A DNA stretch of 64,000 nt from Limimaricola cinnabarinus LL-001 (GTDB taxonomy: Bacteria; Pseudomonadota; Alphaproteobacteria; Rhodobacterales; Rhodobacteraceae), in assembly GCF_000466965.1 (NCBI RefSeq), contig NZ_BATB01000011.1:1-64000 (forward strand). Reading direction: 5' to 3'. Positions within the stretch are counted from its first letter, which is position 1, and every line of letters begins with the position of its first letter. A program made the position numbers and the translations under genes. Positions 1 to 64,000 of this stretch are shown in pieces. The notes under the pieces are model-generated. The model searched no databases. It was not told the DNA's origin and saw only the letters and a program-made list of their open reading frames with translations.

Positions 1-123
1 CTGCGCCGCCGGTGAGGGGCTATCTAGGGATGGGGCGCGTGAGTCGCAACAGCAAAAACGCCTCTCCGGAGCAAAAAGTTCTGATTGCCCGAAAAATCAG
101 CGATCTGAGCGGTTCGCGCGGCG

Positions 124-1263
124 CTAGAGGCTGTCGTGCAGGATCGCTTCCAGCGTGGCGACACCAAGCGGGAGAGGGTTGCCGCGCATGGAGGACGATC
201 CGCGCGAGGCTTCGGCCAGCACGGCGATCTCGGAAGCCTCGACGCCCATTGCCGCGAGACGGGGCAGGCCCCAGGCATCGATACGGGCTTCGAGAAGGTC
301 GATGGGGTCGCCCGTTTCGCCCAAGGCCGCGCCGATCCAAGACGCGACCTCGTGGTGACGGGTCAGGTCGCCCCCCTCCCCCGCCACGGCCCGCGCGTTG
401 GCGCGCAGAACACCGGGCAGGAGCCGCCCGCAAAGTGCGCCATGCGGTGCGCCGGTCGCTCCACCCAGCACGCCTGCGAAGCCATGCACCGCGCCCAGCC
501 CCGCATTGGCCAGCGCTAGCCCGCCGAACAGGCTGCTGAGCGCCAGATCGTCGCGCGCGGCCTCCTCCTCGTGCTGCATCAGGCATGACAGGGCCTTCAG
601 CCCGCGCGGGATCGCATCGCGGCACAGCGCGTCGGTGAAGGGGGTAGCGCGACACGAGAGATAGGGCTCGATGACCTGCGTCACTGCGTCGAGTCCCGAC
701 GCCAGTGTCACGCCGCGCGGCGCATGATCGGTGAGCGCGGGATCGACGATCGCCAGGTCGGCGAGCATCCGGTCATCGCGCAGGCTGACCTTGCGGCCAT
801 GGCTGGGCACGCCGATCACGGCGTTCTTGGTGACTTCGGCACCGGTGCCCGCGGTGGTCGGCAGGGCGATGAAGGGCAACGGGGCCACGTCGAGCGGACG
901 CCCCTCCCCCACCACCTCGAGATAGGTCATCGCCGGGTGCGGCGCCGGGATCAGCGCCGCCGCCGCCTTGCCCATGTCGATCGCCGAGCCGCCGCCCAAG
1001 GCCACCACGACATCGACCCGACGCTCTCGGCCCCGCGCCACCACGGCGTCGAGATCATCGAGCAGCGGCTCGCCGGTCTGACGGATCTCCTCGACCTCGG
1101 CCCCGAGCACGCGCAGTTCGGCGGCGAGGCGGTCGGCGACCGCGTGACTGCCACGCAGCAAGAGCACGCGGCCGCCGCTGGCACGGATCGCCGAGGCCGC
1201 TTTGGAAGCGCGGCCGCGCCCGAAGACCACGCGGCCCGCGGTGAGGATGTCGAAGCCGGTCAT
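124..1263 (-). CDS. Iron-containing alcohol dehydrogenase (maleylacetate-reductase-like), last gene of the glycerol operon
   Basis: The 379-residue product has the iron-containing alcohol dehydrogenase layout: a nucleotide-binding half with [11 protein letters not shown] (residues 90-100) and [16 protein letters not shown] (135-150), then a helical metal-binding half with [15 protein letters not shown] and APHGALCG. The last two motifs carry the two expected metal histidines, but the histidine usual in DAxxH is Gln196 here (DAVTQ), so metal binding may differ from classic members. Its ATG overlaps the glpK stop as ATGA, so it is probably translationally coupled to glycerol kinase. The family reduces or oxidises small aldehydes and alcohols with NAD(P)H. 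The real substrate is unknown; a three-carbon compound of glycerol catabolism is an inference from position. Confidence 0.85.
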
Positions 1264-2741
1264 ACCGAGCGCGTCGCGGCCACCGCGCGACGCCAAGCTC
1301 CGTAGCCCGCCTCGCGCGCGGCCTCGTCCATCGCGGGGCTGAAGCTGCGCTCCAGCTTCCAGCCCGCCGCGAAGCCCTCCATGTCGGGATAGATCCCCGC
1401 CTTCATTCCGGCGAGCCATGCGACGCCCAGCGCCGTGGTCTCGGTGATCTCGGGGCGATCGACGGGAGCGTCGGTGATGTCGGCGAGGAACTGCATGGTC
1501 CAGTCGCTGGCGCTCATGCCGCCGTCCACTCGCAAGGTCGCGGCGTCGCCTTCGCCCTGCCAGTCGGCGCGCATCGCCTCGAGGAGATCGCGGGTCTGGT
1601 AGCCGACGCTTTCCAGTGCAGCGCGCGCCATTTCGCGCGGGCCGGTGCTGCGGGTCAGGCCGAACACCGCGCCGCGGCAGTCGGGATCCCAATAGGGCGC
1701 GCCCAGGCCCGTGAAGGCGGGGACCATGATGACACGCTGCTGTGGGTCCGACCCCTCGGCCAGCCCTTGTGTCTCGGACGCCTTTTCGATCAGGCCGAGC
1801 CCGTCGCGCAGCCATTGCACCACCGCGCCCGCGATAAAGATCGAGCCTTCGAGCGCGTAGGTCGGCTTGCCGTCGAGTTGGTAGGCCACGGTGGTCAGCA
1901 GCCGGTGGGTCGAACGCACAGGCGTCTCGCCGGTGTTCATCAACGCAAAGCAGCCGGTGCCATAGGTGGATTTCAACATGCCTGGCGCGAAACAGGCTTG
2001 GCCCAGCGTCGCCGCCTGCTGGTCCCCCGCCACGCCGAGGATCGGGACGGGCGCGCCGAGCAGTTCGGTCGTGCCGAAATCGGCGGCGCAGTCGCGCACC
2101 TCGGGCAGCATCTCCATGGGAATGTCGAGCATGCCGCAGAGGGTGCTGCTCCAGCGTCCTTCATGGATGTCGTAGAGCATGGTACGGCAGGCATTGGTGG
2201 CGTCGGTGGCGTGTACGCGGCCGCCGGTGAGGTTCCAGATCAGCCACGTATCGACGGTGCCGAACATGAGTTCGCCCCCGCGCGCCCGGTCGCGCGCGCC
2301 TTCGACGTTATCGAGGATCCATTTGAGCTTGGTGCCCGAGAAATAGGGGTCGATGATCAGCCCGGTCTTGGCGATCACCGCCTCCTCCTCGCCCCGCTCG
2401 CGCCAGTCGCGGCAGAAGGCGGCGGTGCGGCGGTCTTGCCAGACGATGGCGTTGTGGATCGGGCGGCCGGTCTCGCGCTCCCATACCAGCGTGGTCTCGC
2501 GCTGGTTGGTGATGCCGATGCCAGCGATCTCGGTGGCGGCGATGCCGGTGGTCTCCAGTACTTCGCGGCAGACCTTGAGCGTGCAGTCCCACAGGTTGGC
2601 GGGGGCGTGCTCGACCCAGCCGCTGTCGGGGTAGTGCTGCGGGAACTCCTCCTGTGCCAGACCGACGATCTTCATCTGCGCATCAAAAAGGATGGCGCGG
2701 CTCGAGGTGGTGCCCTGATCGATGGCGAGGATGTGGGTCAT
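1260..2741 (-). CDS. glpK: Glycerol kinase
   Basis: This 493-residue cytoplasmic FGGY-family kinase makes sn-glycerol 3-phosphate from glycerol and ATP. It starts [17 protein letters not shown], the typical N-terminal phosphate-binding strand, and also shows [10 protein letters not shown] and the C-terminal [18 protein letters not shown] characteristic of GlpK. Length matches the family (about 495-500). I chose this ATG because the family signature begins at residue 4; an in-frame upstream extension has no family similarity. It lies downstream of the glycerol ABC transporter genes, so imported glycerol is phosphorylated here before GlpD oxidises the product. Confidence 0.96.
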
Positions 2742-2833
2742 CGGATGCTCGTGTCTTGGAAAAGGGCGCGCCACGAAGGGGGAGGCTTCGCGGCGCGAAT
2801 ACCGGGGCCCGAGGGCCCCGGCGGTTCACAGGC

Positions 2834-4552
<1,719 letters not shown>

Positions 4553-4615
4553 ATGGTTTCCTCCCATTTATCGAACCGACGCCGTCCTCCCCGAACGGCG
4601 CTTCTTAAAAGCTCG

Positions 4616-4888
4616 TCAGACCCAGCGGAACACCGCCGCGGCGTAGACGAGACAGACCAGCATCGCCCAGGGCTGGGCCGCATCGACCAGACCCAACCAG
4701 GCGAGATTGATGAAGGCGGAGCCCAGAAGCGTGATGAAGAGCCGGTCGCCGCGCGTCGTTTCGATCCCCAGCACGCCGGTGCGCGGCGTCTCGGGATAGC
4801 GAATCGCCAGCACCGTGAAGATCATCAGAAGCAGCGCGATCGTGCCAAAGAAGATCGCCGTCGGGACCGTCCATGCCATCCATGCCAT
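4616..4888 (-). CDS. glpU: DUF2160 small membrane protein of the glycerol transporter
   Basis: This 90-residue protein has about three hydrophobic segments (WTVPTAIFFGTIALLLMIFT, LFITLLGSAFINLAWLGLVD and the C-terminal MLVCLVYAAAVFRWV) and matches the DUF2160 family encoded between permease and binding-protein genes in glycerol ABC operons. Its exact role is not known; an accessory subunit of the permease is the usual guess. The start MAWMAW is preceded by GGGAGAGACGAC, a plausible ribosome-binding site, and lies 16 bases after the glpQ stop. A second in-frame ATG three codons later is also possible. Confidence 0.85.
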   Translation of the reverse strand: MAWMAWTVPTAIFFGTIALLLMIFTVLAIRYPETPRTGVLGIETTRGDRLFITLLGSAFINLAWLGLVDAAQPWAMLVCLVYAAAVFRWV

Positions 4889-4904
4889 GTCGTCTCTCCC
4901 TCTC

Positions 4905-7761
<2,857 letters not shown>

Positions 7762-7762
7762 G

Positions 7763-8851
<1,089 letters not shown>

Positions 8852-8876
8852 TCTCGTCCTCCCCGGTCGCGCGGCC

Positions 8877-10469
8877 TCAGCCGTGCCGCGCGGCCCTCTC
8901 TCCCTGCATCCAGTCCTCCAGCGCCGCCGCCTGATCTCCCGTCAGGCGAAGCCCCAGCTTCGATCTTCTCCACAGCACGTCATCCGCGCTGCGAGCGTAT
9001 TCCTTTTCGACGAGCCATGCGACCTCGGCCTCGGTCAGCGTCGCGCCGAAATCGCGGCCCAGATCTTCCGGGCGCTTTGCATCGCCGAGGATGAGCCGCG
9101 CCTCGGTGCCGTAGGCGCGCACCAGCCGCCGCGCCCAGCGCCGGTCGAGGAACGGATAGTCCGCCTCCAGACCCGCGATCAGCGCCTCGACCCCGTCCAC
9201 CGGGAAATCGCCGCCGGGCAGTGCGACGCCCGCCGTCCAATGACCCTTCTTGGTCTCGAAGAAGGGCGCGATCTTCTCCATCGCGCTCTCGGCAAGGCGG
9301 CGATAGGTGGTGATCTTTCCGCCAAAAACGTTGAGCACCGGCGCGCCACCTGTCGCGTTGACCTTGAGCGTGTAGTCCCGCGTCGCCGCCGTGGCCGAAC
9401 TGGCCCCGTCATCATAGAGCGGACGCACCCCGGAATAGGTCCAGACGATGTCGTCGCGCGTCACCTCGCGCTCGAAATAGCGACTCGCGAAGCGGCACAG
9501 ATACTCCTGCTCCTCGGGTGTGCAGACAGCTGGTTCCGACGGATCGGGGTGGTCGGCATCGGTGGTGCCGATCAACGTGAAATCGGTCTCGTAGGGGATC
9601 GCGAAGATGATCCGCCCGTCGGTGCCCTGAAAGAAATAGCACTTGTCGTGGTCATAGAGCCGCTCGGTGACGATGTGGCTGCCGCGCACGAGGCGCACGC
9701 CTTCGCGCGTCTCCACATCGATCGCGCCCTTGAGCAGCTTGCCGACCCACGGGCCACCCGCATTGACCAGCATCCGGGCACGGTGCGTGCGCCGCGCGCC
9801 GGTTTCGCGATCCTCAACCTTGACGGCCCAGAGATCGCCCTCCCGCGCGGCGTGCAGCACGCGGGTCCGCGTCATGATCCGCGCGCCGCGCGCCTCGGCG
9901 TCGCGGGCGTTGAGCACGACAAGACGCGAATCCTCGACCCAGCAGTCGGAATATTCGTAGGCCGTCTCGAATTTGGGATCGAGAGGCGCGCCCGCCGGGT
10001 CGCGCTGCAGATCGAGCGTGCTGGTGCCGGGCAGGATCTTCCGCCCGCCCAGATGGTCGTACATGAACAGCCCCAGCCGGATCAGCCAGGCCGGGCGGCG
10101 GCCCCGCATCCACGGCATTACCGTGCCCAGAAGCTTCGAGGTCGGCGTGTCGCTCTCGAACCGCATGCTGGGATGATAGGGCAGCACGAAGCGCATCGGC
10201 CACGAGATATGCGGCATGGCGCGCAGCAGCGTCTCGCGCTCGATCAGCGCTTCCCGCACCAGCCGGAACTCGAAATATTCGAGGTAGCGCAGCCCGCCAT
10301 GGAACAGCTTGGTCGAAGAGGAGGAGGTCGCCTGCGCCAAATCGTCCATCTCGGCCAGCACCACCGACAGACCGCGTCCGGCGGCGTCGCGTGCGATGCC
10401 GCAGCCATTGATGCCGCCGCCGATCACGAAAAGATCCGAGACCGGCTCCGATGCCTGAGATGACGACAC
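8877..10469 (-). CDS. glpD: Aerobic glycerol-3-phosphate dehydrogenase (FAD)
   Basis: This 530-residue membrane-associated flavoprotein oxidises sn-glycerol 3-phosphate to dihydroxyacetone phosphate and passes electrons to quinone. The N-terminus has the FAD-binding LFVIGGGINGCGIARDAAGR, followed by SSSSTKLFHGGLRYLE, which is a GlpD hallmark, and later NVFGGKITTYRRLAE. I chose a GTG start because GGGAGGG stands six bases upstream and no ATG gives a sensible N-terminus. It is the promoter-proximal gene of the glycerol operon and diverges from glpR, so GlpR repression is expected to control the whole operon. Confidence 0.95.
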   Translation of the reverse strand: MSSSQASEPVSDLFVIGGGINGCGIARDAAGRGLSVVLAEMDDLAQATSSSSTKLFHGGLRYLEYFEFRLVREALIERETLLRAMPHISWPMRFVLPYHPSMRFESDTPTSKLLGTVMPWMRGRRPAWLIRLGLFMYDHLGGRKILPGTSTLDLQRDPAGAPLDPKFETAYEYSDCWVEDSRLVVLNARDAEARGARIMTRTRVLHAAREGDLWAVKVEDRETGARRTHRARMLVNAGGPWVGKLLKGAIDVETREGVRLVRGSHIVTERLYDHDKCYFFQGTDGRIIFAIPYETDFTLIGTTDADHPDPSEPAVCTPEEQEYLCRFASRYFEREVTRDDIVWTYSGVRPLYDDGASSATAATRDYTLKVNATGGAPVLNVFGGKITTYRRLAESAMEKIAPFFETKKGHWTAGVALPGGDFPVDGVEALIAGLEADYPFLDRRWARRLVRAYGTEARLILGDAKRPEDLGRDFGATLTEAEVAWLVEKEYARSADDVLWRRSKLGLRLTGDQAAALEDWMQGERAARHG

Positions 10470-10540
10470 GTGGACCCTCCCGCCCGGTGTTCGGTTCAAC
10501 GGCGAGACTGCATCTTCGAGCCGCGTCTGGCAAGTGCAAT

Positions 10541-10563
10541 TTTTCGTTTTCGTTCGCTTTTCG
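10541..10563. promoter_or_regulatory. Candidate GlpR operator (TTTTCG direct repeats)
   Basis: Three copies of TTTTCG (10541-10546, 10547-10552, 10558-10563) stand in the 248-base region between divergent glpD and glpR. DeoR-family repressors often bind short tandem repeats of this kind, so this is the best candidate operator. A second repeat-like stretch with three ATTCCG copies lies at about 10649-10671, closer to glpR. No clear -10/-35 pair was assigned. Confidence 0.4.
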
Positions 10564-10717
10564 CAGGCGCCCCACCTTGGACGGAGCCTTACCACACGAA
10601 GGATTCGGGTGCGCCGGTTCCGGAGACGCGACCTCCAAGGGTGTCGCAATTCCGCGATTCCGTTGCATTCCGCACAATACCGCGCATTATGGAACATTCA
10701 CGAGGGGAACCGCGCCG

Positions 10718-11497
10718 ATGTCACAGAGCTTTCGCCAACCCGAGATCCTCGAGATCGCGCGCCGCGAGGGGCGCGTCACCGTCGAGGGGCTGGCCGAGCA
10801 TTTCAACGTCACGCTGCAGACGATCCGCCGCGACCTGACCGATCTGGCCGAGGCAGGACGGCTCGACCGGGTGCATGGCGGCGCGGTGCTGCCATCGGGC
10901 ACCGTCAATATCGGCTACGAGCACCGCCGAAGCCTCAACCCCGGCCCTAAATCCGCGATCGCCGCCGCCTGCGCCGCCGATATCTCGGACAACGCCTCCA
11001 TCTTCCTCAACATCGGCACCTCGACCGAGGCCGTGGCCCGCGCGCTCTTGCGCCATCGCGGGCTGATGGTGGTGACAAACAACATCAACGTGGCCCATAT
11101 TCTCGCCGAAAACGCCGAGGCGCAGGTGATCGTCACCGGTGGCACGCTCAGGCGTTCGGATGGCGGGCTGGTGGGTGCGCTCACGACCCAGACGATCCAG
11201 CAGTTCAAGTTTGATCTCGCGGTGATCGGCTGCTCCGCCCTCGACGAGAGTGGCGACCTGCTCGACTTCGACATCGAGGAGGTCGGCGTGAACCAGAGCC
11301 TTCTGGGCCGCTCGCGCCGCACGGTGCTGGTGGCCGATCGCTCCAAGTTCTCGCGCACGGCGCCTGCGCGCATCGCCTCGCTGCGCGAAATCGACGCCTT
11401 CTACACCGATGCGCTGCCGCCCGCCGCGCTGGCGCAGCGATGCGCCGACTGGGGCACGCGGATCGTCATCGCCCCCGCCGATCCGGCCGCGAACTGA
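10718..11497 (+). CDS. glpR: DeoR-family repressor of glycerol genes
   Basis: This 259-residue DeoR-type regulator has an N-terminal winged helix-turn-helix (VTVEGLAEHFNVTLQTIRRD, residues about 20-39) and a C-terminal sugar-phosphate sensor domain with NIGTSTEAVARAL and VVTNNINVAHIL. The family responds to glycerol 3-phosphate and represses glp genes; the divergent position next to glpD supports that role. GAGGGG lies 9 bases upstream of the ATG. The upstream in-frame extension has no family similarity and overlaps the presumed operator, so I rejected it. Confidence 0.92.
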   Translation: MSQSFRQPEILEIARREGRVTVEGLAEHFNVTLQTIRRDLTDLAEAGRLDRVHGGAVLPSGTVNIGYEHRRSLNPGPKSAIAAACAADISDNASIFLNIGTSTEAVARALLRHRGLMVVTNNINVAHILAENAEAQVIVTGGTLRRSDGGLVGALTTQTIQQFKFDLAVIGCSALDESGDLLDFDIEEVGVNQSLLGRSRRTVLVADRSKFSRTAPARIASLREIDAFYTDALPPAALAQRCADWGTRIVIAPADPAAN

Positions 11498-11572
11498 TCG
11501 GTCCCGCACTGGCACATCGGCGCACCAGCCCCTAAATGGGGCCGGTGTTCCAGACCCGCGCCCGGAGGCTCC

Positions 11573-12226
11573 ATGCAATCCGCCCTGCCCAGACTGGCCT
11601 TTCGGCTGGTGCTGATCGTCCTGCTGATCGCGGGAAATCTGTGGCTGGCGCTATGGTTGCGCGATTTCGCCGCCGAGATGGCCGCGCAGGGCCGGATCGA
11701 ACTGTTCGGCGCCACCGTGGCCGGGCTGCTGCTGCTCTATGCGCTGGTGCTGGCGATCCCCTTCGTGCCGGGGGCCGAGATCGGTTTGGCGCTGCTGATG
11801 ACGCATGGGGCCTCCGCCGCGCCTTTTGTCTGGGGCGCGACGGTTCTGGGGCTGAGCTTTGCCTACGGGGCGGGCCTCGCCCTGTCGGGACCCCGCATCT
11901 GCGCGGCGCTGGAGCGGCACGGTTTTGCCCGCGCGGCGGCGACGCTGGGCCGGTTGCGGGAAACCGACCCCGAAACCCGGATACGGCGACTTGAGGACAG
12001 CGTGCCGCGCTGGGCGCGGGCCTGGGTGCTGCGGCGGCGTCACCTTCTGCTGGCGCTGCTGATCAACCTGCCGGGCAATTCGCTGATCGGCGGCGGTGGC
12101 GGCATCCTGCTCGCCGCTGGGCTAAGTCGTCTGTTCCGGCCCCTGCCGCTGCTGCTCACCCTCGGGCTTGCCACTGCCCCTGTGCCACTTCTGGTAATGA
12201 TCATCGGGCCGGGCATCCTCGGCTGA
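11573..12226 (+). CDS. Membrane protein of unknown function (VTT-like features)
   Basis: I do not recognise this 217-residue protein with certainty. It has about five hydrophobic segments, starting with AFRLVLIVLLIAGNLWLALW, and two glycine-containing re-entrant-like stretches, PFVPGAEIGLALLM (near 65) and LPGNSLIGGGGGILLAAG (near 165). Such paired motifs recall the VTT/DedA/TVP38 group, but the match is weak. A charged cytoplasmic stretch rich in Arg and Glu separates the halves (about 120-150). It stands alone between glpR and the urease genes on the same strand. Function unknown. Confidence 0.75.
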   Translation: MQSALPRLAFRLVLIVLLIAGNLWLALWLRDFAAEMAAQGRIELFGATVAGLLLLYALVLAIPFVPGAEIGLALLMTHGASAAPFVWGATVLGLSFAYGAGLALSGPRICAALERHGFARAAATLGRLRETDPETRIRRLEDSVPRWARAWVLRRRHLLLALLINLPGNSLIGGGGGILLAAGLSRLFRPLPLLLTLGLATAPVPLLVMIIGPGILG

Positions 12227-12375
12227 TACACCAGCGCCTCATTATCGCGCATTCGCTGCCTAGGAGTGAGATGTTTTCGGGCGATTGACGAAACGACCGG
12301 CATGCTCTGCCTGCAAAAGTGGCCAAGGCGTGCCCGTCGCGCCAAACCTTCCGGCAAACCGCCGCCGGAGACCCC

Positions 12376-13218
12376 ATGCTGCAGCAGTTGCCCCGCCCTG
12401 CTCCCGACATCGCGCCGTCCGGGCCGCCCCGCGCGCGCGGCCTGCTGCGGATCACCGCCGAGGTGGATGCGACAGGCGCCGCGCGGCTTGGGCTGCTGCG
12501 GCAGGAGGGGGCGCTCAGGGCGCTGTTCCCCCGCCTGCCGAACCGGGTCGAGGCGGTCGTTCTCAACACCTCCGGCGGGGCGACGGGCGGCGACCGGCTG
12601 CGCATTGAGGCCGAGGCCGGGCCGGGCGCGCATCTGCGCCTCACCACCCAGGCCGCCGAGCGCGCCTACCGGGCCACGGGCAGCGTTCCGGCGCGGATTC
12701 GCAACCACCTCCGCGTGGCCACAGGCGCCCGGCTCGACTGGCTGCCGCAGGAGACGATCCTGTTCGAGGGCTGCCATCTCGACCGCCGCCTCACGCTCGA
12801 CCTCGCCCCCGGCGGCCGGGCGCTGATCGTGGAGCCGGTGATCTTCGGCCGCGTGCTGATGGGCGAGAGCCTGCGTGATGCGCGGTTTCGCGACCGGGTC
12901 GAGATCCGCCGCGACGGCGTGCCGCTCTATCTCGACGCGCTCTCCTTCTCGGGTGATGTGACGGCCCATCTCGCCCGCCCGGCGGTGGCCAATGGTGCCG
13001 CCGCGATGGCGAGCGTGATCCTCGCCGCCCCCGAGGCCGAGAGCCACCTCGCGCCCTTGCGCGCCGCCCTGCCCGCCGCCGCCGGGGCCACGCTTCTGGC
13101 CCCCGATCTTCTCGTTCTGCGCCTGCTTGCCGCCGACGGGTTCGATCTGCGCGCGGCGCTGCTGCCCGTGCTCGACCGGCTCACCGGCGGCACGCTTCCC
13201 GCCTCATGGAGACTGTGA
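12376..13218 (+). CDS. ureD: Urease accessory protein UreD
   Basis: This 280-residue protein is the UreD/UreH scaffold that, with UreF and UreG, delivers nickel into apo-urease. It shows the family signatures [13 protein letters not shown] near residue 60 and QETILFEGC near 130. A GGAG ribosome-binding site lies just upstream of the chosen ATG; an in-frame upstream extension lacks similarity. It opens the cluster, one base before ureA, so all urease genes are probably co-transcribed. Confidence 0.93.
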
Positions 13219-13219
13219 C

Positions 13220-13522
13220 ATGAACCTCACCCCCCGCGAAAAGGACAAGCTGCTGGTGTCCATGGCCGCCGAGGTGGCCCGCCGCCGCCTCGCCCGCGGC
13301 GTCAAGCTCAACCATCCCGAAGCGATCGCGCTGATCACCGACGCGGTGGTCGAGGGCGCGCGCGACGGGCGCTCGGTCGCCGACATGATGCAGGCCGGGG
13401 CCGAGGTGATCACCCGCGCGCAATGCATGGAGGGCGTGCCCGAGATGATCGCCGAGGTGCAGGTCGAGGCGACCTTTCCCGACGGGACCAAGCTCGTCAC
13501 CGTGCATGACCCAATCCGCTGA
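13220..13522 (+). CDS. ureA: Urease subunit gamma
   Basis: This 100-residue protein is the small structural gamma subunit of urease, exactly the usual length for a separate UreA. It begins [20 protein letters not shown] and contains [20 protein letters not shown] and [20 protein letters not shown], all typical. The ATG lies one base after the ureD stop. Gamma, beta and alpha are separate genes here, as in Klebsiella-type ureases, and assemble into an (ABC)3 trimer that hydrolyses urea to ammonia and carbamate. Confidence 0.97.
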
Positions 13523-13558
13523 CCAGACCCCCGGCCCGATCCGCCGAAAGGACGACAG

Positions 13559-13708
13559 ATGACCCGCATTCTCTTCGCCACCCCGCTTGTCCTTCCCGCC
13601 CCGGCGCTGGCCCATGCGGGTTCTGCGCATCAGCACGCGGGCTGGGCCGGGCCGCTCCTCGGCCTCGCACTGCTCGCCGCCGCGATCCTGCGGGGTCTGC
13701 GCGCATGA
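13559..13708 (+). CDS. Small HAG-motif membrane peptide between ureA and ureB
   Basis: This 49-codon frame begins 36 bases after ureA, has a good ribosome-binding site (GAAAGGA, 7 bases before ATG) and ends with a TGA that overlaps the ureB ATG as ATGA. The predicted peptide has a signal-like N-terminus ending in [10 protein letters not shown] (residues 12-21), a histidine-bearing linker (three His, at 19, 24 and 26) and a hydrophobic stretch [16 protein letters not shown]. HupE/UreJ nickel permeases start with a similar signal sequence and histidines, so it may be a shortened relative or a separate nickel-related peptide. Function is unknown; that it is translated rests on spacing, the ribosome-binding site and the overlap. 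Confidence 0.65.
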
Positions 13709-14010
13709 TCCCCGGAGAGCTGATGCCGCGAGACGGCGAGATCGAGCTGAACGCAGGATCCGAGGCGATCACCCTGATGGTCGCCAACACCGGCGACCGG
13801 CCCGTGCAGGTCGGCAGCCATTTCCACTTTGCCGAAGCCAATCCCGGCCTCGATTTCGACCGCAACGCCGCGCATGGCCGCCGCCTCGACATCGCCAGCG
13901 GCACGGCGGTACGCTTCGAGCCGGGCCAGCGCCGCGAGGTGCGGCTGATCGAGATCGGTGGCGACCGGCGGATCTTCGGCTTTCAGGGCAACGTGATGGG
14001 AGACCTCTGA
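13705..14010 (+). CDS. ureB: Urease subunit beta
   Basis: This 101-residue protein is the beta structural subunit. It begins [18 protein letters not shown] and contains [18 protein letters not shown] and the terminal [10 protein letters not shown] region, all diagnostic for UreB. The start overlaps the preceding small peptide gene by four bases, and the stop overlaps the ureC start by one (TGATG), so translation of the structural genes looks tightly coupled. Confidence 0.97.
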
Positions 14011-15719
14011 TGGCCACGCGCATTCCCCGCGGCGACTATGCCAACATGTACGGCCCCACCACCGGCGACCGGCTGCGCCTTGCCGACACCGACCTCGTGA
14101 TCGAGGTCGAGCGCGACCTCACGACCTATGGAGAGGAGGTGAAGTTCGGCGGTGGCAAGACGATCCGCGACGGCATGGGCCAGAGCCAGCGGACGCGCGC
14201 CGAAGGCGCGGTCGACACGCTGATCACCAACGCGCTGATCCTCGACCACACGGGCATCTACAAGGCCGATGTCGGCCTGCGCGACGGGCGCATCCACGCC
14301 ATCGGCAAGGCGGGCAACCCCGACACCCAGCCCGGCGTCGACATCGTGGCAGGCCCCGGCACCGAGGTGATCGCGGGCGAGGGGCGCATCCTGACGGCGG
14401 GCGGCATGGACAGCCATATCCACTACATCTGCCCGCAGCAGATCGAGGAGGCCTTGGCCTCGGGCGTCACCACCATGCTCGGCGGCGGCACCGGGCCCGC
14501 GCATGGCACGCTCGCCACCACCTGCACGCCGGGGCCGTGGCACATGACCCGGATGCTGCAATCGGCCGATGCCTTCCCGATGAACCTCGCCTTCGCGGGC
14601 AAGGGCAACGCGAGCCTGCCCGGCGCGCTGCACGAGCAGATCCTCGCGGGCGCCTGCGCGTTGAAACTCCACGAGGACTGGGGCACCACCCCGGCGGCCA
14701 TCGACTGCTGCCTGCGGGTCGCCGACGAGACCGGCGTGCAGGTGATGATCCACACCGACACGCTGAACGAGGCGGGTTTCGTGGAGAACACGGTGAAGGC
14801 CATCGCCGGGCGCACCATCCACGCCTTTCACACCGAGGGCGCGGGCGGCGGCCACGCGCCCGACATCATCAAGATCTGCGGCGAGATGTCGGTCCTGCCC
14901 GCCTCGACCAACCCCACGCGCCCCTTCACCGTCAACACGGTCGAGGAGCATCTCGACATGCTGATGGTCTGCCACCACCTCGACAAGCGCGTGCCCGAGG
15001 ACATCGCCTTTGCCGAGAGCCGGATCCGGCGCGAGACCATCGCCGCCGAGGACATCCTGCACGACATGGGCGCCTTCTCGATCATCGCAAGCGACAGCCA
15101 GGCGATGGGCCGGGTCGGCGAGGTGCTGATCCGCACATGGCAGACCGCCGACAAGATGAAGCGCCAGCGCGGGCGTCTGGCGGAAGAGACCGGCGAGAAC
15201 GACAACTTCCGCGCCCGCCGCTATATCGCGAAATACACCATCAACCCGGCGCTGGCGCATGGTCTGGCGCGCGAGATCGGCTCGATCGAGCCGGGCAAGC
15301 GCGCGGATCTGGTGCTGTGGCATCCCGCCTTCTTCGGGGTGAAGCCCGAGATGGTGCTCTTGGGTGGTCAGATCGTAATGGCGCAGATGGGCGATCCCAA
15401 CGCCTCGATCCCGACGCCGCAGCCGGTGCATCTGCGCCCGATGTTTGGCGCCTATGGCCGCGCAGTGGAACATGCGGGCGTCACCTTCGTGTCCAAGGCG
15501 GCGCAGGAGGACGGGCTGCGCGACAAGATCGGCCTCGCCAAGCAGACGGTGGCGATCGAGGACACGCGACACGTCACCAAGCGCGACCTGAAGCTCAACG
15601 ACGCGCTGCCCAGCGTCGAGGTGCACCCCGAGACCTACGAAGTGCGCGCCGACGGCGTGCTGCTCACCTGCGAGCCTGCCGAGGTGCTGCCGATGGCACA
15701 GCGCTACTTCCTGTTCTGA
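14010..15719 (+). CDS. ureC: Urease subunit alpha (catalytic)
   Basis: This 569-residue amidohydrolase carries the bi-nickel active site. Visible ligand motifs are [10 protein letters not shown] (near residues 135-140), the lysine that is carbamylated in [10 protein letters not shown] (near 218), the histidines in [14 protein letters not shown], and the flap cysteine and histidine in [11 protein letters not shown]. The N-terminus [20 protein letters not shown] is standard. Length agrees with the family (566-570), and every key residue I looked for is present, so the enzyme should be active once nickel is loaded by UreDEFG. Confidence 0.98.
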
Positions 15720-15727
15720 GGATAACC

Positions 15728-16198
15728 ATGACCGATCTTCCCACTGCCCGGCACTTGCACCGCAAGGGTGACTGGTCCGGCCCCGCCGAGACCTGCGCGC
15801 TCGATTACGAGGGTCGTTTTTTGCGCCGCAAGCGGCTGGAAACGGCATCGGGCCGTCCCTTCCTCGTCGATCTCGCGCAGACCACATCGCTCGACGCAGG
15901 CGATGCGCTGGAACTGTCGGACGGCAGCCACGTCGCGATCGAGGCCGCGCCAGAGCCACTGACCGAGGCGCGCGGCGACCTCGTCCGTCTCGCTTGGCAT
16001 GTCGGCAACCGCCACACCCCCTGCGAGATCCGTCCTGATTGCCTCGTGATCCGCCGCGACCACGTGATCGCGCATATGCTGGCGCATCTGGGCGCGGAGT
16101 TGCGCGACGTGACCGGGCCCTTCACGCCCGAGGGCGGGGCCTATGGCCATGGCCGCACCCATGCCCACGACCATGTCGCCACCGCTCATGCTCACTGA
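15728..16198 (+). CDS. ureE: Urease accessory nickel chaperone UreE
   Basis: This 156-residue protein is the nickel-binding metallochaperone. It has the UreE N-terminal peptide-binding domain, then LAWHVGNRHTPCEI and RRDHVIAHMLAHLGAEL of the metal-binding domain, and a His-rich tail ending [12 protein letters not shown], which should bind extra nickel. The start follows ureC by 8 bases, and its end overlaps the beginning of ureF. Confidence 0.95.
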   Translation: MTDLPTARHLHRKGDWSGPAETCALDYEGRFLRRKRLETASGRPFLVDLAQTTSLDAGDALELSDGSHVAIEAAPEPLTEARGDLVRLAWHVGNRHTPCEIRPDCLVIRRDHVIAHMLAHLGAELRDVTGPFTPEGGAYGHGRTHAHDHVATAHAH

Positions 16199-16829
16199 TC
16201 ATCAGGCCCTGATGCTGATGCGCTGGCTGTCGCCGGGCTACCCGGTCGGGGCCTTCGCCTATTCGCACGGGCTGGAGCAGGCCATCGCCGAAGAAAACGT
16301 GCGGGATCGCGCCACGCTCGAGGACTGGCTGCGGGACACGTTGGAGCATGGCGCAGGCCGCAACGACGTGCTGCTGCTCGTTGCGGCCTATCGCGACCCG
16401 GACGACACCGCACGGACCGACGCCGCCGCCCGCGCCTTTGCCGCGAGCCGCGAAAGGGTGATCGAGACCGAGCGGCAGGGCGCGGCCTTCGCGCGCACCG
16501 AGGCCATCGTCTCGGGCGGCCCGGATGCGCCGCTGAGCTATCCTGTCGCCATCGGCGCGGCAGCGGCGCGCCATGCGTTGCCGCTACGGCCCACTTGCGC
16601 GCTCTACCTCCAAGCCTTCGCCGCCAATCTCGTCACGGCGGCGCAACGCCTGATGCCGCTGGGCCAGACCGAAGGCCAAAGACTGCAATCCGCCCTCGCG
16701 CCCCCCTGCGCCCGCATCGCCGAGGAGACCGAGCACGGCACGCTCGACGATCTCTCCTCCACGACCTTCATGGGTGACATCGCGTCGATGCGCCACGAGA
16801 CCCTGCAACCGAGGATATTCGCCACATGA
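16188..16829 (+). CDS. ureF: Urease accessory protein UreF
   Basis: This protein (213 residues from the start used) is the all-helical UreF that bridges UreD and UreG during urease activation. The family signature [20 protein letters not shown] stands at the N-terminus, and [20 protein letters not shown] near the end. I used the ATG giving MLTDHQALM, which matches typical UreF starts, although upstream in-frame ATGs at 16143, 16161 and 16173 are possible and none has a clear ribosome-binding site. It overlaps ureE upstream and ureG downstream (ATGA). Confidence 0.92.
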
Positions 16830-17491
16830 GCACGACCTCCATGAACGGCCCCCTGCGCATCGGCATCGGCGGCCCCGTCGGCGCTGGAAAGACGACGCTC
16901 ACTGCCGCTCTGGCCCGCGCCCTTGCGCCCGATCACTCCATCGGCGTCATCACCAATGACATCTACACCCAAGAGGACGCCGAGGCCCTGATGCGGATGC
17001 AGATCCTGCCCGGCGACCGGGTGATCGGCGTTGAAACGGGCGGCTGCCCGCACACCGCGATCCGCGAGGATGCGAGCCTCAACCTCGCCGCCGTGGCGGA
17101 ACTCGAACGGCGGCATCCAGGGATCGAGGTGGTGCTGATCGAATCGGGCGGCGACAATCTCTCGGCGACCTTCTCGCCCGAGTTGGCGGATGTGACAGTC
17201 TATGTCATCGACGTCGCCGCAGGCGAGGAGATCCCGCGCAAGGGCGGTCCCGCAATCACCCGGTCGGATCTTCTGGTCATCAACAAGACCGACCTTGCGC
17301 CGCATGTCGGCGCCTCGCTCGAGGTGATGGAGCGCGACGCGGCCCGGATGCGCGCAGGCCGGCCCTTCACCTTCTGCGCGCTGCGCCATGGGGGCGGCAT
17401 AGACGAGGTGCTAGGTCACCTGCGCCGGATGGGCGGCCTTGCGGCCCCGGACGCGGCGCCCGCTCTGGCACCAAGCGCCGCGGCAGGGTAA
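16826..17491 (+). CDS. ureG: Urease accessory GTPase UreG
   Basis: This 221-residue SIMIBI-class GTPase powers nickel insertion into urease. The P-loop [13 protein letters not shown] is at residues 13-25; [32 protein letters not shown] and [12 protein letters not shown] (the NKxD base-recognition motif) follow in the normal order. The CPH nickel-binding motif is intact. Its ATG overlaps the ureF stop by four bases, and it closes the urease cluster. Confidence 0.97.
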
Positions 17492-17517
17492 CGAGGAGCG
17501 GCAGCGACGGAGCCCCC

Positions 17518-18474
17518 TTGGCCTATCTCGACAACATCCGCACCTTCGTCCGGGTCTACGAGCTGGGCTCGATGTCTGCCGCCGGGCGCGACATGCGGAT
17601 CTCGGCCGCCGTCGCCTCGGCCCGCATAGGTCAGCTCGAGACGCATCTGGGCGTGCGCCTGTTCCAGCGCACCACCCGCAGCCTCGCCCCCACCGAGCAG
17701 GGCCGCAGCTTCTATGATGGCGCGCGCGCGGTGCTCGAAAAGGTCGAGGAGGCCGAGGCGCTGGTCTCGGAAATCACCGAGACCCCGCGCGGCACGATCC
17801 ATGTCGCGGCCCCTCTGGGGGTGGGCCGGCGACTGATCGCGCCGCTGCTTCCTGGCTTCGCGCAGGCCTACCCACGCATCGATCTGCGGCTGCGGCTGTC
17901 GGACCGGATGATCGATCTGGCCGCCGAGGCGATCGATCTGCGGTTCTTCCTCGGCCATCCCGCCGACAGCGACCTGACAATCCGCCAGATTGCGACCTGC
18001 GCGCGCGTGCTCTGCGCGGCACCGGCCTATATCGACCGGCACGGCGCACCCCGCGATGGCAACGATCTGGTGGCGGCGGGGCATGACTGCCTCAACCTGC
18101 GCTTTCCCGGCGCCACGGAGTTCCGCTGGACGCTGAGGACACCGCAAGGCCCCCGGCCCTATCCGGTCAGGGGCCGCCTCGAATGCGACGATGGCGACGT
18201 GCTGACCGCTTGGGCGCTCGAAGGGGCGGGCATCGCGATGAAACCGGTGTTCGAGATCGCGGAGCATCTCGCGGCCGGGCGTCTCGTCCCGGTCTGCGCC
18301 GCAACGCCGCCGCTGCCGGTACAGATGGCCTGCCTCTTCACGCATCGGCGGCTGCAGGATCCCAAAATCCGCATCTTCATGGACCATGTCTCGGGTCGCG
18401 TGGCGAGCGCCGTCGCCGCCGCCGAGGCGAAGGCAACCAAAGTCGCGGCGGAACAATCGGCAGGAAATTGCTGA
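17518..18474 (+). CDS. LysR-family transcriptional regulator
   Basis: This 318-residue protein has an N-terminal LysR helix-turn-helix (MSAAGRDMRISAAVASARIG, about residues 19-38) and a substrate-binding domain. The start is TTG; no ATG gives a complete helix-turn-helix. It lies 26 bases after ureG on the same strand, so it may be co-transcribed with urease, but nothing in the sequence links it to urea. Ligand and targets are unknown. Confidence 0.88.
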   Translation: MAYLDNIRTFVRVYELGSMSAAGRDMRISAAVASARIGQLETHLGVRLFQRTTRSLAPTEQGRSFYDGARAVLEKVEEAEALVSEITETPRGTIHVAAPLGVGRRLIAPLLPGFAQAYPRIDLRLRLSDRMIDLAAEAIDLRFFLGHPADSDLTIRQIATCARVLCAAPAYIDRHGAPRDGNDLVAAGHDCLNLRFPGATEFRWTLRTPQGPRPYPVRGRLECDDGDVLTAWALEGAGIAMKPVFEIAEHLAAGRLVPVCAATPPLPVQMACLFTHRRLQDPKIRIFMDHVSGRVASAVAAAEAKATKVAAEQSAGNC

Positions 18475-18554
18475 CGGCTCGTCTTTTCGGGAACCGCTTC
18501 TGATCCTTTTGGGCGACTCTGTTATATCGGGGGAAGAGCCAGAGGAGATCGCCC

Positions 18555-18950
18555 TTGTTCGCAGCCGTCCAGTCCGTGCAGGCCCCGGAACGTCCCGTCA
18601 GCCCTTCCGAAACCGGTCCACTCGTGCGCACCGCCATCCTGCTGGCCCGCGTCTGGGAGCTGCGCGACGCACAGATGGTGGCGATTCTGGGCGGCATGCA
18701 GCCCGAAAGCTGGCGTCGCTGGTGCGCGGGCCAAGTCGAGATCGTCGATCGCGAACGCCTGCGCCGCATGGCACTGCTTCGTGATATCCATATCGCCACC
18801 CGCCCGGCCTGCGCCGGTCTCGGCGCCGCCGACTGGATCCGCGCGCGTCAGCGCCAGCTTGGCGATCGCAGCCCGCTGCAGCTGATGATGTCCGGCCGGA
18901 TCGAAGATCTGGTGCGGTTGCGCGACAGCTACGCCTCTCTCGCCGCCTGA
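18555..18950 (+). CDS. Small protein resembling the Xre/MbcA/ParS toxin-binding family
   Basis: This 131-residue protein starts with TTG behind AGAGGAGAT. Its helical middle (RVWELRDAQMVAILGGMQPESWRRW) looks like a degenerate helix-turn-helix, and the C-terminus SPLQLMMSGRIEDLVRLRDSY resembles the short C-terminal domain of Xre/MbcA/ParS antitoxins (DUF2384), where a proline-led helix precedes a glycine turn. No RES-domain toxin gene is next to it, so it is at most a solo member. The family call is tentative and the function unknown. Confidence 0.75.
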   Translation: MFAAVQSVQAPERPVSPSETGPLVRTAILLARVWELRDAQMVAILGGMQPESWRRWCAGQVEIVDRERLRRMALLRDIHIATRPACAGLGAADWIRARQRQLGDRSPLQLMMSGRIEDLVRLRDSYASLAA

Positions 18951-19053
18951 TTTCCCGAAAGGGGCGTCGTTGCTCTGACGGGACTGTCCCGGTTGACAGA
19001 TCCGTGCCGACGGATAGGAGGGCGCTCTCGCCCCTCCGCCGGAGATCCCCGTC

Positions 19054-19716
19054 ATGGACCTGTCCCTCGCGCCGTTTCTCGCGGCGCTCGATCTCATCGC
19101 AGCCGTCTCCTTTGCCGCGACCGGCGCGCTGGTCGCCTCGCGCAAGGAACTCGACATCCTCGGCTTCGTCTGGTTCGGGGTCATCACCGGCGTCGGCGGC
19201 GGTACGCTGCGTGATCTGCTGCTCGGGCTGCCGGTGTTCTGGGTCGAGGATCCGACCACCGTGCTGGTCTGCATCGCCACCGCCATCGCAGTGCATTTCG
19301 CGGCACATCTGATCGAATACCGCTACCGCTACATCCTGTGGCTCGACGCCTTCGGCATGGCGCTGGTGAGCGTGGTAGGCACGCTCAAGGCGCTCGATGC
19401 GGGGGCCGGGGTCACGGTGGCGATCGCCATGGGCGTGATCACCGCCAATGTCGGCGGCATCATCCGTGACACGCTGGGCCAAGAGCCCTCGGTGATCCTG
19501 CGCCGCGAAATCTATGTCGCGGCCTCGATGCTGGGTGCAGCCGCCTGCGCGGCGCTCGAGGTCGCGGGAGCGGGTCGCGAAGCGGCGGCGCTGGCAGGCT
19601 TCAGTGCGGCCTTCGTGCTGCGGATGCTGGCGCTCTGGCGAGGCTGGTCGATGCCCGCCTACAAATCGCGCCCGGGCCGTGAGAACCCGCCCACCGGCTT
19701 CGAAACCGACACCTGA
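19054..19716 (+). CDS. Trimeric intracellular cation (TRIC)-type channel, UPF0126
   Basis: This 220-residue integral membrane protein consists of two repeats of three transmembrane helices, each with a glycine-rich motif: FVWFGVITGVGGGTLRDLL (near 45) and IAMGVITANVGGIIRDTLG (near 130). The paired GGxxRD signatures define the UPF0126/TRIC family, whose members conduct cations; some bacterial members have been linked to amino-acid export. Its gene converges with the AGCS symporter gene on a shared terminator. Confidence 0.9.
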   Translation: MDLSLAPFLAALDLIAAVSFAATGALVASRKELDILGFVWFGVITGVGGGTLRDLLLGLPVFWVEDPTTVLVCIATAIAVHFAAHLIEYRYRYILWLDAFGMALVSVVGTLKALDAGAGVTVAIAMGVITANVGGIIRDTLGQEPSVILRREIYVAASMLGAAACAALEVAGAGREAAALAGFSAAFVLRMLALWRGWSMPAYKSRPGRENPPTGFETDT

Positions 19717-19726
19717 CATGTGAAAA

Positions 19727-19754
19727 GGGGGGCCCGGAGGCCCCCCTTGTCTTT
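19727..19754. terminator. Intrinsic terminator, possibly bidirectional
   Basis: GGGGGGCC and GGCCCCCC form a perfect 8-bp stem with loop CGGA, followed on the + strand by TTGTCTTT and preceded by AAAA, which gives a short T-run on the other strand. It lies between the convergent TRIC channel and AGCS symporter genes and could end transcription from both sides. Confidence 0.8.
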
Positions 19755-19773
19755 GCCGCCTGATGCGTGACCC

Positions 19774-21210
19774 TCAGCCCAGGGGCCGGGTCAGCGCCGG
19801 GTTGGCCCATGCCCCGCGGTCGATGTCGAGATCGGCATAATCCTCGATCTCCAGAACCGGCTCCACCGCGCCTGCGCGCAGCTGACGGCGGTAGTCGGCC
19901 AGAAGCCGAAGCCCCACCGGGAACAGCATCGCCAACGCCAGCAGGTTGACCAGCGCCAGAAGTCCCATCAGCGGATCCGAGAAGAAGAACACGGCCGTGG
20001 CACCCGGGGCCGCCGCGCCGAGGAACACCACCACCGGCACCGCGACACGCAGCAGAAGCCGCGCGATCTTGGTGTCGGAAAGGACAGAAAGCGCCGTCTC
20101 GCCGAGGTAGTAGTTGTAGATGATCGAGGAGAAGGCGAAGAGCAGCACCGCGCCGGTCAGGAAATATTGCGCCCAGCCGCCCAGATGATCGACGAGGCTC
20201 TGCTGCGTCAGCGCGACGCCGTCCACCTCGGTGGCACCAGGCACGTAGACATCGCCCAGAAGGATCACCATCGCGGTGCAGGTGCAGATGATGATGGTGT
20301 CGATGAACACCGACAGCGACTGCACGATGCCTTGGCTGATCGGGTGCGGCACCGCCGCCGCCGCTGCCACGTTCGGAGCCGAGCCGAGGCCCGCCTCGTT
20401 CGAGAAGAGGCCGCGCCGCATGCCTTGGGCCACCGCCGCGCCGACACCGCCGCCGACCGCTTCCTCGAGGCCCACCGCGTTGGCCACGATGGTCCACAGC
20501 GCCGCCGGAACCTCCGTGATGTTGAGCACGATCACGGCCAGAGCGAGCACGATATAGCCCAGTGCCATCACCGGGATCACCACGTCCGAGACCTGCGCGA
20601 TCCGTTTGATGCCGCCGAACACGATGATCAGCGTGACGAGAGCAAGCCCCGCGCCGACCCAGATCGGATCTAGCCCGAGGCTGTCCTGCGCCGCCACGGC
20701 GACGGTGTTGCCCTGAAACGCCGAGAAGCCGAGGCCGAAGGAGGCCAGCAGGCAGACCGCGTAGAGCATCGCGAGCCAGGTGAACCGCTCACCCAGACCG
20801 TGAATGATGTATTGCGCCGGACCACCGCGGAAGGTGCCGTCATCCTCGCTGCGCTTGTAGAGCTGCGCCAGCGCGCATTCGAACAGAGAGGTCGCCATGC
20901 CGATGAACGCAACGACCCACATCCAGAACACCGCGCCCGGCCCGCCCAGCGTGATCGCCACGGCGACACCCGCGATGTTGCCGCCGCCGACGCGGCCGCC
21001 GATGGACACGAGCAGCGCCTCGCGCGAGGACACGCCACCGGCGCGATTGCCGCCCTCGGACAGCACGCCCCACATGCGCCCGAAATAGCGCAGCTGAACG
21101 AAGCCCGACATCAGGGTGAAGGTCCCGCCGAAAACAACGAGGAAGGGGATCAGCGCCCACCCCCAGGTGGCGTCTCCGATCCAGCCGAATAGTGTCTGCA
21201 ACTGTGTCAT
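19774..21210 (-). CDS. Alanine/glycine:cation symporter (AGCS family)
   Basis: This 478-residue inner-membrane protein has about eleven hydrophobic segments and the AGCS signatures GRVGGGNIAGVAVAITLGGP (near residue 73) and GLFSNEAGLGSAPN (near 270). The family imports alanine or glycine with sodium or protons. Length is usual. The ribosome-binding site GGGGAGACAGG precedes the ATG. It appears to be a single-gene unit; no glycine riboswitch is visible in the 95 bases upstream. Confidence 0.93.
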   Translation of the reverse strand: MTQLQTLFGWIGDATWGWALIPFLVVFGGTFTLMSGFVQLRYFGRMWGVLSEGGNRAGGVSSREALLVSIGGRVGGGNIAGVAVAITLGGPGAVFWMWVVAFIGMATSLFECALAQLYKRSEDDGTFRGGPAQYIIHGLGERFTWLAMLYAVCLLASFGLGFSAFQGNTVAVAAQDSLGLDPIWVGAGLALVTLIIVFGGIKRIAQVSDVVIPVMALGYIVLALAVIVLNITEVPAALWTIVANAVGLEEAVGGGVGAAVAQGMRRGLFSNEAGLGSAPNVAAAAAVPHPISQGIVQSLSVFIDTIIICTCTAMVILLGDVYVPGATEVDGVALTQQSLVDHLGGWAQYFLTGAVLLFAFSSIIYNYYLGETALSVLSDTKIARLLLRVAVPVVVFLGAAAPGATAVFFFSDPLMGLLALVNLLALAMLFPVGLRLLADYRRQLRAGAVEPVLEIEDYADLDIDRGAWANPALTRPLG

Positions 21211-21305
21211 GCGGTCCTGTCTCCCCTGTCACACCCGATAAGCACGGTGCGGCTCTGTGGCGCGTTTGCGCAAGCGGCGCAACGCAATGTTCCAATATGA
21301 CCGCG

Positions 21306-22331
21306 TCAAAGAAGCACCAACACCACGGACCCCACATAGAGGCCAAGCACCAGAACGCTCTCGAAGCCGATCCGCACCGGTCCGGTCTTCTGTCGCCGCA
21401 GCATTCCCAGAAGCAGCACACCGGTCATCAGCATCGCGATGAGCGCGGTGGACCGGTCGGCCGGGCCGATCGCCGCGTAGATCGACCCGTCATCGAAGAA
21501 ATCCGCCGCCGACAGGAACATCACCTCGAAGGCGTTGCCGCCGATCACATCGCCCACGGCGAGGCTGACCGCGCCGATCCGCACCGCCGCGATGGCGGTG
21601 ACCAGCTCGGGCAAAGAATTGGCGACACCGGCAAAGACCGTGCCCACCGCGCTCTCGCCCATGCCGGTGATCTCCACGAGCGCGAGGCTCGCCTCGCCGA
21701 TCACCCAGCCCGCTACCGCCGTCACCCCCGCATAGAGTGCGAAGCGCCGCCACAGGCCGGTGTCGGACTTGCCGCCCTCGCGGTCGGGCTCGGAAACCTC
21801 CTCGCGCGTCTCGTCGGTCTCAACAGGATGCCACATCGGGGCCTCATGCATCTGGGCAAGCAGGCGCAGGCCCAGAGCGTAACCCACCGGGATCAGCAGC
21901 GAGGCGGGATGCACGCCCCAGAAGGTGATCTGCGGCTCGGCGGAAGCGATGAGCGGAATCGACAGCAGCGCCACCAAAAGCACGCCTTGCGCGAGGCCGG
22001 TGACAGAGGCGGCGGCATGTTCGAGATTGGCGCGACGGTAGAACAGGTCGGCCACGGCGATGAAGGCGGTCTGCGCGGTGAGCCCGCCCAGCGCGTTGCC
22101 GACGGCAAGACCCGAGGCTCCCTGTGCTGCGGTCGAGATCGAGGTGATGGCGCCGGGCAGCGAGGTCGTCGCGCCGACGAAGAGCGCCCCGGCAACGACC
22201 TCGCCCATACCGGTGCGATCGGCCAAGGCGTCGGCCACATGCGCAAGGCGCACGCCCGCCAGGGCAATGGCCGCCGCCGCCATGACGAAAATGCCGGCAA
22301 CGGCCCCAAGCGAGAGGCCACCCAGATCCAT
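21306..22331 (-). CDS. Cation/calcium antiporter (CaCA superfamily)
   Basis: This 341-residue membrane protein has two homologous halves of five helices. The alpha repeats read ALFVGATTSLPGAITSISTA (near 50) and TVFAGVANSLPELVTAIAAV (near 240), where the second keeps the acidic residue of the CaCA ion site and the first has Gly instead of Glu after the proline. A charged linker (about 165-195) joins the halves. The ion exchanged (sodium, proton, calcium or another) cannot be told. It lies 20 bases upstream of the coiled-coil protein gene start region on the same strand. Confidence 0.85.
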   Translation of the reverse strand: MDLGGLSLGAVAGIFVMAAAAIALAGVRLAHVADALADRTGMGEVVAGALFVGATTSLPGAITSISTAAQGASGLAVGNALGGLTAQTAFIAVADLFYRRANLEHAAASVTGLAQGVLLVALLSIPLIASAEPQITFWGVHPASLLIPVGYALGLRLLAQMHEAPMWHPVETDETREEVSEPDREGGKSDTGLWRRFALYAGVTAVAGWVIGEASLALVEITGMGESAVGTVFAGVANSLPELVTAIAAVRIGAVSLAVGDVIGGNAFEVMFLSAADFFDDGSIYAAIGPADRSTALIAMLMTGVLLLGMLRRQKTGPVRIGFESVLVLGLYVGSVVLVLL

Positions 22332-22351
22332 CTAGAGGACGGGCGTGACCA

Positions 22352-23941
22352 TCATTCGGCGGCGATGAACTCGCGACCCTCGAACAGGGCGCAGGAGCCG
22401 TCGCTGTCGCCGATGGCGAAACCGGAGCCGCTATCGGAAATGTCGCAACGCATCGGGAAGATCGCCGACCCCGTGTCGCCCTGCGCTTGGTCGAGCGTCA
22501 GAATGCCATTGGCGACCGTGTAGACGCCGTTGACCCGGCCCAGCTGATCGCTGCCCGCCATGGAAAAGCGGCCATCCTGCGAGAACTTCACCGCGATGGG
22601 GCCAAGGGTGTAAAGGCCTGGTTCGATGGCATTGGCTGGGGCGACTGCCTCTTCGGTATCGCTGTTGGCCGAGGCCACGGCAGGACCGGCAGGCGCTGCG
22701 TTCGCCTGCTCGTCGAGAGCGGGGTCGGAGACGTCGATCGAAGGTGCGGCGGCCGCGGGAGCAGACGCTTCGGCGGCATCCGAGCCAATGTCGCCAGCCT
22801 CGAAGGCTCGAGCCGGTTGCGTGGCTTCGGTCTCTGTCTGTGCATCCTCCTGCGGCAGCTCGGTCACCTGCGGACGCGCCTGCGCACCGGCTTCGGCGGC
22901 GGTCGGCACGACGGGGGCGGCGGTTTCCTCCTGAGCGACGTCCTCCTGAGCGATGGGGGCCTCTACCTCGGCCTGAGCGTCAGGAGCGGTCGCCTCGCCG
23001 CGAGTCGCTTCGTCTTGCGGCAGGTCCGTCACCTGCGGGCGTACGACAGGGGTCGACGCGATGCCCTGCCGCGACGATGCGGCGGCAATGCGGCTTTCGA
23101 TCTGCGCCAGTTCCTCGGCCCGCATGGCGAGGTTCTGCGCCAGCCGCGCCACTTCCTGCTGCAGCAGCTGCTGTTGGTCGCGCGCGGCCTCGACATCGCC
23201 GCTCAGAGCCTGCTGCTCTTCGCTGAGCTGAGCCACCTCGGTCTCAAGCCCGTCGCGACGTTCGGTCAGCTCGGCAACGCGTGCCTCCGCCTCGGCCACC
23301 TGCTTTTCCAGGGTCGTGTTCTGGGCCCGCAACTCACCGAGCTCGGTTTCGGCCTGCGAGACCTGTTCGGTCAGGTCGGCAGCTTCGGCGCTCAGCGTCG
23401 CGATGAGCTGGCGCAGCTCGGCCTCCTCATTGCGGGCCTGCTCCAGACGCTCGGTTACCTCGTTCAGCTCGGCGGCGGAGGCTTCGGCCTGCGCCTGCGC
23501 GTCGGCCCGGCGGCTCTCGATGCTGTCGAGCTCCGAGCGCAGCGGTGCGAGCTGCTCCTCAAGGGCCTGCGTCCGCGCCTGTGCCTGACCGAGATCGGTT
23601 TCGGCCGTGGCGATCTGACCGGACAGCTCCTGCAGCCGCGCTTCGGCAGGAGCGATCTCCGCCTCGATGGTGGCGCGGCGGTTCTCGAGCTCCTGCTCCT
23701 CGACGCGCATCTGATCGAGTTCCGCGCGCAGCGCCTCGATGCTGCCCATGGTCTCGGTCTGGATCGCCACCTGATCCTCAAGCTCGACGACCCGGACCTG
23801 CGTCTCTTCGAGATCGCTGCCGATCGAGGCGCGGGCGATGAGCAGCCACAGCACCAAGATCCAGCCGATCACCGCGGCGGCCACCGCGATCCAGAATTGT
23901 GACGTCTTGGGCCGCTTCGCGGGTCCGGCTGTATCGGTCAT
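22352..23941 (-). CDS. Membrane-anchored long coiled-coil protein with C-terminal globular domain
   Basis: This 529-residue protein has a short cytoplasmic N-terminus, one membrane helix (FWIAVAAAVIGWILVLWLLI, about 16-35), then roughly 250 residues of heptad-like coiled coil rich in Glu, Gln, Ala and Leu. An acidic low-complexity Ala/Pro/Glu stretch follows (about 310-450), containing two related segments (RPQVTDLPQDEA and RPQVTELPQEDA). The last 75 residues form a compact-looking domain with two cysteines (CDISDSGSGF and SCALFEG). It should project into the periplasm as a rod. I do not recognise a named family; a role in envelope organisation is inference only. Confidence 0.85.
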   Translation of the reverse strand: MTDTAGPAKRPKTSQFWIAVAAAVIGWILVLWLLIARASIGSDLEETQVRVVELEDQVAIQTETMGSIEALRAELDQMRVEEQELENRRATIEAEIAPAEARLQELSGQIATAETDLGQAQARTQALEEQLAPLRSELDSIESRRADAQAQAEASAAELNEVTERLEQARNEEAELRQLIATLSAEAADLTEQVSQAETELGELRAQNTTLEKQVAEAEARVAELTERRDGLETEVAQLSEEQQALSGDVEAARDQQQLLQQEVARLAQNLAMRAEELAQIESRIAAASSRQGIASTPVVRPQVTDLPQDEATRGEATAPDAQAEVEAPIAQEDVAQEETAAPVVPTAAEAGAQARPQVTELPQEDAQTETEATQPARAFEAGDIGSDAAEASAPAAAAPSIDVSDPALDEQANAAPAGPAVASANSDTEEAVAPANAIEPGLYTLGPIAVKFSQDGRFSMAGSDQLGRVNGVYTVANGILTLDQAQGDTGSAIFPMRCDISDSGSGFAIGDSDGSCALFEGREFIAAE

Positions 23942-24056
23942 GTCGTGAAATCTCCCCTCGTGGCGCGTCGCGCGCACCGCATTCTTGTCGCCAAGAGGCA
24001 ACCTAGGCAAGCGCGACAGGTTCCGGACCCGGCGCAGATTTTCTCAAGAATCCCCG

Positions 24057-24851
24057 TCATCGGGAGGGGGGCCAGATCGCGGCCACCGCCTCGCGCACCC
24101 GCCGCAAGGGATGCGTCACGGTCACTTCCGACAAGGGCAGGACCGCCCCGTCTGGGCCATAGCCCAACGCTGCCATCGCCTCCCGTGCCCCCTCGGGACA
24201 GGGCATCGCGCGCAGGTCATAATCGGCATTGCCGTCGCGTACGGCTTCCAGTGCATCCTTCGGCCCCTCCCCCGGCCTGTCGCAAAACGCCGCGAGCGCC
24301 TGCCGCGCCGTGCCGGGATCTGCCACGAGGTCCTCGTAGCGCAGGATCAGCCGGGCATGCAGCCTTCGGGCATCCATCAGCGCCAGCCGGTAGGCCTGCC
24401 CCCAATGCGCCACCAGATCTGCTTCGCCCAGATCGCTCCATTTCTCGGTCGCGCGCGCCACCGCCAGCGGATGCCGCGTGACGATGACGAATTGCGACAG
24501 CGGAAAGAGCTGCTGGTAGAGACGGCTGCGCAGCAGGTTCACTGGCGATTTCTCGACCCGCCACGGGGTTGGAGGAAACCACGGGTCCCAATCCGCTTCG
24601 ATCCGTTCGCGCACGTCGAGCCGGTCATAAAGACCACCTTCGGCAAGATGCTGGTCGGGGTCGAAAGCAAAGCGCCCCGGCGCCCCCGACAGCGCGTCAT
24701 GCGGGATCGCGCCTTGCAGGTAGACACCTTCGTTTTCGGGAATTGGCGCGTTCTCGATCGCGCCAATTCCATTGATGGATGCCGCGATCCGTGCGGCCAG
24801 CGATGTGCCCGACCGATGCAACCCACCGATGAAAAGATAACGATGGCGCAT
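24057..24851 (-). CDS. Sulfotransferase-family protein
   Basis: This 264-residue protein has the 5'-phosphosulfate-binding loop FIGGLHRSGTSLAARI near the N-terminus and the 3'-phosphate motif FVIVTRHPLAVARA near residue 120, which define PAPS-dependent sulfotransferases. I chose the ATG giving MRHRYLF because the binding loop follows at once and GAGGA lies upstream; a GTG ten codons earlier is an alternative. It diverges from the sucrose-phosphate-synthase-like gene, so it may sulfate the sugar product of that cluster, but this is inference. Confidence 0.85.
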   Translation of the reverse strand: MRHRYLFIGGLHRSGTSLAARIAASINGIGAIENAPIPENEGVYLQGAIPHDALSGAPGRFAFDPDQHLAEGGLYDRLDVRERIEADWDPWFPPTPWRVEKSPVNLLRSRLYQQLFPLSQFVIVTRHPLAVARATEKWSDLGEADLVAHWGQAYRLALMDARRLHARLILRYEDLVADPGTARQALAAFCDRPGEGPKDALEAVRDGNADYDLRAMPCPEGAREAMAALGYGPDGAVLPLSEVTVTHPLRRVREAVAAIWPPSR

Positions 24852-25003
24852 GGTTGCGTTGTCCTCGGGCGGATGGGTCACATGTACCTAGTGCGTTTGG
24901 CCGAAAAATCCCGCCTGGGTACGCACCGGAACATGAAGGGAACCGATAATCGCCAAGGAGCATTGAGCGGCGAAACCGACATCCCTGCCGAAAGATCCCC
25001 CCG

Positions 25004-27049
25004 ATGTTCGTGATGCAAATTGCGCTCGGCGGTTGCCTCAAGGCGCCGCCGATCCACTACGGCCTGACTGACGATACCGGGGGCCACATCGCCTATGTCC
25101 TCGCTGCCGCCCATGCGCTTGAGGCGCGCGATGACATCGACTATGTCGAAGTGGTCACGCGGCGGTTCGACCGGCCCGATCTCGGCGCGGCCCATGCGCG
25201 GCCCTACGAGAAGCTGGGGCCGAAATCCGGCATCCTGCGGATCGACGACGGGGTGGCGGACTATCTGTCCAAGGAGGCGCTGGAGGCGCGGGTCGAGGCT
25301 TTCACGGCAGCGTTTCTGACCCATCTCGACGGGCTGGTCCGCAAGCCCGACGTGATCCATGCGCATTTCGCCGACGCGGCGCAGGTCGCGCTCGCGGCAC
25401 GCGCGCGTTTCGGCATCCCGGTGATCTACACGCCACATTCGCTCGGACTCGACAAGGCGGGGGCCATGGCCGCCCCCGGCATGGCCCGCCGGATCGCGGC
25501 TGAGACCCGCGCCATCGCCGGGGCCTGCGCCACCGTGGTGTCGTCGCGCGACGAGGCCGAGCGACAGGTCAGCGCCTATCCGGGCGCCGATCCGGCCCGT
25601 ATCCATTGCATCGCCCCCGGCGCCACCTTGCCTGCCGCCCCCGATCGCGACGCGGCCCGCACACTGATTGCGCCGTGGCTCGCCGCGCCCGACAGACCGA
25701 TGATCCTCGCCGTCGCGCGACCGGTAGAAAAGAAGAACCTTGTCGGGCTGGTCGAGGCCTATACCCGTACCCCGGGCCTGCGCCAACGCGCCAACCTCGT
25801 GATTCTCGCCGGGCTGCGCGGTCCCGGACGGCAGGGCAGCGCCGAACAGCGCCGGGTCATCGCCGGGATCGAACGAGCGGTGCGGACACATGGGCTCGAA
25901 GGGCGCGTCGCCCTGCCGCCCGAGCACGACGCCACGGCTCTCGCGGGGCTTTATGCCCTCGCCGCCGACCGGCGCGGCATCTTTGCCAACCCTGCCTTCA
26001 CCGAGCCCTTTGGCCTGACCATTCTGGAGGCCGCCGCCGCCGGCCTGCCGGTGGTGGCCACCTGTCATGGCGGCCCCTCGGACATCGTGACCCGGATCGG
26101 GCACGGGCTATTGGCCGAACCGAACGATCCGCCGGCCTTCGGCGCCGCGCTATCGCGGCTTCTGGGCGATGCCGACCTGCATGCGCGCTGCCGGGCCGCC
26201 GCCGCCGATCATGAGGACGCCTATTCCTGGGCGGCTTGGGCCGCCCGGGTGTCCGATCTCATGGCGCGCATCGCGGCACCGCGTCCATTGCCCGCCCCCA
26301 CCCGCATCCTTGCCAGCGACATCGACAACACGCTCACCGGAGACCGGGGCGCTCTGGCCGGTTTCGCGGAATGGCGCAGGCAGGGCCATGCGCTCTTTGC
26401 CGTGGCCACGGGGCGCACCATCACCGAGGCGCGGCGCATCCTCGCGGAATGGGACATCGAAGAACCCGACGCCTTCATCACCTCTGTCGGCACCGAGATC
26501 TATCGGCGCGACGCGACGGGGCGGCTCGTTTTCGACGAAACATGGGCACAGGAAATCGAGTCGGACTGGCGGATCGACGCGATCCGCGACACCCTCGACA
26601 ACCCCTCGATCCGGGCCCAGCCCGAAATCGAACAGCGGCGTTGGAAGCTGGGCTATCTGGGCGATGCCCGGCAGGCCATGCGCATCCGCAACCGGCTCGA
26701 CATGGCGGGTCTCGCGGCGCGTGTCATCGCCTCGCATGGGCGTCTGATCGACGTGCTGCCGATCCGCGCCGGCAAGGGAGCGGCGGTTGCGCATTTGGCC
26801 AAGAGCCACGGGCTGACGCTCGACCACTGCGTCGTGGCAGGGGATTCGGGCAACGACGAATGCATGTTGCGTGCCGCCGATCGCGCCATCATCGTGGGCA
26901 ATGCCGATGGCGATCTGTGCCATCTGCCGCGTCGGCCCGGCCTGTATCGAAGCCCGTTGGCACATGCGGCAGGCCTGCTCGACGGCTTGGCCTGGGCCGG
27001 GCTGCATGACGGGGCCGGGGCGCCGCAATTGCGGATGGCCGCCGAATGA
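25004..27049 (+). CDS. Bifunctional sucrose-phosphate-synthase-type glycosyltransferase / HAD sugar phosphatase
   Basis: This 681-residue fusion has a GT-B glycosyltransferase half (about 1-425, family 4) with the donor-binding EPFGLTILEAAAAG motif near 332, and a C-terminal HAD phosphatase half with DIDNTLTGD (near 438) and CVVAGDSGNDECM (near 610). That arrangement matches bifunctional sucrose-phosphate synthase/phosphatase, with mannosylfructose-phosphate synthase as the main alternative. The N-terminus MQIALGGCLKAPPIHYGLTD is typical. The product would be a free non-reducing disaccharide used as compatible solute or further glycosylated. A second ATG three codons in is equally plausible. 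The next gene overlaps by four bases. Confidence 0.88.
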   Translation: MFVMQIALGGCLKAPPIHYGLTDDTGGHIAYVLAAAHALEARDDIDYVEVVTRRFDRPDLGAAHARPYEKLGPKSGILRIDDGVADYLSKEALEARVEAFTAAFLTHLDGLVRKPDVIHAHFADAAQVALAARARFGIPVIYTPHSLGLDKAGAMAAPGMARRIAAETRAIAGACATVVSSRDEAERQVSAYPGADPARIHCIAPGATLPAAPDRDAARTLIAPWLAAPDRPMILAVARPVEKKNLVGLVEAYTRTPGLRQRANLVILAGLRGPGRQGSAEQRRVIAGIERAVRTHGLEGRVALPPEHDATALAGLYALAADRRGIFANPAFTEPFGLTILEAAAAGLPVVATCHGGPSDIVTRIGHGLLAEPNDPPAFGAALSRLLGDADLHARCRAAAADHEDAYSWAAWAARVSDLMARIAAPRPLPAPTRILASDIDNTLTGDRGALAGFAEWRRQGHALFAVATGRTITEARRILAEWDIEEPDAFITSVGTEIYRRDATGRLVFDETWAQEIESDWRIDAIRDTLDNPSIRAQPEIEQRRWKLGYLGDARQAMRIRNRLDMAGLAARVIASHGRLIDVLPIRAGKGAAVAHLAKSHGLTLDHCVVAGDSGNDECMLRAADRAIIVGNADGDLCHLPRRPGLYRSPLAHAAGLLDGLAWAGLHDGAGAPQLRMAAE

Positions 27050-28165
27050 AGCCGATCGGTTACTTCGTCCATCACCAGGGGCGCGGCCATGCTGAGCGCT
27101 GCGCCGCACTGGCGCATGCCCTGCCCGCCGCGCGGCCGCTGGTGATCTTCTGCGCCCGCGACGACATCTTCCCGCCCCTGCCGCCGCAGGCGCGCATCGT
27201 CACCATCCTTCGCTGTTTCAGGCCACGGGGGCGGAGGCGCAGGGGCTGGCCGATCTCGATACGCCGGACACATTGCATTGCGCGCCCGTCGGTTGGCCCG
27301 GCATCCGTGAGGCCATGGGGATCATCGCGCAATGGTTCCGGGAGCCGACCCGGCGCTGATGATCTGCGACGTCTCGGCCGAGATCGCGCAGCTGGCGCGG
27401 ATCTGTTCGGTGCCGCATGTGAAGGTGGTCCAGCATGGCAACCGTAGCGATCCGGGCCATGTCGCGACCTATCGCGGCGCGCTGGGACTGCTGGCCCCCT
27501 GCCACGCGGCTTTGGCGCAACCCGACTGGCCCGACTGGATGATCGCCAAGACCCATTTCGCGGGCGGTCTCGGCATCGCGCCGATGCCCGCGCGGGATGC
27601 GGCACGGGCGCGACTCGGTATCCGGGCCGATGAGCGGATTGCCCTCGTCGTCTCGGGCGGCGGCGGGTCGGGCTTTGCACAGGCGCCGATCGGCGTCGGC
27701 GCGCGTGCCCTGAGCGATTGGAGCTGGCACAGCATCGGCCACGTGGAGCGCGACTGGCACGCCACCGAACCCGGCAACCTCACGCATCACGGCTGGGTCG
27801 ACGACGCGCCCGACCGCATCGCCAGCGCCGATCTCGTCATCGCCTCGACCGGCAACACCACCTGCCATCAGGTGCTGGCTGCCGGGGTGCCGTGGATCGC
27901 GGTGCCTGAATGGCGCTATTTCGATGAGCAGCACGAAAAGGCCCGCGCCCTCGCGGAGGCGGGCCTTGCCCATGTGACACCACATCTGCCGTCCTCGGCC
28001 CACGCCTGGCGCGCCGCGGTCGAGGCGGCGCAGGCCGGGCACGATGCCGGGCGCATGCGATCCCTTGTCGACGCCGATGCCGCCCGCGCCGCCGCGTCCT
28101 GGATCGAAGGCTTGATCCACCGCGCCTGGGGGGCCGCTGCGCCCTTCGCCCTCGTTGCCGAATGA
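27046..28165 (+). CDS. MurG-like (GT28-type) glycosyltransferase, reading frame broken twice
   Basis: The product starts MKPIGYFVHHQGRGHAERCA, a typical acceptor-side loop of MurG/GT28 enzymes, and ends with the donor-side half containing ASTGNTTCHQVLAAGVPWI. The frame breaks at about 27207 (one C missing from a CC run) and again at about 27344 (one G missing); the middle part, with ATGAEAQGLADL and EAMGIIAQWFRE, reads in a third frame. Adding one base at each place gives an uninterrupted 373-codon gene. It overlaps the preceding gene by four bases. I think the breaks are sequencing errors, since essential genes in this window carry the same kind of defect. Acceptor and donor sugars are unknown. 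Confidence 0.75.
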
Positions 28166-28181
28166 CATTCCGGAGCCCCCT

Positions 28182-29107
28182 ATGACAGCCTCAGCCCTGA
28201 CCATCGCCCGCGGCGCGACGCCCATCTTGCCAATGTCGTACGTGGCCTTGCCCGCCAGACCGAACTGCCGGCCGAATTCGTGATCGTGCGGATGCAGGCC
28301 GAACCCTATGATCTGCCCGAGGCCCCCTTTCCGGTCCGACAGATCGCCCTGATCCGCGACAGCCTGCCACTCGCAGAGGCACGCAACCTCGCGGCCAAGG
28401 AGGCCGTGGGTGACGCGTTGCTGTTCCTCGATGTCGATTGCATCCCCGCCCCCGACTTCGTGGCAGACTACCGCCGCCACCTCGCCGTTTTCGACGGGCT
28501 GGTGATGGGCGAGGTCATGTACCTGCCCGACGGGGTCAACCAAGAGGGCTGGGACTATCCCGATTTCGAAGCGGTGGCCGAGCGCCATTCCGACCGGCAA
28601 GGCCCGCCGTCCGAAGGCATCCGGGACTGCAACGACTACCGCTGTTTCTGGTCGCTCAACTTCGCCATGCGCCGTGCCGATTTTCGCAAGGCGGGTGGCT
28701 TCGATACACGCTTTCACGGCTATGGCGGTGAAGATACGGATTTCGGCCGCGTGCTCGACAAGAAGGGCATCAAGATCGGCTGGGCCAAGGGAGCGCGGGT
28801 CTATCACCAGTACCACCCGCACCACATGCCCCCGGTGCACCACCTCGAAAGCGTGGTGCGCAACGCAGAGCTGTTCCGCGAGAAATGGGGCCACCGCACC
28901 ATGGGGCACTGGCTGCACGCCTTCGCGCTCATGGGGCTGATCGCGCATGACGAGGAGCGCATCCGAATCCTGCGCGCCCCCTCGGAGGCCGATCTCGAGC
29001 TGACCCGGCACCAGAGCCACCGGCCCTATTGCAACTCGGCCGAGGTGATCCGCGAGATCGAGCGCCGCCGCGCCGCGACATCCGCCAGCCGCGTGGCGGC
29101 GGAATAG
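28182..29107 (+). CDS. Family 2 glycosyltransferase with galactosyltransferase-like C-terminus, frame broken once
   Basis: The N-terminus MTASALTIARG and the following HLANVVRGLARQTELPAEF lie in different frames; one missing C near 28214 (GGCGCGAC for GGCCGCGAC) explains this, and the repaired gene has 308 codons. The protein has the GT-A DxD-type motif FLDVDCIPAPDF and the C-terminal signature GGFDTRFHGYGGEDTDFGR typical of Glyco_transf_7C domains, with a His-rich stretch YHQYHPHHMPPVHH after it. It starts 16 bases after the MurG-like gene and converges with the GT4 gene. Sugar specificity is unknown. Confidence 0.78.
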
Positions 29108-29110
29108 ACC

Positions 29111-30243
29111 TCAGGCCCCGGCGATCGCCGCCGGGGTCATCCGCAGCTGGTGCGGCGCATAGGCGAGGTTGGGCCAATCCGCCTCGCGCGCCGCGACTGC
29201 CTCGGCATAGAGCGCCTCGTAACCATCCACCATCGCGCGGATCGAGAACCGCGCCTCGACCCGCGCCCGCGCCGCCGCGCGGGGCAGCGTCATCGCCGTC
29301 AGAATGGCCCGCGCCAAGGCGTCCGGGTCGTTGGGCGGCGCATAGGCGCCGCTGTCACCGATCACCTCGCGCACCGCGCCCTGATCGATCGCCGCGACCG
29401 GCAGCCCGCAAGCCATCGCCTCGATCGCGGCCAGACCGAAGGGTTCGTCCCATAGCGGTGTGAAGAGCAGCACCGAGGCCCGTCCGAAGGCCTGCGCGAG
29501 ATCGACCCCCGCGAGGTGGCCGCCATATCGGACATCTCCCCCCAGATGCGGTTTCACCTCTGCCTCGAAGTAGTCGCGGTGTTCGATCACCCCGAAGAGC
29601 GTCAGTGGCACGCCCGCGATCCGCGCCGCCTGTGCGGCCAGATGTGTCCCCTTGGTCGGCGTGATCCGCCCCGCCCAGACCGCCGAGCCATCGCCCGAGG
29701 CGAAAACGGCCAATCATCGAGCGCGATGCCGTTGCCGACGACGCGGGCCGTGGTAGGCGGCACCTCCCACCAGCGGCCGAGCTGCCGCGTTGAGCAGGTC
29801 GTCACGAGATGCCATGGCGCGACGCTGTCGGTCATCGCGCGGCGCAGCACCTCGAAGGGCGGGACATGCATCGACGACACCATCGGCAAACGTTTCGCGC
29901 GCGAAACACGCGGCACGAAACGGTGCAGCGTGTTGTTGTGCACCACGTCGTAGCCACCTGTCGCCACGTGGTCGCATGCGCCGGCGAAGGCCGCGTCGAG
30001 ATGCGCGATGAGCACTTCCGTGCCGTGAAAGTCGTGCCACGGGTAGCGGCGGTCGTAGTGCTCGGGCACGACCGGGTGCAGCCGCACCCCCGGCGGGGCG
30101 GCGCTGTCGCCGCTGGCCAGAAGCGTGACCTCGTGACCGCGCGCCACGAGAGCGCGCGCGAGGTGCCAGCCATGCGCCTCCATGCCACCCATGAAGGGCG
30201 GGCGCACGGGGTGGCGGATATGGGTCATCAGGGCAATCTTCAC
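29111..30243 (-). CDS. Family 4 (GT-B) glycosyltransferase, frame broken once
   Basis: The gene starts with GTG behind GGAG and reads MKIALMTHIRHPVRPPFMGG with the glycine-rich acceptor loop GGMEAHGWHLARAL, then continues in a second frame from about 29710 with WAGRITPTKGTHLAAQAA and the donor motif DEPFGLAAIEAMACGLPVAA. One base appears to be missing at about 29703-29710; repair gives 377 codons. This is a standard retaining GT4 enzyme. It converges with the GT2 gene, three bases away, and probably belongs to the same sugar pathway. Products are unknown. Confidence 0.78.
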
Positions 30244-30310
30244 GGGTGGGACTCCGGCGCGGGTCTGGACGCCTGTCTGAGCGCCTGCCTGACCGACAAG
30301 CTGCGCCCGG

Positions 30311-30372
30311 TTCCGGGCCGGTCAAGGGTCCGTTTTGCCCCGGTGCGGGGCCGCACGGGGGCCGGACCGGAA
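30311..30372. repeat. Nested inverted repeat in a divergent intergenic region
   Basis: Outer arms TTCCGGGCCGG (30311-30321) and CCGGACCGGAA (30362-30372) pair with one mismatch, and an inner hairpin CCCCGGTGCGG / CCGCACGGGG (30338-30360) sits inside with a one-base bulge. It stands between the divergent GT4 and DUF533 genes. It may be a regulatory structure or simply GC-rich sequence. Confidence 0.4.
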
Positions 30373-30426
30373 CGAAACGCTCGCGCGCGTCGTTGACCAA
30401 GGCACATCAGGCGGAAAGGACTTCCC

Positions 30427-31113
30427 ATGAGCCTCAAACGGATTCTCGGCGTCATGCTGGCCTCTCGCATGGCCGGTCGTGGCCGCCGCCGGGGCAGCCT
30501 CGGCAGCGCGGCGCTTCTGGGTGGGCTCGGCGGACGCGGCATGCGCGGCAAGGCCGGCGTCGCGGCGCTGGGCTACATGGCCTATCAGGCCTACCGCGAT
30601 CACCAATCGCGTCAGCGCGCCAGCGGCTCGACCGCGCACGCCCCCAGAACCGGCAGCAGCAGCTCGGGACTGGGCGGCATCTTCGATCAGATCGCCGGTG
30701 CGCTCGGCGGCGAGACACAGTCGCAGGAGGCGCCGGACCCGCGCCATCAGCAGGCCGCCGAGGCGATGAGCGACGACCGCGCGCTCCTGCTGATCCGGGG
30801 CATGATCGCCGCGGCCCATGCCGACGGCACGCTGAGCATGGATGAGCGTCACCGCATCACTGGTCAGCTCGACGAGGCCGAGGCCAGCGCCGATGAACGG
30901 CGGCTCATGAACACCGAGATCGAAAACCCCAAACCGCTCGATACGCTGCTTGCGCAGATCGACGATCATGACACGGCGATCGAGTTCTACCTCGCGTCCC
31001 GCGCGGCGGTCGATTCCGAGACCGAGGCCAACCGGGCCTACCTGACGCTGCTGCGCAATCGTCTCGCCATCACCGAGGACGAAGCACGCGAGGCCGAAGA
31101 ACTGGCCCCCTGA
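30427..31113 (+). CDS. DUF533 (YebE-like, TerB-fold) protein
   Basis: This 228-residue protein has a Gly/Arg-rich N-terminal part with a weak hydrophobic stretch (KAGVAALGYMAYQAYRDH, about 40-57), a low-complexity linker, and a C-terminal helical domain from about 115 with LLLIRGMIAAAHADGTLSMDE, which is typical of DUF533 and TerB-like domains. E. coli YebE belongs here and is stress-inducible, but its molecular function is unknown. A strong terminator follows, so it is probably monocistronic. Confidence 0.85.
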   Translation: MSLKRILGVMLASRMAGRGRRRGSLGSAALLGGLGGRGMRGKAGVAALGYMAYQAYRDHQSRQRASGSTAHAPRTGSSSSGLGGIFDQIAGALGGETQSQEAPDPRHQQAAEAMSDDRALLLIRGMIAAAHADGTLSMDERHRITGQLDEAEASADERRLMNTEIENPKPLDTLLAQIDDHDTAIEFYLASRAAVDSETEANRAYLTLLRNRLAITEDEAREAEELAP

Positions 31114-31141
31114 CCCTCGGGTCGGTCCTGCGGGAACGAAC

Positions 31142-31172
31142 AAGGGCCGCTTCCATCGGAAGCGGCCCTTTT
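31142..31172 (+). terminator. Intrinsic terminator of the DUF533 gene
   Basis: A perfect 13-bp stem AAGGGCCGCTTCC / GGAAGCGGCCCTT with loop ATC runs directly into TTTT on the + strand, 29 bases after the DUF533 stop. The A-rich left flank could also serve the convergent DUF2934 gene. Confidence 0.88.
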
Positions 31173-31201
31173 GCCATGCCGGGATAGGCGTGGTCTCGAT
31201 C

Positions 31202-31729
31202 TCACTCGGTGTCGGTCGGCCCCTTGGCATAGGCGTCGGCGGTCTTTTCGGGTCCCGAACGCACGGCGCGGCGGCTGACCTTCTTTTCGCCCGGCGCGAC
31301 AGTGTTGCCCCCCTTCTTCGCACCAAGCTTGCCCGGATCGACATCTTCGGTCGACTTGGCCTTCTTGGGGCGTCCCCGCTTGGGAGCGGCCCCCGGTTCG
31401 GCCGATTTCGCGGCAGCCTTGCGGCGGCCGCCCGTGGCCGGGGTGGTGTCGGCGATCTGCTCGCCCGGGGCTTCGGTCAGCCCCTCCTTCGCCTGCCGCT
31501 CGCCGATCTCGTCGAGACCGTCGGCGCTCAGCGGGGCGCCTTCGCTGCGGCCCGCCAGACCAGCGGCGGCGGCGGTGCCCGGTGCGACGTCGTTGTCGGT
31601 TGCCTCTTCGGCATCGATCTGCGCCGCGGCCTCGTGCCAATGATCCTGGTCGCGGCCCTCGGGTGCGCCCTCGTTCTGCCACAGATCATAGGCGCGCTGC
31701 CGAATCCGTTCTTCCCTGTCGTCGGCCAT
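31202..31729 (-). CDS. DUF2934 protein with basic AT-hook-like segment
   Basis: This 175-residue protein begins with a DUF2934 helix pair (REERIRQRAYDLWQNEGAPE ... DHWHEA, residues about 5-35). An acidic, Ala-rich linker follows, then a basic tail with GRRKAAAKS and PKRGRPKKAKS; the GRP core flanked by Lys and Arg is an AT-hook-like DNA-binding motif. No membrane segment or enzyme motif is visible. Function is unknown; minor-groove DNA binding is inferred from the tail only. Confidence 0.82.
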   Translation of the reverse strand: MADDREERIRQRAYDLWQNEGAPEGRDQDHWHEAAAQIDAEEATDNDVAPGTAAAAGLAGRSEGAPLSADGLDEIGERQAKEGLTEAPGEQIADTTPATGGRRKAAAKSAEPGAAPKRGRPKKAKSTEDVDPGKLGAKKGGNTVAPGEKKVSRRAVRSGPEKTADAYAKGPTDTE

Positions 31730-31889
31730 GGGGCCCTCCCGATTGAATCAATGCTCTTTTCCGGAGGTATCGCGCCAAGCGGCAATTGCGAGTCTCCGCG
31801 CCCGAAAAGCTTTGCGCAAACGCCGAACGCCCGGCGCGGCGTCTTGTGACGCGCCCGGTTGCGGCGATGATTTCGGTCTGAGCAGGAAA

Positions 31890-31966
31890 TGGCGGACTGG
31901 GGAGGATTCGAACCCCCGACCCCTTGATTCGTAGTCAAGTACTCTATCCAACTGAGCTACCAGTCC
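31890..31966 (-). tRNA. tRNA-Arg (anticodon ACG)
   Basis: The 77-base sequence folds as a full cloverleaf: acceptor stem GGACTGG/CCAGTCC with encoded CCA, D arm GCTCAGTTGGATAGAGT, anticodon stem CTTGA/TCAAG around loop CTACGAA, and T arm with GGTTCGAATCC. The anticodon ACG (first base edited to inosine by TadA) reads CGU, CGC and CGA arginine codons. Confidence 0.98.
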
Positions 31967-32088
31967 GCTGTAGAGTGAGGCCGATCTACCGCCCGGTGCC
32001 GGGACATGCAAGGGCCGTTTTTCGGAAATCCCCGGTTTTCGCATTCGATCTCGCATGCCGTGGGGGCAGGCCCCGATCTCGCTCGGCC

Positions 32089-33480
32089 TCAGGACGATAA
32101 AGCGGGAGCGCTGCGTGGCAGGCAGATCGCGAACTCGGTGCCGGTCTCGTCGGAGCGGCTCAGCTCCAGCCGCCCGCCATGGCCACGCACCAGCTCGGCA
32201 GCGATGGCGAGGCCGAGACCCGAGCCGCCCTTGGCCACACCGCCGCGAAACGCGAGAAACAGGTGCTCGCGCGCCCGGGGCGGCAGGCCGGGGCCGGTAT
32301 CCGTCACGAAGATCCACCACTCCTCGTCCTCCTCGCGGGCCGAGACGGTGACACGCCCCGTCTTGCCGGTCGCGGTGATGGCCTGTCGCGCGTTGCGCAC
32401 GAGGTTCGACAGCACCCGGAACAGCTGCTCCGAATCGGCGCGCAGCACGAAGCCCGCGGGGATCTCCTCCACCAGCGCCACCTCGCCCTCGGGCGTCGCC
32501 AGACGCTCGGCCTCGATCACTTCCGCGACGAGCGGCGCAAGCTCGAACCGGGCAAGCTGCGGCGGCGGCTCCTCGGCCCGGCCGAAGGCCAGCGTCGATT
32601 CGCACAGGTTCACCGCGCGGGTGATCGACCCCACGAGCTTGGGCGCCATACGCTTGACCAGCGGATCCTCGGAGCCTTCGAGCCGGTCGGCGAAGAGTTG
32701 CGCCGAGGTGAGGATGTTGCGCAGGTCGTGGCTGACCTTGGCGACGCCGGAGCCGAGCTGAGCCAGCCGGTCCTTCTGGCGCAGCGCCGAGGTGAGTTGC
32801 GTCTCCATCGCCTGAAGCGCGGTCTCGGCCTCTCGCAACTCGCGCAGGCTGGCGCGCGGCGAGATGATCCGGCGCGCATCCTCGGGCGCGTCGGCATAGC
32901 TCTGGATCTGCCCCACCACCCGCTTGATCGGGAGCACGAGAAAGGCCTGCACCGCCGCGAAGAGCAAGGCCGCCGTCACCACCGAGATCACCGCCGACAG
33001 GATCAGGATGCGCAGGCCGTAGTCGAGCATCTCGGCGCGCAGCGGCGCCTCGTCCATCGTCACTTCGATCAGCAGCCCGCCCTGCTGCACGGGATCTCCG
33101 ATCACGCGGATGATCCTCTCCCCGGTGCCGGTCAGCGTGCCCAGCGCGTCGCGGATCAGCGTCAGCGCCGGGACCTCGCGCAGATCATAGGTCGCATGGA
33201 TCGGCTCGGGCAGCGGCGAGGACAGCGCAAGCTGACGCACCTCGTCGCGCCTGAGCACAACGTTGTAGACGCCCGCGTTCTCCAGAAGCTCGGCCTCCAG
33301 ATCGGCGTCGAGCGTGTCGGAGGCCAACAACGCCAACGAGGCGATCTGCGCGCGTTCGAGCCGCAGTTGCAGGTAGTCCTGCCGAAACCGCGCCACCGAT
33401 GGGACGAAGATCAGCACCTCGGCCAGCATCACGAAAACCGTGGTCAGGGCAAGAAAGCGTCCTGAGAGGGTATTGAACAT
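32089..33480 (-). CDS. Sensor histidine kinase (orphan)
   Basis: This 463-residue inner-membrane kinase has a first membrane helix (about 8-30), a periplasmic sensor loop of about 125 residues, a second helix (about 155-183), a HAMP-like region, and the dimerisation domain with the phospho-acceptor His251 in KVSHDLRNIL. The ATPase domain shows the N box RVLSNLVRNARQAI, the G1 box VTDTGPGLP and GGSGLGLAIAAELV. No response regulator gene lies beside it, so partner and signal are unknown. Confidence 0.92.
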   Translation of the reverse strand: MFNTLSGRFLALTTVFVMLAEVLIFVPSVARFRQDYLQLRLERAQIASLALLASDTLDADLEAELLENAGVYNVVLRRDEVRQLALSSPLPEPIHATYDLREVPALTLIRDALGTLTGTGERIIRVIGDPVQQGGLLIEVTMDEAPLRAEMLDYGLRILILSAVISVVTAALLFAAVQAFLVLPIKRVVGQIQSYADAPEDARRIISPRASLRELREAETALQAMETQLTSALRQKDRLAQLGSGVAKVSHDLRNILTSAQLFADRLEGSEDPLVKRMAPKLVGSITRAVNLCESTLAFGRAEEPPPQLARFELAPLVAEVIEAERLATPEGEVALVEEIPAGFVLRADSEQLFRVLSNLVRNARQAITATGKTGRVTVSAREEDEEWWIFVTDTGPGLPPRAREHLFLAFRGGVAKGGSGLGLAIAAELVRGHGGRLELSRSDETGTEFAICLPRSAPALSS

Positions 33481-33514
33481 CTGGTCCCTTTTGCGCCGCC
33501 GGGCGGCCGGACCT

Positions 33515-34933
33515 TCAAGGTATCCAGCGTTGCACCGCCCGGACGGCGGTCTTCACCCATTCGTTATCAAACAGGCTGGCGCTGAAATAGTTGCCTGCCG
33601 CGCGCTTGTTGATTTCGCCCAAGGTCGGATAGGGGAGCACCGCGCCCGCGATCTTCGACAGCTTAGTGCAGCTGGCGATGGCGATCGCCCAGACGCCGAT
33701 CAGCTCGTCGGCGCTCGCGCCGAGGATCGTGGCTCCCACGGGGCGGCCCTTCACGGCCATCAGCTTGAGCGTGCCGAGGGTGCGGCCTTCGGCGATGGCG
33801 CGATCGTTCTCGTCATAGGCCATGCGGATCACCCTGAGCGCATCGCCATGCTTCTCGCGTGCCTGCGCCTCGGTCAGCCCGACCTGCGCGAGGCCAGGGT
33901 CGGTGTAGGTGGCCCATGGGATATGCGCGGTCTTGGCCTTGGATGGCAGTCCGAACAGCATGGAACGGATGATGACGCCCGCATGGTAGCCCGCGACATG
34001 GGTGAACATCAGTCCGCCCGCCGCGTCGCCTACCGCATAGACCCTGCGATTCGTCTTCGAGCGCAGATCCTCGCCCACCGTGATACCGTGCCGGTCATGT
34101 TTCACGTGTGCCACGTCAAGGCCGAGCCCGTCGGTCACGACCTGTCGGCCCACTGCCATCAGGAGGTGCGAACCCTCGAACCGGCCTTTTTCCGTCTCGA
34201 CGGTGATCGCGCCCTCGTGGCCCGAGACGGCGGTGACCTTGGCCCCCTCTTCGATGCGGATGCCCTCGGCGCGCAGCCGGCCGAGAAGCTGCTCGGCCAG
34301 CTCGGGGTCGTCCTTGCCCAGCGCCTTCGCCCCCTCGATCACCGTGACCTCCGAGCCGAGCCTGCGATGCGCCTGCGCCATCTCGATGCCGATCGGCCCA
34401 CCGCCGATCACCAGCAGATGGCGCGGCCTTTCGCGCAGGCCGAAAATCGTCTCGTTGGTAAGATAGGGCGTGTCCTCGATGCCATCGATCGGTGGCACGA
34501 GGGGGCGCGAACCGGTGGCGAGCACGAAGCGGCGCGCCTTGATCGTCGTGTCGCCCGCCTGCATCTCGTGGGGCGAGGTGAAGCGCGCGTGTTCGCGGAT
34601 CACGGTGATGCCGAAGCCTTCGAACCGCTCTTGCGAGTCAACGGGCGCGATGGTGGCGATGCTGCGCGCGACATGCTCCTTCACGGCGGCGAAATCGATC
34701 TCGGGGGTAACCGGCGTGATGCCCATCTCCGCACCCTTGGTCATCGAATGCGCCTGCTTGGCTGCCGCCAGAAGCGCCTTAGAGGGCACACAGCCGCTGT
34801 TGAGGCAATCGCCGCCCATCTCCCCCTTTTCGATCAGCACGACGCGCGCGCCCATCTGCGCCGCCCCCGCCGCGACCGAAAGCCCGCCCGATCCGGCGCC
34901 GACGATGCAGATGTCGCAGTCGATATGGCTCAT
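33515..34933 (-). CDS. FAD-dependent pyridine nucleotide-disulfide oxidoreductase (TVP38-associated type)
   Basis: This 472-residue flavoprotein has the FAD site CIVGAGSGGLSVAAGAA, the redox-active pair Cys43 and Cys48 in GGDCLNSGCVPSKAL, an NAD(P)-binding VIGGGPIGIEMAQ and the dimerisation domain. At the C-terminus, dihydrolipoamide dehydrogenase and mercuric reductase have a catalytic HPT segment; here the sequence is LPYPTLGE, with Tyr in place of the histidine. It lacks the extra Cys pair of MerA. Its ATG... overlaps as ATGA with the end of the TVP38 gene, so the two are probably a functional pair. Substrate is unknown. Confidence 0.88.
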   Translation of the reverse strand: MSHIDCDICIVGAGSGGLSVAAGAAQMGARVVLIEKGEMGGDCLNSGCVPSKALLAAAKQAHSMTKGAEMGITPVTPEIDFAAVKEHVARSIATIAPVDSQERFEGFGITVIREHARFTSPHEMQAGDTTIKARRFVLATGSRPLVPPIDGIEDTPYLTNETIFGLRERPRHLLVIGGGPIGIEMAQAHRRLGSEVTVIEGAKALGKDDPELAEQLLGRLRAEGIRIEEGAKVTAVSGHEGAITVETEKGRFEGSHLLMAVGRQVVTDGLGLDVAHVKHDRHGITVGEDLRSKTNRRVYAVGDAAGGLMFTHVAGYHAGVIIRSMLFGLPSKAKTAHIPWATYTDPGLAQVGLTEAQAREKHGDALRVIRMAYDENDRAIAEGRTLGTLKLMAVKGRPVGATILGASADELIGVWAIAIASCTKLSKIAGAVLPYPTLGEINKRAAGNYFSASLFDNEWVKTAVRAVQRWIP

Positions 34934-35676
34934 GAGAAGCCTTTCCGGCCCTTCACGGCCTTGATCACGAGGGGCAGCGCCGAAAGGGCGGCGAGCCCCA
35001 GAAGCGGCAGCAGGACATGGGGGGCGAAGATGATGCCGAGATCCGGCGTTTCACCGGCGGCGAAGACCGTGCCGAGCCCGGCCCCGACCGAGGTGAACAC
35101 GAGCGAGCCCGGCAGAATGCCCAGAAGCGTGGTGACCCCGAAAGGCACCAGCCCCACGCCGACGAGCGCCGGCAGCAAATTGGCCATGAAGAACGGCACC
35201 ACCGGCAGCAGCCGCAGCAGGAACAGCATCGACCACTGATTCTCACGAATGCCGTCCGTGATGCTCTTGATCCGCCCTGCGGAGGTGTCCATGCCGCCCG
35301 ATAGCCGCCGTCCCAGTCCGGCCCGCGCCGCCAGGAAGATCAGCATCGCCCCGGCGGCCGCAGCAACGGTATTGAACAGGACACCGGGAAAGGTGCCGAA
35401 CAGGAACCCGCCCGTCAGCGTCGCCACGGTGGCCCCGGGCAATGAAAAGGCAACAATCGCGACATAGGCGGCCATGAAGCACGCCACGGCGAGCGCGTAA
35501 TTGGCGTCGCGCCATGTGACCAGCGCCTCGCGGTTGTCGCGCAGCGTGTCGAAGCTGAGCAGGTCGCGCAGAAAGAACGCCCCCGTCAGCGCGATGAGAC
35601 CGATCACGATCAGCGGCAGGTGGCGCAGCCAGCCCGATCGGCGGGGCCCATGCTCTTCCACGGTCTCGATGCTCAT
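34930..35676 (-). CDS. TVP38/TMEM64-family membrane protein
   Basis: This 248-residue membrane protein has about six hydrophobic segments and the VTT-domain core FSLPGATVATLTGGFLFG (near 78-95) and RLLPVVPFFMANLLPALVGV (near 160-180). The family is proposed to act in lipid or solute transport across membranes. It is the upstream gene of a two-gene unit with the disulfide oxidoreductase, a pairing that suggests a shared redox or transport function; this is inference. Confidence 0.88.
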   Translation of the reverse strand: MSIETVEEHGPRRSGWLRHLPLIVIGLIALTGAFFLRDLLSFDTLRDNREALVTWRDANYALAVACFMAAYVAIVAFSLPGATVATLTGGFLFGTFPGVLFNTVAAAAGAMLIFLAARAGLGRRLSGGMDTSAGRIKSITDGIRENQWSMLFLLRLLPVVPFFMANLLPALVGVGLVPFGVTTLLGILPGSLVFTSVGAGLGTVFAAGETPDLGIIFAPHVLLPLLGLAALSALPLVIKAVKGRKGFS

Positions 35677-35812
35677 CCCGGGATCTCCTGATCGGTGGCT
35701 CCCTTAGACATGCACCGCTGCGGGAAGGCCGCCCACCCCCCTCGCAGGCTCTTGATCCGCAGGGTGGGACTGTAACAATGCCGGTGATATGGGGATTCAG
35801 GCCCAGCTTGCG

Positions 35813-35841
35813 TTGACAGCCTGCCGATGCCTCTCTATGGC
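35813..35841 (+). promoter_or_regulatory. Sigma-70-type promoter of rpmH-rnpA-yidD
   Basis: TTGACA (35813-35818), a 17-base spacer and TATGGC (35836-35841) match the housekeeping promoter pattern and lie about 80 bases upstream of the rpmH start on the same strand. Confidence 0.7.
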
Positions 35842-35919
35842 ACGGGCTTCGAATGATGGCAGGCCCCGAATCCGGCATGGACGGCGGACGGCGCGGCCCC
35901 TTGAGACGGAGAAAGCGCA

Positions 35920-36054
35920 ATGAAACGCACGTTCCAACCCTCGAACCGTGTGCGCAAAGCGCGTCACGGCTTCCGCGCCCGCATGGCCACCAAGGCCGGC
36001 CGGAAGATCATCAACGCCCGCCGTGCGCAGGGCCGCAAGGTCCTGAGCGCCTGA
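35920..36054 (+). CDS. rpmH: 50S ribosomal protein L34
   Basis: The 44-residue, very basic product starts [18 protein letters not shown] and contains [19 protein letters not shown], the diagnostic sequence of L34. It is part of the large ribosomal subunit. It lies just upstream of rnpA, as in nearly all bacteria, and follows a good sigma-70-type promoter. Confidence 0.98.
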
Positions 36055-36086
36055 TCATCGATCAGGTGGCAGCGGAAAAGACCCCC

Positions 36087-36467
36087 GTGGTCGGCAGCGA
36101 TGCCGCCGCGCAGGGGTCTTTTGGCGTTGGCGTCGACAAGATGCGCAAGCGTGCCGACTTCCTGCGCGCCGCGCGAGCGCTACGGCAGGGCACGACCGGT
36201 TTTCACCTGCAGGGCAACCCGCGCGGGGACGGTCTCGACACCGTGCGCGTGGGCTTCACCTGTTCCAAGAAGGTCGGCAACGCGGTCGCGCGCAACCGCG
36301 CCAAGCGCCGCCTGCGCGAGGTGGCGCGCAAAATGCTGCCCGAACAAGGCCGCCCCGGCTGGGATTACGTGCTGATCGGCCGTGCCGATGTCACGGCCAT
36401 GCATGATATCGAACAGATGGCGCGCGATCTAGAATGGGCGCTGGGCCGCGTCCATTCGCAGGCATGA
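36087..36467 (+). CDS. rnpA: Ribonuclease P protein component
   Basis: The product binds the RNase P RNA and helps to process tRNA 5' ends. It shows [40 protein letters not shown] and [11 protein letters not shown], the canonical RnpA core including the RNR motif. The start is uncertain: GTG at 36087 is used (126 residues), but GTG at 36066 and ATG at 36141 are possible; relatives usually have 20-30 residues before KRADFL. It overlaps yidD as ATGA. Confidence 0.93.
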
Positions 36468-36684
36468 GCCTCTCGCACGACTGTTGGCCCTGCCGGTGCG
36501 CGCGTATCGGCTTACCTTCTCCCCCATGGTCGGCCATGGCTGCCGCTTTCATCCGACCTGCTCGGCCTATGCGCTCGAGGCGCTGGAACGGCATGGCGGG
36601 CTCAGGGGCGGCTGGCTCACCCTACGGCGTCTCGCCCGCTGCCACCCATGGGGCGGCAGTGGCATAGACAACGTTCCCGACTGA
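36464..36684 (+). CDS. yidD: YidD membrane protein insertion efficiency factor, frame broken once
   Basis: The ATG overlaps the rnpA stop and reads MSLSHD, but the rest of the protein ([56 protein letters not shown]) lies in another frame. One missing C at about 36480 (GACTG for GACCTG) explains this, and the repaired gene has 73 codons, the normal YidD length. Three conserved cysteines of the family are seen (CRF, CSA, RCHP). YidD assists YidC, encoded 3.3 kb downstream. The break is probably a sequence error. Confidence 0.85.
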
Positions 36685-36714
36685 CCATATCCCTTCGGGC
36701 CACTCCCCGCCGGA

Positions 36715-37218
36715 TCATTGCCTGAGCGTGATGACTCCACAGGCGATGCGGTCGCCCGCCCCGGCTTCGGCCTGATAGGTGTCGGGGTTCACATGCACAA
36801 TGACCGCCGAGCCGTCCTCGTCGAACAGCGTGCTCTCGGCCCCCTCCTCCATTGAAAGCCGGTCGGTGAACATGTCGGCGTTCACCTCCATCTCGGCATC
36901 GGCATAAATGTTGGGCATATCGCCCGCATGCATCCCCGCCTCGTTCATGAAGCCATGCTCGGCCCCGTCGGGGTTGTAGTGATCGCCTGCCGCTTCGAAA
37001 TCGGGATCACAGGTGCCTGTCTCATGAATGTGAAAGCTGTGGCCGCCCTCCGGCAGGTTGGTGATGCCAAGCGTGAGCAGCACGCCATTCGGGGTCTGGG
37101 TGAAGGCCACCGTGCCCATTTCCATCCCGTCGGCGCCGACCATGTCGGCCACGGCGTCCTGTGCGGAGGCGGCGGCGGGAAGCGCCAGAAGCGCGGCGCA
37201 GGTGATCAATTTCTTCAT
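36715..37218 (-). CDS. sodC: Periplasmic Cu,Zn superoxide dismutase
   Basis: This 167-residue enzyme has a signal peptide cleaved after AAASA (about residue 19) and all metal ligands: FHIH, the bridging His in [20 protein letters not shown] with its Asp, and VIVHVNPD. The disulfide cysteines are present (TGTCDPD and RIACGVI). It dismutates superoxide in the periplasm. The larger same-strand frame that extends over the next gene is an artefact of GC-rich DNA; the signal peptide fixes this start. Confidence 0.95.
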
Positions 37219-37289
37219 GGGGGTTCTCCCTTGGCTTGGGGCATTCTGCTGGCGGGAAAACGACGATCGGCCACCCGGCGTTCCACCCC

Positions 37290-37334
37290 TTTCTTCACTG
37301 GCCCTTTCTTCGCTGGCTCTTTCCTCGCGGGCGC
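37290..37334. repeat. Three imperfect 15-bp tandem repeats
   Basis: Three units (TTTCTTCACTGGCCC, TTTCTTCGCTGGCTC, TTTCCTCGCGGGCGC) follow each other between divergent sodC and ttcA. They could be a regulatory site or simple replication slippage. Confidence 0.6.
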
Positions 37335-37374
37335 CCGCGTGGCATATCCCCGCCGATCCACAGGAGCCCCGATC

Positions 37375-38226
37375 ATGCTCGACGACGCCCAAGATGACAG
37401 CCATGACGACATCCACCCGCTCTTTGCCGGCGCGCCCAAGACCACGGAGTTCCGCAAGCTGCGTAAGCGGATCATTCGCGACACCCGCGAGGCGATCGAG
37501 AAATACGGCATGGTCGAGCGCGGCGCGCGTTGGCTGGTCTGCCTTTCGGGCGGCAAGGACAGCTACACGCTGCTCGCGGCGCTGACCGAGTTGCAATGGC
37601 GCGGGCTGCTGCCGGTCGAGATCCTTGCCTGCAACCTCGATCAGGGCCAGCCAGGCTTTCCGGCGACCGTTCTCCCCGAGTTCCTCGAACGCATGGGCGT
37701 GCCGCACCGGATCGAGTATCAGGACACCTATTCCATCGTCATGGACAAGGTGCCGCAGGGCCGCACCATGTGCGCACTGTGCTCGCGTCTGCGCCGTGCC
37801 AACCTCTACCGCGTCGCGCGCAAGGAGGGATGTTCGGCCGTGGTGCTGGGCCATCACCGCGACGATATGCTCGAGACCTTCTTTCTCAACCTGTTCCACG
37901 GCGGCAAGATCGCGACGATGCCACCCAAGCTCCTGAACGACGAGGGCGACCTGTTCCTCTACCGCCCGCTTGCGCATGTGGCCGAAGCCGATTGCGAGAA
38001 GTTCGCGAGCGCAATGAACTACCCGATCATCCCGTGCGACCTGTGCGGCAGCCAAGACGGGCTGCAACGCCAACAGATCAAGCAGATGATCGACCAGTGG
38101 GAAAGAAACGCGCCGGGGCGGCGCCAGAAAATGTTCACTGCGCTGAACCAGGTCAGGCCGAGCCACATGCTCGACCCCGAGTTGTTCGATTTCGCGGCGT
38201 TGACCCGCGATGCGCCCGAAAGGTAG
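37375..38226 (+). CDS. ttcA: tRNA 2-thiocytidine-32 synthetase
   Basis: This 283-residue enzyme inserts sulfur at C32 of certain tRNAs. It has the PP-loop [12 protein letters not shown] near residue 57, and the iron-sulfur cysteines in [10 protein letters not shown] and in [11 protein letters not shown], followed by RQQIKQMI. An AGGAG ribosome-binding site precedes the ATG. Length and motif order match TtcA. Cytoplasmic and oxygen-sensitive cluster binding is expected from the family. Confidence 0.94.
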
Positions 38227-38351
38227 CCGCAATTCTAACGATCCGGGCCCGTCACATTAAGAAACCGCTTAGATTGCGTTTCTAGGTTGTCTTCCTGTCA
38301 GGGCCCGGCGCGACCGCGCATCGGCCTCTCTTCGGCGGGACGAGAACACGC

Positions 38352-39896
38352 ATGCGCAGTACGGTCGGCCTTCCCCTGCACCGCCTCATCGCAGCCCTCG
38401 CGGGACCGATCGGTCGCCTGACCCGCCCTGTCATGCTCGCCATGGCGCCGATGTTGCTGCTCGCGGCGCTGACGCTGGGGGGCAATCTCGGAGTCGCGCT
38501 CGTGCTCCTCGCGTTGCCGCTGACCGTGGCGAGCGCGGTTGGCCGGCCGATCCTGACGCGAGAGGGGACACGCGACCCGTTGACCGGGCTCGGGGACCGT
38601 GCCGCCCTGACCGCCGAACTAGACCGGATACTGGGCCGAAGCGGCGGGCCGCCGCGATCGGTCGCGGCCATGGTGCTCGAGATCGACGGCTTCAAACAGA
38701 TCGAACAGCGGCATGACCGCGTCGCGATCGAATGGCTGCTTCGGATCGTGGGCGAAAGACTGCAGGACGGCCTGCGTGACGGCGACACGCTTGCCCGTCT
38801 CGATGGGGCCTGTTTCGGCCTGGCCCTCTCCTCGCGCCATCAGCCCGACCTCGAAACGGCGATCCAGCTTGGCCAGAGGTTGCAGGCTGCGGTCGCCGAT
38901 CCGATCCCGGTCGAGGGCCTGCAGATCCATGTCACCGTATCGCTGGGCTTCGCTCTGGCATTGCGACTGGTGCGACCGGACGGGGCCGATCTCGTACAGG
39001 CCGCGACCCTTGCCTTGATTGAGGCACAGCGTGGCGGATCGAATTCGATCCGCTGCTACTCCGAAGCGATGCGCCACCGGGTGAGCCTGCGTCACGACCT
39101 CGCGGACGAGGTGGCCGCCGCGCTCGACAGGGGCGATGTCGTGGCCCATTTCCAGCCGCAGATTTCGCTGCGCAGCGGGCGGCTCACCGGTGTTGAAGCA
39201 CTCGCGCGCTGGCACCACCCGGAACGCGGCCTGATCCCACCAGGGGAGTTCCTGCCGGTGATGGAACAGGCCGGGCTGATGGGTCGGCTGGGTGAGGTCA
39301 TGGTGCAGGACGGCCTCAACGCGCTGCGCCTGTGGGACGCCGCGGGCCTTGATGTGCCGCATGTCGCCATCAACTTCTCGCAGGCAGAGCTCGCCGACCC
39401 GCGGCTGGTCGACCGCCTTGCGTGGGAGCTTGATCGCTTCGACCTGCGCCCCGACCGTCTGGCGATCGAGGTCCTCGAAACGGTGGTGGCCAAACGTGTC
39501 GAGGACGTGGTGGTCCGCAATCTCTCGGGTCTGTCCGGTCTTGGCTGCAGGCTCGATCTTGACGATTTCGGCACCGGTCATGCCGCGATCACCTCGATCC
39601 GACAATTCTCGATCCAGCGCATCAAGATCGACCGCTCCTTCGTTACCCGAATCGACAACGACGCGGAGCAGCAGAAGATGGTCTCGGCGATCCTGACCAT
39701 GGCTGACAGGCTCGGGATCGAGACATTGGCCGAAGGGGTCGAGACCGAAGCCGAGCGCGACATGCTTCACCGCTTGGGGTGCGACCATGGGCAGGGGTTT
39801 GGCATCGGCAGGCCGATGCCGCGCCTGGAGACCGAAGCCTGGATCCGCGCCATCCCTCCCTCGTGCCCCGAAGAGCCGTCATGCCGCGCCGTATGA
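38352..39896 (+). CDS. Cyclic-di-GMP phosphodiesterase with degenerate GGDEF and intact EAL domain
   Basis: This 514-residue protein has two N-terminal hydrophobic stretches (about 25-65), a GGDEF domain (about 70-235) and an EAL domain (about 250-505). The cyclase signature is lost (DGACF at 151-155 in place of GGDEF), so the first domain is probably regulatory. The EAL site is kept: EAL 282-284, Asn341, Glu376 region, DDFG 404-407, Lys425 and Glu461. It should therefore hydrolyse c-di-GMP at the membrane. A TTAA-N7-CTTA sequence near 38259 resembles a weak CtrA site but was not called. Confidence 0.9.
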   Translation: MRSTVGLPLHRLIAALAGPIGRLTRPVMLAMAPMLLLAALTLGGNLGVALVLLALPLTVASAVGRPILTREGTRDPLTGLGDRAALTAELDRILGRSGGPPRSVAAMVLEIDGFKQIEQRHDRVAIEWLLRIVGERLQDGLRDGDTLARLDGACFGLALSSRHQPDLETAIQLGQRLQAAVADPIPVEGLQIHVTVSLGFALALRLVRPDGADLVQAATLALIEAQRGGSNSIRCYSEAMRHRVSLRHDLADEVAAALDRGDVVAHFQPQISLRSGRLTGVEALARWHHPERGLIPPGEFLPVMEQAGLMGRLGEVMVQDGLNALRLWDAAGLDVPHVAINFSQAELADPRLVDRLAWELDRFDLRPDRLAIEVLETVVAKRVEDVVVRNLSGLSGLGCRLDLDDFGTGHAAITSIRQFSIQRIKIDRSFVTRIDNDAEQQKMVSAILTMADRLGIETLAEGVETEAERDMLHRLGCDHGQGFGIGRPMPRLETEAWIRAIPPSCPEEPSCRAV

Positions 39897-39995
39897 CCCC
39901 CGGCACCGGGCCGCAAAGGCGAAAGAGCTTGACCTTCGGACCCTCGCCCTGTTGAACCGCCACTGACCTTTTCCGGCGATCGAGGGCGTTTTTTC

Positions 39996-41822
39996 ATGGA
40001 CGATCAGAACAAGAACCTGATCCTGGCGACAGTGCTCAGCCTGGTGGTGATCCTGGGGTGGTTCCTGATCTTCCCACCCGAGGAGCAGGCCCCCTCGCCC
40101 GATCTCGACGAGATATCGACCGCTGCCGAAGGGCCGTCTCCGGCCTCGGGCGACACCGCACTGCCCGGCACCGCCGCGGCGCAGGCCGCCCCCCAAGAGC
40201 AGGAAGCGCCTCGCATCGCCGTCGAGACTCCGAGCCTGACCGGTTCGCTGTCGCTGCGCGGCGGCCGGATCGACGATCTGTCGCTCGTGGGCTACCGCGA
40301 GACCCTCGACCCCGAGAGCCCGTTGGTTCGGCTGCTGTCGCCCGTCGGCACCGAGACGCCCTATTATGCGGTCTGGGGCTGGGCCCCGGTCGGTGGCACC
40401 ACGACATCCCTGCCCGGCCCCGACACGCTGTGGACCTTGGAAAGCGGCGAGACGCTGACCCCCGGCAGCCCGGTGACCTTGGCTTGGGACAATGGCGAGG
40501 GTCTCGTGTTCCGCCGCACCGTCTCGGTCGATGACAAGTTCATGTTCGACGTCGAGCAGACCGTCGAGAACACCGGCGACACCGCCGTGAGCCTTGCTCC
40601 CTATGGCTTTGTCGCACGCCACGGCCAGCCCGACACGCAGAACTTCTTCATCCTGCACGAGGGTCTCGTGCGGATGACCGACGGCACGCTCGAAGAGATC
40701 AAGTACAAGAACATGGACGATCTCGACCCCGATCCGCGCGGTGCGGGGCGGGTCGACGTGGCCGAGGTCACCGAGAATGGCTGGACCGGCTTCACTGACA
40801 AATATTGGATGACGACGCTGATCCCCGAGCCGGGAACGCCGTTCCGGTCGGTCGTGCGCTACACCGAAGGCACCGAGATCTACCAGACCGACAGCGTGTC
40901 GCCTGCGCTTGAGGTGGCCCCCGGCGCCACGGTCTCCTCCGAAACCCGGCTCTTCGCCGGGGCCAAGGAATGGGAGGCGATCCGCTCCTACCAGAACGAC
41001 GGCGGCATCGAGGGCTTCGTCGACAGCATCGACTGGGGCTGGTTCTTCTTCCTGACCAAACCGATCTTCATACTGCTGCACTTCCTCAACGGTCTGATCG
41101 GCAACATGGGCTGGTCGATCGTGGCGCTGACGCTGATCCTCAAGGCGATCGTGTTCCCGCTGGCATACCGCTCCTACGTGTCGATGGCGCGGATGAAGGA
41201 GCTGCAGCCGCAGATGGAGGCGCTCAAGGAGCAGTCCGGCGACGACCGTCAGAAGCTCCAGCAGGGCATGATGAAGCTCTACAAGGAGAACAAGGTCAAC
41301 CCGGCCTCGGGCTGCCTGCCGATCCTGATCCAGATCCCGATCTTCTTCTCGCTCTACAAGGTGATCTTCGTCACCATTGAACTGCGCCATGCCGAATGGT
41401 TCGGCTGGATCCGCGACCTGTCGGCCCCCGACCCGTCCTCGATCCTGAACCTGTTCGGCCTGTTGCCCTTCGACGCGCCAGATCCGACCAGCTTCCTCGC
41501 GATCATCTCGCTGGGTATCCTGCCGATCCTTCTGGGCATCTCGATGTGGTTGCAGCAAAAGCTGAACCCGGCCCCCACCGATCCGACGCAGAAAATGGTC
41601 TTCGCCTGGATGCCGTGGGTCTTCATGTTCATGCTCGGCAATTTCGCCAGCGGTCTCGTGGTCTACTGGATCACCAACAACACCGTGACCTTCCTGCAGC
41701 AATACGCCATCATGCGCAGCCATGGGGCCAAGCCGGACGTGTTCGGCAACATCCGCTCCGGCTTCAAGCGCAAGCCCACCGAAGCCAAGGCCGCCAACGC
41801 CCCCGGGAAGCCCAAGAAGTGA
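39996..41822 (+). CDS. yidC: Membrane protein insertase YidC
   Basis: This 608-residue insertase has an N-terminal membrane helix (NLILATVLSLVVILGWFLIF), a large periplasmic domain and the C-terminal 60KD_IMP core starting near residue 345, with WSIVALTLILKAIVFPLAYR, a charged cytoplasmic hairpin (ELQPQMEALKEQSGDDRQKL) and three further helices. It inserts membrane proteins alone or with SecYEG. The order yidC-yihA-argB is usual in Rhodobacterales. Confidence 0.96.
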   Translation: MDDQNKNLILATVLSLVVILGWFLIFPPEEQAPSPDLDEISTAAEGPSPASGDTALPGTAAAQAAPQEQEAPRIAVETPSLTGSLSLRGGRIDDLSLVGYRETLDPESPLVRLLSPVGTETPYYAVWGWAPVGGTTTSLPGPDTLWTLESGETLTPGSPVTLAWDNGEGLVFRRTVSVDDKFMFDVEQTVENTGDTAVSLAPYGFVARHGQPDTQNFFILHEGLVRMTDGTLEEIKYKNMDDLDPDPRGAGRVDVAEVTENGWTGFTDKYWMTTLIPEPGTPFRSVVRYTEGTEIYQTDSVSPALEVAPGATVSSETRLFAGAKEWEAIRSYQNDGGIEGFVDSIDWGWFFFLTKPIFILLHFLNGLIGNMGWSIVALTLILKAIVFPLAYRSYVSMARMKELQPQMEALKEQSGDDRQKLQQGMMKLYKENKVNPASGCLPILIQIPIFFSLYKVIFVTIELRHAEWFGWIRDLSAPDPSSILNLFGLLPFDAPDPTSFLAIISLGILPILLGISMWLQQKLNPAPTDPTQKMVFAWMPWVFMFMLGNFASGLVVYWITNNTVTFLQQYAIMRSHGAKPDVFGNIRSGFKRKPTEAKAANAPGKPKK

Positions 41823-41827
41823 CTGGC

Positions 41828-42478
41828 ATGAAGATGAACTTTCCCGAGGCCACCCCGCCCGAGCCCGACGCGGCCGAGGCGGGGCGGCTTCTCTTCGCGG
41901 GCGAGGTCGAGTTCCTCAAGGGCGTCGTCGCGATGTCGGGCCTGCCGCCCGCCGACCGGATCGAGGTCTGCTTCGCCGGCCGCTCCAATGTCGGAAAATC
42001 GTCCCTGATCAACGCGTTGACAGGTCGCAAGGCGATCGCGCGGGCGTCGAACACACCGGGGCGAACGCAGGAGATCAACTTCTTCACCGCTGCCGACAGC
42101 CACTATATCGTCGACCTGCCTGGCTACGGCTTTGCCAATGCGCCGCTGGCGGTGGTCGAGAAGTGGCAGCGCCTGCTCAAGCAGTATCTCTCGGGCCGCC
42201 CCACCCTGCGCCGCGCCTTCGTGCTGATCGACGCGCGTCACGGTGCCAAGAAGGTCGACGAGGAGATCATGACTCTGCTCGACCGCTCGGCCGTGCCGTT
42301 TCAGGTCGTGATGACCAAGATCGACAAGCTGCGCCGCGACGAGCTCGACCAGAGCCTCGGCTTGACACGGGCCGCGCTGGCCAAGCACCCGGCCGCATTT
42401 CCCGAGCTGGTGCTGACCAGCTCCGAAAAGGGCGACGGCATCGAGACGCTCCGCGCGATCGTCGCGGGGCTGGCCTGA
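41828..42478 (+). CDS. engB: Ribosome biogenesis GTPase YihA/EngB
   Basis: This 216-residue GTPase has G1 GRSNVGKSSLI, switch region NTPGRTQEINFF, G3 DLPGYGFA, G4 TKID and a C-terminal TSSEKGDGIETL (G5), all in normal order. It acts in late 50S subunit assembly. The start is ATG five bases after the yidC stop; a GTG overlapping that stop and an ATG two codons later are alternatives. Confidence 0.95.
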   Translation: MKMNFPEATPPEPDAAEAGRLLFAGEVEFLKGVVAMSGLPPADRIEVCFAGRSNVGKSSLINALTGRKAIARASNTPGRTQEINFFTAADSHYIVDLPGYGFANAPLAVVEKWQRLLKQYLSGRPTLRRAFVLIDARHGAKKVDEEIMTLLDRSAVPFQVVMTKIDKLRRDELDQSLGLTRAALAKHPAAFPELVLTSSEKGDGIETLRAIVAGLA

Positions 42479-42499
42479 CCAGCTGAACAGGGGCCTCCC

Positions 42500-43396
42500 A
42501 TGAGGACGCAGAAGATGGACCGAGACTGGATCGCCACCGCCAAGACGCTCTCCGAAGCCCTGCCCTACCTGCAGCGTTATTCGGGCGCGATCGTCGTGGT
42601 GAAGTTCGGCGGCAACGCCATGGGTGACGCCGAGGCGATGGCCGAGTTCGCGCGCGACGTGGTGCTGATGCGGCAGGTCGGGGTGAACCCGGTCGTGGTG
42701 CATGGCGGCGGCCCGATGATCAACGAGATGCTGGCCAAGCTCGGCATCAAGTCCGAGTTCGTGCGCGGCAAGCGTGTCACCGACAAGGCCACCGTCGAGG
42801 TGGTCGAGATGGTGCTCACCGGTCTCGTCAACAAGCGCATCGTGCAGGCCATCATGGACGAGGGCGGCCGCGCCGTGGGCCTGTCGGGCAAGGATGACGA
42901 CCTGATGGTCGCCGTGGCCGACGACCCTGAGCTGGGCTTCGTGGGCCGACCCGTGGAGATGAACGTGCAGGTGCTGCGCGACATGTTCTCGGCCGGCATC
43001 ATCCCCGTGGTGGCCCCGGTGGCCACCGGCATGGATCCCAACGAGACCTTCAACGTCAACGGCGACACCGCCGCCGGTGCCATCGCCGGTGCGCTTAAGG
43101 CTGACCGCCTGCTGCTGCTGACGGACGTGTCCGGCGTCAAGGACGCCAGCGGCGAGGTCGTCACCCAGCTTTCGCCCGAGCAGGTGCGCGAGATGACCGC
43201 CGAAGGCACGATCGCGGGCGGCATGATCCCCAAGACCGAAACCGCGCTCGCGGCGCTGGAGCAGGGCGTGCGCGCCGTGGTGATCCTCGATGGCCGCCTG
43301 CCCAACGCCTCCCTGCTGGAGCTGTTCACCGAGCATGGCGCGGGCTCCATCATCCGCTCGAGCGAGAGCCGGATGCGTCCGCGCAACGAGACATGA
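42500..43396 (+). CDS. argB: Acetylglutamate kinase
   Basis: This 298-residue amino-acid kinase phosphorylates N-acetyl-L-glutamate in arginine synthesis. It shows [11 protein letters not shown] near residue 33, [13 protein letters not shown] near 72, [15 protein letters not shown] near 190 and [12 protein letters not shown]. The ATG used follows AGGGG; another ATG five codons later is possible. It overlaps the SixA-type phosphatase gene by four bases. Confidence 0.96.
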
Positions 43397-43887
43397 GCCT
43401 CAAGCTCGTCCTGATCCGGCATGCCAAGTCCGACTGGGGCGACGCCGGTCAGCGCGACCATGCCCGCCCGCTCGCCGCTCGCGGTCGCCGCGATGCGCCG
43501 CGCATGGGCGCATGGCTCGCCCAAGGCGGACATGCTCCCGATCTGGTCCTGTGCTCGGATGCCACGCGCACCCGCGAGACGATCGCCCTGATGCAGCCCG
43601 AATGGCCCGGCCCCACCGAGATCCGTTTCGATCCCACGCTCTACGCTGCCCCGCCGCGCCAGCTTCTGTCCGCCCTCAAGGACGTGAGCACGCGCAGCGT
43701 CGCCTTGGTGGCGCACAACCCCGGCATCGGCCGACTTGCTGCCGAACTGGCCGGTGAAGCACCCGATCACGCGCGCTTTGCGGATTATCCCACCTGCGCC
43801 GTGACGGTGCTGGAGTTCGAGGGCGCCGACTGGTTGGCCATGGGTCAGGGCCGCGTCGCCGCCTTCGCCGTTCCCGCGGATCTCTGA
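43393..43887 (+). CDS. SixA-type histidine phosphatase
   Basis: This 164-residue member of the histidine phosphatase superfamily has the catalytic LIRHAKSDW at the N-terminus, the arginine motif SDATRTRET near 55 and the second catalytic His in LVAHNPGIG near 114. E. coli SixA dephosphorylates phospho-histidine proteins of the phosphotransfer type. Its ATG overlaps the argB stop. Substrate here is unknown. Confidence 0.9.
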
Positions 43888-43912
43888 GCGCGAAAGGGGG
43901 CCGCTTTCGCGC
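43888..43912 (+). terminator. Stem-loop after the SixA-type gene
   Basis: GCGCGAAAG (43888-43896) pairs with CTTTCGCGC (43904-43912) around a GGGGCCG loop, directly after the stop codon. No T-run follows, so termination would be weak or factor-assisted. Confidence 0.5.
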
Positions 43913-43948
43913 CCCCCTCCCGATTTCATACTTCAAATACGCGTCTTC

Positions 43949-43965
43949 GCGGCCCTCGGGGCCGC
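43949..43965 (-). terminator. Stem-loop after bztD
   Basis: GCGGCCC and GGGCCGC form a 7-bp stem with loop TCG, seven bases after the bztD stop on the - strand. There is no clear T-run; it may mark the 3' end of the bzt transcript. Confidence 0.45.
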
Positions 43966-43972
43966 GCCGCGC

Positions 43973-44764
43973 TCAGTGGCCGAGAATCTGGCTCAGGAAC
44001 AGCTTGGTCCGGTCGGACTTGGGCGCCATGAAGAAGGCCTCCGGCTCGTTCTGTTCGACGATCTGGCCCTGATCCATGAAGATCACCCGGTTGGCGACCT
44101 GCCGCGCGAAGCCCATCTCGTGGGTCACGCAGAGCATGGTCATGCCCTCCTCGGCGAGCTCGATCATGGTGTCGAGCACCTCCTTGATCATCTCCGGGTC
44201 GAGCGCCGAGGTCGGCTCGTCGAAGAGCATGATCCGCGGCTTCATGCACAGGCTGCGGGCGATGGCGACGCGCTGCTGCTGGCCGCCCGAAAGCTGGCCG
44301 GGATACTTGTTCGCCTGCTCGGGGATCTTCACCTTCTTGAGGAAATGCATCGCGATTTCCTCGGCCTCGCGCTTGGGCGTCTTGCGGACCCAGATCGGCG
44401 CGAGGGTGCAGTTCTCGAGGATCGTCAGATGCGGAAAGAGGTTGAAGTGCTGGAAGCACATGCCGACCTCGGAGCGGATCTTGTCGATATTCTTGAGATC
44501 CGAGCTGAGCTCGGTCCCGTCGACGACGATCCGGCCCGACTGGTGCTCCTCGAGCCGGTTGATGCAGCGGATCAACGTCGATTTGCCCGAGCCCGAGGGC
44601 CCGCAGATCACGATCCGCTCGCCCTGATAGACGGTCAGGTCGATGTCGCGCAGCACGTGGAACGAGCCGTACCACTTGTTCATGTTCGAGATCTCGATCG
44701 CGACCTCGTCGGAGACCTGCATGTGGCTGCGGTCGATGGTGCGGGCGGCGGTGGTGTCGGTCAT
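43973..44764 (-). CDS. bztD: Amino-acid ABC transporter ATP-binding protein
   Basis: This 263-residue cytoplasmic ATPase of the polar amino-acid family has Walker [11 protein letters not shown], signature [15 protein letters not shown], Walker [16 protein letters not shown] and the H-loop VTHEMGFA. It energises the BztB-BztC permease. BztABCD of Rhodobacter capsulatus takes up glutamate, glutamine, aspartate and asparagine, and the Aap system of rhizobia is the nearest relative. It lies 10 bases after bztC at the end of the operon. Confidence 0.94.
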
Positions 44765-44774
44765 CACACCCTCC

Positions 44775-46091
44775 TCAATTGTGGCCGCGCTGGAGTTTTT
44801 TCTCCAGATACAGCGAGTAGCGGGACATGCTGAAGCAGCAGATGAAGAAGAGCAGGCCGATGAAGACGAAGAGCTCCCAGTAGATGCCGTTCCATTCGAC
44901 CGAGGCACGGATCGCGTTGCTGAGACCGATCGGGTCGAACAGACCGATGAACACCACCAACGTCGTGTCCTTGAACAAGCCGATGAAGGTGTTGACGATG
45001 CCCGGGATCGATATCTTGAGCGCCTGCGGCAGGATGATCAGCCGCATCGCTTTCCAATAATCTAGCCCAAGCGCGTCGGCCGCCTCGTACTGGCCCTTGG
45101 GCAGGGCGGCGAGACCGCCGCGCACGACCTCCGCGATATAGGCCGCGGCAAAGAGCGTCACCATGATGATCACGCGCAGCATCAGGTCGAAATTGGTGCC
45201 CGGCGGCAGGAAGTAGTTCAGCAGCAGGGACGCGGTGAACAGCCAGACGATGAGCGGCACGCCACGGATGACCTCGATGAAGCCCACCGAGATCTTGTTG
45301 ATGATGAACAGGTCCGACTGCCGGCCCAACGCCAGCAGGATGCCCAGCGGCAGCGACAGGATGATGCCCGCAATGCCGATGATGAACGACAGCATGAAGC
45401 CGCCGAAATCCTGACTCGGCACGTATTCGATACGCAGCGCGACGACCTGTTCCAGCTCGCGTGCCAGCGGCCCGGCGGTGTAGAACCAGTAGATGATCGG
45501 CAGCGCGGCAGCGACGATCACTGCCACGAGGGGCCCCGCAATCGGCGCGAGCGCCCGCAGCGCCGCCCAACCCAACACGAAGCCCAGCGCGATCGAAACC
45601 GGAAACCACGCGGTGCCGCCCCAGAGCAGCCAGAACATCACAAAGGGCGACAGCGCGGTGATCCACAGCGCCCGGCGCGGCATGCCAGCGAAGAGCACCG
45701 GCGCGATGGCGACGAGAAAGATCACGAAGGCCAGAACCGGCCGCCAGTAGAGCTCGCGTGGGTAGAAGCCGAACATCAGCTGCTGCCAGCGGTCCCCCAG
45801 CACCGCCCAGCAGGCCGCCGAGGCGCCCTCGCCCAGCGTGGCGTTGCGGATCTCGCGGCATTCGGTGAGAGAGCCCGCGTTCCAGATGCCATTGAAGACC
45901 CATGGCATGGTATGCGCGAGCGCCCACCAGATGACATAGAGCGATACCAGCGTCATCAGGATGTTGAACCAGCCCGAGAACAGGTTCTCGCGCATCCACA
46001 GGATCGCGCCGCGGTTGCCGACCGGAGGCTCGGCCTCCGGCAGCATGGTCTCGCGCACGAAGGAGACGGTCTGTGCGTGGGTGTCCGACAT
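44775..46091 (-). CDS. bztC: Amino-acid ABC transporter permease (second subunit)
   Basis: This 438-residue permease has about eight hydrophobic segments and, in the C-terminal half, the HisM-type domain with [17 protein letters not shown] and the EAA loop [20 protein letters not shown] followed by [14 protein letters not shown]. The long N-terminal half with extra membrane helices is usual for BztC/AapM. It starts one base after bztB and lies before bztD. Confidence 0.94.
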
Positions 46092-46092
46092 C

Positions 46093-47619
46093 TCAGCGCT
46101 CCTTCAGCTTCACGCGGGAATTGTAGAGGTTCATCGCGCTCGAGATGACGAGGCTGGTCACGAGGTAGAACAGTCCCAAGAGCAACATTCCCTCCAGCTC
46201 CTTGCCAGTCTGGTTGATGGTGATGCCCCCCAGCGTCGATCGGGCATCCATGTAGCCCACCGCGATTGCCAGCGAGGAGTTCTTGGTGAGGTTGAGGTAT
46301 TGCGAGATCATCGGCGGAATGATGACGCGCAGCGCCTGCGGCAGGATGACGAGGCGCATGGTGCGCGAGGGCTTGATGCCCAGCGCGAAAGCCGCCTCGG
46401 TCTGGCCCTTGGAGACCGACAGGATGCCGCCGCGCACGTTCTCGGCGATGAAGGCGCCGGTGTAGAGCGACAGCGCCAGCCACAGCGCGATCAGCGAGTT
46501 GCGAAGCTGCAGCCCGCCCTCGAAGTTGAAGCCGCCCAACACGGGGCTTTCGAACTGCACCGGGCTGCCGCGCTGGATCGTGTCCGACAGCGCCACGGCG
46601 CCTGCGGGCACGGTGGCGGCATCGGTCGAAGCGGGCAGCGACAGGATGTTGCAGCGCCCGGCCTCGGCGGCGGCGATGGCCTCCTCGGCGGTCGTTACCG
46701 GCACGACGTTGAAGCGCAGCCCCTCGGCACGCAACGCGCGGCGCAGGTTCAGAGATTCCGTCGAATTGGGCACGGCGCAGGCGTTGATACCCTGTTGCGC
46801 AGCACCAAACTCGGCAAGGCTCGCTCCCTCTATGCCGCCGGCAACGTAGATCGGCTGCGTGACCCGGCCCGAAGTCATCGACAGCGCGAGGAAGGCGATG
46901 GTGAGCGGCACGACCAAAAGGCCCAGCGTGCCCCAGCCAATGGGCAGGATACGGCCTGTCTCCTCCTGGGTCTTGTGAGCATAGCGCCGCCAGCCCCAGA
47001 CCGCGACGAGAGACAGGACCAGCACGATCAGCAGGATCAGCGAGCCATTGCCCCAGGCGGGCGCGGGGACGAAAACGCCGCGATTGGTGATGGCGACGGT
47101 ATCGCCGAAGATCATCGACGCGCCGCCGCCTTCGCGGAAATCGCGCGGCTGCGGCGTGGCCTCTGTCATCAGCGCGAAGATCAGCAGAATCCACAGCAGC
47201 ACCGGGATGTTGCGGAAGCCTTCGACATAGACCGCCATCAGCTTGGCGATGAGCCAGTTCTTGGACAGGCGCAGCACGCCCGCCAGAACTCCGACGATGG
47301 TGGCGAGCACGCAGCCCAGCGCCGCGACCAGCAGCGTGTTGAGGATGCCCACGAGCGCGGCGCGGCCATGGGACGAAGCGCTGTCGTATTCGATCAGGCG
47401 CTGGTTGATGTCATAGCCCGCGCGCTGGCCCAGAAAGCCGAAGTCGAAATCCTTGCCGAGCGCGGAGAGGTTGGCGACCGTGTTCGACACCAGCCAGCTC
47501 AGCCCCAGCATCAGCGCGATGAAGGCAATTACCTGGATGGTCAGGGAGCGGTAGCGGGTGTCGTAGATCAGCTGGCTCGGGCGAAACCCGGCCTTCGGCG
47601 CATCCGAGGTCGTTGTCAT
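46093..47619 (-). CDS. bztB: Amino-acid ABC transporter permease with binding-protein-like periplasmic insert
   Basis: This 508-residue permease is longer than the roughly 400-430 residues I know for BztB and AapQ. The N-terminal membrane part, a HisM-type core with VEGFRNIPVLLWILL (132-146) and the EAA loop SVSKGQTEAAFALGIKPSRT are normal. The extra sequence, about residues 255-350, is polar and should lie in the periplasm between two membrane segments. Its stretch from Cys281 to Cys323 aligns without gaps to Cys147-Cys189 of BztA (15 of 43 identical by hand count). It may be a fused or captured lobe of a binding protein. The gene follows bztA after a strong stem-loop. Confidence 0.93.
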   Translation of the reverse strand: MTTTSDAPKAGFRPSQLIYDTRYRSLTIQVIAFIALMLGLSWLVSNTVANLSALGKDFDFGFLGQRAGYDINQRLIEYDSASSHGRAALVGILNTLLVAALGCVLATIVGVLAGVLRLSKNWLIAKLMAVYVEGFRNIPVLLWILLIFALMTEATPQPRDFREGGGASMIFGDTVAITNRGVFVPAPAWGNGSLILLIVLVLSLVAVWGWRRYAHKTQEETGRILPIGWGTLGLLVVPLTIAFLALSMTSGRVTQPIYVAGGIEGASLAEFGAAQQGINACAVPNSTESLNLRRALRAEGLRFNVVPVTTAEEAIAAAEAGRCNILSLPASTDAATVPAGAVALSDTIQRGSPVQFESPVLGGFNFEGGLQLRNSLIALWLALSLYTGAFIAENVRGGILSVSKGQTEAAFALGIKPSRTMRLVILPQALRVIIPPMISQYLNLTKNSSLAIAVGYMDARSTLGGITINQTGKELEGMLLLGLFYLVTSLVISSAMNLYNSRVKLKER

Positions 47620-47721
47620 GTCCTGGTCCCCGTTGGTCCCCGCGCAGGCCTCGCGCCGGTTGCTCCGGCTGCGCCCTGCTGACGGGGACAGGTGGCGCAT
47701 CGCGCCTTGTTCTTCATGGGT

Positions 47722-47749
47722 GGAAAGGGGCGCCGCGGCGCCCCTTTCC
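47722..47749 (-). other. Stem-loop between bztA and bztB
   Basis: GGAAAGGGGCGCC and GGCGCCCCTTTCC form a perfect 13-bp stem separated by two bases, so the real loop must open a few pairs. It stands just after the bztA stop. Lack of a T-run suggests partial termination or 3'-end protection, which would keep the binding protein more abundant than the permease. Confidence 0.7.
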
Positions 47750-47756
47750 GAAATGC

Positions 47757-48776
47757 TTAGCGGAACGGCGGCGCGTAGATCAGGCCGCCATTGGTCCACT
47801 GTGCGTTGAGGCCACGAGCCAGACCGATCGGGGTGTTCTCACCGATGTTCTTCTCGAAGATCTCGCCATAGTTGCCACCTGCGGCGATCGCGTTCTTGGC
47901 CCAGTCGTTCTCGAGGCCGATCATCGCGCCCAGCTCGCCTTCGGTGCCGAGCAGACGGTTCACCTCGGGGTTGGTGCCCGGCGCGGCGGCCAGCTCGCTG
48001 ACATTGGCCGAGGTCACGCCGAACTCTTCGGCGGCGATCAGCGCGTTGAGCGTCCAGCGCACGATGTCGCCCCACTCGTTGTCGCCGTGGCGCACGAGCG
48101 GACCGAGCGGCTCCTTGGAGATGATCTCGGGCAGGATCACGTGATCGCCCGGGTTCTCGAAGGTGGCGCGGGTCGCGGCGAGGCCCGAGGCGTCGGTGGT
48201 GTAGGCGTCACAGGCCCCGGCGAGGTACTGCTGCTGTGCCTCGGCGTTGGTCTCGACGGGCACGGGCTCGTAGCTGATGTTGTTGTTGCGGAAGAAGTCC
48301 GCGAGGTTCAGCTCGGTGGTGGTGCCGGTCTGGATGCAGACGGTGGCGCCGTCCAGATCCTTGGCCGAGGACACGCCCAGCGCGGTCGGCACGATGAAGC
48401 CCTGGCCGTCATAGTAGTTGACGCCGATGAAATCGAACTTCAGGTCGGTGTCGCGCGAGAAGGTCCAGGTGGTGTTGCGTGCGAGTACGTCGATCTCGCC
48501 CGAAGCCAGCGCGGTGAAGCGGGTCTGGCCGGTGGTCGGCACGAAGTTGACGGCGGTGGGATCGCCCAGCACCGCGGCGGCGACGGCGCGACAGACGGCG
48601 ACGTCAAAGCCTTCCCAGACGCCGTTGGCGTCGGGGGCGCCGAAACCAGCAAGGCCAGTCACCACACCGCAGTTCAGCTCGCCGCGCTCCTTGACGTCGT
48701 CGAGGGTGGCGGCTTGAGCCGCTCCGGCGAGAAGACCGGTGGCGGTCAGCGCGCCGAAGATAACGGATTTCTTCAT
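47757..48776 (-). CDS. bztA: Periplasmic amino-acid-binding protein
   Basis: This 339-residue binding protein has a signal peptide cleaved after AGAAQA (about residue 22) and the family-3 solute-binding fold. Lobe 1 contains NGVWEGFDVAVCRAVAAAVL and RNTTWTFSRDTDL, and lobe 2 contains ATVCIQTGTTTELNLADFF. Cys147 and Cys189 in lobe 2 could form a disulfide. It is the first gene of the bzt operon and should deliver acidic amino acids and their amides to BztBC. No lipobox is seen. Confidence 0.94.
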   Translation of the reverse strand: MKKSVIFGALTATGLLAGAAQAATLDDVKERGELNCGVVTGLAGFGAPDANGVWEGFDVAVCRAVAAAVLGDPTAVNFVPTTGQTRFTALASGEIDVLARNTTWTFSRDTDLKFDFIGVNYYDGQGFIVPTALGVSSAKDLDGATVCIQTGTTTELNLADFFRNNNISYEPVPVETNAEAQQQYLAGACDAYTTDASGLAATRATFENPGDHVILPEIISKEPLGPLVRHGDNEWGDIVRWTLNALIAAEEFGVTSANVSELAAAPGTNPEVNRLLGTEGELGAMIGLENDWAKNAIAAGGNYGEIFEKNIGENTPIGLARGLNAQWTNGGLIYAPPFR

Positions 48777-48967
48777 GTTTACCTCTTCCTGAGTATCGGC
48801 CCCTCTTGGCGGGGGCGGCAGTCTTGGAGCCGACCGCGACGCGATCCGGCAATATGCAAGGACCATTGATCCCGACGCAGGCAGTTGGACAATGATTTCG
48901 CTTCAGGTCAAGGGTCGCGCCCTGTCACGTAACGGCGCGAACGCCGGGTAAAGCGGCGCCAAGACAC

Positions 48968-48998
48968 AAAAAAAGGGCAGCCCCTCAAGAGGCTGCCC
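48968..48998 (-). terminator. Intrinsic terminator after the ATP12 gene
   Basis: On the - strand GGGCAGCC and GGCTGCCC (48975-48998) form an 8-bp stem followed by TTTTTTT, 26 bases after the ATP12-family stop. It separates the leftward crcB-rluC-gph-ATP12 unit from the bzt operon. Confidence 0.88.
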
Positions 48999-49023
48999 GA
49001 TCATTACTCCACCTGTCCGCCTC

Positions 49024-49731
49024 TCAGCCGAGCAGCGCCCAGAACCGCGCCGCATCGAGAAAGGCCGCGCCCTTGACGCGGGCCATGGCCTCGGCCTCCT
49101 CGTCGTCGCCCCATTGCTCGATCTGCCAGTCCTCGTCGAGCCGCGACAGTCGCCAGGCCTCCCGTGGCTCCAGCCGCTCCTCGACGACGGCCAGCGCCAG
49201 CACCAGCGACCCCGAAAGCGCCACCAGATCGTGAAAGGCCGCGAGGGCGAAGGGCTCCATGGCGAAGACAGGGGCCGCCAGCCGCTCGAGCGCCGCCGCG
49301 TCCTGCGCCACCGGCATGACCCCGGTCGCGGTGACGAGCCGCGCGCCATGGCGCTCTTCGGCCCAGGCGAGCAGCGGGTCCCATTCGCTCGCCTGCCGTG
49401 CGATCAACTCGGCGGGGCGTTCGGCGCGGTAGCACAGCAGGTCCGATCCGCCATAGGCCGCAAGCATCTGCGCCACCTCGACGCGCTGCACCGCCACCTT
49501 GTCGAGCGCCGAATTGGCGGTGCGGGTCAGCGGCATGCTGCCCGGATCGATCCGCTCCTCCTGCGCCTGCCATTCGGCGGCGAGAGCCTCTGCCAGCGCC
49601 TGCGTGGGCAGGATCAGAGGCACCTTGGCGGGCGTGCGCACCGGGCGCGCGTCGAGCAGCACCTGCCAGCCGCCCTCGGCTGGGGCCACGTTGGCCTCTT
49701 TCCAGAACCGCTTGGCCTTCCATTCGCTCAT
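49024..49731 (-). CDS. ATP12-family F1-ATPase assembly chaperone
   Basis: This 235-residue protein begins MSEWKAKRFWKEANVAPAEG and contains RPVRTPAKVPLILPTQALAE and AAEWQAQEERIDPGSMPLTR, the conserved core of the ATP12 family (PF07542). In mitochondria ATP12 binds the F1 alpha subunit during assembly; the alphaproteobacterial members are presumed to do the same. It overlaps gph by four bases and is the last gene of the unit. Confidence 0.92.
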   Translation of the reverse strand: MSEWKAKRFWKEANVAPAEGGWQVLLDARPVRTPAKVPLILPTQALAEALAAEWQAQEERIDPGSMPLTRTANSALDKVAVQRVEVAQMLAAYGGSDLLCYRAERPAELIARQASEWDPLLAWAEERHGARLVTATGVMPVAQDAAALERLAAPVFAMEPFALAAFHDLVALSGSLVLALAVVEERLEPREAWRLSRLDEDWQIEQWGDDEEAEAMARVKGAAFLDAARFWALLG

Positions 49732-50401
49732 GAGGTCGTCTCCGTCAGATCGTCGAGCGCGGGCGCGAGCTCGGCCCAGTCGTGAATGATCCGGTCGGCG
49801 GAGAGGCCCGCCGCCGGTTGATAGCCCCATGCGACCCCGATCGAGGCCACCCCCGCCGCGTGCGCCATGTCGACATCAAAGCGGGTGTCGCCGATCATCA
49901 CCGCGCGCCGCGCCGTCACGCCCGTCTCGTCCAGAGCCGCGCGGATCATCGCGGGGTTGGGCTTCGAGGGTGGTCATCGGCGGTCTGACGGCTTTGGAAC
50001 ATACCCTCCAGCCCATGCGCCTCGATCAACCTATCGAGCCCGCGCCGCGACTTGCCGGTGGCCACGGCCAGAAGCGTGTGAGGCTCGCCCGCCAGGCGAT
50101 CGAGCGTTTCGCGTGCACCTGCGTAGAACGGGCTGCTCTCGGGGCCGTGCGCCTGCCGCAGATCGGCATAGGCGGTGCAGTAGGCGTCGATCATCCGGGC
50201 GCGAATATCGGCCCCCTGCTCGCCCGCCAGCCGCAGGAACGTCTCGGGCAGCGACAGGCCGACGCCCGACAGCACCCGCTCGCGCGGGGGCGTCTCCAGC
50301 CCCTGTGAGCCGAAGGCCGCCGCCATCGCGGCGAGGATGTCGCGCTGGCTGTCGACGAGCGTGCCGTCGACGTCGAAGATCACCAGCCGCAGCTCGCTCA
50401 T
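49728..50401 (-). CDS. HAD-type phosphoglycolate-phosphatase-like hydrolase, frame broken once
   Basis: The protein begins MSELRLVIFDVDGTLVDSQR (HAD motif I) and continues to QTADDHP, then the frame breaks near 49969 where a CCCC run has become CCC. The other frame supplies SKPNPAMIRAALDETGV and MIGDTRFDVDMAHAAG (HAD motif IV). Repair gives 225 codons with all four HAD motifs. It overlaps rluC upstream and the ATP12 gene downstream by four bases each. Gph-type phosphatase is the likely function; the break is probably an error in the sequence. Confidence 0.85.
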
Positions 50402-51456
50402 GCCAGCGCATCGTCCGGGTCGAACGGATCGAGCGGCGCTTCGCGCGGCTCCCAGCCGAGAAAGTCCCAGGTCCGCTCCATGTGTTCGGGCAAGGGTGCC
50501 ACGAGTTGCAGCACGGCCTTGGTGATCGGATGCTCGATCCGCAGCGAGCGGGCGTGCAGGTGCAGCTTGCGGTCGATCTCGGCGCCGAGGCCCGAGCCCC
50601 AGCCATCGCCGAGGTTTTCCTGCCCCGAGCCGCCGTATTTGCCGTCGCCCACGACGGGGTGGCCCATCTCGGCCATGTGGGCGCGCAGCTGGTGCGTGCG
50701 CCCCGTCACCGGCACCAGCGCCATCCAGGACACCCGCTGTCCCAGCGCGCTGATCGTGGCGAACTCGGTAGTGGCGCGCTTGGCGCCGGGCGTCTTGTCG
50801 ACCTCGGCGGGATGAATGCACTGCATCTTCTCGCCCTCGCCACCCTTGCCGTGGCCCATCGCCTTGACGAGACCGTATTTGATGATGCCCGCGCGCGGCT
50901 GCGGCGCGCCGGCAACGGCGGCCCAGTAGATCTTGCGCGTCTCGCGGTGCTTGAAGTTCTCGGTCAGCCCCTTGGCAGCCATGCGGGTGCGCGCCAGCAG
51001 CAGCACGCCCGAGGTGTCCTTGTCGAGCCGGTGCACGAGGCGCGGCTTGTCCTCGAACCCATCGCGCAGCGCCTCGGCGAGCCCGTCGACATGCTTGGAG
51101 ACGCCGGAGCCGCCTTGGGTCGGCAGGCCCGCGGGTTTGTTGATGGCGATGATGTGCTCGTCGCGAAAGATCACGCAGCCGCGGATCATCTCCGCGTCCT
51201 TCTTGGAGATCTGGCTGCGGTCCACGGGCCGGCTCTCGACCTCGTGCGCCTCGGGGATCGGGGGCACGCGCACGCTCTGGCCGACCTCGAGCCGGGTCGC
51301 GGGCTTCACGCGCCCGCCTTCGACCCGAAGCTCGCCCTTGCGGCACATCTTCTCGATCCGGGTCTGGACAAGATGGGGAAAGCGCCGCTTGAGCCAACGG
51401 TCGAGCCGCTGTTCGCCCTCGTCGGGGCCGACGGTGATGGTCTGCACGCCGCTCAT
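50398..51456 (-). CDS. rluC: 23S rRNA pseudouridine synthase, RluC/RluD family
   Basis: This 352-residue enzyme has an N-terminal S4 RNA-binding domain (EGEQRLDRWLKRRFPHLVQT) and the catalytic domain with HRLDKDTSGVLLLARTR, where the Asp is catalytic. It also shows INKPAGLPTQGG and PVTGRTHQLRAHMAEMGHP. Whether it is RluC or a sister type cannot be settled here. Its ATG overlaps the crcB stop. Confidence 0.9.
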   Translation of the reverse strand: MSGVQTITVGPDEGEQRLDRWLKRRFPHLVQTRIEKMCRKGELRVEGGRVKPATRLEVGQSVRVPPIPEAHEVESRPVDRSQISKKDAEMIRGCVIFRDEHIIAINKPAGLPTQGGSGVSKHVDGLAEALRDGFEDKPRLVHRLDKDTSGVLLLARTRMAAKGLTENFKHRETRKIYWAAVAGAPQPRAGIIKYGLVKAMGHGKGGEGEKMQCIHPAEVDKTPGAKRATTEFATISALGQRVSWMALVPVTGRTHQLRAHMAEMGHPVVGDGKYGGSGQENLGDGWGSGLGAEIDRKLHLHARSLRIEHPITKAVLQLVAPLPEHMERTWDFLGWEPREAPLDPFDPDDALA

Positions 51457-51806
51457 GAGAGGCTCCTTGCGATCCAGAGGCCCAAAGCGCAGGCCGCGAT
51501 TGAGAGAATGACCGATCCCGCCACATAAGCCAGCGCCGCCCCAAGGCGCCCCGCCTCGACAAGGCGCAGCGCATCGAGAGAAAAGGCCGAGAAGGTGGTG
51601 AAGCCGCCCAGCAGACCGGTGATCAGCAAGGGCGCCAGCGGCGCGTCGCGACCCGAGAGCCAGACGAACAGCACGCCGATCGCGAAGCTGCCCGCAAGGT
51701 TCACGGCGAACGTGCCGATGGGAAAGGCCAGCGCCTGCCCCACGAGAAACCGCAGGCTCGCGCCCGTGGCGCCGCCGAAGGCCACCAATGCAAGGGATGT
51801 CATCAT
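51453..51806 (-). CDS. crcB: Fluoride ion channel
   Basis: This 117-residue, four-helix membrane protein has the Fluc signature GGFTTFSAFSLD near residue 67 and GTFAVNLAGSFAIG near 32. Two copies form a dual-topology channel that exports fluoride. It is the first gene of the leftward unit with rluC, gph and ATP12. No fluoride riboswitch was found upstream. Confidence 0.93.
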   Translation of the reverse strand: MMTSLALVAFGGATGASLRFLVGQALAFPIGTFAVNLAGSFAIGVLFVWLSGRDAPLAPLLITGLLGGFTTFSAFSLDALRLVEAGRLGAALAYVAGSVILSIAACALGLWIARSLS

Positions 51807-51897
51807 CCGCGCGGTGTCGCGCGCGCGCCGCGCTTGTCAAGCCGGGCCTGCCATGCCCCATCGCCTCCGGCATTGACACAGCGCCGCATCGGCCGGT

Positions 51898-53247
51898 TCA
51901 GCTGCCCCCACTACGCCTGCGCTTCTCGCGCAGCCCGGCAAAGAACTCCACCCGCTTGCGCAGCTCGCGCTCATGGCCGCGATCGACGGGGGTGTAATAG
52001 ACCGGCCGCTTCATCGTCTCGGGGAAGTAGTTCTGCCCCGAGAACGCGTCCTCGGCATCGTGATCGTAATCATAGCCCTTGCCGTAACCCTGTTCCTTCA
52101 TCAACCGGGTCGGGGCATTGAGGATGTGCTTGGGCGGCGGCTCGGAGCCGGTCTTGCGCGCCTCGGCCATCGCCGCCTTGAAGGCGGCGTATCCGGCGTT
52201 GGATTTCGGCGCGAGGGCGAGATAGGTCACGGCCTGCCCCAGCGCCAACTCGCCTTCGGGCGAGCCGAGCCGCTCATAGGTTTCCCATGCATGAAGGCAG
52301 ATCGTCTGCGCCTGCGGATCGGCCAGCCCGATATCCTCGACCGCCATGCGGGTGATGCGCCGCGCGAGGTAGCGCGGGTCCTCGCCACCGGTCAGCATCC
52401 GCGCCAGCCAATAGAGCGCCGCGTCCGGATCCGAGCCGCGGACCGATTTGTGCAGGGCCGAGATGAGGTTGTAATGCTCGTCGCCGGACTTGTCGTATTT
52501 GGCCACCCGCTTCATCAGCCGCGATGTCAGCGCCTCGACCCCGAGCCGGGTGTCGGTCTTCCACGCCGTCACCTGCTCGATCAGGTTCAAGAGCGCCCGC
52601 CCGTCGCCATCGGCCATCTCCAGAAGCGCCTCACGCGCCGCCCCATCGAGGGGCAAGGCCCGGCCCAGCTCCTTCTCGGCGCGCTGGGCCAGACGTTCGA
52701 GATCGGCGAGGTCGAGCCGGGTCAGCACCAGCACCTGCGCCCGGCTCAGAAGCGCGGCGTTGAGCTCGAAGGAGGGATTCTCGGTCGTGGCCCCGACGAG
52801 AAGGATCGTGCCGTCCTCCATATGTGGCAGGAAACCGTCCTGCTGCGCCTTGTTGAAGCGGTGGATCTCGTCGACAAAAAGAAGGGTGGCACGCCCCTGC
52901 CCGCGCCTGAGCTTGGCGGCCTCGAACACCTTCTTGAGGTCCGCGACCCCGGTGAAGATCGCGCTGACCTGCACGAAGGCCAGATCCGACGCATCGGCCA
53001 GCAGCCGCGCGATGGTGGTCTTGCCGACGCCGGGCGGTCCCCACAGTATCAGCGATGACAGCGATCCCGCCGCCAGCATCGCGCCGAGCGGGGCCTCGGG
53101 GCCCAGCACCTGCTCCTGACCGATCACCTCGCCTAGCACCTTGGGCCGCAGCCGGTCGGCCAGCGGCCGGTGCGCGGCCTCGGGCACCGTGCCGCGGCGC
53201 GGAGGTTGGACGGGCGTGTCGGGAAAATTGTCGAACAGATCAGCCAT
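51898..53247 (-). CDS. rarA: Replication-associated recombination AAA ATPase
   Basis: This 449-residue RarA/MgsA/WRNIP1-type ATPase has Walker A LWGPPGVGKTTIARLL near 70, Walker B LLFVDEIHRFNK near 122, the sensor GATTENPSFELN and a C-terminal tetramerisation region with LPKHIL-like PPPKHILNAPTRLMK. It acts at stalled replication forks. The ATG giving MADLFDNFPD fits relatives; the larger same-strand frame upstream has no similarity. Confidence 0.94.
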   Translation of the reverse strand: MADLFDNFPDTPVQPPRRGTVPEAAHRPLADRLRPKVLGEVIGQEQVLGPEAPLGAMLAAGSLSSLILWGPPGVGKTTIARLLADASDLAFVQVSAIFTGVADLKKVFEAAKLRRGQGRATLLFVDEIHRFNKAQQDGFLPHMEDGTILLVGATTENPSFELNAALLSRAQVLVLTRLDLADLERLAQRAEKELGRALPLDGAAREALLEMADGDGRALLNLIEQVTAWKTDTRLGVEALTSRLMKRVAKYDKSGDEHYNLISALHKSVRGSDPDAALYWLARMLTGGEDPRYLARRITRMAVEDIGLADPQAQTICLHAWETYERLGSPEGELALGQAVTYLALAPKSNAGYAAFKAAMAEARKTGSEPPPKHILNAPTRLMKEQGYGKGYDYDHDAEDAFSGQNYFPETMKRPVYYTPVDRGHERELRKRVEFFAGLREKRRRSGGS

Positions 53248-53354
53248 GCCCCCAAATCTAGTGCAGCTGTGGATAACTGCCAAGGGATTTGGTATTGCTG
53301 CCGAAATATGGGGGCCGGTCGGGCGGAGCGTCCCGTAGAGGCCCCGGGCGCGGA

Positions 53355-53966
53355 TCAGAGCAGCCGGTAGTTCCGAGCGCGTTGGATCGCTTCGGCGGTG
53401 GTGCGGGCCAGCAACGTGGTGCGTGCCGAAGCCAACCGCGCCTTGAGCGCGCTTTCCGAGATACCGAGGCGGGCCGCCGCGGCAGTGTGGCGATCGCCGT
53501 TGGCGATGCATTGCAGCGCCTCGATCTGCGCCTTGGTAAGGGCGCGCGGCGGCTCCGTGATCTCGTGCAGATGTTCGATCACCGCGGCGAAGCTGGCGAT
53601 CTCCTCGTCGGCAAACTCGCGGTCGGGGCGGCAGGCCGAGGCGATGGTGCGCGATTTGACGGGACCGCAGGCCACCGAGAAGCCGTAATTCATCCCGAAC
53701 TCGCGCGCCTGCCCGAAGATGTCGAAAGGATCGGGGATCTCGATGTCGCTCCAGCGACAGGTGCCGGTGGTGCTGAAGCCCCATGCGATGATCGGATCGC
53801 GCAGCGCGTAGGCCTCCTCGGTGTAGCGTTCCGTCCAGCCCTCGGGAAAGGTCTCATGGCTCATCAGCGGCAGGGCGAAACGGATGTGCAGCGCGAAGAA
53901 GAACCCATCCGGCGCGAGAGTGGCGAGCTGGCGAATATGCAGGTCGATACCGGCTCCGAGGGACAT
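53355..53966 (-). CDS. LuxR-family autoinducer-binding-type regulator (solo)
   Basis: This 203-residue protein has an N-terminal autoinducer-binding-type domain with the Trp, Tyr and Asp-Pro of the ligand pocket (WTERYTEEAYALRDPII), RWSDIEIPDPF, and a C-terminal helix-turn-helix LTKAQIEALQCIANGDRHTA with ARLGISESALKARL. The usual Glu-Ile-Ala of the first recognition helix reads AAA. No luxI gene lies in this window, so it may sense external or distant signals. An AGGAG ribosome-binding site precedes the ATG. Confidence 0.87.
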   Translation of the reverse strand: MSLGAGIDLHIRQLATLAPDGFFFALHIRFALPLMSHETFPEGWTERYTEEAYALRDPIIAWGFSTTGTCRWSDIEIPDPFDIFGQAREFGMNYGFSVACGPVKSRTIASACRPDREFADEEIASFAAVIEHLHEITEPPRALTKAQIEALQCIANGDRHTAAAARLGISESALKARLASARTTLLARTTAEAIQRARNYRLL

Positions 53967-54064
53967 GGCGTCTTCACTCCTGAAAGGATGCTACATATCC
54001 TTCCTTCTAGGCAGACCGCCGGTGCCCTCCCAAGGCATAAGTCATTGACGTTACGACATTAACC

Positions 54065-54094
54065 AAAAACGCCCCACCCTTTCGGGGTGGAGCG
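54065..54094 (-). terminator. Terminator of the ribosomal alpha operon
   Basis: On the - strand a stem of ten positions with one mismatch (CGCTCCACCC / GGGTGGGGCG, loop CGAAA) runs into TTTTT, 37 bases after rplQ. This is a classic intrinsic terminator for the whole ribosomal unit. Confidence 0.92.
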
Positions 54095-54130
54095 CTACGC
54101 TTAGGGATCGGGTCCCTATCACTCTGCCGA

Positions 54131-54550
54131 TCACTCGGCGGCGGCGTCTTCCGCTTCGAGTCGGGCGCGGTCGGCGGCACCCTTGGCATCGACGTCGCGG
54201 TCGACGAACTCGATGATCGCCATCGGCGCCATGTCGCCGTAGCGGAAGCCGGCCTTCAGAACGCGGACATAGCCACCCTGACGCTCGGCGTAGCGCGGCC
54301 CGAGGATGTCGAACAGCTTGGCGACATAGGCGTCCTGCTTGAGCTGGGACGCGGCCTGACGGCGGGCGTGCAGGTCGCCGCGCTTGCCAAGGGTCACAAG
54401 CTTCTCGATCACGCGGCGCAGGTCTTTCGCCTTGGGCAGCGTGGTCTTGATCTGCTCGTGCTCGATCAACGAGCCGGCGAGGTTCGCGAACATCGCCTTG
54501 CGATGCTCGTGGGTACGGTTCAGGCGGCGATAGCCACTTCCATGACGCAT
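54131..54550 (-). CDS. rplQ: 50S ribosomal protein L17
   Basis: This 139-residue protein begins [20 protein letters not shown] and contains [19 protein letters not shown], the diagnostic N-terminal half of L17. The C-terminus is acidic and longer than in E. coli, as in other alphaproteobacteria. It is the last gene of the operon. Confidence 0.97.
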
Positions 54551-54633
54551 TGGGTGTCTCCTATAGCGTTTTGCTTTGTCCGGCGACCGATGCGTGTCGA
54601 TCGCTCTCCTTGGGGCGGGATGCCCGGGTCGTG

Positions 54634-54657
54634 CTGGGGGCGGTCACCCGCCCCCAG
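54634..54657 (-). other. Stem-loop between rpoA and rplQ
   Basis: CTGGGGGCGG and CCGCCCCCAG form a perfect 10-bp stem with loop TCAC, just after the true rpoA stop. There is no T-run, so it may be a processing or stability element. Confidence 0.65.
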
Positions 54658-54663
54658 TGAAAC

Positions 54664-55679
54664 TCAGAACTGGTCTTCGAACTTCTTGGCCAGGTCTTCG
54701 ATGTTGTCCGGCGGCCAATCCTCGACGTCCATGCCGAGATGCAGGCCCATGCCCGACAGCACTTCCTTGATCTCGTTGAGCGACTTGCGGCCGAAGTTCG
54801 GGGTGCGGAGCATCTCGCTTCGGTCTTCTGGATCAGGTCGCCGATATAGACGATGTTGTCGTTCTTCAGGCAGTTCGCCGAGCGGACCGAAAGCTCGAGC
54901 TCGTCGACCTTCTTCAGCAGCAGCGGGTTGAACTCGAGCCCGTCGTCGAGCGCGCCGGCCGAGGCCGATTCCGGCTCGTCGAAGTTCACGAAGATCGACA
55001 GCTGGTCCTGCAGGATGCGCGCGGCATAGGCCACGGCGTCATCGGGCGTGAGCGAACCGTCGGTCTCGACCTTCATGGTCAGCTTGTCATAGTCGAGCAC
55101 CTGACCCTCGCGGGTCGGCTGCACGTCGTAGGACACCTTCTTGACCGGCGAGTAGATGGCATCGATGGCGATCATGCCGATCGGCGCATCCTCGGGCTTG
55201 TTGCGGTCGGCCGCGACATAGCCTTTGCCGGTGTTGACGGTCAGCTCCATGTAGAGATTGGCGCCATCGTCGAGGTGGCAGATCACGTGATCCTTGTTCA
55301 GGATCTCGATGCCCGCGGTCTCGGAGATGTCACCGGCGGTGACGACGCCGGGGCCGGTCGCCTGCACGGAGAGGCGCTTGGGGCCTTCGACTTCCATGCG
55401 GATGGCCACGCCCTTGAGGTTCAGCACCACGTCGGTCACGTCCTCGCGGACACCGGCGATCGAGGAGAACTCGTGCAGCACGTTGTCGATCTGGACGGAG
55501 GTGATGGCCGCACCCTGAAGCGACGACATCAGCACGCGGCGCAGCGCGTTGCCGAGCGTCAGGCCGAAGCCACGCTCGAGCGGCTCGGCGACCACGGTCG
55601 CCTGACGCGACGGATCGTTGCCCGGCTTGACGTCGAGCTGCGTCGGCTTGATCAGCTCGGCCCAATTCTTGTGGATCAT
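54664..55679 (-). CDS. rpoA: RNA polymerase subunit alpha, frame broken once
   Basis: The N-terminal domain ([40 protein letters not shown]) and most of the protein are intact up to GDLIQKTEA. There the frame breaks at about 54817, where GCCGAG has become GCGAG. The other frame supplies the C-terminal domain with [20 protein letters not shown] and [15 protein letters not shown]. Adding one base gives exactly 338 residues, the usual length. RpoA is essential and single copy, so this must be an error in the sequence. It follows rpsK after a stem-loop. Confidence 0.95.
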
Positions 55680-55747
55680 GCGTCCCTCCATTCCTGTCCG
55701 TGCTCCATGGTCCCGAAGAGCCGGACGCCCGAGGTTTCAAAATGACG

Positions 55748-55781
55748 GTTCGGGGCCGCGCAGCAAGGCGCGGCCCCGAAC
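55748..55781 (-). other. Strong stem-loop between rpsK and rpoA
   Basis: GTTCGGGGCCGCGC and GCGCGGCCCCGAAC form a perfect 14-bp stem with loop AGCAAG, 14 bases after the rpsK stop. No T-run follows. It may attenuate, or protect the upstream message. Confidence 0.75.
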
Positions 55782-55794
55782 AGGTAGTATAGAC

Positions 55795-56187
55795 TCAGAC
55801 GCGGCGGCGCTTGGGCGGACGGCAGCCGTTATGGGCCATCGGCGTCACGTCGCGGATCGAGGTGATGTTGAAGCCGACGGCGGCCAGAGCGCGCAGCGCG
55901 CTCTCGCGGCCCGAACCGGGACCCTGCACTTCGACTTCGAGCGTCTTCACGCCATGTTCCTGTGCCTTGCGGCCCGCGTCTTCGGCGGCCAGCTGAGCGG
56001 CGTAGGGGGTCGACTTGCGCGACCCCTTGAAGCCCATGGTGCCGGCGGACGACCAGGAGATCGCGTTGCCCTGCACATCCGAGATCAGGATCTTGGTGTT
56101 GTTGAACGAGGAGTTCACATGCGCCACGCCTGCGGCGATGTTCTTGGAGACCTTCTTCTTGCCTCCGCGACGGGTATCACGTGCCAT
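55795..56187 (-). CDS. rpsK: 30S ribosomal protein S11
   Basis: This 130-residue protein begins [20 protein letters not shown], contains [20 protein letters not shown] and ends [12 protein letters not shown], as S11 does. It forms part of the 30S platform. The gap to rpsM is 12 bases. Confidence 0.98.
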
Positions 56188-56199
56188 TGATGCGTCCCC

Positions 56200-56568
56200 T
56201 TATTTCTTCTTGCCGGCAATGGCCTTTGCGGGGCCTTTGCGGGTGCGAGCGTTGGTGTGGGTACGCTGGCCGCGGACCGGCAGGTTGCGACGGTGGCGCA
56301 GGCCACGGTAGCAGCCGAGGTCCATCAGGCGCTTGACGTTCATCGTGGCCTCGCGACGCAGGTCGCCTTCCACGGTGAGGTTGGCGTCGATGTGCTCGCG
56401 GATGGCCAGAACTTCGGCGTCCGACAGGTCGTTGACCCTGCGGGTCACGTCGATTCCGACGGCTTCGCAGATCTGGCGGGCGGTCGTGTCACCGATACCG
56501 GTGATGTAGGTGAGGGCGATCGGAACCCGCTTAGCGGTCGGGATGTTCACGCCGGCAATACGTGCCAC
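56200..56568 (-). CDS. rpsM: 30S ribosomal protein S13
   Basis: This 122-residue protein begins [20 protein letters not shown] and shows [20 protein letters not shown] near the end, both typical of S13. It sits at the head of the 30S subunit. No rpmJ precedes it, as is common in alphaproteobacteria. Confidence 0.98.
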
Positions 56569-56588
56569 GTTTAGCGTCCTTTCGTTGC

Positions 56589-56614
56589 GGCTCCGTGATA
56601 CCGGAGCCTTTTTT
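56589..56614 (+). terminator. Terminator-like hairpin facing against the ribosomal operon
   Basis: GGCTCCG and CGGAGCC pair around loop TGATAC and are followed on the + strand by TTTTTT. It stands upstream of rpsM, so it would end antisense (+ strand) transcription; on the sense strand it is a hairpin without T-run. Confidence 0.55.
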
Positions 56615-56778
56615 CACAACTGAGGCCCGGACGAACCGGGCCGCATCCTGCGAGGTGATCCGCGCATGGCCGGGGGCGACCCGTTAACCTGCGCGAAATG
56701 ATTCCCTTTCGGGATGGGGCTGTCTATGGGCTGGCGGGCAGCGGGTCAAGCCCCCCGCCCGCGACCTCGACAGAGCTG

Positions 56779-57443
56779 TCAGGCGTCCTGGGTCTGCGCG
56801 CCCAGAAGCCCCGCGATCTCGGCCGAGACTGCCTCGATCGCGGCGAGGCCGTCGACGCTCTCGAGCTGGCCCTTGGCGTGGTAATAGCCGATCAGCGGCG
56901 AGGTCTGCTTGTAATAGGCGAGCAGCCGCGTGCGCAGCGCGTCCTCGTTGTCGTCGGCCCGGCGCTTGATCTCGGTCGAGCCGCAATTGGCGCATTCGCC
57001 GCTCGCGGGAACGGGCCGGGTCACGTCGTGATAGACCTCGCCGCAATTGGCGCAGGTCGACCGGCCGGTGATCCGTGCGACGAGCACCTCGTCATCGACC
57101 CGCATCTCGATCACGTGGTCGAGCATCTGGCCGAGTTCGGAGAGCAGCTCACCCAGCGCGTCGGCCTGCGCCAGCGTGCGCGGGAACCCGTCGAAGATGT
57201 AACCGCCCGACGCCTTGCCCGAGGTCAGCTTCTCGCGGATGAGGCCGATGACGATCTCGTCAGTCACCAGCTCGCCCCGGTCCATGACGGCAGCGACGCG
57301 TTTGCCCATCTCGGTGCCCGAGGAGCGGGCTTCGCGCAGCATGTCGCCGGTCGAGAGCTGGACCATGCCGCGCTCCTCGACCAGACGCTTGGCCTGCGTG
57401 CCCTTGCCCGCCCCCGGCGGCCCCAGAAGAATGATGTTCGTGG

Positions 57444-57447
<4 letters not shown>
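56779..57447 (-). CDS. adk: Adenylate kinase (long, zinc-lid form)
   Basis: This 222-residue enzyme interconverts AMP, ADP and ATP. It has the P-loop [16 protein letters not shown] and [15 protein letters not shown]. Its long LID domain has four cysteines in two pairs ([10 protein letters not shown] and [10 protein letters not shown]), so it should bind zinc. Its ATG overlaps the secY stop by four bases. Confidence 0.97.
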
Positions 57448-58817
<1,370 letters not shown>

Positions 58818-58839
58818 CGGGGCTCTCTATGTCATGTCA

Positions 58840-58874
58840 GCGCCGCCGGACCGGGGTCTTCCGGTCGGCGGCGC
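58840..58874 (-). other. Stem-loop between rplO and secY
   Basis: GCGCCGCCG-GACCGG pairs with CCGGTCGGCGGCGC, a 14-bp stem with one bulged G and loop GGTCTT. It stands between the rplO stop and the secY start. No T-run follows. Confidence 0.7.
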
Positions 58875-58924
58875 GGGAACAGTCGGTGACGGGGCTGGGG
58901 AGCGCAAGACCCCCCGGCCACCGA

Positions 58925-59401
58925 TTATTCGGCGGCGGCCGCCGGTGCGGTGAGGGTGAGCTTGCCGCCCGCCTTCTCGACCGCCTCGATCGCGCCCTTG
59001 GACGCGCCGGTCACGGCGAGGTTGGCCTTGGAGGTGAACTCGCCCTTGGACAGAACGCGGATGCCGTCGCGCTTGCGGCGCACCAGGCCTGACGCGATCA
59101 GCGCATCCTCGGTGATGTCCTGACCGGCGTCGATCTTGCCCGCATCGATGAACTTCTGGATCAGGCCCAGGTTGACGACGGCGTATTCGCGGCGGTTCGG
59201 CTTGTTGAAGCCGCGCTTGGGCAGACGCTGGTAGAGCGGCATCTGGCCGCCCTCGTAGCCCTTGATGGCCACGCCCGAACGGGACTTCTGACCCTTGATG
59301 CCGCGGCCACCCATTTTACCGGTGCCCGAGCCCGGGCCACGGCCGACGCGCTTGGGTTTCTTGGTGGCGCCCGGATTGTCGCGCAGTTCGTTGAGTTTCA
59401 T
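58925..59401 (-). CDS. rplO: 50S ribosomal protein L15
   Basis: This 158-residue protein begins [20 protein letters not shown] and contains [20 protein letters not shown], the Gly-rich N-terminal arm of L15. The C-terminus is Ala-rich. Unlike the tight junctions upstream, it is separated from rpmD by a 272-base gap. Confidence 0.97.
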
Positions 59402-59620
59402 GTCGCTTCTCCTTTGCCGGAACTGCCCCCCAGCGACGGAACGGGCAAACGCGGCTTCATTGAATGGATTCGGACCCCTCGAAAGGGCCACCGGCGGCGT
59501 ATACGATCCTCGCGCCGCGCATGCAAGCCGTGCGGGACAGGCGAAGGCCGGACCTCCGCCCCGCTCCGGTCGCTTCCTGCTGCTTCCGCTTCTTGGCGGC
59601 GATGCCCAAAGGCATGCGAA

Positions 59621-59650
59621 AAGGGCGCCACGGTTTCCCGCGGCGCCCTT
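59621..59650 (-). terminator. Terminator-like hairpin in the 272-base rpmD-rplO gap
   Basis: AAGGGCGCCACGG and CCGCGGCGCCCTT form a 13-position stem with one mismatch and loop TTTC. On the - strand it is followed by TTCGC after an AAGG...CCTT base, so only a very short T-run exists. It lies 23 bases after the rpmD stop and might attenuate transcription. The rest of the gap (59402-59620) shows no gene I can support. Confidence 0.55.
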
Positions 59651-59673
59651 CCTGTTCGCGCTGAGCCGGCGGC

Positions 59674-59859
59674 TCAGGCCTTTTCTTCGATGATCTGCAC
59701 GAGGTGCGGGATCGAGTTCACCATGCCGCGCACCGAGGGGGTGTCCTCGAGCTCGCGGGTGCGGTGCATCTTGTTGAGCCCGAGGCCCTTCAGCGTGGCA
59801 CGCTGAACGGCGGGGCGACGGATCGGCGAGCCGATCTGCTTGACGACGATGGTTGCCAT
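59674..59859 (-). CDS. rpmD: 50S ribosomal protein L30
   Basis: This 61-residue protein begins [20 protein letters not shown] and shows [20 protein letters not shown], the L30 signature. It follows rpsE after 11 bases. Confidence 0.97.
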
Positions 59860-59870
59860 GTCCGCTCTCC

Positions 59871-60428
59871 TCAGGCTTCGGCGACTTCGGCGCCGGCCTC
59901 TTCGGGCTTGCGCAGAATGTCGGCGACCTTCTTGCCGCGACGCTGGGCGACCGCACGCGGCGACTGCTCGGCGCGGAGGCCGTCCAGCGTCGCGCGGATC
60001 ATGTTGTACGGGTTCTGCGAGCCGAGCGACTTGGACACGACGTCCTGAAGCCCGAGCATCTCGAACACCGCACGCATCGGGCCGCCGGCGATGATGCCGG
60101 TACCCGCGGGTGCCGCCCGCATGACGACACGGCCGGCGCCGTGGCGGCCTTCCATGTCGTGGTGCAGGGTCCGACCCTCGCGCAGCGGCACGCGGATCAG
60201 GTTGCGGCGCGCCTGCTCGGTGGCCTTGCGGATGGCCTCGGGGACCTCCTTGGCCTTGCCCTTGCCGAAGCCGACACGGCCCTTCTGGTCACCGACGACG
60301 ACGAGCGCCGCGAAGCCGAAGCGCTTGCCGCCCTTGACCGTCTTGGAGACCCGGTTGATCGCCACGAGACGATCGGCGAATTCCGGGTTCTCATCGCGGT
60401 CGCGGCGACGGTTGTCACGTTCTGCCAT
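59871..60428 (-). CDS. rpsE: 30S ribosomal protein S5
   Basis: This 185-residue protein has the S5 double-stranded RNA-binding domain with [20 protein letters not shown] and the C-terminal domain with [20 protein letters not shown]. It contributes to translational accuracy. The spacer to rplR is 11 bases. Confidence 0.98.
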
Positions 60429-60439
60429 GTTACGTCTCC

Positions 60440-60799
60440 TCAGATCTTCAGGCCGGCGTCACGGGCCGCGTCAGCGAGCGCCTTGACCTTGCCGTGGAAC
60501 AGGAAGCCGCCGCGGTCGAAATAGGCTTCGGACACGCCGGCCGCCTTCGCACGCTCTGCGATCGCCGCACCGACCTTCGCGGCCGCCTCGACGTTGTTCT
60601 TCCCGATGATGCCCAGATCCTTCTCCAAAGAGGAGGCCGAGGCGAGAGTGACGCCGTTCACGTCGTCGATCAGCTGGACGCTGATGTTCTTGTTGCTGCG
60701 GTGCACGGAGAGACGCGGACGCCCCGCGTTCACCTTGCGCAGCTTGCTCCGGACGCGCTGACGGCGCTTCAGGAACAGATCCCGTTTGCTGTTTGCCAT
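60440..60799 (-). CDS. rplR: 50S ribosomal protein L18
   Basis: This 119-residue protein binds 5S rRNA. It begins [20 protein letters not shown] and ends [18 protein letters not shown], with [20 protein letters not shown] between, all typical of L18. Confidence 0.98.
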
Positions 60800-60811
60800 T
60801 TTTTCGCGTCC

Positions 60812-61345
60812 TTACTTCTTCTTGCCTTCCTTGCGGAAGATGAACTCGCCTTTGTAGCGGATGCCCTTGCCCTTGTAGGGCTCGGGAGCGCGCCACTCGC
60901 GAATGTTCGCCGCAACCTGTCCAACCTGCTGCTGGTCGATGCCTTCGACCACGATCTCGGTCTGCTTGGGCGCCGTGACCGTGACGCCCTGCGGCACCTC
61001 GAAGTTCACGTCGTGGCTGTAGCCGAGCGCCAGCTTCAGGACATTGCCCTGCATCTGGGCACGGTAGCCCACGCCCTGGATCTCGAGCTCCTTCTTGAAG
61101 CCCTCCGAGACGCCGGTGACGAGGTTCTGCACCATCGAGCGGGACATGCCCCACTGCTGACGTGCGCGCTTGGACGTGCCGCGGGGCGTGATCGAGATCG
61201 CGCCATCCTCGAGCGTCAGCGTGACGTCGTCGGTGGCGGTGAAGCTGCGGGTGCCCTTGGGCCCCTTCACTTCGACCGACTGGCCCGACAGGTTGGCGGT
61301 CACGCCGCTGGGCAGAGCGACCGGGCGTTTACCGATACGAGACAT
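60812..61345 (-). CDS. rplF: 50S ribosomal protein L6
   Basis: This 177-residue protein has the two repeated L6 domains; it begins [20 protein letters not shown] and ends with [20 protein letters not shown] and a Lys-rich tail. It lies near the factor-binding site of the 50S subunit. Confidence 0.98.
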
Positions 61346-61357
61346 TCCGGACCCTCC

Positions 61358-61750
61358 TTAGAATACGGTGCAAAGCACTTCGCCGCCGACATTGGCTGCG
61401 CGTGCATTTGCATCCGACATCACGCCGCGGGGCGTGGAGACGATCGAGACGCCGAGACCCTGGCGCGGAGCCGGGAGGTCGTTGACGCTCATATAAACGC
61501 GGCGACCGGGCTTGGAGACCCGCTTCAACTCACGGATCACCGGGGCGCCTTCGTAATAGCGCAGGCTGATCTCGAGAGCGGGGTGCCCGTCCTTGCCGGT
61601 GGTCGACTCGTAGCCACGGATGTAGCCTTCGTCGGCGAGGACATCGAGCACCCAGCCGCGCAGCTTGGAGGCGGGGGTGATGACGGTGGACTTGTGACGC
61701 ATCTGCGCGTTGCGGATGCGGGTCAGCATATCACCGATGGGATCGTTCAT
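61358..61750 (-). CDS. rpsH: 30S ribosomal protein S8
   Basis: This 130-residue protein begins [20 protein letters not shown] and contains [20 protein letters not shown] and [20 protein letters not shown], the S8 signature. In E. coli S8 represses its operon by binding near the rplE start; I did not identify such a site here. Confidence 0.98.
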
Positions 61751-61763
61751 CTGTGGACCCTCC

Positions 61764-62069
61764 TTACCAGCTCGACTTGACCATGCCGGGGATTTCCCCG
61801 TTCGAGCCGAGCTCGCGCAGCATGATCCGGCTGAGTTTCAGCTTGCGATAGTAGGCGTGCGGACGCCCCGTCAGCTGGCAGCGGTTGTGAAGACGGGTGG
61901 GCGAGCTGTTGCGCGGCAGTTGCGCGAGCTTCAGGTTCGCCTTGAAGCGCTCTTCCACGGGCTTGTCTTTATCGTTCGCGATCGCCTTGAGCTCGGCGCG
62001 CTTGGCGGCATACTGCGCCACCAGACGCTCGCGCTTCTTCTCGCGTTCGATCATGGATTTCTTGGCCAT
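61764..62069 (-). CDS. rpsN: 30S ribosomal protein S14 (zinc-independent form)
   Basis: This 101-residue protein is the long form without the CxxC zinc pairs; only one Cys ([10 protein letters not shown]) is left. It begins [20 protein letters not shown] and contains [20 protein letters not shown]. The long form is usual in alphaproteobacteria. Confidence 0.98.
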
Positions 62070-62090
62070 ATCTCTCTTTCCTCCCGCGGA

Positions 62091-62654
62091 TCAGCTGTTG
62101 AACGGCATGTTGAAATGCTTCAACAGCGCCTTCGCTTCCGCGTCGGTCTTCGCGGTGGTGCAGATGACGATGTCCATGCCCCAGACCTCGTCGACCTTGT
62201 CGAAGTTGATCTCCGGGAACACGATGTGCTCCTTGAGGCCCATGGCGTAGTTGCCACGGCCGTCGAAGCTCTTGCCGGGGACGCCACGGAAGTCGCGGAT
62301 CCGGGGCATCGCCACGGTGATCAGGCGGTCGAGGAATTCGTACATCCGGTCGCCGCGCAGCGTGACCTTGCTGCCGAGTGGCATGTCCTCGCGGACGCGG
62401 AAGCCGGCGATCGACTTCTTGGCCTTGGTGACGACGGCACGCTGACCGGCGATCGTCGAAAGATCGTCCTGGGCGGACTTGGCTTTCTTGGAATCGCGGA
62501 CGGCCTCGGCCCCGGCGCCGATGTTCAGGACGATCTTGTCCAGGCGCGGGATCTGCATGTCGTTCTTGTAACCGAACTCCTCGCGGAGTTTGGCCTTGAT
62601 CTCGTCGGCGAAGGACGCCTTGAGACGCGGGGTGTAGTTCGCGGTGTCGAGCAT
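62091..62654 (-). CDS. rplE: 50S ribosomal protein L5
   Basis: This 187-residue protein binds 5S rRNA. It contains [37 protein letters not shown] and [20 protein letters not shown]. Its ATG overlaps the true rplX stop as TGATG, which supports the frame correction in rplX. Confidence 0.97.
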
Positions 62655-62958
62655 CAGATCACGTCCCCGGTTGTCTTGGCAAAGCGGACCTTCTTGCCGT
62701 CTTCCTCGCGGAAGCCCACGCGGGCCGGTTTGCGTTGGCATCGACGATGGCCAGGTTCGACAGTTGGATCGGCATCGACTTGGGCTGGCGGCCGCCCTGG
62801 TCGGACTGGCTTTGCTTGACGTGACGAATGGCGACGTTGAGCCCTTCGACCACGGCCTTGCCGGCGGTGGGGTTGACCGAGAGGATCTCGCCGGTCTTGC
62901 CCTTGTCCTTGCCGGTCAGAACGACGACCTTGTCACCCTTGCGGAGTTTGGCAGCCAT
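62654..62958 (-). CDS. rplX: 50S ribosomal protein L24, frame broken once
   Basis: The protein reads [20 protein letters not shown] with the KOW-type motif, then the frame breaks at about 62734 after NLAIVDAN, where AACGGC has become AACGC. The other frame gives [20 protein letters not shown] and a stop that overlaps the rplE start. Repair gives 101 residues, the normal L24 length. L24 is normally a single-copy ribosomal protein, so a sequencing error is far more likely than a pseudogene. Confidence 0.94.
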
Positions 62959-63326
62959 TACAGCACCTCCGGCGCAAGCGAGATGATCTTCATGAAGTTC
63001 TTCGCGCGCAGCTCACGAACCACCGGCCCGAAGATACGGGTGCCGACCGGCTCGTTGTTGTTGTTGAGAATGACGGCCGCGTTGCGGTCGAAGCGGATCG
63101 AAGTGCCGTCTTCGCGGCGAACTTCCTTGGCGGTGCGCACGACGACGGCCTTGCGGACGTCACCTTTCTTCACGCGGCCACGGGGGATCGCTTCCTTGAC
63201 GGACACCACGATGATGTCGCCGACCGACGCATACCGGCGGTGCGAACCGCCGAGGACCTTGATGCACTGCACCCGGCGTGCGCCGGAGTTGTCAGCGACA
63301 TCCAGATTGGTCTGCATCTGGATCAT
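62958..63326 (-). CDS. rplN: 50S ribosomal protein L14
   Basis: This 122-residue protein begins [20 protein letters not shown] and contains [20 protein letters not shown], as L14 does. Its TAA stop overlaps the rplX start by one base. Confidence 0.98.
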
Positions 63327-63402
63327 GGGTTTCTCCCGACCTTTGGGGGGCTCTCAATGGCCTTCTCCCCAGGGTTTCGTTCAAGCTGGAAGATGAAACG
63401 CC

Positions 63403-63633
63403 TTACTCGGCGATCACTTCCCAGCGCTTGGTCTTGGATTTCGGAGCGCATTCCTGGATGCGGACGCTGTCGCCCACATTGAAGGAGTTCGCTTCGTCGT
63501 GAGCCCGATACTTCTTGGACTTACGGATCGTCTTCTTCAGAACCGGATGCGTAAAACGACGCTCGACCGACACGGTGACAGTCTGCGCGTTCTGGTTCGA
63601 GGTCACGACGCCTTGCAGGATGCGTTTGGGCAT
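63403..63633 (-). CDS. rpsQ: 30S ribosomal protein S17
   Basis: This 76-residue protein begins [20 protein letters not shown] and contains [20 protein letters not shown], the S17 core. It lies four bases after rpmC. Confidence 0.97.
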
Positions 63634-63637
63634 GGGC

Positions 63638-63853
63638 TCAGGCCTCCGTGCCGGCGGCCGCGGCCGCCTTCTGGTTCAGAATGGTGTTGATACGGGCGAC
63701 GCCGCGCTTGACGACGCGCATGCGCGCGGTGTTCTCGAGCTGGCCGGTGGCCTGCTGGAAGCGCAGGTTGAACGCTTCTTTCTTGAGGTCGACGAGTTGC
63801 TCGCGGAGCTGGTCCGCGGACTTGTCGCGGAGTTCCTTGGCATGGAGCGCCAT
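63638..63853 (-). CDS. rpmC: 50S ribosomal protein L29
   Basis: This 71-residue helical protein begins [20 protein letters not shown] and contains [20 protein letters not shown], the L29 signature. AAGGACAG lies upstream of the ATG. It is the first ribosomal gene visible in the window; rplP is expected further upstream, beyond the right edge. Confidence 0.97.
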
Positions 63854-64000
63854 GGGTCTGTCCTTTCGACATCACCGGAAGGCCCCTTTCATCATCGAGA
63901 GGGTCACCCTGATTCCGGTGGACTAGGTGAATGAGCGCTGTCCCTAACCGACACGGGTCGAGGATGCAAACCCTTTCTCCGACGCCCTCGCGCCCGCTGT
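63854..64000. other. Leader region upstream of rpmC; no gene recognised
   Basis: These 147 bases between rpmC and the window edge contain no coding frame I can support on either strand. In most bacteria rplP lies a few bases upstream of rpmC, so the gap suggests a separate leader or an insertion between rplP and rpmC. Confidence 0.4.

Follow-up and report, generated by a model that had tools for sequence, protein, structure and literature searches.

Why should one permease of an amino-acid transporter resemble, in a single loop, the binding protein that serves it? This question is raised by the bzt locus in the window, a stretch of 64,000 nucleotides from Limimaricola cinnabarinus LL-001 (contig NZ_BATB01000011.1, positions 1 to 64,000). 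The permease gene bztB (46093-47619, minus strand) encodes a protein of 508 residues, as the original prediction stated, and its product matches the Pfam model BPD_transp_1 (PF00528, E 1.3e-14) and the NCBIfam model HEQRo_perm_3TM (TIGR01726, 53.0 bits against a cut-off of 42.2) above cut-off, which identifies it as a permease of the BztB/AapQ type. The other genes of the operon are all present on the same strand: bztA, just upstream (47757-48776), encodes a binding protein of 339 residues (PF00497, E 1.9e-13), whose closest solved relative is the periplasmic binding protein 4z9n of Brucella ovis (PDB, E 8.8e-121); bztC, just downstream (44775-46091), encodes the second permease subunit (PF00528, E 5.7e-24); and bztD (43973-44764) is an open frame for the ATPase subunit, with its name and start chosen from a reading of the sequence alone. 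The gene order and the families of permease and binding protein are those of the BztABCD and AapJQMP amino-acid ABC transporters; unlike the BztB described here, the ordinary BztB of these systems has no insert.

Extent of the extra domain

Insert-free relatives align with BztB at approximately residues 1-246 and 351-508, so that the insert comprises residues 247-350, a domain of about 104 residues encoded at 46570-46881 (minus strand). The extra part that had been proposed is thus real, although the limits first given for it (46569-46855) were slightly short and are corrected here. Within the family Rhodobacteraceae, BztB found a match at 1e-60 in 270 of 295 genomes. Among the matches listed, the usual pattern is a pair, the first ending at about residues 190-250 and the second starting at about 350-357; full-length matches among those listed come only from five genera, one of them its own, and G087 gives a partial one. 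Most of the sampled genomes lack the insert. All eight genomes of its own genus that were searched carry the insert. A survey of lengths in named genomes, covering the best 80 of 587 matches, bore out the view that BztB is longer than its usual relatives: 62 of the 72 measurable frames are shorter by about 75-115 residues.

Relationship to lobe 2 of the binding protein

The likeness was originally seen as an ungapped alignment of BztB 281-323 with BztA 147-189, for which 15 identities in 43 positions had been counted by hand. The count is correct, but taken alone it barely exceeds chance (best 14 and mean 11.0 in 300 shuffles). Over a longer stretch, BLASTP of the insert against BztA gave 21 identical residues in 61 without a gap (E 2e-6), and the Smith-Waterman score was 75, whereas none of 5000 shuffles exceeded 61. 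Profile-profile comparison of 12 inserts with 30 BztA proteins gave an E value of 1.1e-6, and that of 21 inserts with 64 BztA-like proteins gave 2.4e-9 (score 62.1, 65 columns); the best of 500 column shuffles scored 24.6 and the reversed profile 12.5. The inserts L025, L051 and L089 were excluded from the profiles and from the insert tree described below, L025 and L051 on account of their long additions.

The profile of the insert is also specific at the scale of genomes. In a six-frame search of its own genome at E 1e-4, in which 12 of 40 candidates were scored, it found the insert itself and BztA residues 142-202 alone (48171-48353, minus strand; E 7.1e-6), a segment of lobe 2 and the sole non-self match. 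In a sample of the class, 38 of 289 genomes gave a match at 1e-6, and a BztA-like frame stood at 29 of 29 fetched loci (29 of the 44 non-self matches); in a sample of the phylum, 45 of 249 genomes gave a match at 1e-5, with a BztA-like frame at all 12 loci read (12 of the 46 matches outside its own genome, one of them in its own family). No insert-bearing BztB was found with this profile at the 29 class and 12 phylum loci read, a search that a diverged insert would escape.

Searched singly against 65 binding proteins, 12 of 21 inserts gave a match at E < 1e-3 and seven at 0.002-0.05, and two (L049 and L078) gave none at E 1. The Pfam binding-protein models, including PF00497 (SBP_bac_3), matched neither this insert nor eight others up to E 10; likewise, Pfam gave no binding-protein match for the inserts of L025 and L051 up to E 1, and NCBIfam made no binding-protein call for this insert. 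In a comparison with 65 binding proteins, the insert came closest to L054, a BztA relative of another genus (E 2.4e-9) that is 59% identical to BztA. Because L054, and not the neighboring BztA, is the nearest, an old copy fits better than a local one. Consequently, the proposal that BztB contains a lobe of its own binding protein holds for lobe 2 homology, seen in pairwise, profile, genome-wide and structural comparisons, and should refer to the kind of binding protein to which BztA belongs rather than to BztA itself. The insert aligns to lobe 2 only, and thus represents one lobe without a two-lobed cleft.

Predicted structure and membrane side

When predicted alone with AlphaFold, the insert forms an alpha/beta domain (mean pLDDT 74.6) with elements in the order E-H-E-H-E-H-E-E. 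In a Foldseek search of the PDB with this model, the top three matches by E value were chains A, B and D of 4z9n (1.0e-4 to 2.2e-4), itself a two-lobed soluble protein rather than a single lobe. VIA-align placed the model on residues 96-197 of 2v25 (Z 10.6) and 97-205 of 4z9n (Z 9.4), both family-3 binding proteins; 139 of 1000 chains reached Z 8 or above, other alpha/beta proteins among them. By analogy with residues 114-206 of SBD1 in GlnPQ, as described in PMC8025302, residues 97-205 of 4z9n would be lobe 2. In a model of the whole of BztB, the best structure match was the permease 4yms, followed by 4z9n, and the insert had pLDDT values of 61-78 by block, 73-78 in most blocks, compared with a mean of 61.3.

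As had been proposed, the insert lies between two membrane segments, which agrees with model helices at 227-250 and 374-400. An EAA-type stretch follows helix 374-400 and is presumably cytoplasmic, as in this permease family; together with the order of the helices, this would place the insert in the periplasm, after the first two core helices of the permease and before the third. Confidence in the model is low for its membrane part, and the side rests on the motif and the helix order. Structure prediction and comparison with lobe 2, which the original prediction had called for, thus found a family-3 binding-protein match, with 4z9n best by E value and with the cysteines conserved; profile and structural matches are both significant, and the predicted location is not cytoplasmic. 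Taken together, it is almost certain that the insert is related to lobe 2 in binding proteins of the AapJ/BztA type and lies on the periplasmic side.

Residues retained and lost

Two cysteines, Cys281 (codon at 46777-46779) and Cys323 (codon at 46651-46653, both minus strand), are invariant in the alignments and are aligned to BztA Cys147 and Cys189, respectively. All 28 inserts read have both cysteines, L089 and L073 among them being apparently one protein, and a disulfide probably holds the domain together. On the contrary, the position equivalent to BztA Asp195, which is invariant in 30 of 30 BztA proteins and which we take to be the lobe-2 aspartate that holds the amino group of the ligand, has been lost in 19 of 21 inserts: it is Pro in 18 (Pro329 in BztB), Ser in one and Asp in only two (L052 and L074). 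This loss suggests that the domain serves structure and not ligand binding. With one of the two lobes present, and Asp at this position in 2 of 21 inserts, the evidence runs against the suggestion that the insert binds or senses the amino acid, and the domain probably has no ligand site. By simple counting, dN/dS in the insert was 0.05-0.71, below 1 in all 13 hand-chosen pairs, and that in the C-terminal half of the permease was 0.02-0.15; the insert therefore evolves faster than the core.

Distribution and ancestry

Insert-bearing BztB proteins were read from 14 genera within the family, the named bearers including Wenxinia saemankumensis (L089), an uncultured Nioella (L100) and an uncultured member of the Rhodobacteraceae (L090). 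The distribution is patchy. The insert is present in at least 11 of 394 genomes (at least 10 of 393 genera) in one sample of the family and in at least 11 of 390 genomes (at least 8 of 139 genera) in a second sample that overlaps the first, and four genera contain both insert-bearing and insert-free species, as judged by match pattern and frame length. On a tree of the BztB core with 123 rows, from which L114, L117 and L162 were excluded, 12-13 changes of insert state are needed, at least eight of which are forced by well-supported branches.

In the insert tree, the 23 inserts of the family group apart from 34 binding proteins with support of 92/94, below the tool's mark of 95; this tree has 63 columns, long branches and an unsettled bootstrap, and its 34 binding proteins were taken from a set of 66 by using alternate entries plus a few extra. 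The family inserts apparently share one ancestry, to judge from this grouping. Since the inserts group while the core tree requires many changes of state, the insert is probably one old domain that has been lost or passed on by recombination many times. Repeated local copying from the BztA of each species is not favored, because the 23 family inserts group together (92/94) and apart from the binding proteins.

Other occupants of the same loop have been observed outside the family. At the site of the insert, the AapQ-like permeases L112 (2947-4614) and L155 (frame from 2983) of Anaerolineae harbor a domain resembling lobe 2, in which about 60 additional residues precede the first cysteine. In a small database, these inserts matched BztA with 33% identity over 75 residues (E 2e-8) and 30% over 97 residues (E 4e-7), respectively, and that of L112 is closer to the BztA of the window (E 2e-8) than to the binding protein encoded beside the L112 permease (E 5.5e-4). 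All 25 inserts, including the two of Anaerolineae, fall on one side of the insert tree, with support of only 39/32. In a permease of Tectomicrobia (L162, match 3001-4365), the same loop contains an SdrD_B-like domain (PF17210, E 2.7e-7), which implies that the loop accepts unrelated domains. The AapQ-like permeases L114 and L117 of Devosia (match from 3001) contain extra hydrophobic stretches at the insert site, perhaps membrane helices as judged by eye.

Comparison with known systems

In the open-licence literature, as judged by titles and the openings of abstracts, no description was found of a permease loop that contains one lobe of a binding protein. Binding domains joined to permeases are already known. 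The C-terminal domain of CmpC is cytoplasmic, and the fold of MalF-P2 in the maltose transporter, as well as the loop that holds it, differs from that of the BztB insert. Permeases of the GlnPQ type, as described in PMC8025302, likewise contain a family-3 binding-protein domain covalently joined to the permease; they carry two complete two-lobed ligand-binding domains at the chain end, whereas BztB carries a single lobe in an internal loop and is accompanied by a normal free binding protein. BztB thus lacks the complete ligand-binding domain at the chain end that characterizes the GlnP type. MalF-P2 is, like the insert, a folded periplasmic domain of a permease, and it is described as contacting the binding protein MalE (PMC3150292). 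The binding-protein-like C-terminal domain of CmpC is thought to regulate an ABC importer; unlike the insert, it is a whole domain and belongs to the ATPase subunit (PMC11349869). The separated halves of ribose-binding protein described in PMC10601554 include a lone lobe, but they are engineered and of another class of binding protein.

Possible origin and role of the insert

Type I ABC importers require a binding protein that docks on two permease subunits, and how docking opens the binding protein is still debated. Lobe 2 in this protein class is a single unbroken stretch of chain (residues 114-206 of SBD1 in GlnPQ; PMC8025302), and an isolated lobe of ribose-binding protein is reported to fold alone and to bind no ligand (PMC10601554). 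As lobe 2 is unbroken in the chain, a piece of bztA, which is now the neighbor of bztB, or of a relative could have moved into the permease as an intact folding unit. The product would be a module in the periplasm, probably stabilized by a disulfide, which would not itself bind the amino acid and would touch either BztA as it docks or the outer opening of BztB/BztC. Its effect may be to raise the local concentration of BztA or to tune docking or gating, as the unrelated MalF-P2 contacts MalE. Docking of BztA by the insert is plausible from its position, which is one where the hand-over of the amino acid could be helped or hindered. A docking or gating module is tentatively favored as the mechanism, with a confidence somewhat below even, and a lobe-2 relative acting in this way is the best explanation overall, at a probability that falls just short of one half. 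The insert also shows that one half of a binding protein is able to relocate as a unit, and that the loop of AapQ/BztB permeases takes whole domains. Furthermore, a relative of the lobe fixed to the permease in 14 genera, with close relatives that lack it, provides natural pairs of species with and without the domain for studying how lobe 2 contributes to docking and gating.

The main rival, to which we assign about a one-in-four likelihood, is that the loop merely tolerates added domains and that the lobe persists or is lost with no effect on transport. Such passive insertion would account for the patchy occurrence (at least 11 of 394 genomes and 10 of 393 genera in the first sample), the 12-13 state changes (at least eight forced), the four cases of bearers and insert-free species within one genus, the relaxed dN/dS of the insert, and the SdrD_B domain of L162 or the hydrophobic stretches of Devosia at the same site; it accords less well with the retention of the cysteines by every one of the 28 inserts that were read, dN/dS values that stay below 1 for all 13 pairs, the presence of the insert in 8 of 8 genomes of its own genus and one apparent ancestry over 14 genera. 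Somewhat less probable, and on balance unlikely, is a self-inhibiting domain that mimics lobe 2 of BztA: it would occupy the docking surface and hold the transporter shut, to be pushed aside by loaded BztA. Both lobes of a binding protein dock on the permease, so that descent from a lobe that docks and the position in a permease loop on the periplasmic side would suit such a domain. The C-terminal domain of CmpC offers a precedent for regulation by a binding-protein-like domain (PMC11349869), but it belongs to an ATPase and not to a permease, and only about one third of the residues are common to the insert and BztA.

A site for binding or sensing the ligand is improbable. The insert derives from one half of a binding site, it partly retains Ser/Thr near the start of a helix, and L052 and L074 have Asp at the Asp195 position; nevertheless, a single lobe is present, 18 of 21 inserts have Pro and one has Ser at this position, and the halves of ribose-binding protein are described as not binding when alone (PMC10601554). 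Still more doubtful, though physically possible, is an exchange of halves, in which the lobe 2 of the permease would briefly replace that of BztA on BztA lobe 1, thereby opening BztA and freeing the amino acid over the channel; halves of ribose-binding protein re-associate in trans to form a working dimer (PMC10601554), from which the physical possibility follows. Least credible of all is a chance likeness to an unrelated alpha/beta domain. The lack of a Pfam or NCBIfam call, the nine of 21 single inserts with no binding-protein match below E 1e-3 and the 139 of 1000 chains at VIA-align Z 8, other alpha/beta proteins among them, are what such a likeness might give, but the shuffles, the genome-wide specificity and the best fold match all indicate BztA, and this explanation was rejected on the shuffle controls, the reversed profile and the genome-wide specificity.

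Positions and flanks associated with the insert

Associations between residues and the insert were analyzed in BztA and BztB, with L112 and L155 excluded from both analyses. In BztA residues 136-339 of insert-bearers, no clear matching change was found; the best column was 164 (Asn in 8 of 26, uncorrected p 1.9e-6). In BztB, residue 355, which lies at the junction of the insert, distinguishes 26 of 26 insert-bearers from all but 4 of 95 others (median p 0.0078). Residue 367 (46519-46521) lies next to the insert; 23 of 26 insert-bearers have Glu there, versus 2 of 95 others, a link that is weak after allowing for relatedness (median p 0.0625). Glu367 may make contact with the insert or be inherited along with it, and the links of both residues could reflect hitch-hiking. 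The flank just after the insert exists in two forms: TE(S/K/R)GI(A/P)RFEGG in L025, L049, L051, L052 and L074, a second flank allele, and GFNF(E/T/S)(G/D)G in the other inserts. Additionally, L025 (1159-1746) and L051 (1489-1986) contain about 55-85 extra residues past the second cysteine, which in L025 appear coiled-coil-like by eye.
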